Part shown: piece after piece, positions 1 to 35,166 of the stretch
Layout of the letters: each line of letters begins with the position of its first letter
How positions within the stretch are numbered: position 1 is the stretch's first letter
Virus record (IMG/VR): IMGVR_UViG_3300021376_000177
Location: 1-35,166 of that record
Direction: 5' to 3' (one strand)
DNA: 35,166 bases
Source of the DNA: a virus
Program-made: the position numbers and the translations under genes
Notes under the pieces: generated by a model
Seen by the model: only the letters and a program-made list of their open reading frames with translations
Database searches by the model: none
What the model was told of the DNA's origin: nothing

Positions 1-1284
1 TACTGCATCATCAATTTCAGGAAGTATGTTACGTATAAGCACCTGAGATAATCTCTTTTGCTCTGTCATACCCATTGATTTAAATTTTTCTTCATCTGCA
101 GCAAGACCTGCAATATCAAATTCATGTGATTTTTTAAGGTGATCAATAAACTCATCAGCCCATTGTGAATCTATTAAACCTGCAGCTAATGTTTTAATTT
201 GACCCATAAGATCAAATTCTCTTTCTTGCTGTTCATCACCTGTTGCTTTTATTTCATCATACTCTTTAAGCAACTCTTTGAAACCTTTACTAAAACGACT
301 TATTGAACGAGGTGATGGAAACTGTACGTTCTTATCTGCTGGAAATCTATAAAAGTTTTGGTCTGGGTCTTGCTTAACGAAGTCAATAATCCAATCATCA
401 ATGCCTTGTTGTTCAGCATACTTGTACCATGCTTCAGGGTCTGGAACAAGAACAGCCCCCATAAACCTTGATGAAAGTGCTGGGTTCATATCCTGACCTC
501 TAAATGCTGCACCTATGTTGGAAGCAGCTAAAATTAAAATTCTAGGTGAGATGGGTAAGTCTTGAAATTTTCTATCGAGAATAATTTTCAAGAAAATATT
601 TTTAACCTCTGTGCTTGATTGATTAAACTCATCTAAAAATAATACACCTGCAGCTTTTGGATTTGTTATGTAAGCTATAAATCTTTGCGGTATAACATCA
701 AAAAACCGTTTCGAGTTGTAATCTTCTAAATCATTATCTAAATTTCGTTGTGCTGTGACAGGTAAACCTTCAAGAGAAGCAGTAGTGAAAAATGCAGCTC
801 TTATATCAAGTAATGCGTAATACCTTTCGGGGTGATCCATTACCACATCTTTTTCTTGTGGTTGTAATGAATCCCACTCGACAAACTTTCTCTCCACCGG
901 GTTACCATCGGGGTCAGTGGACGGAAAATATTTATTTTCTTTCACTGTTAAAGACTTAGCTCCGTTTCTAATGATATCACTTTTACCAACCCCGGGATCA
1001 CCATACACTATAAATGATACAGGTTCTACTTTTAAAAGAGACCAAGTACTGTCTAATAACTGTTTAAATGTATCGGTGAGAACAAAATTGAACTTACCAG
1101 GGTAATCTTTAGCTCTTTTGACTTTAAATTGATCTATTAATCTAGCTCTTCTTTCAGCTTCTTCATCTGATAAAGCAGTACCTTTTGCAATGGACCGAGA
1201 TATGTTACTGCTTGTGGTGGTACCCATACCTGGCATTTTAAATCTACCTGCAGCTTCAATGAAGAATGTTTTAAAGTTACCCAT
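1..1284 (-). CDS. MoxR-type AAA+ ATPase (3' end outside window)
   Basis: This is a AAA+ ATPase of the MoxR type, read by translating the minus strand from the ATG at 1284; the frame stays open to base 1, so the C-terminus is missing. A Walker A motif GDPGVGKS lies near residues 95-102 and a Walker B motif LFLDEF near 215-220, followed by a sensor-1-like stretch (ILILAASN) and a conserved arginine in SSRF. MoxR ATPases usually act as chaperones with a VWA-domain partner that binds a substrate through a metal site. The gene just upstream (1324-3282) is exactly such a partner, 39 bases away on the same strand. A late-type box ATAAATA lies 11 bases before the start. The function in the phage (virion maturation, host takeover or release) is unknown. 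The family call is firm and the role is inference. Confidence 0.85.
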   Translation of the reverse strand, partial: MGNFKTFFIEAAGRFKMPGMGTTTSSNISRSIAKGTALSDEEAERRARLIDQFKVKRAKDYPGKFNFVLTDTFKQLLDSTWSLLKVEPVSFIVYGDPGVGKSDIIRNGAKSLTVKENKYFPSTDPDGNPVERKFVEWDSLQPQEKDVVMDHPERYYALLDIRAAFFTTASLEGLPVTAQRNLDNDLEDYNSKRFFDVIPQRFIAYITNPKAAGVLFLDEFNQSSTEVKNIFLKIILDRKFQDLPISPRILILAASNIGAAFRGQDMNPALSSRFMGAVLVPDPEAWYKYAEQQGIDDWIIDFVKQDPDQNFYRFPADKNVQFPSPRSISRFSKGFKELLKEYDEIKATGDEQQEREFDLMGQIKTLAAGLIDSQWADEFIDHLKKSHEFDIAGLAADEEKFKSMGMTEQKRLSQVLIRNILPEIDDAV

Positions 1285-1295
1285 ATTTGTATATA

Positions 1296-1303
1296 TATTT
1301 ATT
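1296..1303 (-). promoter_or_regulatory. Late-type box AATAAATA before the MoxR gene
   Basis: The minus strand reads AATAAATA, 11 nt before the ATG at 1284. This is the widest spacing of the set; the other copies lie 5-7 nt from their start codons. Confidence 0.4.
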
Positions 1304-1323
1304 TATTATCATAACCTAATCCG

Positions 1324-3282
1324 TTAAGCTGTAATGTTAGTTTCAATTACAGAAATATTAGAGCGTTTATAACTGTCTATTATTTGTCTAGTAGAAGGTT
1401 GAAATAATGTAAACACTATCTTCACATCTTCAGGTATTTGGTCTAATAGATTTTCATTAAAATCTCCAACACCGTTAAATTCACCATCGGTAAATACTAT
1501 AATAATATTTGTATCGCCTATTTCATCTTCATGATTCTTATAGAACTCAACAGCACTACTAAAATTTGTACCACCTGATTGAAAAGGTATATTTTGAAGT
1601 TTATTTGTATCTGCTGGGTCAATGTGAAATTCATCTTCGGTTGAATAAACACCCGATGACCACATTATAATGTTCAGTTCTGAGTCCATTGATACGGAAT
1701 CTATTACATTCAATAACTCATTCATAAACTTGGTATACATACGTTTAGATACCGATCCTGAAGTATCAACCATTGCAGTAACAACTACTTTTTGTTTAAC
1801 TTCTTTTCTACTTCTTAGATAACGACCCATAGCGGTAGATCTATAATCAGGCATTATAGTTGATACATACTCTTTAGCTTTTACAAGAACATCTCTCAAC
1901 TCAACACCCCAATCAACATGCTTTTCGCCGGTAACCTTGAAACCTTTTTCCTTATCTGATTTAAGTATTTTTTCTGACTCTCTTTTTGTTATGTCTTCCT
2001 TTTCCTTAGCTTCACGTTTTTCTTTAGAAGATATTTTTCCTGTACGAGGTTTTATAGGTCCTTCTGTAATATCTTTATCAGGTCTTCTTCTTCCATCTCC
2101 ACCAGGTTTACCACCTTTAACACCATCTCCACCTGGTTCATCACCTTCACCGGGTTCATCACCTTCACCGGGTTCATCACCTTCACCTGGTTTACCACCT
2201 TTACCTGGTTCGCCACCTTTACCTGGTTTACCACCTTTACCTGGTTCATCACCTTCACCGGGTTCATCACCTTTACCGGGGTCACCACCTTTACCGGGGT
2301 CACCACCTTTACCTGGTTCGCCACCTTTACCGGGTTCACCACCTTTACCGGGGTCACCACCTTTACCGGGGTCACCACCTTTACCTGGTTCCTCATCGTC
2401 ACCAAAAGTAACAGTACTACTGTGTATACCGGTTGTAATTGCCTCAATTATATATCGATAAGTTGATTCCGTAACAGGTACATCCCAATCAACATCTAAA
2501 ATTTGATCACCCTTCTCATCCGGTGGTGAAGCTTTAACAACTATGCCAGTGATATTTGTGCTTAAATCTTTTACTTTGTCACCAACTTTATAAACATTTT
2601 TCTTTGGTGGTTTTGGTGGTAATGGCGGTGCGTGGTCCACCATTTCGTGATCATCGTGCGGTTTACCATGTGTTTTTTCTATTTCTTTGATAAAATCTTC
2701 TATTTTCTTACTACGTTTGTTTGATTCTTCTTTTAAAAGAATGTAAATTTCATAGTAAGTGCTATTTGTAACGTCAATAGTAGCGTCATCCACCTTTATA
2801 TAATACTTGCCACCCAATTTTAATGGGGTTACAGCAGGAAATTCTGAACCGTCTTTGAAAATTCTTTTTATATTTAAACCATCTTTATCTAAATCCCTAT
2901 TAATAACGTAATCTGTTGCAAAATTAAACAATGCAAGATGCATACCTCTTGCAACTGCATCACTTACATGTTCTTGAAACACATGATACATTTCATGTGC
3001 TAACACGGCGATGGCACCTTTATCGGTCAACCTATCAAAAAAATCTGGGCTAATATAAAGATTATCAAACTTATCAACACCCATTGTATCTATAGTATTA
3101 TCAAAAATAACTGGTACTTTATTGATAAAAGAGTGAAATAATGGTATCTTTTTACCGAGTTGACGTTTTAAACCTTCTAAACGAAGTCTTTGTTCGAGAG
3201 TAGCGCCCGCACTCTTTTCAGTGCTCTCAGTTAATATGCGTTTATAGGTGTTAAAAATCTTATCACTATCAACATTAGCCAT
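1324..3282 (-). CDS. VWA-domain protein with HExxH metallopeptidase-like N-terminus and collagen-like insert
   Basis: A 652-residue protein with four visible parts. Residues 1-200 carry HEMYH (96-100), the signature of the putative metallopeptidase domain found in front of VWA domains (DUF2201-like). Residues 231-268 look like a small SH3/KOW-like barrel (YKVGDKVKDL and following). Residues 298-394 are a low-complexity insert of Gly-X-Y triplets built from the hexamer PGKGG(D/E/K). Residues 498-652 are a VWA domain with a complete MIDAS: DTSGS (506-510), the Thr of GGTNF, and the Asp of TDGE. VWA proteins of this kind bind substrates for MoxR AAA+ partners, and the next gene downstream encodes one. 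The start at 3282 is supported by a late-type box six bases upstream. The collagen-like insert is the odd part and may be a flexible spacer or trimerising stalk. Confidence 0.85.
   Translation of the reverse strand: MANVDSDKIFNTYKRILTESTEKSAGATLEQRLRLEGLKRQLGKKIPLFHSFINKVPVIFDNTIDTMGVDKFDNLYISPDFFDRLTDKGAIAVLAHEMYHVFQEHVSDAVARGMHLALFNFATDYVINRDLDKDGLNIKRIFKDGSEFPAVTPLKLGGKYYIKVDDATIDVTNSTYYEIYILLKEESNKRSKKIEDFIKEIEKTHGKPHDDHEMVDHAPPLPPKPPKKNVYKVGDKVKDLSTNITGIVVKASPPDEKGDQILDVDWDVPVTESTYRYIIEAITTGIHSSTVTFGDDEEPGKGGDPGKGGDPGKGGEPGKGGEPGKGGDPGKGGDPGKGDEPGEGDEPGKGGKPGKGGEPGKGGKPGEGDEPGEGDEPGEGDEPGGDGVKGGKPGGDGRRRPDKDITEGPIKPRTGKISSKEKREAKEKEDITKRESEKILKSDKEKGFKVTGEKHVDWGVELRDVLVKAKEYVSTIMPDYRSTAMGRYLRSRKEVKQKVVVTAMVDTSGSVSKRMYTKFMNELLNVIDSVSMDSELNIIMWSSGVYSTEDEFHIDPADTNKLQNIPFQSGGTNFSSAVEFYKNHEDEIGDTNIIIVFTDGEFNGVGDFNENLLDQIPEDVKIVFTLFQPSTRQIIDSYKRSNISVIETNITA
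2101..2391 (-). repeat. In-frame degenerate 18-bp repeats encoding collagen-like Gly-X-Y
   Basis: About sixteen imperfect copies of an 18-bp unit encode Pro-Gly-(Lys/Glu)-Gly-(Gly/Asp)-(Asp/Glu/Lys/Pro), so glycine falls at every third residue. The unit varies mainly at third codon positions and at the charged residue. This suggests selection on the protein together with copy-number change by recombination. It is coding and lies inside the VWA gene. Confidence 0.85.
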
Positions 3283-3288
3283 ATGTAA

Positions 3289-3296
3289 TATTTATG
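3289..3296 (-). promoter_or_regulatory. Late-type box CATAAATA before the VWA gene
   Basis: The minus strand reads CATAAATA, six bases before the ATG at 3282. It matches the core of the T4-type late promoter and the spacing seen before other genes in the window. Confidence 0.6.
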
Positions 3297-3302
3297 TTTA
3301 TA

Positions 3303-3986
3303 TTACATGTTTAAGTTAAATGCCTCAATAGTGTATTTAAATGGTTGACCATCAATATTTTTTACCAAATTAAGCATTTCCGCAGCAATATCTCTTATTT
3401 CTTTTTGAGCATCTGGATGATTGCGGAGAGTTAAAAAGTGGTAAAACGATCTCCAATTAAACATTAAATCAGCTTGAATCTGAGAATTATAGGTCTTGAA
3501 ATAACGAGCGGACTCTTTAGCTCGTTTTCGACCAAGAGCAGGTTCAAGATCTTTTACACATTGATGATATAAAGTATTTCCAAGTTCAGTATAATCTTGA
3601 AGAATCTTAGTCCACTTATCATTCTGAACTCCTAGCATATTATCATCACCTATCTCATCAAAGTTAGACTCAATATCTTTCCAATCGCTAGGAATAAGAT
3701 ATTTATCTTCTTTTATTTCTTTGTATCTAGCAGATTCACCATTAACACTAACACCAATCCGATGCTTAAGAATGTGAATGTGGCTAGCAATATCAGTATC
3801 AACAAGGAAATGAAGAGAAGACTTTTCGAAAGGTGTGTAATGGCCTGCATCAGCCAGTTGTTTAAGTAGTTTAGGTATTCTATTAATTTTTTCATCGGTA
3901 AGATTTCTACTAGTTGAAGTCCATGCTGAACATGCGTGAATTGAATCAGATCCGTAATAACCAATAAGTTCAATATTGTTTTTCAT
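3303..3986 (-). CDS. thyX: Flavin-dependent thymidylate synthase ThyX
   Basis: This 227-residue protein methylates dUMP to dTMP using FAD, NADPH and methylene-tetrahydrofolate. The ThyX signature (RHRxxSxNxxSxRY form) is read at residues 75-88 as HRIGVSVNGESARY. The C-terminal half (a YFKTYNSQIQ segment, then a NWRSFYHFLTLR helix) fits the family, and the length is typical. The start codon lies inside the end of the metallophosphoesterase gene (17-base overlap), so the two are probably co-translated; a TATAAATT sequence lies six bases before the ATG. Together with dCMP deaminase (7480-7935) and dUTPase (27170-27625) it forms a phage-encoded dTMP supply. Confidence 0.95.
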   Translation of the reverse strand: MKNNIELIGYYGSDSIHACSAWTSTSRNLTDEKINRIPKLLKQLADAGHYTPFEKSSLHFLVDTDIASHIHILKHRIGVSVNGESARYKEIKEDKYLIPSDWKDIESNFDEIGDDNMLGVQNDKWTKILQDYTELGNTLYHQCVKDLEPALGRKRAKESARYFKTYNSQIQADLMFNWRSFYHFLTLRNHPDAQKEIRDIAAEMLNLVKNIDGQPFKYTIEAFNLNM

Positions 3987-4758
3987 TGTTTGAATTTATA
4001 TACTGTTTAATTGTTAGTTTACCATTGTGAATAACAAGGTATTCATCTAAATTTGCATCCACGCAAATGTTATCATCTTGCGTAGGGTCTTGGTATTTTT
4101 CTCTATTATAACAATAGATTTTATTGTTACGTGAAAACGTATGACCAACTATTTGCTTTAACCCATCGATCGGTTCAAATTCATCAACAAAGTCTAGCCA
4201 AGTAATACCACCTACACTTTGACTACCATACCGTGCACGACCTGCACCGTAAGCCCAATAGTTTTTAGATGAAATAATATTGGTGTGAATCTTTTCCAAC
4301 TCACTATTTAAAAAATTATCTATATCGTCATTTGTTTTAACATGTGGTGGTATGAATCTAGGGTGCAAACCTGCATGTGTGCATAGATAATCATCTACCC
4401 ATATGTACCATTGAAACCGTTCTTTTACATGGTTAAAGACAGGATCTAATGCATCTGTAATGCAAAGGTCTTTATTCATTGTATACCCTGAACATTGAAG
4501 ATTCTTGTTCGTAAAGAAATAATGTAAGTCATGGTTACCCCATAATGTAACAGTATTATCTTGAAAAATAAATTTCTTCAAATACTTGGCAGTCTTTTCA
4601 CAATCATATAATGTATCGTAAATATGTGAGTCAAACCAATCACCTAATACAACAATAAAGTCAGGTGACTCTTGTTTAATTATACTGTGAAGTTTATATG
4701 TTTGGTGGTGCACATCACCACAGACCAGTATTCGTTTGTTGTCTGAACTTAGTTTCAT
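3970..4758 (-). CDS. Calcineurin-like metallophosphoesterase
   Basis: A 262-residue phosphoesterase with the ordered metal-binding motifs of the calcineurin-like superfamily: GDVH (14-17), GDWFDS (39-44), GNHD (74-77), THAG (127-130) and a late VGHTF histidine near residue 210. The family binds two metals and hydrolyses phosphomonoesters or phosphodiesters; the substrate cannot be told from sequence. The arrangement resembles small protein-phosphatase/Ap4A-hydrolase-like members. It sits in a minus-strand run of receiver-domain protein, 43-residue protein, this gene and thyX, overlapping thyX by 17 bases. Being next to a cyclic-phosphate-processing receiver domain raises the possibility of a nucleic-acid end-repair role, which is inference only. 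Confidence 0.85.
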   Translation of the reverse strand: MKLSSDNKRILVCGDVHHQTYKLHSIIKQESPDFIVVLGDWFDSHIYDTLYDCEKTAKYLKKFIFQDNTVTLWGNHDLHYFFTNKNLQCSGYTMNKDLCITDALDPVFNHVKERFQWYIWVDDYLCTHAGLHPRFIPPHVKTNDDIDNFLNSELEKIHTNIISSKNYWAYGAGRARYGSQSVGGITWLDFVDEFEPIDGLKQIVGHTFSRNNKIYCYNREKYQDPTQDDNICVDANLDEYLVIHNGKLTIKQYINSNNEKQY

Positions 4759-4759
4759 T

Positions 4760-4891
4760 TTATTTGGTGTTGCTAGTTTGATCTACAAGTGTATTTTTCT
4801 TAATTTTATTACTCCATTTTATCTCATCGTAGTTCTTATTGTAGATAGTTTTATTTACGGGTCTTGGTTTTGATCCTTTTCCAGCACTCAT
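4760..4891 (-). CDS. Small basic conserved-type phage protein (43 aa)
   Basis: A 43-residue reading frame on the minus strand from the ATG at 4891 to a TAA at 4760. The product begins MSAGKGSKPRPVNKT and is lysine-rich, with a central YDEIKW. The ATG overlaps the TGA of the receiver-domain gene as ATGA and the stop lies one base before the next gene's ATG, so it fits the operon exactly. That is the main reason to believe it. The N-terminal Gly-Lys-Gly-Ser-x-x-Arg-Pro pattern resembles short phage proteins of unknown role that I have seen in other phages. No function is assigned. Confidence 0.7.
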   Translation of the reverse strand: MSAGKGSKPRPVNKTIYNKNYDEIKWSNKIKKNTLVDQTSNTK

Positions 4892-5271
4892 AAAGTGTTA
4901 TTGTAATTGTTAATGAACTGCACAATATTAACTCTACCCACTGGGTTCATGCTATGCACTACATATCTAGGGTGTTTGATAGAAAGTTTCGAACAATAAT
5001 CTACCATCCATTTAGCGCATTCATAACCTGTTTTTTCTTTGTATTTGGAATAGTTAATTTCACGTTGACCTAAAAGCGTTATAGGTTGGTAGTGTGAATC
5101 AGCTAAATCATGATCATAACAAATAAATGATGGTGGGTAACCTTTTTCTTTAACCAACTTAACAAAATCATTATAATTTCTCACTATTGTATAGTCAAAA
5201 GAAGGCATCTTTACCCAGGTTACATCAGCTGGATCTCTTATATCATCTAAAAATATATAATAATGTTTCAT
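4888..5271 (-). CDS. Cyclic-phosphate processing receiver-domain protein (cREC-like)
   Basis: A 127-residue stand-alone domain with the conserved acidic start LDDIRDP (8-14), CYDHDL (51-56), TGYECAKW (81-88) and VHSMNPVG (105-112). These match the receiver-like family proposed to process cyclic phosphates on nucleic acids (cREC), which is frequent in phages and in RNA-repair and conflict contexts. The biochemical role is a prediction from published comparative genomics, not proven here. The gene has its own sigma70-like promoter at 5276-5305 and is the first gene of a run with the 43-residue protein, the metallophosphoesterase and thyX. The tRNA cluster lies about 400 bases upstream on the same strand. 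Confidence 0.75.
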   Translation of the reverse strand: MKHYYIFLDDIRDPADVTWVKMPSFDYTIVRNYNDFVKLVKEKGYPPSFICYDHDLADSHYQPITLLGQREINYSKYKEKTGYECAKWMVDYCSKLSIKHPRYVVHSMNPVGRVNIVQFINNYNNTL

Positions 5272-5275
5272 TAAA

Positions 5276-5305
5276 ATAATATAGTGTATCCTGTATACAT
5301 ATCAA
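5276..5305 (-). promoter_or_regulatory. Sigma70-like promoter for the receiver-domain operon
   Basis: The minus strand reads -35 TTGATA (5300-5305), an 18-bp spacer, then -10 TATTAT (5276-5281), directly before the ATG at 5271. The hairpin at 5308-5335 lies just upstream, so this looks like a fresh transcription start after a terminator. Confidence 0.5.
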
Positions 5306-5307
5306 TA

Positions 5308-5335
5308 GAAAATCGATGGTTTCCCATCGATTTTC
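5308..5335 (-). terminator. Perfect 12-bp hairpin, candidate terminator
   Basis: Twelve perfectly paired bases (GAAAATCGATGG with its complement) close a 4-base loop. The stem ends in an A-tract opposite a T-tract, as in intrinsic terminators, but the trailing U-run is weak. It lies 23 bases after the EF-hand gene stop and just before the promoter of the next operon. It could end transcription on either strand. Confidence 0.55.
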
Positions 5336-5357
5336 ATTTCATAATTGTAAGTTGTTT

Positions 5358-5603
5358 TTAACCTACATCATGTAATCTACGTTGTTTAGGTGGTCTTTTA
5401 AACTTTTGTTTATCTTCAGGTGAAATTTTTTCACGCTCACTCTTATCAAGTTTACCATCTTTGTTGGTATCATACTTTTCTAAAAGTTCTTTTGGAACTC
5501 TCGGTGGTGCATGATGTGGTTTACCTTGATCGTTTTGTTTTTGATTATCAGCAAATACTGTGGCTGTAATCATCATTAAGCAGATACATATAATTGTTTT
5601 CAT
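5358..5603 (-). CDS. Small secreted EF-hand protein
   Basis: An 81-residue protein with a clear signal peptide (Lys at position 3, hydrophobic core ICICLMMITATV, likely cleavage after VFA at residue 18). One complete EF-hand loop, DTNKDGKLDKSE (45-56), has the calcium ligands at the expected positions. The rest is rich in Lys, Pro and Gln. It is probably exported and binds calcium. Such single EF-hand peptides are common in bacteria and unusual in phages, so it may be host-derived. A full TATAAATA box lies seven bases before the ATG, suggesting late expression. Its job (lysis, envelope interaction or adsorption-site change) is unknown. Confidence 0.75.
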   Translation of the reverse strand: MKTIICICLMMITATVFADNQKQNDQGKPHHAPPRVPKELLEKYDTNKDGKLDKSEREKISPEDKQKFKRPPKQRRLHDVG

Positions 5604-5610
5604 ACATAAT

Positions 5611-5618
5611 TATTTATA
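5611..5618 (-). promoter_or_regulatory. Late-type box TATAAATA before the EF-hand gene
   Basis: An exact T4 late-promoter core on the minus strand, seven bases before the ATG at 5603. Confidence 0.6.
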
Positions 5619-5633
5619 ACTCAAGAACATTGC

Positions 5634-5663
5634 TTAATATCCCCTTAATATCCCCTTAATATT
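5634..5663. repeat. Two and a half tandem copies of an 11-bp unit
   Basis: TTAATATCCCC occurs twice in tandem (5634-5644, 5645-5655), followed by a partial copy ending at 5663. It sits between the tRNA cluster and the EF-hand gene. The function is not apparent. Confidence 0.6.
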
Positions 5664-5678
5664 AGCTTAAACTAAAAA

Positions 5679-5753
5679 TGGTAGCCGCAGAAGGGTTTGA
5701 ACCTCCGACCTTTTCCGTGTAAAGGAACTGCTCTTCCACTGAGCTATGCGGCC
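5679..5753 (-). tRNA. tRNA-Val(TAC)
   Basis: A cloverleaf folds on the minus strand with encoded CCA and discriminator A. The acceptor closes with a G-U at 1-72, the D-stem is GCTC/GAGC, the anticodon loop is TTTACAC and the T-loop TTCAAAC. The anticodon stem has a mismatch at 27-43. It would read GUA. It is the last member of the cluster transcribed from the promoter near 6341. Confidence 0.93.
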
Positions 5754-5760
5754 TAAAAAA

Positions 5761-5837
5761 TGGCGTCCTCGACAGGATTCGAACCTGTGACCCTCTGCTT
5801 AGAAGGCAGATGCTCTATCCAACTGAGCTACGAGGAC
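5761..5837 (-). tRNA. tRNA-Arg(TCT)
   Basis: A complete cloverleaf: acceptor GTCCTCG/CGAGGAC, discriminator G, encoded CCA, anticodon stem TCTGC/GCAGA with loop CTTCTAA, and a normal TTCGAAT T-loop. It reads AGA, a codon favoured in AT-rich genomes. Confidence 0.96.
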
Positions 5838-5840
5838 ATT

Positions 5841-5916
5841 TGGTGGTCTAGATAGGATTTGAACCCACAACCTAACGGTTATATGCCGCTTGCTCTAACC
5901 ATTGAGCTACTAGACC
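5841..5916 (-). tRNA. tRNA-Ile(TAT) with A33
   Basis: Acceptor GGTCTAG/CTAGACC, discriminator A and encoded CCA, with normal D- and T-arms. The anticodon stem is AGCGG/CCGTT and the 7-base loop is CATATAA, which puts TAT at 34-36 and reads AUA. Position 33, nearly always U, is A here. The amino-acid call rests on the loop register, which the paired stem fixes. Confidence 0.85.
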
Positions 5917-5924
5917 AATAAAAT

Positions 5925-6000
5925 TGGAGCAGGTGGTGGATTTGCACCACCGATCTTCACGTTATGAGCGTGACTAGATAGACTTCTTCTCCAACCTGCT
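5925..6000 (-). tRNA. tRNA-Met(CAT), structurally divergent
   Basis: The acceptor AGCAGGT/ACCTGCT pairs perfectly and runs straight into CCA, so either the discriminator is missing or the stem is one pair shorter. The anticodon stem TCACG/CGTGA encloses CTCATAA (anticodon CAT). The T-stem is perfect, but the T-loop is TGCAAAT (G at 55) and the D-loop lacks the GG that normally pairs with the T-loop. It could also be an Ile-type CAT tRNA (lysidine-modified). Confidence 0.8.
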
Positions 6001-6004
6001 ATAA

Positions 6005-6287
6005 TGGTGCCTAAGGCCGGACTCGAACCGGCACGGTATTACTACCAGCAGATTTTCTTACCACTATAGTTTTCACTACCTTTACAGTTCGTGGTCTGGA
6101 CTATACCTTAACCATAATCTCACGATTTTAGGTTCCAACCGTCTAGTCTCTACACCTTCCTATTTAGTAGGCTTGGCTCGGGATTGCCAGCTAAGGTTTC
6201 CCCGAATTTGATTGGTTCTACATCCGAAGTTTCCTTCAGTGCACTCAAAAACTAAGTCTGCTGCGTCTGCCATTTCGCCACTTAGGC
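6005..6287 (-). tRNA. tRNA-Leu(TAA) interrupted by a group I intron
   Basis: The exons are 6254-6287 (34 nt) and 6005-6056 (52 nt); the joined product is 86 nt. Acceptor GCCTAAG/CTTAGGC pairs fully, with discriminator A and encoded CCA. The D-stem is the 3-bp GCG/CGC type with an AAATGGCAGA loop. The anticodon stem GCAGA/TCTGC closes CTTAAAA only after the 197-nt insert is removed, giving anticodon TAA. A long variable arm (GGTA-GTAA-TACC) and a TTCGAGT T-loop are as expected for leucine. It is the first tRNA of the cluster, and it reads UUA, the leucine codon expected to be common in an AT-rich genome. Confidence 0.95.
6057..6253 (-). ncRNA. Compact group I intron (IC3-like) in tRNA-Leu(UAA)
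   Basis: The 197-nt insert lies exactly after U34 and ends in G. The helices can be read directly. P1: exon ACTT with intron GAGT (6243-6246), placing the conserved U-G wobble at the 5' splice site. P2: 6234-6239 with 6224-6229 around a GAAA loop. P3: CCAATC (6210-6215) with GGTTGG (6135-6140). P4: TCGGG (6201-6205) with CCCGA (6178-6182). P6: CCTA/TAGG near 6159-6171. P7: GACTA (6144-6148) with TAGTC (6099-6103). P8 has a GTGA loop. P9: GTAGT/ACTAT around a GAAA loop (6066-6079). The core strings GGTGTAGAGACTAGACGG and ATAGTCCAG match, from memory, the Azoarcus tRNA-Ile intron. P5 is reduced, and there is no room for a homing endonuclease. Confidence 0.92.
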
Positions 6288-6340
6288 TAAAATTATTAAA
6301 GAACTTAAGAACAAATAATGTTCTTATTAACTACCAAGAT

Positions 6341-6367
6341 ATTATACAAGTTCCTTTTTGAATTCAA
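6341..6367 (-). promoter_or_regulatory. Sigma70-like promoter for the tRNA cluster
   Basis: The minus strand has a perfect -10 TATAAT (6341-6346) and a -35-like TTGAAT (6362-6367) with a short 15-bp spacer. It lies about 55 bases before the tRNA-Leu gene and just after the ligase stop. A hairpin (7-bp stem, 6306-6326) falls in the expected leader. Confidence 0.5.
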
Positions 6368-6385
6368 GAACTTTTTTAATATTTT

Positions 6386-7483
6386 TTATTCGTAACTTTC
6401 CCTATCAATATTAATAACGTATGGAAATCTTGGTACCTCATCACCTGGTGTGAGGTTAAAATATTTTACAGTAGCACTTCTACCAATATATTTATCCTTA
6501 TTCTTCCAAAGCTCTTTAAGGTATTCACGATCACCCTTAATGTTACTTCTAAATTCTATACCTTTATGATTTTTAAAAGTCATGTAACCAGCCATACCTG
6601 TCTTGTTACCTTCCCCTTCAAAAATACCGAGAATAGTAAATTCAGAATCTTTAAATTCTTTACGTTTAAGTAAATACTTACTTCTTTTGTTTTCGTAAGG
6701 TCTATTCAAACGTGCCATCTGACCTTCATACCCCTTTTCAACGTATTCTTCATATAAAGAATTTAATTGATTGGTCGTATACGCTAAAGTTGTAGGTACT
6801 TTGCGAATACTCTTTGTTGGTGTTATACTTTCAAATTGAGTGTATCTATCTTCAAAGTTAAGTTTTGAATCTACTATATCGTATATCCAATACTGTATTG
6901 TTTCAGCGCTCTCTTGAAAATCTTTTACTGTAGGTACAGTCTTTTTTACTAGCGAGCAAATTTTATTAAAATCATGTGATAATCTATCACAATAAAGCTC
7001 ACCATCTAAAATTGTGTTAGGGTGTTTGTCGAAGTAATCTTTTAATTCATCTAAAATATGCGGTGCAGAAATAATAGGTTTACCATTACGGCTCCACATA
7101 CCATCTTTTTTCACCAAGCAACGAATACCATCTAACTTAGGTTGACTATATAAAGGGTATCTTAGATCATCTGCATAATCCTCATACTGTTTAGCAAGCA
7201 TAGGCTCAGTAAAAGTAAAATTATCAATATCTTTAATATGATCAAAGCAACCACTTGCTTTTTTCTTTTTCCATAAAGCTTGGGCATCTTTATAGGCCTG
7301 TTCATTATCTGTGGTACCGTTAGCTTTACCTACGTTTTTACCTTTGCATACAGTCCACTCTGTTGTTTGGATAGCTCCATCTAACTGACCATAATGTGTT
7401 CTGTATTTATTTTCATGGATCTCAATCGTCCATGTCTGTATAGCTCCCGTATTGGTACGAGAGTACAAGATAGGTAATTTCAT
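6386..7483 (-). CDS. ATP-dependent DNA ligase with N-terminal WGR-like domain
   Basis: A 365-residue nick-sealing enzyme. Residues 1-75 resemble a WGR/MMR-type domain (a YRTHYGQLDG strand, then a lysine-rich helix with an AQALWKKKK pattern). The nucleotidyltransferase core has motif I KLDGIR with the adenylated Lys at 116, motif III LDGELYCD, motif IIIa YWIYDIV, motif IV EGQMAR and motif V LLKRK. The C-terminal GKSATVKYFNLTP-like OB segment (here GRSATVKYFNLTPGD) is typical of short phage ligases. Its ATG overlaps the stop of the dCMP deaminase gene, so the two are coupled. It would serve replication and recombination. Confidence 0.92.
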   Translation of the reverse strand: MKLPILYSRTNTGAIQTWTIEIHENKYRTHYGQLDGAIQTTEWTVCKGKNVGKANGTTDNEQAYKDAQALWKKKKASGCFDHIKDIDNFTFTEPMLAKQYEDYADDLRYPLYSQPKLDGIRCLVKKDGMWSRNGKPIISAPHILDELKDYFDKHPNTILDGELYCDRLSHDFNKICSLVKKTVPTVKDFQESAETIQYWIYDIVDSKLNFEDRYTQFESITPTKSIRKVPTTLAYTTNQLNSLYEEYVEKGYEGQMARLNRPYENKRSKYLLKRKEFKDSEFTILGIFEGEGNKTGMAGYMTFKNHKGIEFRSNIKGDREYLKELWKNKDKYIGRSATVKYFNLTPGDEVPRFPYVINIDRESYE

Positions 7484-7935
7484 AACCTATATATAGTATG
7501 TGTATTTGTAGATGGTTCAAGAAAAACTTGAACCAATTTTATTGAAAATTCAGTTGCTATCTTATAAACCTCATCTGGTTGATAATTTTCTAATGTTCTA
7601 CAAAAATAAACAGTATCAATTTTTTTCTGTTTAATAATTTTCAAACACTCTATACACGGTAAATGGGTAACGGCTAGTATCTTTACTTCACCTGGTTTGA
7701 CAAAATTCAAAACGTTAGCTTCAGCATGTATCACACGCTTACGTTTACCCTCTCGGTCATTCCAGTTAATCTCCACATCACTAGGTGCACCATTATATCC
7801 AAGAAATAAACTTGAATCGTGTTTAATTGCACAGGCACCTACTTGAGTATTCGGATCTTCGCTTCGATAGTCTGCAATATCATGCGCTAAACGCATTGCA
7901 GTCTCTATCCAATTACATCGTTTTCTCCCGTTCAT
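7480..7935 (-). CDS. dCMP (deoxycytidylate) deaminase
   Basis: A zinc-dependent deaminase converting dCMP to dUMP. Catalytic motifs are HAE (70-72) and PCIEC (93-97), with the family's early ADYRSEDPNTQVG stretch and NGAPSD. I chose the ATG at 7935 over the TTG six bases earlier, because the ATG falls just after the previous gene's stop and gives the usual N-terminus. At 151 residues the length fits phage dCMP deaminases. The product feeds ThyX. The gene is sandwiched in a tightly packed minus-strand operon. Confidence 0.92.
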   Translation of the reverse strand: MNGRKRCNWIETAMRLAHDIADYRSEDPNTQVGACAIKHDSSLFLGYNGAPSDVEINWNDREGKRKRVIHAEANVLNFVKPGEVKILAVTHLPCIECLKIIKQKKIDTVYFCRTLENYQPDEVYKIATEFSIKLVQVFLEPSTNTHTIYRL

Positions 7936-7937
7936 AA

Positions 7938-8651
7938 TCAATCGTAAATATCATCAATACGGGGTGTAGGGTAACCATGTAAATACCCGTGAATTTTACC
8001 TTTTAAATATACATAATCCTCGTACATACTCTTATCTCTAAATCTACCACCTAACTTCTCCCATGCATGTTCGTTATAAAGTATAGATTTAATTTCAGAT
8101 AATCTTGATTCAATATCTGAATCAATAGGTCTATAGTGGGTTAACCATCTCTGTTCAGTTTTCTCTTCAAGTAGCCATGGCTGTCTAAACTCATAATGGG
8201 GTGTAAAGTGTTTTTCTTTTTTGCTCATGCAACAGTTGCATGCAATTGCACTCTCTACAAGTTTAAGATGGTTGTCACAATCTTTTATAGCCTGTTCGTA
8301 GAGTTCACGTTTAGATTGTCTTGCAAAGAGACGATACCTTGGATCTAAAACATATTGTAAATATGCATGAAGTTCAGGTATGACTTCTTTCTTTCTGTTT
8401 ATTCTTTTAAAATCTTTGGTTTTACTATAAACACATTTGAAACCGACAAGATCAAAAGCTTTTTTTATTTCCTTGTAATCTCCACGTAAACGATTCTCAG
8501 GGCGAATTTGAAGGTATCTAACGTAACCGTGCGGTATAGGTTGGTCAAGTTTAACTGAAGCAATGCTCCACCTCTTATCCAAGAGTTTATTATACTCAGA
8601 TATTAATTTACGATATCTTTTATTGTTTAACTCTTGTTTTTTAAGAAGCAT
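7938..8651 (-). CDS. Hypothetical protein (237 aa), Lys/Tyr/Arg-rich
   Basis: I do not recognise this protein. It is soluble-looking, strongly charged and rich in Tyr, Lys and Arg. It has a CNCC cysteine cluster near residue 139 followed by a KKEKHFTPHYEF segment that could help bind a metal. The C-terminus is acidic. It lies one base from the Zn-finger gene upstream and two bases from dCMP deaminase downstream, so it belongs to the same transcript. That suggests an early or middle role, but no function can be given. Confidence 0.75.
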   Translation of the reverse strand: MLLKKQELNNKRYRKLISEYNKLLDKRWSIASVKLDQPIPHGYVRYLQIRPENRLRGDYKEIKKAFDLVGFKCVYSKTKDFKRINRKKEVIPELHAYLQYVLDPRYRLFARQSKRELYEQAIKDCDNHLKLVESAIACNCCMSKKEKHFTPHYEFRQPWLLEEKTEQRWLTHYRPIDSDIESRLSEIKSILYNEHAWEKLGGRFRDKSMYEDYVYLKGKIHGYLHGYPTPRIDDIYD

Positions 8652-8652
8652 A

Positions 8653-8916
8653 CTACATACAACTTGTTGTTTTAGTCACCCTATGTATACCAGATCCTCT
8701 ACCAGTATTACGACCATATGGTGCATATTTACGATAATCTTGAAAAGATTCTGCTGATACAATCTGTACAGTACCTGCAGTTTTATGACCGTATACCATT
8801 ATACCTTTTCTTGCTACCTGCTTAACGTTAGGTGCACATTTACTGCAAATATGACTATCAAGTATTTCAACTCGAGCTTGCTCTACTTCGTTGTTACACA
8901 ATTTGCAATTCCGCAT
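8653..8916 (-). CDS. Small zinc-finger protein (87 aa)
   Basis: The N-terminal half holds a four-cysteine zinc-ribbon-like knuckle: CKLC (4-7) and CSKC (24-27), separated by 16 residues. The C-terminal half is basic, rich in Gly, Arg and Tyr, and ends in a cysteine. Such small proteins often bind nucleic acid or act as adaptors, but no specific role follows. The gene begins 14 bases after the tRNA-Thr gene and leads the tightly packed run with the 237-residue protein, dCMP deaminase and ligase. Confidence 0.7.
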   Translation of the reverse strand: MRNCKLCNNEVEQARVEILDSHICSKCAPNVKQVARKGIMVYGHKTAGTVQIVSAESFQDYRKYAPYGRNTGRGSGIHRVTKTTSCM

Positions 8917-8930
8917 ACATTTTATAAAAT

Positions 8931-9016
8931 TGGAGCCTAGGACAGGAATCGAACCTGCAGTTGGCTTTCGCCGCCAGTTTACAAAACTGGTCCCTTACCA
9001 TTCGGGGCACCTAGGC
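8931..9016 (-). tRNA. tRNA with anticodon TGT (Thr) but a long variable arm
   Basis: Acceptor GCCTAGG/CCTAGGC, discriminator T, encoded CCA. The D-stem is CCC/GGG with a GG-containing loop. The anticodon stem CCAGT/ACTGG closes TTTGTAA, so the anticodon is TGT. The variable region is 15 bases with a GGC-GAAA-GCC hairpin, the class II form normally seen in Leu, Ser and Tyr tRNAs. T-arm GCAGG-TTCGATT-CCTGT. The D-arm resembles bacterial tRNA-Tyr. It stands alone, 2.6 kb from the main tRNA cluster. Confidence 0.88.
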
Positions 9017-9058
9017 ATTTTTAATTTGCAAAGATATTAAGCGATTTGACTAAGGAAA

Positions 9059-9787
9059 TCAAGATATATTTAATGTAGAACTTAAACCCTTACTTTTATT
9101 TTTTTCACTATATGTAAAACCAATTACTTTTTCTGGATTATAATATGAAGGGTTGGTAACATCTTCCCATTTATAAGTGTAACTACCTATATGACCCAAT
9201 TTAATAGATGTATCTAAAAATACTTTAAAACCTGCTTGTCTAGCTCTAAAACAAAAAGAAAAATCTTCACCTAAATAGTAGTGTTGGTTATCATAACTCC
9301 AAACGTTAGGATGATAGAAAGGTATTTGGGGGGCATCAAAAGATGTGTTGCACAATTCTAACTCCAATTTTTCCTGCATGACTTTATATAGATATGCAGT
9401 GGTATACATAAACCCTGTTGCAACAGCTTGCACTTCTACTATACCACCGTTTTCACAATCAAATATAACGTTTTGATTATCAAATAGCTGAATGGTTAAT
9501 TGAGGGTAACCTTTAAATGAATATGCTCCACCGATTAAATCTACATTTCGCGATTTAATTTTAAGAACATCTTCATACTTAAAATCAATATCACTATCAA
9601 TCCAAAGAAAACCCTCATAACCTTCCTGCAAAGCATCGTAAATTATACGGTTGCGGGCCTGGTCAATAGCTGAATAACCTGGTATTCGCTTAACATCGAT
9701 ACCATTAAATTCGCATCTTCTAAGTTCGTAGTCAGTGTTATGTTCTATTCTATTGGAATACGGTACCAAAATACAGAATTTACTCAT
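9059..9787 (-). CDS. Glycosyltransferase (GT-A fold, phage type)
   Basis: A 242-residue putative sugar transferase. Residues 1-60 give a nucleotide-sugar-binding start (FCILVPY, then QARNRIIYDAL), and IDSDID (63-68) is the metal-binding DxD. A later LGEDFSFCFRARQAGFKVFLD followed by LGHIGSYTY has the shape of the conserved acceptor/base region of family 2-like phage glycosyltransferases. The target is unknown and could be modified DNA, a virion protein or a host surface sugar. It is preceded by a 75-residue unknown one base away. A second, different glycosyltransferase lies at 26448-27173. Confidence 0.8.
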   Translation of the reverse strand: MSKFCILVPYSNRIEHNTDYELRRCEFNGIDVKRIPGYSAIDQARNRIIYDALQEGYEGFLWIDSDIDFKYEDVLKIKSRNVDLIGGAYSFKGYPQLTIQLFDNQNVIFDCENGGIVEVQAVATGFMYTTAYLYKVMQEKLELELCNTSFDAPQIPFYHPNVWSYDNQHYYLGEDFSFCFRARQAGFKVFLDTSIKLGHIGSYTYKWEDVTNPSYYNPEKVIGFTYSEKNKSKGLSSTLNIS

Positions 9788-9788
9788 A

Positions 9789-10016
9789 TTATTTGTTAGA
9801 CAAAATACAAACTTTTACAGACTTTTTAATTATAAACCCCTCGTCGTACAAATACTTAACTATAGGTCTTGTATTTTTAACAAACTGTTCAATTTCTAAA
9901 TTTTTATCAGCTACATCTTTCAAGAAGCAAACAGTTGTGCCATTTTTAGTAATAGCTACTTTATAGTCATTGACCATAAATATGTCTTCTTGTTTTATGT
10001 TTACCATACCTATCAT
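9789..10016 (-). CDS. Hypothetical protein (75 aa)
   Basis: Not recognised. It is a small alpha/beta-looking protein; the central segment DYKVAITKNGTTVCFLKD and the C-terminal EGFIIKKSVKVCIL look like strands. Other in-frame ATGs at 10007 and 9977 could be the real start; I keep the first. It lies one base before the glycosyltransferase and is divergent from the Dps-like gene at 10057. Confidence 0.6.
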   Translation of the reverse strand: MIGMVNIKQEDIFMVNDYKVAITKNGTTVCFLKDVADKNLEIEQFVKNTRPIVKYLYDEGFIIKKSVKVCILSNK

Positions 10017-10042
10017 ATAATATTTACTTCTCGAAGTGTTAA

Positions 10043-10050
10043 AATAAATA
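10043..10050 (+). promoter_or_regulatory. Late-type box AATAAATA before the Dps-like gene
   Basis: AATAAATA, then six bases, then the ATG at 10057, on the plus strand. Confidence 0.55.
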
Positions 10051-10056
10051 TTTTAA

Positions 10057-10428
10057 ATGAAAATAGTTAACTTACTTTTTATATTAAATCAACTTAGATT
10101 ATTCCATTGGCAAACTAATAGTTTTGCTCAGCATGAAGCATTTGGCAAAATATACGATGAATTGAATGATCTCATTGATATGTTTGTTGAAGTTTATATC
10201 GGTAAATATGGTCGTACTTTTAATTTTAGTGGTGGTTACGAAAGTAAACTTTACGATTATAGTGATAGTAATGTTGCAGAATTTGTAGAAAAAACTGTAG
10301 AGTATTTAACAAATAACTTACTATCACAAGATGAATATAACCCAGCTACTAATTCTGATTTGTATAATCTACGTGATGAAATGTTAGCACAAATCAATAA
10401 ACTTAAATATCTTCTTACCCTAAAATAA
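10057..10428 (+). CDS. Dps/ferritin-like helical phage protein (DUF5856-like)
   Basis: A 123-residue all-helical protein. The N-terminal helix LNQLRLFHWQTNSFAQHEAF and the following YDELNDLIDMFVEVYIGKYGR match the pattern of a small phage family related to starvation-type (Dps-like) four-helix proteins; the HWQT and HEAF histidines are typical. In Dps proteins these positions take part in iron binding or oligomer contacts. Whether iron or DNA is bound here is not shown. It is one of five plus-strand genes in the window and has a late-type box. Its stop overlaps the end of the convergent gene at 10415 by 14 bases. Confidence 0.7.
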   Translation: MKIVNLLFILNQLRLFHWQTNSFAQHEAFGKIYDELNDLIDMFVEVYIGKYGRTFNFSGGYESKLYDYSDSNVAEFVEKTVEYLTNNLLSQDEYNPATNSDLYNLRDEMLAQINKLKYLLTLK

Positions 10429-10747
10429 GTAGAGGTGATAAGATTGTACCTAAAACAAACAATTGAGGTGTTAATAAATCTTTTACCTCACTTTGTTCGT
10501 TAAACATGTTATACATATTGTTAACGTACTCAATATATAATTTAATATCATCGGGATTTTTAATTTTTTCAATAAAAAAGCTGTTACAATCTTGTACAAT
10601 ATTGTACATTAGTAACAGCTTATCTGATTTATACCAATCTATTTCTGTACTATCTCTTAAATGTTCAAATATAATATATTCTTCATATGTACCATTTAGA
10701 TAATTCAGCAAAAAATCTGCATATTCATCTAATTGGTCATTAGTCAC
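10415..10747 (-). CDS. Hypothetical protein (110 aa), GTG start
   Basis: Not recognised. It is acidic and mostly helical by composition, with a hydrophobic C-terminal tail (LTPQLFVLGTILSPLLIL) that could be a membrane anchor. The start is GTG at 10747; a TATAAATT sequence five bases upstream has the same spacing as the late boxes and supports that choice. It ends convergently over the Dps-like gene. Confidence 0.6.
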   Translation of the reverse strand: MTNDQLDEYADFLLNYLNGTYEEYIIFEHLRDSTEIDWYKSDKLLLMYNIVQDCNSFFIEKIKNPDDIKLYIEYVNNMYNMFNEQSEVKDLLTPQLFVLGTILSPLLILG

Positions 10748-10770
10748 ATATGAATTTATATACCTGGTCT

Positions 10771-11559
10771 TTAATTACCATTAACCATTTTTCTAAATTG
10801 TTTGACATTGTATTCAATTCTATTGTATTCAATGTCGGTGACTTTATGCTCAATTAAATCAGCTAACTTAATAGATGGTTTGTTTTGTAACCCAAACGTA
10901 CCACTGTATGTATAACCAAGAATACCTGCTACAATAGGGTTGGATGTATCACAAGATCTAAAACAATTAAATTGGTTATACCATGAAAACTCCTTAGCAA
11001 GAGAACAACCGAGTAAATGATGCGGTTTATCATAATTGATAATACTATCATCAAACAACATCTTAACAAGCATTTGTCTACCTGTACATTGTCTCTTTAA
11101 CTTACTATCACCTTTACCTATAACTTGATAAAGGCTAAGATCGAAACTTAATGCAATATAGTCTGCATTATCAGACATAAACTTATAACAATTGATCATT
11201 TCGTCATAAGTCTTACCTTGTACTACACCAATCTTCGCACCTGGTAAATCTTTGTATGTGGTGATAAAAGATTTGTAGTTGATAACCGTCTCTTCGTAAT
11301 TCTCCAATGAATCAGGTATTACATAATAAGTCGGTCGGAGTTTGTCGACATAATGAGCAAATTTGCTTGGATCAAAAGCTTTACCTAATTCAAATATAGA
11401 ATTATCAAGTAAAAGCTCTTTACCGTTTGTACGAGATGCTTGATAAAAAAGCTCGTAATCTTTATGCAGTTCACATAAATGGACGAGACAATAATTGTAA
11501 TCGTTAAAACCTAACGACTTGTTTAAAAGATCAATTGGTACTTCGTGTGATATGAGCAT
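10771..11559 (-). CDS. tRNA-guanine transglycosylase superfamily protein, DpdA-like candidate
   Basis: A 262-residue protein that looks like a reduced TGT-type TIM barrel. LLDNSIFELG (50-59) stands where TGT has its DSGGF active-site aspartate. PDS (82-84) resembles the PD step. IGVVQGKTYDE (110-120) closely follows the TGT GIVQG(G) motif. HLLGCS (181-186) and SCDTSNPIVAG (202-212) resemble the region with the catalytic nucleophile aspartate. Classical TGTs are longer and carry a zinc site, which I do not see. Short phage TGT relatives (DpdA) put 7-deazaguanines into DNA. No preQ0 synthesis genes are in this window, so the modified base would have to come from the host or from genes elsewhere. 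Confidence 0.62.
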   Translation of the reverse strand: MLISHEVPIDLLNKSLGFNDYNYCLVHLCELHKDYELFYQASRTNGKELLLDNSIFELGKAFDPSKFAHYVDKLRPTYYVIPDSLENYEETVINYKSFITTYKDLPGAKIGVVQGKTYDEMINCYKFMSDNADYIALSFDLSLYQVIGKGDSKLKRQCTGRQMLVKMLFDDSIINYDKPHHLLGCSLAKEFSWYNQFNCFRSCDTSNPIVAGILGYTYSGTFGLQNKPSIKLADLIEHKVTDIEYNRIEYNVKQFRKMVNGN

Positions 11560-11591
11560 ACACGTCTATGTTATATGGTTTCCAAATAAAA

Positions 11592-11822
11592 TCAATTATT
11601 ATTACTTCTGAACATTAATATCTTAGTCACGCAATTAACTAAAGCAATAAGTTGCTGGTTAGTTAGCTGGATACTTGCTAGATTATGAGACACAAAATCA
11701 GCACCTTCTTTATTACCCCACTCTGTGAGTGTAACAAACTGTGGGTTACCGTTATTAACCCACTCCACAGATACTGATCGCAATAAAGCTTCCTTCTGGA
11801 TTGGGTTCGACATGTTACTCAT
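11592..11822 (-). CDS. Hypothetical protein (76 aa)
   Basis: Not recognised. It is small and neutral, with an amphipathic stretch (ASIQLTNQQLIALVNCVTKILMF) that could be a helix for oligomerisation. Its ATG overlaps the stop of the RadA-like gene, and a second ATG lies three codons later. It is probably co-translated with the ATPase. Confidence 0.6.
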   Translation of the reverse strand: MSNMSNPIQKEALLRSVSVEWVNNGNPQFVTLTEWGNKEGADFVSHNLASIQLTNQQLIALVNCVTKILMFRSNNN

Positions 11823-12742
11823 ACATCGATATTTACCACCTGTTCAACAATCTTCCATGTTGCATCATTACCTCTTCCAATTTTTACAATCTTACCTAAT
11901 TGTGTGAGTTCTCTCAATAACGTATTAGCTTTAATAACATTTACATCAATATTATCAACAATTCTTGATACTGTAATTTCACCAGTCATATTTAGAATTG
12001 CAGTATATAGTTTATTCTTCTTTTTACTCTTTACAGACATTGCTTCTTCATTAGTTTCCTTCTTTATTGTGAAATCGTAACCATTGAGTGTTATAAACGC
12101 ATTCAAGATGTTGCATGGACCGTATCGGTTTTTACTGAAAAATATTGTGCGACCACCATCATTTTCATAACCTTCCATTGGAACAATCTCTAAATTAGCA
12201 TCTACAGTGTGTGGTAATAGAGTGCTACCTTTCATAACACCTGTCTTAGTTAAATGAACTATAAAACAAATTGCGCATTCGTTTGTTTTAGCAGCTTTAA
12301 CTATTTCTTGAACGCAATATTGTTCCTTTTCTCTTGAATTAAATTTAGAAGATGTTGTTAATGATTGAAATGAATCAATAACGAGAAAATCAAGGTTCTT
12401 TGTTTTTTCGATCAACAAGTCGACATCTGTTATATTTGCAATTGGTACTTTTGTACAATTTATTCTTGTTGATGTATATGCTAGCTGAAAAATATTTTCT
12501 TCACCTGTAGCATACCCGACATTGTAATTGTCTGATAGACCGTTTAATATTTGCAACATTAACGTTGTTTTACCACATCCAGGAGCTGCTGTTAATGTAA
12601 ATGCACCACCTGGTAAAAATCCATCTGTAAATAAATTATCAATCTCATTTATACCCGATTTCATCTTACGATAAAAAATATCAGGTATTTGGATGTCTTC
12701 AACTTTTTGAAATGTATTATGTTTTTGCAGATCTAATTGCAT
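11819..12742 (-). CDS. RadA/Sms-like RecA-fold ATPase
   Basis: A 307-residue ATPase of the RecA/DnaB fold. Walker A APGCGKTT (53-60), ATGEEN (78-83), Walker B FLVIDS (119-124), IVHLTKTGVMKGS (161-173), HTVDA (178-182) and KNRYG (204-208) follow the order of bacterial RadA, including its diagnostic KNRFG-type motif. The N-terminal four-cysteine zinc finger and C-terminal Lon-like domain of bacterial RadA are absent. Instead, residues 240-300 look like a winged helix (ILNMTGEITVSRIVDN, then NTLLRELTQLGKI). It may act in recombination-dependent replication as a branch-migration or helicase protein. A sigma70-like promoter lies at 12772-12799. Confidence 0.8.
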   Translation of the reverse strand: MQLDLQKHNTFQKVEDIQIPDIFYRKMKSGINEIDNLFTDGFLPGGAFTLTAAPGCGKTTLMLQILNGLSDNYNVGYATGEENIFQLAYTSTRINCTKVPIANITDVDLLIEKTKNLDFLVIDSFQSLTTSSKFNSREKEQYCVQEIVKAAKTNECAICFIVHLTKTGVMKGSTLLPHTVDANLEIVPMEGYENDGGRTIFFSKNRYGPCNILNAFITLNGYDFTIKKETNEEAMSVKSKKKNKLYTAILNMTGEITVSRIVDNIDVNVIKANTLLRELTQLGKIVKIGRGNDATWKIVEQVVNIDV

Positions 12743-12771
12743 TTTTGTAGATGGTTATATCCGACCCCTCT

Positions 12772-12799
12772 ATTATATTGGGAACCAAAAAAACATCAA
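12772..12799 (-). promoter_or_regulatory. Sigma70-like promoter for the RadA-like gene
   Basis: The minus strand reads -35 TTGATG (12794-12799), a 16-bp spacer with a T-run, and -10 TATAAT (12772-12777), about 30 bases before the ATG at 12742. Confidence 0.55.
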
Positions 12800-12810
12800 G
12801 AAAATTCTTG
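12797..12810. promoter_or_regulatory. Palindrome between divergent promoters, possible operator
   Basis: CAAGAA-AA-TTCTTG, six-base arms around two bases. It overlaps the -35 regions of both the minus-strand promoter and the plus-strand candidate. A regulator binding here could control both directions; this is inference. Confidence 0.3.
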
Positions 12811-12836
12811 AAAGAATCAACAGATGTTCATAAGAT
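12808..12836 (+). promoter_or_regulatory. Possible sigma70-like promoter for the cysteine-rich gene
   Basis: TTGAAA (12808-12813), a 17-bp spacer, then TAAGAT (12831-12836), ten bases before the ATG at 12846. The -10 is imperfect, and a TATAAGCA sequence just before the ATG is an alternative late-type element. Confidence 0.35.
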
Positions 12837-12845
12837 CTATAAGCA

Positions 12846-13400
12846 ATGAGTAAACCATCCAATAAAAAACCTAAGTCGGGCTACCTTACTTGTCTCATCA
12901 CCGGTAAACGTCATTACATGTATGGTCCACCATTTGAACGTAAGATAGCAAAATTTGGATCTTTAGAAGAACTAGAAAAACATTTTATAAGTAGTAAGGC
13001 AAAGAAACTTCTCAAACAAGGTCTTTCACAGCAAGAAGTTCGTGACAAGTTAAAAATAAAGGCTAAGCTACCTGAAGTTGATGATATTGTACTTGTACGT
13101 AACAAAATTAAGAAAGTAAATAAGCGTGAGAAAAAAGTTGATAATACTAGTTATCTACAAAGTGAAGAGTTTTTATTGAAAAAACAAGAAGAGCTTGCAA
13201 CAAAAAATACATACGAATCATTCAAAACTTTTGTGGAATTATTTACAGGTGGCCCTAATCAATGTCAGATACCTAATGGTGGTACTTGCCAGCAACCACA
13301 TATTTGGTATCAAAATGATGAATATTGTGATGGTTGCACCTGGTATAATTATTGTCTAGTACCATCAAAACGAGTAAGTAAACACTTTAAGAATCGATAG
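12846..13400 (+). CDS. Cysteine-rich basic protein (184 aa), probable zinc binder
   Basis: Not recognised by name. The N-terminus (SGYLTCLITGKRHYMYGPP) is followed by a helical, lysine-rich region (EELEKHFISSKAKKLLKQG) that looks like a compact DNA-binding helix pair. The C-terminal part carries five cysteines (140, 148, 161, 164, 170) with a CDGC knuckle, suggesting a zinc site. Overall it is strongly basic. It may be a nucleic-acid-binding regulator, but that is inference. It is divergent from the RadA-like gene, and its stop overlaps the end of the convergent 68-residue gene by 14 bases. Confidence 0.7.
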   Translation: MSKPSNKKPKSGYLTCLITGKRHYMYGPPFERKIAKFGSLEELEKHFISSKAKKLLKQGLSQQEVRDKLKIKAKLPEVDDIVLVRNKIKKVNKREKKVDNTSYLQSEEFLLKKQEELATKNTYESFKTFVELFTGGPNQCQIPNGGTCQQPHIWYQNDEYCDGCTWYNYCLVPSKRVSKHFKNR

Positions 13401-13593
13401 TCTTGCGTATTATTTTTATAACGTTGACTTTGATTTGATCAGATATAGATTGAATAAGTTTTTGATATAATACATCAAAATCTTTGGTACCTGGATACAA
13501 CCCTTCCTCTAAAATTACGCACGCAATATTAGTGCATATAACATCCATTAACTCTTTTCTTTGTGTTTTTTTAGAGCTTTTGCGTCTACTCAT
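13387..13593 (-). CDS. Hypothetical small basic protein (68 aa)
   Basis: Not recognised. The N-terminus is very basic (MSRRKSSKKTQRKE) and the rest looks helical. I chose the ATG at 13593, which overlaps the stop of the upstream gene by 8 bases, over an ATG 12 codons earlier. It is the last of a tightly overlapping run from 14548. Confidence 0.6.
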   Translation of the reverse strand: MSRRKSSKKTQRKELMDVICTNIACVILEEGLYPGTKDFDVLYQKLIQSISDQIKVNVIKIIRKTIDS

Positions 13594-13846
13594 TAGTCTT
13601 TCTATATGTTGAGTAAACAATATCATCAATAGATAGGGTTACGTCTCTTATATTTATAGATTCATACTTCTTATATACATCATCTTTATTGTAATTTATA
13701 ATATTAAATTTACCAATATCTTCACCAAGGTAATTATATATATTAATTTCATTAGTACCGTGCCATACATATATTTCTTTAGCATCCTCATTTACATATG
13801 AGTAACGTGCTTGATGTATTACGGTGAGCAGTTTATTGGAAATCAT
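13586..13846 (-). CDS. Hypothetical protein (86 aa)
   Basis: Not recognised. It is beta-rich by composition (KEIYVWHGTNEINIYNYLG), acidic and tyrosine-rich. Its ATG overlaps the stop of the SprT-like gene by 4 bases and its end overlaps the next gene, so it is translationally coupled on both sides. Confidence 0.6.
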   Translation of the reverse strand: MISNKLLTVIHQARYSYVNEDAKEIYVWHGTNEINIYNYLGEDIGKFNIINYNKDDVYKKYESINIRDVTLSIDDIVYSTYRKTNE

Positions 13847-14397
13847 ATATTGTAATTATATTTTTCAAACAAATAAACAAGATTTGTTCTTTTTATTATA
13901 TTGTTTACTGTCTGTTTTAATTGTGGTGTGTAAAATGTCCTATCGTACCCGTTTTTGTCTTTCTTGCATTTTAAATTAATTTTACCACACACCACTTTAA
14001 ATTGTATATTATGGTAACCGTTGACACGGTTTACATCTTCAATTTTATGTGTTGAGCAATATATATGCACCATTTCATGTATTAGTATCTCCGCTATGTA
14101 TTCAACCCCTTTTTTAAAATAACAAGGGTTTAGTACTAAAAAAGGATGTTGTGTATTATTAAACGTACATGCTTTAACATATACCTCTCCATATGTATTT
14201 TGTATAGGGTAAAAAGCTATTTGACATAGCGGTAAACTATTATCAAATAGCTTTTTATTTAAATGTTTATATAGTTTTAAAAAATCAGATATAATCTTCG
14301 TCTGGAATTTTTGAAAATTTATTTTTCTTTTTGTTCTGTTTACCTTGTTTGTTTTTACGCTTGTTACCGTGTTCTCTTTTATCTGAGATGTCTTCAT
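13843..14397 (-). CDS. SprT-like metalloprotease-fold protein
   Basis: A 184-residue SprT-like protein with a zinc-binding HEMVH (107-111) preceded by EILI, and a downstream GYHNIQF (128-133) giving the third histidine, in the same order as SprT/Spartan. These fold as zincin proteases; in eukaryotes Spartan cleaves DNA-protein crosslinks, and phage members are uncharacterised. The only ATG (14397) makes 113 bases overlap with the preceding gene, while the recognisable domain begins at about residue 34 (KIISDFLKLYKHLNKKLFDNSL), just where the overlap ends. A non-ATG start near 14295 is therefore possible. C-terminal cysteines of a zinc ribbon are not obvious. Confidence 0.75.
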   Translation of the reverse strand: MKTSQIKENTVTSVKTNKVNRTKRKINFQKFQTKIISDFLKLYKHLNKKLFDNSLPLCQIAFYPIQNTYGEVYVKACTFNNTQHPFLVLNPCYFKKGVEYIAEILIHEMVHIYCSTHKIEDVNRVNGYHNIQFKVVCGKINLKCKKDKNGYDRTFYTPQLKQTVNNIIKRTNLVYLFEKYNYNI

Positions 14398-14548
14398 ATA
14401 TGTTGCTATCTACAGTTACATCGTAATCCAAATCATTAGACGGGTTACTATGTTGTTCAGGTGTATGCGTTCTATTAGAACGTTCATACTCTTCCCACAT
14501 TTGTTCTATTTGTTTCTTTTTCTCTTCTTCGTTAATGTAATTCTTCAT
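14285..14548 (-). CDS. Hypothetical hydrophilic protein (87 aa)
   Basis: Not recognised. It is very hydrophilic: an acidic N-terminus (INEEEKKKQIEQMWEEYERS), a middle rich in Asn and Asp, and a basic stretch (KRKNKQGKQNKKKNKF). It looks disordered. It overlaps the SprT-like gene by 113 bases in another frame if that gene uses its ATG. A TATAAAAT sequence lies six bases before its ATG. Confidence 0.6.
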   Translation of the reverse strand: MKNYINEEEKKKQIEQMWEEYERSNRTHTPEQHSNPSNDLDYDVTVDSNIYEDISDKREHGNKRKNKQGKQNKKKNKFSKIPDEDYI

Positions 14549-14587
14549 ATTTACATTTTATATACTTTATAATACAGTATATTGAAA

Positions 14588-15316
14588 TCAACCACCGCTT
14601 AGCGTTGTGAAATAAATTTGATTGGTGATTGGGTTTTGCATTTTAATTAATATAGTGTTATTATCTGTATTGTAAATATCTATAATTCTAAAATTTTGCG
14701 TTATTGTAAGAAAACTTTTCTTTGCAACTGTAATGTGTATTGTTATAACATCTATTACCCCATTCACTCTATATACGTAAAATTTTGGGGTGTAGGTATT
14801 GATAAATGATGCCGTAATTGTTTGATATAGAGATTCAAATATCTTATATTTGGGGCTTTTATATTCGTTTGTCTCCTCTAATATTTGCAAAGCGCTAGTA
14901 TCGTTATATGTTAAATAAAAGTCTTTTTCAACGGATGTAGTTACAGTATTATCTCCAAATTTATCAAATATTATTTTAATTATATTATATTCTGTATCTT
15001 GTATACCAGATAAAATAAATCGTATAGGGTTAGTTTCACTATATAATTCGTTTGCAGTTAATGATGTTATTCTTGTATAGTTAAAATAGCCATCTTCATA
15101 ATCTGTAAACGTACCACCAGATAATGTGGTCAAATCTGTAATAAAACTATCATTATCACTAAAATTAGTTATACCTTGCGCAGTGTTACTATAGTAATTT
15201 GATGTTAATAATAATGAATTTTGATCAACAACGTAAAATAAATAACCACTAGTTACAGGGTATGCTGATAAAGCAGCATTATCTTCTGTCGAACTAATGT
15301 AAATTGTTTGGTTCAT
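14588..15316 (-). CDS. Putative virion structural protein (242 aa)
   Basis: No known domain was recognised. It has the composition of the neighbouring tail proteins: rich in Asn, Thr, Tyr and Ile, with repeated strand-like segments and a Thr-Leu-Ser-Gly-Gly phrase both mid-protein and at the C-terminus. It directly follows the lectin-like adhesin and has its own late-type box, so it may be a tail-fibre or baseplate accessory protein. This call rests on context. Confidence 0.55.
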   Translation of the reverse strand: MNQTIYISSTEDNAALSAYPVTSGYLFYVVDQNSLLLTSNYYSNTAQGITNFSDNDSFITDLTTLSGGTFTDYEDGYFNYTRITSLTANELYSETNPIRFILSGIQDTEYNIIKIIFDKFGDNTVTTSVEKDFYLTYNDTSALQILEETNEYKSPKYKIFESLYQTITASFINTYTPKFYVYRVNGVIDVITIHITVAKKSFLTITQNFRIIDIYNTDNNTILIKMQNPITNQIYFTTLSGG

Positions 15317-15322
15317 TTTATA

Positions 15323-15330
15323 TATTTATT
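15323..15330 (-). promoter_or_regulatory. Late-type box AATAAATA before the 242-residue structural gene
   Basis: Six bases before the ATG at 15316 on the minus strand, overlapping the stop codon region of the adhesin gene. Confidence 0.55.
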
Positions 15331-16882
15331 ATGAAGGGCTCATAGTGTAAATAACTGGGTCAGCAGGTTGACCAGTATGTAATCCTGAATTAACTTGAGC
15401 TGATATAGTATCTCTAATTTGTCTGTAAGATATTTCGAAAGTTAAAGTGCGTAAAATTTGGCAAGTTTCATCAACTAAACCATAGTCGTCAAATGTAACT
15501 CTAAACCCTATACTATCCATATAAGGTGAACCGTTTGCCATAAATTGAGGATCAACGTATACTAATCCTAATTCTCTTGATGATAAAATAACTGTCTCCT
15601 CTGCAATTATACTAGGCGCTACCGGACCAGTACCATACATGGCACCATCTGAATAACCTGGTTCATCACCAATAAAGACAGTGTTATAATAAGCTGAATT
15701 GGTGACATTTAATTGGCATGATGTATCGGGATTGTCTAAAATCAGTTTAATCCAATAACCACCTGGGACATTTGTCACCACCGATGTTTTTGTTCGTGTA
15801 GGTGTCGGGGTTGGTGTAGGTACAATTACATTAGGTGTACGTGTACGTGTAGGTGTTATATCAGGTGTTTTAGTTTGTGTTGGTGTCTGCGTTCTTGTTC
15901 TTGTTGCAGTGGGTGTAGGTGTTTTAGTTCTAGTCTGTGTTGATGTTAAAGTCTGTGTGGGTGTTTGAGTAGGAGTTTGTGTTCTGGTTCTTGTAGATGT
16001 TTGAGTGTTTGTTCTTGTTTGTGTCGGTGTACTGGACCGGGTTTGTGTTGGTGTCTGTGTCCTTGTTCTTGTGGGTGTTTGTGTCTGTGTAATATTAGGT
16101 GTTGTAGTGCTTGTACGTGTTTGAGTTGTTGTTCTTGTTTGTGTTGGTGTTACAGTCTGCGTAGGTGTAGGTGTAGCATATCCCTCCACACCTCTAAAAT
16201 TTAAGTTTTTTATCCAAAAATTGTTATTACCTGATACACCCGTTGAATAACTTAACCCTGCGCGAACAAAACTACCCGGTGGGGTGAGATTTACATCTTT
16301 AGTGTAATATGTTACAAACTCACCTTTATTATTTTTAAATTCAACTGTCACTGTTTTACAAAAATTAAGTAAATTTACACGTACTGTTTTGTATTCGTCT
16401 TGTAATGTGCTAAGCTGTAAAGTTGATGTGTTGGGGTAATTTGTATTTGGATAAAGATTCAAACTACCACTGTTATCTATAAAACTATAGTTATCTGATT
16501 CACCACCTCTAATTGTTATACTGTTTGGTACTGGGTTATTTGTACCACCTGTTATACCTGTACCTGATAATGCAAAATAACCATCAACATCAAAAGCAAC
16601 AGCTAAGTAAGATCCTTCAACACCTGGGTTGGTTGTAACGCCGTTAAGTACGTAGTCTGTTCTTGGAGCATAACCTAATCCAGGCCCAGGTGTACCGCTA
16701 ATTACTTGTTGTAAAGAATTACCTATAAAAAATATACAAAATCCGCCACCTAAAGCACTTGTGGATTGAAAGAAAGAATAGTCGATAGATACAGAGATGT
16801 CTTTTCTAGGGTCAAACGTTAATGTATTATAACCCGACTTGAGAACTATACTCGATGATTTTGTATCGGTTGGTAAATTCAT
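15329..16882 (-). CDS. Lectin-like adhesin with Thr/Pro spacer (putative receptor-binding tail protein)
   Basis: A 517-residue protein in three parts. Residues 1-232 look like an L-type lectin/concanavalin A-like jelly roll: GGGFCIFFIG (45-54), GLGYAPR (68-74) and the strand SYLAVAFDVDGY (91-102), which fits the metal-site strand of such lectins. Residues 236-366 are a low-complexity spacer of alternating threonine with Pro, Gln or Arg (TPTQTRT). Residues 373-517 form a C-terminal beta-rich domain (GGYWIKLILDNPDTSCQLN). It follows the large baseplate-associated proteins, where fibre genes often lie. Sugar binding and host recognition are inferred from the fold resemblance. Confidence 0.65.
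   Translation of the reverse strand: MNLPTDTKSSSIVLKSGYNTLTFDPRKDISVSIDYSFFQSTSALGGGFCIFFIGNSLQQVISGTPGPGLGYAPRTDYVLNGVTTNPGVEGSYLAVAFDVDGYFALSGTGITGGTNNPVPNSITIRGGESDNYSFIDNSGSLNLYPNTNYPNTSTLQLSTLQDEYKTVRVNLLNFCKTVTVEFKNNKGEFVTYYTKDVNLTPPGSFVRAGLSYSTGVSGNNNFWIKNLNFRGVEGYATPTPTQTVTPTQTRTTTQTRTSTTTPNITQTQTPTRTRTQTPTQTRSSTPTQTRTNTQTSTRTRTQTPTQTPTQTLTSTQTRTKTPTPTATRTRTQTPTQTKTPDITPTRTRTPNVIVPTPTPTPTRTKTSVVTNVPGGYWIKLILDNPDTSCQLNVTNSAYYNTVFIGDEPGYSDGAMYGTGPVAPSIIAEETVILSSRELGLVYVDPQFMANGSPYMDSIGFRVTFDDYGLVDETCQILRTLTFEISYRQIRDTISAQVNSGLHTGQPADPVIYTMSPS
15785..16177 (-). repeat. In-frame degenerate repeats encoding a Thr/Pro/Gln/Arg spacer
   Basis: About 130 codons in which nearly every second residue is Thr, alternating with Pro, Gln or Arg. 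At DNA level this is a loose 6-bp periodicity (GTGTxT-like on the plus strand). It is likely a stiff extended linker and a hot spot for length variation. Confidence 0.8.
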
Positions 16883-16887
16883 GTTGT

Positions 16888-19800
16888 TTAAAATTTATAT
16901 AACCCAGCTGTTTGATCCCAGGTACCAATATTTAAACCTACTTGAGGTGTTATATAGTCTAAAAATGTTGCGCTTACACTATTAGAATAACTTTCATCTC
17001 TTATAAGTTCATCACCAAAATAACATTTATTAGTTAACAGTGTAAATATACCTGCTATAAATCTAAATTGAAGCTCTTGAATACAATACGCTCCAGCATT
17101 ATCATACATTTTTGTAACCATTGTATATGTATCTGCAACTTCATTATACGTTACCGTAGGATCATCACAATTTTGTGGGTTGAAAATATATTGATAATTA
17201 TCAAACAAACCATTTGTATAAAAACTTGAAAGGTAACTCGTCATACTAAATTGTGTTAAATTAGTATTTGGATTTGGATATATTTGTTTGAAGTCGTAGC
17301 TTGCTAAATCAAATTTATACACTGTTGGGTATATAATTTTTAAATTACCCGATACAGCATTTGAAAGAGTTGTATTGAAAAATAAAACATTCTTATAATC
17401 TTCGTTATAAAAATAATCACCGAATTTATCTATCGATAAATCATTCTGATTACGTGTTATATAAATTGCTGGTAAGAAATTACCTATAAACTTATTAGTG
17501 TTGTAATCGTAATTTATCCGATCAATTACTCTATAATTATCTGTTTCAATGAGTAATGTATCATAAATTATATCGAAATCTATTAAGTTGTTTTTTACTT
17601 CATCTCTCACCACTACAGGGAACCGCACAAAATTAGCACTTAATGCATCAGATACATTAGATATAATTGTATTGTTACCTGATCTTACATAAACATCACC
17701 TAATATGATATTACGTTTTGTGTAAATATCTAAATCACTCGATAATCCTGAAACATAACTGTATTGTGTGGTAGAGCTTGAAAGTATGTTATTGTAATAT
17801 GGTATATTTTGACTATAAAAATCATTTGCTCTTAAAGCAAAAGGATTGTAGTTTATAACTTGACCGTTCTCTACTCTCACATATACAAATGTTCCACCTT
17901 CAATAATTTTATTTTCTGTTGTAAATGTCCAACCTGTACCCGATAATGCTGCCGGTTTAAATGTTGGTGGTTGTGTAAATGTAGGTCTTAATGCGTAATT
18001 ATTAACACCACCTTCTACCAATACTTGATAATATAAATTTAATGCATTGCTAATACTACCTGGCCATAATGGTGAATCAGTAGATGGTGTTTCATATAAT
18101 TTTACACCATTGTATTCGTTTATAAATGTGTGACCATCATATGTTTCAGTTCCAACATATATTGGGTTGTCTATTATATTACAATATAAATCGTTAAACG
18201 AACCACCGAATACATAGTAGTAACTACCACTTAAAGCAAACTCAGGTATTTGATTTACATTTATAAGTTTAGTGAGAGGATTAAAATAGTAATAATTAAC
18301 TGAACTTAACTGATCAAATGTATTAGCAATTTGACCGGTTCTTATATAACCATCTATTTCCGGTGTTGTAGCTGTATAATTAAAGTCTAGTTGAGAATAT
18401 CTAGGCCAGTTAAGAAAGAACCCATCAAAATGATTGCAAATATACGTTACCTCAGACTTTGAGGTGATATTTGTAGTTATAAATACTGTTTTGAATAATG
18501 CATAACTGTTACCGTAAACATCTGTTTTAAACTTTATAATATCTGCATTATTATCTACTAAAAGTTTTTGTTGTCTATTATTTACAGGGTATATAGCGTT
18601 ATTAGCTGTACTATATACATCAGGGTTTAACCAAATATTGTTTTTATTATTCTTAAAAAATGAAACACTGTCTGATGGTTTACTTACATTACTAAAGTCT
18701 AATTCTAAACTTTGATTTAAACTTTGATACCCTTTGAAATCAGGTAGGTTTTCATCATTTTTTATATCACCGTAAATATATTGATCTGATAAAGTATGTT
18801 TGAAAACTGTAGTATTGTATACAAAGCTTATTTGACCAGATGTGCTATATGGGTATACTGCAGGATCGGGAAATATTATAACACTATCAGGTGGTAATGA
18901 TTGAGTGTTTAAACTAAATGAAGACTTTATTGGGTTGTAATATAATAAACCGATACGTTGGGGTAAATAAAACCCACCTACATCTTTTGCTGAATATAAA
19001 TTGTCAGTAGATTGTTTAATTGCAAATTTGATGTTAAAAATATTTTGATCATTTGCACTGTCAGAAGTTGTGTCAAATAATACCCCTGTTACAGACTGAG
19101 ATAGACTATTTGTACTTAAGTAATAAAAATTAGTACCAGCAAATTCTTGTATTAAATTCTTATAGTTTAGTAAATTTAAATTAGATGATAAACCATCATT
19201 AATTGTGTTAATGTAGTCTTTATCATAAAGAGCAAATAAATCATTAGGGTCTGGTGTAGGTGTATATGTTAGATATTTTGAAAGTTCGGGTACTATATAC
19301 TGAATGTTTTCAAGTTCGTTAATTATAGCATCAGTAAAATTTAAAAATAAGTTACTATCTATCTCTATTTGTTGTGAATATGCTGATAAATTATAATAGT
19401 CAGTATCGTCGTATAAATCTTCAATTAAAACACGTGTATTGTTTAGTATGTAGGTACCGTCAATATCAGATTTATAAAATTCTGATTTAAGTTCGGTATC
19501 ATTATATGATGTGTAGATTGTATTGAATATTACATTTTGTAGAGTTTCTCTTGTACCACCTAAATTGAGTTTTACAGGTTGAGCTTTTACATTTTCGCGA
19601 AGATCTATTAAATCTCTACATATAGCTTTTATTTTTCTTGCAAAGAATGGTATTGCAATATCTATATCTTGTTTACTATTGTAATCTAATGTTGTAAGAA
19701 ATCTTCTCTCATCTTGTGTAAAATAAGTTAATTTTAAATCATAGAAAATAGTTATATATGATAGTACTATTGTTTGCTCATTTGTGAGAATGATATTATT

Positions 19801-20001
19801 TTTAATCTTATACCATTCAGACAAATATCTTCTATATGAGTCGATATATACCTCAGGTGTTTCATTAAACTGTTTAAAACTACCTAGCCAAGAAGAAAAT
19901 GAAAACGGACTTTGATAATCCTTAGCTATATATACATTGCCTAATAATGTTATTGAATCGTTAGGTCTGTATTCCGAAAACCTTTGTATATCAATTGGCA
20001 T
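16888..20001 (-). CDS. Very large virion structural protein (1037 aa), possible gp7-like wedge
   Basis: At 1037 residues this is the largest gene in the window. No catalytic motif is visible. The first 170 residues are helical (SYRRYLSEWYKIKN, then FFARKIKAICRDLIDLRENV); the remainder is beta-rich with many Tyr, Asn and Ser. Its place in the run gp25, gp6, PKD protein, this gene, and its size similar to T4 gp7 (about 1030 residues), suggest a baseplate wedge component. I see no clear sequence match, so gp7 is only a positional guess. A late-type box lies six bases before the ATG. Confidence 0.65.
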   Translation of the reverse strand: MPIDIQRFSEYRPNDSITLLGNVYIAKDYQSPFSFSSWLGSFKQFNETPEVYIDSYRRYLSEWYKIKNNIILTNEQTIVLSYITIFYDLKLTYFTQDERRFLTTLDYNSKQDIDIAIPFFARKIKAICRDLIDLRENVKAQPVKLNLGGTRETLQNVIFNTIYTSYNDTELKSEFYKSDIDGTYILNNTRVLIEDLYDDTDYYNLSAYSQQIEIDSNLFLNFTDAIINELENIQYIVPELSKYLTYTPTPDPNDLFALYDKDYINTINDGLSSNLNLLNYKNLIQEFAGTNFYYLSTNSLSQSVTGVLFDTTSDSANDQNIFNIKFAIKQSTDNLYSAKDVGGFYLPQRIGLLYYNPIKSSFSLNTQSLPPDSVIIFPDPAVYPYSTSGQISFVYNTTVFKHTLSDQYIYGDIKNDENLPDFKGYQSLNQSLELDFSNVSKPSDSVSFFKNNKNNIWLNPDVYSTANNAIYPVNNRQQKLLVDNNADIIKFKTDVYGNSYALFKTVFITTNITSKSEVTYICNHFDGFFLNWPRYSQLDFNYTATTPEIDGYIRTGQIANTFDQLSSVNYYYFNPLTKLINVNQIPEFALSGSYYYVFGGSFNDLYCNIIDNPIYVGTETYDGHTFINEYNGVKLYETPSTDSPLWPGSISNALNLYYQVLVEGGVNNYALRPTFTQPPTFKPAALSGTGWTFTTENKIIEGGTFVYVRVENGQVINYNPFALRANDFYSQNIPYYNNILSSSTTQYSYVSGLSSDLDIYTKRNIILGDVYVRSGNNTIISNVSDALSANFVRFPVVVRDEVKNNLIDFDIIYDTLLIETDNYRVIDRINYDYNTNKFIGNFLPAIYITRNQNDLSIDKFGDYFYNEDYKNVLFFNTTLSNAVSGNLKIIYPTVYKFDLASYDFKQIYPNPNTNLTQFSMTSYLSSFYTNGLFDNYQYIFNPQNCDDPTVTYNEVADTYTMVTKMYDNAGAYCIQELQFRFIAGIFTLLTNKCYFGDELIRDESYSNSVSATFLDYITPQVGLNIGTWDQTAGLYKF

Positions 20002-20007
20002 TATTAG

Positions 20008-20015
20008 TATTTATT
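20008..20015 (-). promoter_or_regulatory. Late-type box AATAAATA before the 1037-residue gene
   Basis: Six bases before the ATG at 20001 on the minus strand, inside the short gap after the PKD-protein gene. Confidence 0.55.
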
Positions 20016-20021
20016 GCTAAA

Positions 20022-22334
20022 TCAATCAGCACCACTTAATATACCAACTCCTTCACTTAATGTGAATATTATGTTTCTATCCACATAACCATTGTCTATA
20101 TACCATGCAGATAATGTGCTATCATTCCATGAACTTAATAAACTTGGATTATTCCATGCTGGATATTGTTCGTAGTTAGGAAAAGTTATTTGAGTGTTTA
20201 TCGAATCATCCCAATTTATTACACTGTCTAATATTGTACCATCTATGTAATTATTCCATTTGTAGAATGTGTAGTATTTATCAAGTAAAACTACTCTCGT
20301 CTCAGCAGTTTCAGTATAAAAATCTTCAGGTAGAACAAGGTTCCAACCCCATGTAATATCTATAGATGATAATGGAAACGTTTGTGCAGATAGTGCATCT
20401 ATATATAATGGCTGTAAACTATACAACTTTGTAAAGTTTTCGTATGCTACAATATACTGATTATTTCTATCAAGTATTGCCGTAGCAATATTAAGTGGTT
20501 CAACCTGACTACTGTATGACGGTGTTTGAAGATTTGTGTTTATACCATATACTTGATTAAACACATTAGTGCGTTTATCTAAATTTTCATTCCAATTATT
20601 ACGGGTACCGAAAAGATAATTTCTCTTAATCGAAAATATATCTACTAATCTTGATATTTCTGCTGGGTACCGTGTGAGTAAATCTTCTTTAACGTATTTT
20701 ATGGTATCGACACCGTATAGATCGCATTGTGAAAATAATGATTCGATATTACAGGTATCTATATCTGATATATTAGGCACGTAATTAGCAATTTTTTCGT
20801 ATATACGTTTACCTAAAGTATTGAAATTAGCATCAATATCACCACCTATTTGGCCTAATACGTTTTGAACTAAAATATTACTTTCAGCTATCGTAGGTTG
20901 TGTTGCTAATGATTCATAGGCTTTATAACTATCAAAATTTTCGTTCACTTTTGCAACTTTACCGTAATTATTCTTATTGTAGATAGTAAACGGTTGACTT
21001 ACACCTGATATAGCTTGGTTGTAAAATATATTACCGGTATTATCAGTATAAGAAGGTGGTAAATTTGTAAGAGCACCAACAGCAAAAATTCTAATATCTT
21101 CACATGATGCAGCGGGTACATTACTCAAATAAATTTTACCTTTGACATATGTAGGTATGACATCATTGTAAATAGGGTTTTGAATTTGTATTGATGTTGT
21201 AGGTGTGGTGTAACTTGTTATAAGTTCCCCGTTTTTATTGATTAACCCTATAAACAATGCATTGGGTATTGCACTGATAAAAAATATGTTAAATGGGTAT
21301 GGTGAAGCACTTAATGGTATATAACTTACTGAATAATTATCTATTGTTCTAGGTCTTACAACAAATGATAAAACACCTTCTTTTAATTGTGCGCCATTGA
21401 TATCAAACGTGCTTAAATTTTGACCTTCACCAACAATACCATTTGAAGTTACACTTAAACTTACAGGGTTACTCGTCGCAACATAATTAAATGTATATAC
21501 CACTGAATTAACATTTAAGATGGGTAAGTTTGGTCTAATTATCGACTGATCAAAGTCGGTTGTATCAAGAGTGAAAAATATATTGTATGAACCTGTACAT
21601 GAAGTTGGTAAATCGTCAACAAAATAAACATCTTTAACACCTGATGTACCAGCAAATACAGAATTAGGTGTTTCGTATGTTGTAGTTATATAAGTTTTGT
21701 TTACTGTGTCTAATGATATATAAATTTTATCATTAGATGTTTCAAACCTATCAACAATAATATCGTCAAATATATTTAGAACACCTACTTGTTCTCTTAT
21801 AACGAATCGGTGGGTAGGTATAAGATGTGAATAAGGTTGTTTTGAATAATTGTATACATCATATCTTGGGCTAACACCACCGCTTGCATAGGGTATTATT
21901 GAATACACCCCTTGAGTGCTTTCATAGGTTTGCCAACTATTGTATCTATATACGGTAAAAGGTGGTGAATAAGAACCAGCGGTTAAAATTGAAAAACCTG
22001 AATTATATACACTAAGTTTATCAGGCACATAATCAAATATATCAACAGTACGGTTTACTAAGTCTACAATACCTTCACCCAATTTATTAATTAACTTTAA
22101 AGTAATGTTATACGTCCCTGGTGTTGTGAAATGATGGGTTGCTGTGATAGATTTTGAATAGGTACCATCACTAAAATCCCACAACAAATATTGATTACTA
22201 TAAATGTTAGAATTATATGTGTCAAACAGAGGTACAAAAGTCAACGGGGTATTTGATAATGTATAAGCTGATAACGATATATTATTAAACACATCGTAAA
22301 CTTTAAAATTAAGATATCCGGTTGATTGTTCCAT
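20022..22334 (-). CDS. Large baseplate-associated structural protein with PKD domain (770 aa)
   Basis: The N-terminal part has a PKD-type Ig-like domain: WDFSDGTYSKSITATHHF followed by TPGTYNITLKL (about residues 48-81), the classic PKD signature. The middle is beta-rich. Residues 520-640 are more helical (IDTCNIESLFSQCDLYGVD, then YLFGTRNNWNENLDKRTNVF), resembling virion structural proteins of large T4-like phages. It starts one base after the gp6-like gene's stop and is followed 20 bases later by the 1037-residue gene. PKD domains commonly mediate binding to surfaces or proteins. It is probably baseplate or tail-fibre connector, inferred from position. Confidence 0.65.
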   Translation of the reverse strand: MEQSTGYLNFKVYDVFNNISLSAYTLSNTPLTFVPLFDTYNSNIYSNQYLLWDFSDGTYSKSITATHHFTTPGTYNITLKLINKLGEGIVDLVNRTVDIFDYVPDKLSVYNSGFSILTAGSYSPPFTVYRYNSWQTYESTQGVYSIIPYASGGVSPRYDVYNYSKQPYSHLIPTHRFVIREQVGVLNIFDDIIVDRFETSNDKIYISLDTVNKTYITTTYETPNSVFAGTSGVKDVYFVDDLPTSCTGSYNIFFTLDTTDFDQSIIRPNLPILNVNSVVYTFNYVATSNPVSLSVTSNGIVGEGQNLSTFDINGAQLKEGVLSFVVRPRTIDNYSVSYIPLSASPYPFNIFFISAIPNALFIGLINKNGELITSYTTPTTSIQIQNPIYNDVIPTYVKGKIYLSNVPAASCEDIRIFAVGALTNLPPSYTDNTGNIFYNQAISGVSQPFTIYNKNNYGKVAKVNENFDSYKAYESLATQPTIAESNILVQNVLGQIGGDIDANFNTLGKRIYEKIANYVPNISDIDTCNIESLFSQCDLYGVDTIKYVKEDLLTRYPAEISRLVDIFSIKRNYLFGTRNNWNENLDKRTNVFNQVYGINTNLQTPSYSSQVEPLNIATAILDRNNQYIVAYENFTKLYSLQPLYIDALSAQTFPLSSIDITWGWNLVLPEDFYTETAETRVVLLDKYYTFYKWNNYIDGTILDSVINWDDSINTQITFPNYEQYPAWNNPSLLSSWNDSTLSAWYIDNGYVDRNIIFTLSEGVGILSGAD

Positions 22335-22335
22335 A

Positions 22336-24162
22336 TTATATTATTTCTTTTTCGTAATAAACCTGTATTTTATTAATAAGATCTGTTACATTATAATAAT
22401 AAGGGAACATAAACTTCTGCAACGTTAAGTTTTGTTGAGTTATGTTTTTGTCGCCTTCAGGGTAAATTGCATTATAATAAATTAAACTTACACCGTTACG
22501 TTTTATAGTACCGTTTACCGTGCTAAACGATAAAACTCCAGATACAGCTAATATTTGATTTGATAAACGATCAAAATCAATAGTTTGTCCAAGCACGTTG
22601 TTTGATAAGCTAAAGAAATTAGTAATTGTATTTGCTATATCTTGAATTATAGATGTTTTTGTACGGGTTATATTATCATCAACGATAACTTCTAAATAGC
22701 TATCCCTTACAACTTCTTCAACTGTGTATACTTGTGATGCAGCAATACCTAAATTAAACGCTATATACACCGGGTCAAAAACAATAGGGTTAGTAGTAAG
22801 CATACTAACCTGGTTTACCTCATCAAGAATAATTTGTTTTTGAGAACTTGTTAAAAAATTGGTTCTTGCTTGTGTAGAATTTTGCGGTGTTTGTTTTGGT
22901 ACGAGGTAAATAAACACATTATTAAATGATGTTGATGTACCATACAACACCTGATTTTGTAAAACTCTACTATCTTCTAAACTATTGTTTAATCCAATAC
23001 TTTTTAAATATGCATACTGACCGTTAAGATAATCTGTATTATTAGAAACATATACATCATGTATAAAACCTTTAAAATTACGATTTATAAATGATTGATA
23101 ATCATCTTTTGTAACAAGTCTGTATTGTGAACGCACTAACTGGGGAGCGTTTATTTTAATTTGATCGACTGTTTCAGGGTTACTGTATGGTGTAGATGCA
23201 ACCGTATTTGTGAATGTTAAATTACTAACATCTGTGGTGGTTGCATAATTTATTGTTGATGGTTTAACATCAGCAAGGATTGTATCAAACTGAGGTGTAT
23301 TATAAAAGAAAAGAGGGTTGCTATCTAATACACTTGCGGCAATCTCACCTGATGTACCATCACTTTTTAAATAATACACAGCAACCGAATCACCTACATT
23401 TAATTTCTTACCTGTTATATCATTACCAAACTTTATTTCGTAACGTTGATTCTCATTAAATCTTACAGAGAATCTTTTTGCATTACCTGATTCGGTGTAT
23501 AATGTTGTTGTACGTTTCCACTCTTCCCATTTTGTTGTACCTGCTTGTTTAACGTAAACAAAAATATTAAAATTATCTATAATAGTATTAATATTATTAA
23601 CTGTATCGTATACAGTTAATGTAATAACTTCAAAATTGTCACCTAATGCACTGTAGAGAGGGTATTCTTGAATTTTACCTTCGTATAAAACATTCTTATT
23701 AGAAAAATCAGTTAATAATTGTGCACCGGTTTCAGTTTTAGCAAATGTAATATCTGATGTAAATGAATAATTGATACCATTGAATGCAAAATAACTATAT
23801 CTTGGTATTGTGTATATGTTAGGTGCTAATGCAGCGTTAGCTTGCACTTCAAATGGTAACACTGAAGTTTGTGGTCCAAGCGGGTTATAATCTAAGCTTT
23901 TAACAATACTATTTATATTTTCGTAAATCTGAGCTTTTGAAAAAATAGATTCACTAGCATTCTTATTGAGGTAATAAATCAAATAATGGTACGATACGGA
24001 TACCACATCAATAAACGCACTCCAATTACTACCTTCGTAATTTTGATCTGTGAATACGTTGTTACGAGATAATCTCTCAATTATTATATCTTTGAGAGAC
24101 ACAGCATCAAATGCTGCATAACCTGTGTTGCTTAAATTGTAATTTTGTATGTTGTTAGCCAT
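22336..24162 (-). CDS. gp6: Baseplate wedge protein, gp6/gpJ-like
   Basis: A 608-residue protein with the layout of T4 gp6 and the gpJ-like family. It has an N-terminal helical region (FDAVSLKDIIIERLSRNNVFTD), a beta domain with EIKFGNDITGKKLNVGDSV (the conserved FGxGxxGxxL-type turn), QLVRSQYRLVTKDDYQSFI (the conserved AxTxxDYxxl motif) and a C-terminal domain beginning near DPVYIAFNLGI. In contractile tails two copies per wedge form the iris around the hub. It follows the gp25-like gene by two bases, the usual gp25-gp6 order. Length is close to T4 gp6 (660). Confidence 0.85.
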   Translation of the reverse strand: MANNIQNYNLSNTGYAAFDAVSLKDIIIERLSRNNVFTDQNYEGSNWSAFIDVVSVSYHYLIYYLNKNASESIFSKAQIYENINSIVKSLDYNPLGPQTSVLPFEVQANAALAPNIYTIPRYSYFAFNGINYSFTSDITFAKTETGAQLLTDFSNKNVLYEGKIQEYPLYSALGDNFEVITLTVYDTVNNINTIIDNFNIFVYVKQAGTTKWEEWKRTTTLYTESGNAKRFSVRFNENQRYEIKFGNDITGKKLNVGDSVAVYYLKSDGTSGEIAASVLDSNPLFFYNTPQFDTILADVKPSTINYATTTDVSNLTFTNTVASTPYSNPETVDQIKINAPQLVRSQYRLVTKDDYQSFINRNFKGFIHDVYVSNNTDYLNGQYAYLKSIGLNNSLEDSRVLQNQVLYGTSTSFNNVFIYLVPKQTPQNSTQARTNFLTSSQKQIILDEVNQVSMLTTNPIVFDPVYIAFNLGIAASQVYTVEEVVRDSYLEVIVDDNITRTKTSIIQDIANTITNFFSLSNNVLGQTIDFDRLSNQILAVSGVLSFSTVNGTIKRNGVSLIYYNAIYPEGDKNITQQNLTLQKFMFPYYYNVTDLINKIQVYYEKEII

Positions 24163-24164
24163 AT

Positions 24165-24650
24165 TTAAAAGTTATAAAAGTTAAAACCGGTGCTACCGAG
24201 TGTGCCTTTTAATGTGAATATCGTATATGTATTTATAAATGGTACAGTAATCATTAATATGATATTATATCTATTTTCATCTGTCACTGCTTCTACGCGT
24301 ACTTTTTTAACAACAATTCTGGAGTCGTTTAATACTATACCATTAACTATACGTTGCGCTATTAAATTAGCAGTTACCTCAGATATTGGTAAAAATAAAA
24401 ACTGCATTAAGTTTAATCCAAACGTTGGATTTAACAGCTTTTGACCGGGAAATGTTATAAATATATTACGTATACTATTTTTAATAGCTCCAAGGTCGTA
24501 TTGCGCCTTGAGGTCGTTATTTGAATAGTTAGCGTTAAGATAATCAGTTCTCGTATTTTGTGAATCAATATCAAGATTAAGATCTGAATATTTGTATCCA
24601 GAGCTTGATACTACTGTATTGGTTAATTGGGATAAATTGATATTACCCAT
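24165..24650 (-). CDS. gp25: Baseplate wedge protein gp25-like
   Basis: A 161-residue protein of the GPW/gp25 family. The family pattern is visible: DLGAIKNSIRNIFITFPGQKLLNPTFG, then LMQFLFLPISE, and a closing beta pair with YNIILMITVPFI. In T4, gp25 starts sheath polymerisation and clips the wedge to the hub. It sits directly before the gp6-like gene. Compared with T4 (132 residues) it has an N-terminal extension. Confidence 0.88.
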   Translation of the reverse strand: MGNINLSQLTNTVVSSSGYKYSDLNLDIDSQNTRTDYLNANYSNNDLKAQYDLGAIKNSIRNIFITFPGQKLLNPTFGLNLMQFLFLPISEVTANLIAQRIVNGIVLNDSRIVVKKVRVEAVTDENRYNIILMITVPFINTYTIFTLKGTLGSTGFNFYNF

Positions 24651-24677
24651 ATCATTATTTAATTTTTAAGTCGAGAA

Positions 24678-24685
24678 CATAAATA
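24678..24685 (+). promoter_or_regulatory. Late-type box CATAAATA before a GTG-start gene
   Basis: Five bases before the GTG at 24691. The conserved spacing supports GTG as the real start. Confidence 0.55.
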
Positions 24686-24690
24686 ATATT

Positions 24691-25305
24691 GTGAACAAAA
24701 AATTCTTAAAAATTTTAGAGAGCACCTTAAATAGAAATACTAGAGGTGGCTTTTTAGTGGGTGACATTGTTAAGTTTAAGAAAAATTTCAAAAACTTAAC
24801 ATCCTTCAAAGCACTTAACGATGAAGTGCAGAGAAAGCTTATCACGTATTCATCTTCTGATTTACCTATACGTGTATCTAATATTAAGAATCATTACCCA
24901 TCAGCACAGCCTGGTAATGATGATAACATGATAGGTATTGTTGATTTAGATCTCTCACAAGAAGTATCACCAGGCAAATTTCATGAATATGTAACATGCC
25001 CACCTGACTGTGTAGAAGTAATTGATGTTTATCCTAATCTTACACCTGTTGCAGGTAGTATTAAATATGATAACAAAGAACAGATTAAACCAGTTGAAGT
25101 AGCTAAATATGAAGAAGATGAACAAGAAATAGTTAAAAATCAAACAAGGAAAACGTCGCAAGCCCCAACCATAGGGTCTGCGACGTCTGACTCTGATTTA
25201 ACTTTACAAAATACTCAGGTTAACATACCACACGGTAACAAAAACAAAATAGAAGATCAAGGTGGTAAGAAGTCATATACTTCAATGTACTTAGGTATTC
25301 GTTAA
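24691..25305 (+). CDS. Hypothetical protein (204 aa), probable late gene
   Basis: No known domain. The N-terminus is basic (NKKFLKILESTLNRNTRGGFLVGDIVKFKKNFK); GGFLVGDIVKF looks like a small barrel strand. The last third is polar, looks disordered, and ends with YTSMYLGIR. It starts with GTG, supported by the late-type box. It is a plus-strand gene inserted between gp25 and the clamp loader, and its stop overlaps the end of the clamp-loader gene by 15 bases. It may be a virion or assembly protein; this rests on the promoter type only. Confidence 0.6.
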   Translation: MNKKFLKILESTLNRNTRGGFLVGDIVKFKKNFKNLTSFKALNDEVQRKLITYSSSDLPIRVSNIKNHYPSAQPGNDDNMIGIVDLDLSQEVSPGKFHEYVTCPPDCVEVIDVYPNLTPVAGSIKYDNKEQIKPVEVAKYEEDEQEIVKNQTRKTSQAPTIGSATSDSDLTLQNTQVNIPHGNKNKIEDQGGKKSYTSMYLGIR

Positions 25306-26217
25306 TAATTTACTTAAATTGATAAAACATACATAAGCATTTATTTCTTGATCAGCAACAAAGCTCGCTTTATATATGTAGTCGTGTATACATATTAAAG
25401 CGAGTTTTTTATTGTCTTCTTTTATTGTTTGCGTATCGATATAATCAAACAACTCACGCAAAAGCTTTTGAAAGTCGTTATTAAATAACTCTTGCTTTTG
25501 TATCATATACTGCCTGACTTTTAATACGTGACCTGAAATTATTAATTTGTATATATCCTGTACAAACCCATTACTAATACCCTCGCTATCCTTAAGAAGT
25601 AAACCGTTTACAGTGTGTTTCTGTATTTTGTTAATTATTTGTCTAATATCAGGAAAAAATTCTTTAACAATTTGATCAAGTATTAACTTATCATAAGTTA
25701 CCTTTTCTTGATCTAAAATATATTGTATACGTTTTGTGACTGCTAGTTTATCATACGTTAATTCAAATGTTTGACAGCGACTACGCAATGGGTCAATTAT
25801 ACGATGCTTATAATTAGCAGTTAATATAAATCTGGTATGTTTACTGTACTCTTCTATTACATTACGTAAAGCTCTTTGCGAATCTGGTGATAAACCATCA
25901 GCCTCGTCAAGAATAATAACTTTAACATTTTCAGTTAAACCTCTCGTTTGTGCAAAACCTACAACTTTGGTACGTATAGTATCAATACCATTTTCATCAG
26001 AAGCATTAATATATAGGTATTGTGTGTTAAGTAATTCTGTTACTATAATTTTAGCTAACGTTGTTTTACCTGTACCAGGGTTACCCGTGAATAAAAGTGT
26101 TGGTATATCAGTGTTTCTATATTTTTCAATAAAAACCTTATTTTCATTACCTAACACCATATCGCACAATAGTTTAGGTCTATATTTCTCCACCCAAAGA
26201 GAGTTAAATTCTAACAT
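25291..26217 (-). CDS. gp44: Sliding-clamp loader large subunit (gp44-like AAA+ ATPase)
   Basis: A 308-residue AAA+ clamp-loader ATPase of the RFC-small/gp44 type: WVEKYRPKLL at the N-terminus (RFC box II), Walker A GNPGTGKT (45-52), Walker B IILDEAD (101-107), sensor 1 ILTANYK, and the arginine-finger SRC motif in RSRCQTF (145-151). It opens and loads the sliding clamp onto DNA for replication and, in T4-like phages, indirectly for late transcription, because the clamp activates late promoters. This ties in with the late-type boxes in the window. A sigma70-like promoter lies directly upstream. The small subunit (gp62) is not in the window. Confidence 0.93.
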   Translation of the reverse strand: MLEFNSLWVEKYRPKLLCDMVLGNENKVFIEKYRNTDIPTLLFTGNPGTGKTTLAKIIVTELLNTQYLYINASDENGIDTIRTKVVGFAQTRGLTENVKVIILDEADGLSPDSQRALRNVIEEYSKHTRFILTANYKHRIIDPLRSRCQTFELTYDKLAVTKRIQYILDQEKVTYDKLILDQIVKEFFPDIRQIINKIQKHTVNGLLLKDSEGISNGFVQDIYKLIISGHVLKVRQYMIQKQELFNNDFQKLLRELFDYIDTQTIKEDNKKLALICIHDYIYKASFVADQEINAYVCFINLSKLLTNT

Positions 26218-26223
26218 ATTTTA

Positions 26224-26251
26224 ATTTTAAATAAACTTGTAAAAAAGTCAA
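26224..26251 (-). promoter_or_regulatory. Sigma70-like promoter for the clamp loader
   Basis: The minus strand reads -35 TTGACT (26246-26251), a 16-bp spacer, and -10 TAAAAT (26224-26229), directly before the ATG at 26217. It is divergent from the late box of the 36-residue gene. Confidence 0.5.
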
Positions 26252-26278
26252 TAGAAAGTTGAAAGTATTATATCAATA

Positions 26279-26286
26279 TATAAATA
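26279..26286 (+). promoter_or_regulatory. Late-type box TATAAATA before the 36-residue gene
   Basis: An exact T4 late core, seven bases before the ATG at 26294. With T4 geometry, transcription would begin at or next to the start codon. Confidence 0.6.
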
Positions 26287-26293
26287 CGTTTGT

Positions 26294-26404
26294 ATGGCAA
26301 CATCTAAATCTAAGGCTACTGCTGCACCTACCAAACCTACGAGTGCAACAACTATCAAACCCACTACAACCTCTACAGTTACATCTGTCAAGAAGGGTAA
26401 GTAA
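26294..26404 (+). CDS. 36-residue Ser/Thr/Lys/Pro-rich basic peptide
   Basis: The product starts MATSKSKATAAPTKPTSATT and ends VKKGK. It contains only small, hydroxyl and basic residues plus proline, with no acidic or aromatic residue, resembling a histone-H1-type tail. It is flanked by an exact TATAAATA box seven bases before the ATG and a strong intrinsic terminator 18 bases after the stop, so it looks like a complete single-gene unit on the plus strand inside a minus-strand region. The antisense frame is hydrophobic and is judged a shadow. It could be an abundant DNA-packing or capsid-internal peptide; this is speculation. Confidence 0.75.
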   Translation: MATSKSKATAAPTKPTSATTIKPTTTSTVTSVKKGK

Positions 26405-26422
26405 TCTTTAAAATAAAACAGT

Positions 26423-26450
26423 AAGGCGCTCAAGTGAGCGCCTTTTTTTA
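26423..26450 (+). terminator. Intrinsic terminator after the 36-residue gene
   Basis: A nine-pair GC-rich stem (AAGGCGCTC with GAGCGCCTT) with loop AAGT is followed directly by a T-run. It is the best intrinsic terminator in the window, oriented for the plus strand, and it runs into the end of the minus-strand glycosyltransferase gene. Confidence 0.9.
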
Positions 26451-27173
26451 TTTGTATTTTTGTATAAAATAATCTTCTGATGTTTGGTATTTTTTATCGT
26501 TAAATGAAAGTAAACCCGGTGAATGATGTGTAACTATAATTGGCACAACACCTATTTTACATTTACGTTCATTTGCAGCTAAACAAAAATCAATATCATA
26601 ATGATGAAAACCTGGTAATTTTTCATCAAAACGAAGTAGTGGTTTTTCTCTTAACGTATCTGTAGATATACCGATAAACAAACCATCAATAAGTGCTACT
26701 CGATTATTAGAAGGCCCAAAGGTTGTACCATACCAATGACCGTTAATAAAATGACCTACAGTACCGTATCTCTCTTTAGACATTATATGCCACAAACAGG
26801 GTCTTTTAATTGTAATATTACTACCACCTGCGAGACCTATAATATCATAAACTTTTAAACCCTCAATTACTTTTTGTTCAAATGATCTATCTTCTATTAT
26901 TACATCATCGTGAACAAAAAGTATTTTTGAGTAAATGGTATTATTAAGTGCAAATCTAATTGCCTTATTATATACTTTACCTATAGGTGTTGTATTTTCA
27001 TAGATATATAATATATCTAACAACCCATTTAAATTAGCACGTGCACCTTTTTGATCATCAACATTAACATGTTCAAAATCTATTGATTGATGACGTGTAA
27101 GGAGTGATTTGGTAAGTGAGGTTTGTTTTAAACCATCTAAATCACTTCTTGTTGTGCTAACAATTAGTATCAT
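26448..27173 (-). CDS. Glycosyltransferase family 2-like protein
   Basis: A 241-residue GT-A glycosyltransferase. The start MILIVSTTRSD, the metal-binding FVHDDV (86-91), an acceptor-side GLFIGIS strand, and the FDEKLPGFHHYDIDFCLAA block followed by VTHHSPG match the family often called glycosyltransferase-like (Glyco_tranf_2_5). The sugar and target are unknown. Its ATG overlaps the dut stop by 4 bases, so it is co-expressed with dUTPase from the promoter at 27635-27663. It is unrelated in detail to the glycosyltransferase at 9059-9787. Confidence 0.8.
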   Translation of the reverse strand: MILIVSTTRSDLDGLKQTSLTKSLLTRHQSIDFEHVNVDDQKGARANLNGLLDILYIYENTTPIGKVYNKAIRFALNNTIYSKILFVHDDVIIEDRSFEQKVIEGLKVYDIIGLAGGSNITIKRPCLWHIMSKERYGTVGHFINGHWYGTTFGPSNNRVALIDGLFIGISTDTLREKPLLRFDEKLPGFHHYDIDFCLAANERKCKIGVVPIIVTHHSPGLLSFNDKKYQTSEDYFIQKYK

Positions 27174-27625
27174 ATACCTGAGCTTCCAAAGCCTTTTTCG
27201 CCGCGTTTGGTTTCGGTTACATTATCAGTCCATGATACATTTGCTGTATGTATTTGATATATTACAAATTGAGCAATTGCAACACCTTTGTCAATAGTTA
27301 CATCAAAATCACCGAAGTTGTATAACTTTACACCCATATTGCCCCTATATGGGTTATCGATTATACCTAAATGGGGTTGAATATTCTTTTTAAACCCAAG
27401 ACCACTACGTGGCTCAATTCTAAACCAATAGCCCGGTGTAACGTATGCCAACTTTAACCCCACAGGTACTACAACACTATTGTGCTTAGGTACGGTGACA
27501 GCTTCCACAGAAAATATATCGTAGCCAGTATCACCAGTAAATGGGTCAGGATGATTTCTAAAAGGTAAAATAGCATCGGGGTGTTCGCGTAAAAACTCAA
27601 TTTTTATCAATTTGTCTACTATCAT
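27170..27625 (-). CDS. dut: dUTPase
   Basis: A 151-residue trimeric-type dUTP diphosphatase (dUTP to dUMP and PPi). All five motifs are present: DTGYDIF (32-38), PRSGLGF (72-78), GIIDNPYRGNMG (87-98), KGVAIAQFVI (113-122) and RGEKGFGSSG (141-150). It keeps uracil out of DNA and supplies dUMP to ThyX. It is expressed from a well-formed sigma70-like promoter with a dyad over its -35, and is coupled to the downstream glycosyltransferase. Confidence 0.95.
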   Translation of the reverse strand: MIVDKLIKIEFLREHPDAILPFRNHPDPFTGDTGYDIFSVEAVTVPKHNSVVVPVGLKLAYVTPGYWFRIEPRSGLGFKKNIQPHLGIIDNPYRGNMGVKLYNFGDFDVTIDKGVAIAQFVIYQIHTANVSWTDNVTETKRGEKGFGSSGI

Positions 27626-27634
27626 ATTTTATGT

Positions 27635-27663
27635 AGTATATAGGGTTGATATAGGAATATCAA
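27635..27663 (-). promoter_or_regulatory. Sigma70-like promoter for dut
   Basis: The minus strand reads -35 TTGATA (27658-27663), a 17-bp spacer, and -10 TATACT (27635-27640), ten bases before the ATG at 27625. Optimal spacing makes this the best host-type promoter seen here. Confidence 0.65.
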
Positions 27664-27664
27664 C
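27645..27664. promoter_or_regulatory. 20-bp perfect dyad over the dut promoter, possible operator
   Basis: GTTGATAT-AGGA-ATATCAAC, eight-base perfect arms. One arm contains the dut -35 box, and the dyad sits just before the late-type box of the divergent gene at 27690. A repressor or activator site is possible; no cognate regulator is identified. Confidence 0.4.
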
Positions 27665-27676
27665 TGTTTAATTATT

Positions 27677-27684
27677 AATAAATA
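27677..27684 (+). promoter_or_regulatory. Late-type box AATAAATA before the small-terminase candidate
   Basis: Five bases before the ATG at 27690 on the plus strand. Confidence 0.55.
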
Positions 27685-27689
27685 ATTGT

Positions 27690-28163
27690 ATGTCTGAAAA
27701 TACTACCGATATAAATTCATTAATATCACAGCTTCAAGGAATCAATACCGCTGCTAACAATATTGATGAATTAGCACAGCAAACGTCAGTGTCAAAAGAA
27801 AATCTTGAACAATTTGTTATTGATAAAGCTAGCCAGCTTATAAATGATACCACTAGCACTATTGGATATTTAAAGAGATTAGTTGAGGCTGCACCTGATG
27901 CTAAAGAGGTTGCTTCGTTAGCTGAACTTGTAAAAGCTTCGTCCTCAACGTTAGATACATTAACAAAAATGGTTATTAGTAATAAGAAAAACGATACTAT
28001 TAAAGAAATTAAACTACTAGATATAACATTAAAACAAAAACCGGATGCTATAAAAAACAAATATACCAGAGATGAAATATTTAAACAATTGTTTGTACCA
28101 CCTGAAAATACAGTCGTGGAAATTAACTCACAGCCTGAGCAGTCAAAAGAGAATATAAGTTAA
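27690..28163 (+). CDS. Putative small terminase subunit (gp16-like)
   Basis: A 157-residue helical protein. The central region, ASQLINDTTSTIGYLKRLVEAA followed by KEVASLAELVKASSSTLDTLTKMV, has the spacing of the helical hairpin in T4 gp16-type small terminases, in which the helices oligomerise into a ring. The length is close to T4 gp16 (164). The C-terminus is polar. The call rests on this pattern and on the late-type box; no large terminase lies in the window to confirm it. Its stop overlaps the end of the convergent 296-residue gene by 41 bases. Confidence 0.45.
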   Translation: MSENTTDINSLISQLQGINTAANNIDELAQQTSVSKENLEQFVIDKASQLINDTTSTIGYLKRLVEAAPDAKEVASLAELVKASSSTLDTLTKMVISNKKNDTIKEIKLLDITLKQKPDAIKNKYTRDEIFKQLFVPPENTVVEINSQPEQSKENIS

Positions 28164-29013
28164 CAGTGTTTATATATTGTTCAGCTTCTTGTTGTAAATA
28201 CGTTACTTTTTTAATCGTACCCTCTATATCTATTTCTATAGCACCTTTATCCATTTTTGCTAAATTTTTCTCATAATCACCGTAATTAAAATTTTCGTAA
28301 AAAAGAATTAAATCATACAATTTACCGTAATATGTGCGTAAACTTTTTTCTAAAGATTCTTTAGCAATATTTTTAATTTTGTTAATATGGTTGTAATCAG
28401 TTACTAGATTCTCACCATGTGCTTCAGTAGGGTATGCAAAATTACCTTGCACATTTGACATATTTTGTCTATATAAAATAGTGTTTAATAAATTGAGTTG
28501 TATTGTAACAGCAATAGTGTTGGTTCTAAGTTTTGAAAACGCGCTTGAACCTACATTGACTGGAGCAGGTATACCATTAGCAAATTGTATTTCAAAATCT
28601 GTATCTTTGATTAATAAAGTGGAATCATCGGGTACCGTAAAATAATTCCTAAGCAACCCAATACTATCACTAATTTGTTTGAAGTAAATATTATCTTTAC
28701 TTTGTTTGTAAAATTCTTCACGTATAATACTAAAATCATTAAAAAATTTCTCGTACCAGTATATTTTAAATTGTAACTGATCGAATTTATCCATCTCAGT
28801 CTTATTCAATTCATTATATAAATCTATTCTAGCTGCTATTGTGTTGTTTAATTCTTTAGACTTATTATAGTCAATAAACGTTTTAAGTGTATCAATACCG
28901 AAAATTAATACTTTATAATAGTTAGAAAATTTTTGATAATAGTTTTTATCGTAATATAAATTAACGTTATATAGATAAGGATCTATAGTTTTAAAGTATT
29001 GACTACTCGGCAT
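28123..29013 (-). CDS. Putative tail/baseplate structural protein (296 aa)
   Basis: Not recognised. It is a strongly helical, tyrosine-rich protein (YYDKNYYQKFSNYYKVL near the start), with a short beta-like middle (DDSTLLIKDTDFEIQFANG) and a helical C-terminus. It directly follows the hub gene with an eight-base gap and has its own late-type box, so a baseplate-hub or tail role is likely from context only. Confidence 0.55.
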   Translation of the reverse strand: MPSSQYFKTIDPYLYNVNLYYDKNYYQKFSNYYKVLIFGIDTLKTFIDYNKSKELNNTIAARIDLYNELNKTEMDKFDQLQFKIYWYEKFFNDFSIIREEFYKQSKDNIYFKQISDSIGLLRNYFTVPDDSTLLIKDTDFEIQFANGIPAPVNVGSSAFSKLRTNTIAVTIQLNLLNTILYRQNMSNVQGNFAYPTEAHGENLVTDYNHINKIKNIAKESLEKSLRTYYGKLYDLILFYENFNYGDYEKNLAKMDKGAIEIDIEGTIKKVTYLQQEAEQYINTVNLYSLLTAQAVS

Positions 29014-29018
29014 ACTAT

Positions 29019-29026
29019 TATTTATT
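29019..29026 (-). promoter_or_regulatory. Late-type box AATAAATA before the 296-residue gene
   Basis: Five bases before the ATG at 29013, overlapping the hub gene's stop region. Confidence 0.55.
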
Positions 29027-30602
29027 CAATGTTAGAGTTACCACCAACTGGGCTGAAATTATACGTTTTAACAGCAATTATCTTATTCTGATATGAATTA
29101 CTCGTGAATATATGTTCAACGTTAACTATAAACCATATACCTAATAAACGATCATCAAACTTTGATGAAGGTAATGCATCATCTCTATCAATACTGATAA
29201 ATCTACCAGCTTGTCTAGTTGTAACCCCTTGTATGGTAAATTCAATTGTGAGATTTTTATACAATGCATTTAATAATGCTAAATTACGACCCCAATTTAA
29301 ACGTTGATCAATACTATAATCAACAAGTGTAAATACATTCTTAACATTTTTATTATTTTTACGAATAAGGTTAATATAAAAATTAGGTGCGGGTTGGTTA
29401 TTTTCACCCTTTAAAGGTTTAACATATAAATCATCATATGTTTGTAGAACACTTTCCACATTATTTCTAGCTAAATCGATATTAAATTGTTTATCGTTTA
29501 AATTATATGAATGCACTATGTGAGTTAGAATATTATCTTGCAAGTGAGTTGCATCAGAATAATATAGTCTAAAATTTGAAATATAACTACTATTTAAAAA
29601 CCCAGTATTGTTAATTATATTTGTCGGTGTTCTTGTTTTTTTCAAAACAACATTTACTGATTCACCTACTGATTGTAATAGAAATTTTTCTATATGTAAT
29701 ATACCCGCCCCGTCTGTTGTTTTATTATAGCTATATTTAAAGTAATTAGATAAACCCATTAATGACCATGTGTTATTACGTTCTTTTCGTAATATGCATG
29801 GGTCAAATTTTTCTCTACTTACATGTCTTTGTAACACGTAATATAAGTCTTGATATGCATTATATGGTGCTGGTGATGAATAAAAAAATGTGCTCGCTCC
29901 ATCATCCCACGCATCGTTGTCAGCATATTTTATTTCATTGGTATTAGTGATACTACCGTTCTGTGTTAATGTTAAAGATAAAATATGTTTTATTATAGTA
30001 CCGGTAAGTACACCTCTATCTATATTATTTAAATTGGCAACATTTTTGTCGGGTATTAATGTTGTAGTGGAAAAATCGAGATTTTTTTCATGCAAAATTC
30101 TTTCATCCAAATCTTGCAGTGCTAAAATTTTAAGTTTTTTACCACTTGCTGTAATTTCATCACTTATATTAACTACGCTAAAAAGAAATTTAAGTGTAAA
30201 TGGATTGTTTATAGATGGTATATCTTGTTCGTTAGATACATCAGAGTCTCTAGGTGTAATTAATACCAATACTAAATCCCTACCATCACCTCTAAAAAAG
30301 AATTCCAAATTTGTTTGATCTAAATCCTTTTGACGGGTGGTATATGACTCACCTGGGTTGTTATATGCACGTTCAATTGTATCATTATCATTTAATATAA
30401 CTAATTCACCGGTATGTGTAAACTTTGTTAAGTTGTCGTTGATATTTAAACCTACTACTGATTCGGTAGTTAAATTTAAAAATGGCCCCTCACCACTAAT
30501 TAAAACCACGCAGAATATATATTCACTCTTATCAAATGTTACATCATTTGATAACAATGGTGGTATAAACGGGTCTATTGCTTTATATATATTTTCTGTC
30601 AT
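29022..30602 (-). CDS. Baseplate hub protein, gp27/gpD-like
   Basis: A 526-residue protein. The N-terminal third is a beta domain (GPFLNLTTESVVGLNINDNLTKFTHTGELVI), as in tail-hub tube-like domains. The C-terminal part, TRQAGRFISIDR followed by FDDRLLGIWFIVNVEHIFTSNSYQNKI, follows the hub pattern seen in gp27 and gpD proteins (G-x-x-hydrophobic, then G-x-W/Y-hydrophobic-V-x-x-V-x-H). It overlaps gp53's stop by one base (TAATG). It is longer than T4 gp27 (391), perhaps with an insertion. In a contractile tail it would form the trimer joining tube to spike. Confidence 0.65.
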   Translation of the reverse strand: MTENIYKAIDPFIPPLLSNDVTFDKSEYIFCVVLISGEGPFLNLTTESVVGLNINDNLTKFTHTGELVILNDNDTIERAYNNPGESYTTRQKDLDQTNLEFFFRGDGRDLVLVLITPRDSDVSNEQDIPSINNPFTLKFLFSVVNISDEITASGKKLKILALQDLDERILHEKNLDFSTTTLIPDKNVANLNNIDRGVLTGTIIKHILSLTLTQNGSITNTNEIKYADNDAWDDGASTFFYSSPAPYNAYQDLYYVLQRHVSREKFDPCILRKERNNTWSLMGLSNYFKYSYNKTTDGAGILHIEKFLLQSVGESVNVVLKKTRTPTNIINNTGFLNSSYISNFRLYYSDATHLQDNILTHIVHSYNLNDKQFNIDLARNNVESVLQTYDDLYVKPLKGENNQPAPNFYINLIRKNNKNVKNVFTLVDYSIDQRLNWGRNLALLNALYKNLTIEFTIQGVTTRQAGRFISIDRDDALPSSKFDDRLLGIWFIVNVEHIFTSNSYQNKIIAVKTYNFSPVGGNSNIE

Positions 30603-30973
30603 TATACTAATTGTGCTTTAATTTGACTGAGTACATACTGTACATACTCAGGTTTGATATACCTTATTGTTGAACCAGGTTCAGGTAAGATAAATGGGTT
30701 GCGTATATTGTTAACTTCAGTTATCATCCACCATAGGTAAATAGTTTGATACAATTTATAACTTACTATAGGCCAATGAGTGGGGGTATCATATACAACT
30801 ACACTATATAATGATGGGTCTAAATTATTTGGAAAGTTAATACTTCTATTGAGATTATAAAAGGGTAAGTTATCTTCATTAAAATGGACTTTGAAGATAT
30901 TTTCATACCTAGTGCTTTGCAATTTAGGTAATTGCGGTACTTGTGATTGATATAATCCTGTAGAGTTGTCCAT
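30602..30973 (-). CDS. gp53: Baseplate wedge protein gp53-like (LysM-type)
   Basis: A 123-residue protein. The C-terminal half reads SVVVYDTPTHWPIVSYKLYQTIYLWWMI, then NPFILPEPGSTIRYIKP, which is the LysM-like pattern of T4 gp53 (YDT, then W-x-x-I-S/V-Y-x-L-Y-x-T-x-x-x-W-W). In T4 it completes the wedge and binds gp6 and gp25. It is placed between the tube-cap-like and hub genes, one base from each. Confidence 0.82.
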   Translation of the reverse strand: MDNSTGLYQSQVPQLPKLQSTRYENIFKVHFNEDNLPFYNLNRSINFPNNLDPSLYSVVVYDTPTHWPIVSYKLYQTIYLWWMITEVNNIRNPFILPEPGSTIRYIKPEYVQYVLSQIKAQLV

Positions 30974-30974
30974 A

Positions 30975-32285
30975 TTAAATTATACTTGTTTCGATTATTG
31001 AATTATTTAAAAAAGAAGCATATAATGTGTTTTTTGTTTCAGGTATCAAATCATTAAACGTCATTGTAACACGATATGCTTCAGGTATAACAGTTCTCCA
31101 CACTTGTGGAAATGTGCTTGTAGCTGCAGCAGGTGGGTTAATACTACCTATGTCAGTAAAATCTACATCCATTAATCTAGTTGCACCTAAATTTTTAATT
31201 GCTATACTAGACAAATATGCGTATGGCATTCTTTTTTGACCAGGTACGTAAATATTATAAATTGCAGGTGGGTCAACTAATTGTTTGCTTCTTCTAATTG
31301 GTAGATTTTGATAAAATAATAAAAACAATAATTTGAAATTGCTCTTAACATCTTCGTATGTAGCTGGTTTTGTGTTTATTAAATCAAATGTAATAGTGTA
31401 TGTATTAGGTGATGATAATGCGTATTGTTTTGGAAACTCAACATATGTACCATATTGATTAGTTGCTACATTGAATAGTTTTGAAGCTTCTAATCCAGGA
31501 CCCATTGTTTTAAGGGTATCAACTAACCCCGCTACAAATGAACTATTACCCTCACTAGCACTCTCGGTAAATGAATTGCTCGTATTCCAAAACTCACTAG
31601 TAAATAAAGGTAATTTATAATTGAACCCTGTCTCGACTGTATAGTATAAACCTTTATAAGGTGTTAACGGTGATTCTAAAACAGGTCCTAAAGTGTCAAC
31701 TATACCGAATTTATCTAAAAGTTTATTACCTGCAATAGATGCATCTTGACCTAAATCGTTAAAAAATGTTTTTACTGAATTATACAACCCCATACTGCTA
31801 AGTGATGTGACTGCTGAATCAAATTGTTGTGCAGTTTCTTTTGCAGTTTTAGCTAAAAATTGAGCACCTTTATTGTCTAGCACTGCAGATATACCGTATA
31901 CTGCTTGATTTAATAGAGCGTTAAGTGTTATATATCTCTCATTTAACCAAATATATGGTACATCACCTCTACTTGTTTTTGGAGATATTGTCCATCTAAA
32001 GTCGTTAACAACATCAATTAAATCTACTTTTTTATTTGGATTATTTTTATAGTATGCTATTACATCATTTAACGAAGATGTTGGGTAATTATTAACTGTT
32101 TCCTGAACAAAACTATTACCACCTATATTATTAGTTACAAAGTTACTAACTGTATTAAAAGCTTGAAAATTGTAATCCTGACCCGGTTGGTTATTTTTCG
32201 AAAATGATGATGGTACCGCTAATGGTGGTACGGTACCATCATTCTCGGCGCCATATAAAAACGAAAAATTAAAAGGGTAACTCAT
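30975..32285 (-). CDS. Baseplate tail-tube cap protein, gp48/gp54-like
   Basis: 436 residues from the ATG at 32285, chosen over a TTG six bases earlier because the late-type box lies six bases before this ATG. The C-terminal region (IYNIYVPGQKRMPYAYLSSIAIKNLGATR, then TVIPEAYRVTMTFNDLIPET) has the form seen in gp48-type proteins at the end of the tail tube. The position next to the tape measure and gp53 agrees with T4 gene order (29-48-54). gp48 and gp54 are paralogues and I cannot separate them here. Confidence 0.6.
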   Translation of the reverse strand: MSYPFNFSFLYGAENDGTVPPLAVPSSFSKNNQPGQDYNFQAFNTVSNFVTNNIGGNSFVQETVNNYPTSSLNDVIAYYKNNPNKKVDLIDVVNDFRWTISPKTSRGDVPYIWLNERYITLNALLNQAVYGISAVLDNKGAQFLAKTAKETAQQFDSAVTSLSSMGLYNSVKTFFNDLGQDASIAGNKLLDKFGIVDTLGPVLESPLTPYKGLYYTVETGFNYKLPLFTSEFWNTSNSFTESASEGNSSFVAGLVDTLKTMGPGLEASKLFNVATNQYGTYVEFPKQYALSSPNTYTITFDLINTKPATYEDVKSNFKLLFLLFYQNLPIRRSKQLVDPPAIYNIYVPGQKRMPYAYLSSIAIKNLGATRLMDVDFTDIGSINPPAAATSTFPQVWRTVIPEAYRVTMTFNDLIPETKNTLYASFLNNSIIETSII

Positions 32286-32291
32286 TAACAA

Positions 32292-32299
32292 TATTTATT
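32292..32299 (-). promoter_or_regulatory. Late-type box AATAAATA before the tube-cap gene
   Basis: Six bases before the ATG at 32285 on the minus strand. It settles the start choice for that gene. Confidence 0.6.
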
Positions 32300-32301
32300 G
32301 C

Positions 32302-34131
32302 CTAACTTATAGCTTCAGCTCTAAAGCTTCTAACGCTAGAACTTGGATTTAATATATAACTGTTATTATTAACATTACTTGTAATAACATTACTATTAGC
32401 TTTATCTATTAATGTTTGCAAAGCTTTAACTTGCTCTTTAGCTAAATTTACATATTCATTACCATTATTAGTAAGATTTTGTAAATGGTTAATAATAGTT
32501 TTTACAGTTTTATCTAATTCTCCACCCTTCTTGAATCCGACAACAGTATCATCTTGTGAAAATTTCCTAACAGTATCTCCCTTTTTAACCACATTTTCAT
32601 TCTTAGCAATAAAATCATTAAGCATTTCTTGTTGTTGAATTGCTTGATTGTTTTGCTCTTTTTCAAGTTTTTCACGTTTTTTACGTTCTAATTTTTCCTC
32701 TAATTCACTTTGTGTTTTCTTAGCATCGTAGTCATCTCCACCCAACCCTATTAAACCTTTAATCTTTGCTTTAGCTTTTTCATAAGCACCTGTCAACAAC
32801 TCTTGTACACTACCGGGTATTTTTTCTAAAAACCAATTTATAGTTTCGGTAATCTTTTGACTAAAATTTATAAGTATACCGTTAATACCCGAACTTGATT
32901 CTAACATTTCTTGCTGTTGGGTTGGTGTACCATACATCCATTTTATAAAATTACCAAGTCCAAACTGACTGAATAAATTAATAATTGACTCTTGATCACC
33001 TGACAATGACCCACCTATGTATTCAGCTAAATTATTAAACCATTTTAAAAATGGTATTTTTTCCCCAATAACATCACCCAATTTACTAAATGCTTGTGTG
33101 AATAGACCTTTATTTAAATCTCCTTTAAAAGCTTCCATTGTATCGCTTTTAAATAAAAAGTTAACTAAATCTAAACCTATTGAAATAACCGTACCTAACC
33201 CGGGTATAAGATTTGCTATACCGCTAAACAAACTTGTAAATCCGCTTAAATAATCTCCACTAGATATTTCATTGTAAGCATCGTAAAAGCTAAATATAGA
33301 ACCTAATATAGGTAATTTCTTTAGTACCGACTTACCAATACCTTTAAATAGTTTACCAAAAACCCCACCGGTTAATATTTTAGTAGCATCACCAGCAGTG
33401 TCGAAAATTTTAGCAAAAACACTACCTTTACCAAACATTTTACTAAAGAACCCCCCATCACCAAAAACTTTTTGTAAAATACCACTCTCACCGAATATTG
33501 TTTTGAGTATTTTATTTTCCTTTAAAAAGTTAGTTATTGGTTTGAAAAACTTTGCAATATCATCACCAATTTGTGTGAAAAATTTACCTAACTTAGTTTC
33601 TTTTAATAATTTAAAAGCATCAGATATATAATCACCTAATTTAGCTACTGCTTTAAATAAAACTTCAGCAATTTTTTTTATGTTAAAAAGCTTAGGAAAT
33701 AAATTGGCAAGAAATTCAAATAATTTATCACCTGATAAACCTGCTAAAAACTTTAACGCTAACGCAGCAAGAGGTAATAATAAAGGAGCTAATGCTAATA
33801 GTTTCTTCAAAAATGAAGAATCTTCTGGTTTTTTATCTTGTTGTTTTTGTTTTTCAGGTAATGGTATTATACCTTTAAGAGTTTTTGTTAATTGATCTAA
33901 TGCTGTTTTGCTAAATTCAGCAATATTTACATTGGTTACCTCTTTAAATACCTTACCTTTTTTTCTCAACACTGCTTCCTCATCCATTATAGGTGCAGCT
34001 TGTTCACTTGTTGTTTTTACATTTGTAACCTTTTGTAATGCAGCCAGTATTTTGGTGTTACTCTTTTCAATAGACTTAGCTAAGTTATCTATAGCACTAG
34101 CTACATTTACATCACCTAAAATATCTGCCAT
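32302..34131 (-). CDS. Probable tail tape measure protein
   Basis: 609 residues from the ATG at 34131 (MADILGDVNV), preferred to a TTG eight codons upstream because an exact TATAAATA lies five bases before it. The protein is mostly helical, with a long hydrophobic segment at about residues 108-131 (LKKLLALAPLLLPLAALALKF), a middle full of short amphipathic Phe/Lys/Gly repeats (KMFGKGSVFAKIF-type), further hydrophobic stretches near residues 290-330, and a charged coiled-coil-like segment (EKLERKKREKLEKEQ). Tape measures look like this and are followed by tube-cap genes, as here. T4 gp29 is of similar length (590). Confidence 0.72.
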   Translation of the reverse strand: MADILGDVNVASAIDNLAKSIEKSNTKILAALQKVTNVKTTSEQAAPIMDEEAVLRKKGKVFKEVTNVNIAEFSKTALDQLTKTLKGIIPLPEKQKQQDKKPEDSSFLKKLLALAPLLLPLAALALKFLAGLSGDKLFEFLANLFPKLFNIKKIAEVLFKAVAKLGDYISDAFKLLKETKLGKFFTQIGDDIAKFFKPITNFLKENKILKTIFGESGILQKVFGDGGFFSKMFGKGSVFAKIFDTAGDATKILTGGVFGKLFKGIGKSVLKKLPILGSIFSFYDAYNEISSGDYLSGFTSLFSGIANLIPGLGTVISIGLDLVNFLFKSDTMEAFKGDLNKGLFTQAFSKLGDVIGEKIPFLKWFNNLAEYIGGSLSGDQESIINLFSQFGLGNFIKWMYGTPTQQQEMLESSSGINGILINFSQKITETINWFLEKIPGSVQELLTGAYEKAKAKIKGLIGLGGDDYDAKKTQSELEEKLERKKREKLEKEQNNQAIQQQEMLNDFIAKNENVVKKGDTVRKFSQDDTVVGFKKGGELDKTVKTIINHLQNLTNNGNEYVNLAKEQVKALQTLIDKANSNVITSNVNNNSYILNPSSSVRSFRAEAIS

Positions 34132-34136
34132 ATTAA

Positions 34137-34144
34137 TATTTATA
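34137..34144 (-). promoter_or_regulatory. Late-type box TATAAATA before the tape-measure gene
   Basis: An exact T4 late core on the minus strand, five bases before the ATG at 34131. Confidence 0.65.
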
Positions 34145-34190
34145 TTGTAAAACAATATATAATAATATAGCTAGAATTTGCTGTTATTTT

Positions 34191-34940
34191 TTATATAAAT
34201 AATGTGGGATTTATATCAACAGCTTTACCATCAACGGTGTTTAATTGTGTTTCATTATCTTTTACATCTGACATATATGTAAGTATTTTTGTCAGTGCTG
34301 GTAATGAATCTACTATTTTTAAAATACCATCTACTTTTTGATCTAAAAGATTAGTTGTAACCTTATTTTTTTGCGATTTTGCAACATCAATTGATTGAAT
34401 ATACTTAGCAATTTCAATTAGATATGTATCATCTATAAATTGCTTTCTATTAGTTACACCTGAAGTATATTTACTATATAATGTTTTATTAAATCTATAA
34501 TCAGTGTATAAAGTAGGTACAGCTAAATTTAAAGTAATTTGCTTTACAGTTATAGAAGACGGTGTGGTATTTTTGGACTTTTTATAATTGTTGACTAATG
34601 TTGTTAATTGAGACTTAGTTAGCTCGCTATTATCTGTTGCATCATCTAATAGTAAATGAAAAATAATACTATTTTTATCAATCGATGTTAATTTAGTAAC
34701 ATCTACATTTTTCTTATCTACTATATTTTCCTCTATAATTTCGTATAAAGCTATATTAAAATTTAATATACTCATTGCATCTTCTAATGCAACAAGTAAC
34801 AAACTTTTTTGCTGCTTAACGTTTAACTTCTTTATTTGTACCGTTTGACCTAATGTAGGTAAATAAACATCAATAATATTCTGATCTGAAAAATTTTTAA
34901 GTTCGCTTATAATGTCTATTTCTTCTACAGAATTACTCAT
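34191..34940 (-). CDS. Baseplate hub assembly protein, gp26-like
   Basis: 249 residues from the ATG at 34940, which lies just after the preceding stop; an ATG 12 codons upstream would overlap that gene and is less likely. The N-terminal VYLPTLGQTVQIKKLNVKQQKSLLLVALE matches the pattern of the T4 base-plate protein family (gp26/gp51-like: LPSxGxxIxxRPFxVKEEKxLLxA). These are hub-assembly chaperones. Placement before the tape measure fits. The C-terminal half is helical and unassigned. Confidence 0.6.
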   Translation of the reverse strand: MSNSVEEIDIISELKNFSDQNIIDVYLPTLGQTVQIKKLNVKQQKSLLLVALEDAMSILNFNIALYEIIEENIVDKKNVDVTKLTSIDKNSIIFHLLLDDATDNSELTKSQLTTLVNNYKKSKNTTPSSITVKQITLNLAVPTLYTDYRFNKTLYSKYTSGVTNRKQFIDDTYLIEIAKYIQSIDVAKSQKNKVTTNLLDQKVDGILKIVDSLPALTKILTYMSDVKDNETQLNTVDGKAVDINPTLFI

Positions 34941-34947
34941 ATCTAAC

Positions 34948-35166
34948 TTACTTAATATGCAGTAATATTTTTTCAATAGTATCTTTTACATATGTAATTG
35001 GTATACTATACCATTTATCTTCATGATTATAAAATATCTTAAGTTTACCAACATGCTTACCTGTCATCGAACTATACATATAAGCATAAAGAGATAATTG
35101 AATACTATAGGCTGTATACTCACAAACAGGAAAATGCTCCAATGGGTGAAGCATTCTCTCGTTATA
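34948..35166 (-). CDS. C-terminal end of a probable PD-(D/E)XK nuclease (5' part outside window)
   Basis: Only 72 codons plus stop are inside the window and the frame is open to the right edge. The segment TAYSIQLSLYAYMYSSMTGKHVGKLKIFYNH has the QxxxY-type helix and following strand found at the end of RecB/Cas4-like PD-(D/E)XK nuclease domains. The catalytic residues would lie further upstream, outside the window. It is therefore a partial gene with a moderate call. Confidence 0.5.
   Translation of the reverse strand, partial: YNERMLHPLEHFPVCEYTAYSIQLSLYAYMYSSMTGKHVGKLKIFYNHEDKWYSIPITYVKDTIEKILLHIK

Follow-up and report, generated by a model that had tools for sequence, protein, structure and literature searches.

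A group I intron in the tRNA-Leu(UAA) gene of a phage and its relatives in other phage tRNA genes

On the minus strand of IMG/VR virus record IMGVR_UViG_3300021376_000177 (35,166 bases, analysed over its whole length and here called the window), positions 6005-6287 form a tRNA-Leu(UAA) gene in which a 197-nt group I intron separates U34 from A35. The gene is found by ARAGORN in intron mode (tRNA-Leu c[6005,6287] (taa) i(35,197)) and missed by the same program run by default, without introns. The original prediction was that a tRNA-Leu would fold only once 197 nt had been removed, and this proved correct: the joined exons fold as a complete 86-nt tRNA-Leu(UAA) with a full acceptor stem and an encoded CCA. 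By the intron-mode output and this fold, the 5' exon (6254-6287, minus strand) ends in C32-U33-U34 and the 3' exon (6005-6056, minus strand) runs from A35 through the encoded CCA; the intron itself (6057-6253, minus strand) is supported by the Rfam model RF00028, a family model termed R1, and covariation. An identical copy of all 283 bases of the interrupted gene is present in another IMG/VR contig, while the end of a third falls within the intron.

The virus is a tailed phage, because the proteins of the window include baseplate wedge subunits, a clamp loader, an ATP-dependent DNA ligase, dUTPase, dCMP deaminase and thymidylate synthase. ARAGORN places a run of tRNA genes for Val, Arg, Ile and Met (named by anticodon) at 5679-6000 on the minus strand, and a tRNA-Thr farther away. 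Codon counts over 31 reading frames on the minus strand of the window show UUA as the commonest leucine codon (464 of 825, or 56%), and the shares of AGA, AUA and ACA among the codons for arginine, isoleucine and threonine are 56%, 49% and 53%; the tRNA set fits this AT-rich codon use, and the tRNA-Leu(UAA), if its intron splices, would serve the leucine codon that the phage uses most. Two other features of the window are recorded here in their own right. The 86-nt tRNA-Thr(UGU) (8931-9016, minus strand) has an extra hairpin, GGC GAAA GCC, in its variable region, an element normally absent from threonine tRNAs; and the frame at 1324-3282 (minus strand) encodes a long protein whose central portion holds many repeats of the PGKGG type and which matches a PHROGs family named HNH endonuclease, a name for which its sequence gives no obvious support.

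The helices and loops that had been predicted for the intron were all located (coordinates on the minus strand throughout). As read from the sequence, an internal guide, GAG (6244-6246), pairs with C32-U33-U34 in a short P1 of 3-4 bp, in which U34 opposite the G at 6246 makes the U.G wobble of the 5' splice site; the UUUU beside the guide (6247-6250) could form four base pairs with A35-A38 of the 3' exon, as P10. P2 is a hairpin with one bulge and a GAAA loop (6243-6234 with 6229-6219, spanning 6219-6243). P3 pairs CCAAUC with GGUUGG (6215-6210 with 6140-6135, spanning 6135-6215), the two strands that the prediction had named. P4 (6205-6201 with 6182-6178) encloses P5 (6196-6195 with 6188-6187) within 6178-6205, and P6 (6177-6175 with 6156-6154) encloses P6a (6171-6168 with 6162-6159) within 6154-6177. 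They are followed by the guanosine-binding helix P7 (6148-6144 with 6103-6099, spanning 6099-6148), by P8 with its GUGA loop (6134-6131 with 6113-6110 and 6127-6124 with 6119-6116, spanning 6110-6134), and by P9 (6095-6091 with 6064-6060) with P9a, which has a GAAA loop (6078-6075 with 6070-6067), within 6060-6095. The intron ends in ...GGUAAG, its terminal guanosine (omega G) lying at 6057, and a terminal G is also found in the relatives whose junctions are resolved. No open frame of 60 or more amino acids lies within the 197 nt, so that the intron is, as had been proposed, compact and without an endonuclease gene.

A covariance-model match had likewise been expected, and RF00028 (Intron_gpI) recognises the intron at 49.3 bits (E 1.3e-11 in a 501-nt search), 0.7 bits under the gathering score of 50; relatives of the intron exceed that score, at 60.8-70.9 bits. 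With model R1, which was built from 17 phage tRNA introns including this one, the intron scores 201 bits, compared with 11.6 for the next-best place in the window. These 17 introns, from tRNA-Leu and tRNA-Arg genes, were also aligned for covariation: both partners vary in 33 of the 52 core pairs, 93.7% of cells hold standard pairs, and none of 500 shuffles reached any of the five covariation measures. Sliding one partner by 1-3 columns lowers pairing to 26-43% (maximum 42.6%). Having been derived from the window intron, the structure has an advantage over its slid versions, but hardly one as large as that seen. P3 and P7 are paired in 100% of cells, with both-side changes in five of six and three of five pairs respectively, and the GAG guide is kept in all 17 introns. 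The conserved P3-P8 core with the crossing of P3 and P7 is thus present, and the predicted reading, a small group I intron that lacks an endonuclease and follows U34 of the phage's tRNA-Leu(UAA), is supported. The trees group the intron among those of bacterial and cyanobacterial tRNAs. Such bacterial and cyanobacterial introns are classed as IC3 in the literature, and the window intron is a candidate for that subgroup.

The intron is not as unusual in a phage tRNA as had been supposed. Scanning IMG/VR with the core motif returned at least 119 stretches (a count distinct from prevalence, as the motif preselects introns), and in at least 45 of the 119 matches listed the intron lies inside a tRNA. 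The target sites are tRNA-Leu(UAA) and tRNA-Arg(UCU) after U34, tRNA-Arg after U33, and tRNA-Lys and tRNA-Asn after U35. Two huge phages carry introns of this kind in tRNA-Leu: LR756501 (735 kb), with an intron of 205 nt, and LR756511 (595 kb), with one of 700 nt that holds an HNH frame. So do two isolates, Agrobacterium phage Atu_ph07 (tRNA-Leu, 278 nt) and Gordonia phage Daredevil (tRNA-Lys, 238 nt). The records of both isolates have no tRNA feature over the intron-bearing gene, and the two huge-phage records are without annotation. In one 281-kb IMG/VR record (G015, stretch L425), three intron-model matches fall within one phage tRNA cluster, in a tRNA-Arg(UCU), a tRNA-Leu(UAA), and a third tRNA called SeC by ARAGORN that is better read as tRNA-Lys(UUU). 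Endonuclease-like frames (HNH or LAGLIDADG) occur in five longer introns (L003, L024, L079, L082 and L090), and Pfam backs four of the five. Phage tRNA introns are common enough to be met in dozens of contigs as well as in phages that have been cultured.

Some candidates were set aside in compiling these cases. For many phage introns ARAGORN gave isotype names (Tyr-AUA, Ser-AGA and, in part, Phe) that were discarded because they arise from a shifted junction, most of these genes being tRNA-Leu(UAA) with the junction displaced by a few bases; BLAST matches in Staphylococcus, crAss-like and other phages were left out of the counts, and the crAss-like matches that were examined lie in protein-gene regions without a tRNA. 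Several observations made in the same stretches stand apart. Klebsiella phage OU509535 (L396 1420-1721) has an ARAGORN tRNA-Met(CAU) with a 228-nt insert that scores 61.5 bits with the intron model, its junction being a candidate one. An uncultured Autographiviridae phage (L004 1446-1626 and 2155-2335) has two strong group I matches (78 and 76.9 bits) among its capsid and tail genes, both absent from the record's annotation. On a cyanophage-like contig, an abiF RNA match (L025 3825-3861; 53.8 bits, cut-off 37) lies directly upstream of the intron-bearing tRNA-Arg. In Daredevil (L395 1327-1341 and 1496-1807) the intron-bearing tRNA-Lys adjoins an integrase gene, and between the two lies a short, uninterrupted copy of a tRNA-Lys-like anticodon stem-loop (CGGACTTTTAATCCG); this copy might resemble an attachment site, and an integrase of that kind would be kept by the intron from recognising the tRNA of the phage itself.

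The guide of these introns is matched to the tRNA that they interrupt. In Leu and Arg introns after U34 the 5' splice site docks on GAG, and the base before this triplet follows the type of tRNA in 45 of 46 phage introns, being U in 25 of 26 Leu introns and G in all 20 Arg introns; bacterial introns are split in the same way (U in 60 of 63 Leu, G in 4 of 4 Arg). Several of the sequences counted are near-copies and so do not represent independent events. In P10 the base in question would face the first nucleotide of the 3' exon and pair with it. The sole phage exception is the HNH-bearing tRNA-Leu intron of LR756511 (L003 2374-3160), whose G before GAG fits tRNA-Arg and which may be a recent move. 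In tRNA-Lys and tRNA-Asn introns the guide (GGAG and GCAG) is instead complementary to nucleotides 32-35 of the respective tRNA, and Arg introns after U33 have GGGC or GGGT. Phage Leu and Arg introns are mixed in the tree, and a clade of phage Leu introns as against other phage introns is rejected (p 0.02), from which the simplest reading would be that introns moved between tRNAs with the guide changing along.

Empty sites are found in related phages, whose uninterrupted tRNA-Leu genes match the joined exons, as the prediction required. On an IMG/VR cyanophage contig (L124), 84 of the 85 exon bases of the intron-bearing tRNA-Leu agree with the uninterrupted gene of Synechococcus phage S-SCSM1, and the exons of the tRNA-Arg(UCU) of L025 likewise match the intronless tRNA of S-SZBM1, both being exact empty sites. 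A relative of the window phage is L434, a 230-kb contig that is partly syntenic with it (several genes in common, the tRNA-Arg 88% identical); its tRNA-Leu is intronless and shares 69 of 86 bases with the joined exons of the window, and it also holds an intron in a tRNA-Lys. Among phages with related ligase genes, most lack a tRNA-Leu in the stretches examined; L265 (46% ligase identity) carries an uninterrupted tRNA-Leu(UAA), and the intron model found no match in the eleven related-ligase records that were searched whole. We infer that the intron was gained in the lineage of the window phage and not lost in L434.

As to where it came from, bacterial and plastid tRNA-Leu(UAA) genes offer a close known parallel, with the same tRNA, the same U34/A35 site and a similar core, mostly without an endonuclease. 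The original prediction had pointed to the cyanobacterial and plastid introns on account of this site. The site is indeed the same, but it is also used in many other phyla: among bacterial genomes with the motif, tRNA-Leu(UAA) introns occur in cyanobacteria, alphaproteobacteria, Bacteroidota, Acidobacteriota and others. That the phage captured its intron along with a host's tRNA-Leu(UAA) gene of cyanobacterial or plastid type is in our view unlikely, and this explanation appears weakened by the trees, in which the cyanobacterial introns form a single 100/100 clade on a long branch with the intron of the phage outside it. By path, the row nearest to it is instead an intron in tRNA-Arg(UCU) of Desulfogranum marinum (95/89), whereas in identity a phage intron, L102, comes first (81%). 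The link to cyanobacteria that a phylogeny of the core had been expected to illuminate is nevertheless not formally rejected, as the union of the intron with the cyanobacterial clade has p 0.20; nor is a single phage clade (p 0.32), in a tree of about 200 columns with many weak forks, where the branch leading to the window intron is fairly long (0.21). The Desulfogranum intron (L381/L416) adjoins reading frames that resemble ordinary bacterial genes, and it is itself patchy, because only three genomes among 196 searched as Desulfogranum relatives, Desulfogranum included, gave a match. Bacterial tRNA-Arg(UCU) introns (such as those of Desulfogranum marinum and Haematobacter) occupy the same position in the anticodon loop as that of the window, whereas they differ in target tRNA and have G before GAG where the window intron has U.

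Taken as a whole, the locus is very probably a phage tRNA-Leu(UAA) gene with a small group I ribozyme of the bacterial tRNA type in its anticodon loop, predicted to splice itself out. In the precursor tRNA the intron would fold around P3-P8, and the 5' splice site, C32-U33-U34, would dock on the GAG guide through the U.G wobble; an external guanosine bound in P7 would cleave after U34, and the terminal G together with the short P10 (UUUU with A35-A38) would serve exon joining, yielding a tRNA that reads UUA. The gain would have come about in the phage lineage, most likely through recombination with a phage or bacterial tRNA gene that already held a relative, and within the intron family moves between tRNA-Leu and tRNA-Arg, in either direction, would be accompanied by a change of guide. 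An Rfam score just short of the gathering threshold is what a dead remnant might give, tolerated in a tRNA pseudogene since host tRNAs can substitute. We regard decay of this sort as highly improbable, however, as the joined exons fold as a whole tRNA with its CCA, all core helices are intact within a strongly covarying family, the U.G pair and the terminal G are retained, and the gene would read the most-used leucine codon. A different suggestion is that the intron is kept for its usefulness, for example as a store of precursor tRNA whose interrupted anticodon loop would be proof against the anticodon nucleases of the host, or as a stage-timed delay of UUA decoding. In several phage tRNAs the anticodon loop is interrupted at 33/34, 34/35 or 35/36, the region where anticodon nucleases cut, and three matches share one tRNA cluster in a single phage record, both of which agree with a benefit; yet similar anticodon-loop introns occur in bacterial tRNAs, and a patchy presence among phages with many empty sites is as expected of a neutral mobile element, so that retention for use seems unlikely. 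A wider proposal, that phages form a standing reservoir of tRNA group I introns (in Leu(UAA), Arg(UCU), Lys and Asn) with guide-switching, exchange between phages and bacteria and, in part, shielding against anticodon nucleases, is put forward tentatively and has a small chance of being right.

Group I introns of phages have been known from other settings. Hausner et al. (2014; PMC3984707) noted that all phage introns observed by then were in protein genes, despite the many tRNAs of phages, and tied this avoidance of tRNA genes to endonuclease targets; the bacterial and plastid tRNA-Leu(UAA) introns are those of Kuhsel 1990, Paquin 1997 and Rudi 2002, as cited in that paper. The introns of T4, Twort and crAss-like phages are, like the one described here, group I ribozymes on phage genomes, but they lie in protein genes and not in a tRNA gene. 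Also similar are the introns of LR756501, Atu_ph07, Daredevil and the IMG/VR contigs, which have the same core at the same kind of site and in several cases the same tRNA-Leu, although some longer ones (such as that of L003) carry HNH- or LAGLIDADG-like frames and the window intron has none. A 2025 database paper on group I introns assigns over half of the viral ones to subtype IA2 and does not speak of phage tRNAs with introns in its main text; nor did a search of the huge-phage, Atu_ph07 and jumbo-phage papers and of the 2025 Bastillevirinae intron paper yield any intron in a tRNA. Within the open-licence literature, represented mostly by titles and abstracts, we met with no earlier description of a phage tRNA interrupted by a group I intron. 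The element itself is of a known kind; its phage setting, the breadth of its occurrence and its guide changes appear to be new.

The pattern described in 2014, in which phage introns avoid tRNA genes, does not hold. Interrupted tRNAs of this sort are passed over by default ARAGORN, and some, including that of the window, fall under the Rfam cut-off; unless a search allows for introns, its tally of phage tRNAs will be too low. Across phage introns the guide is seen to change with the target tRNA, and in Atu_ph07 and Daredevil there are cultured phages in which any tRNA splicing during infection could be measured. Phage introns are also a testable source for the scattered tRNA introns of bacteria.
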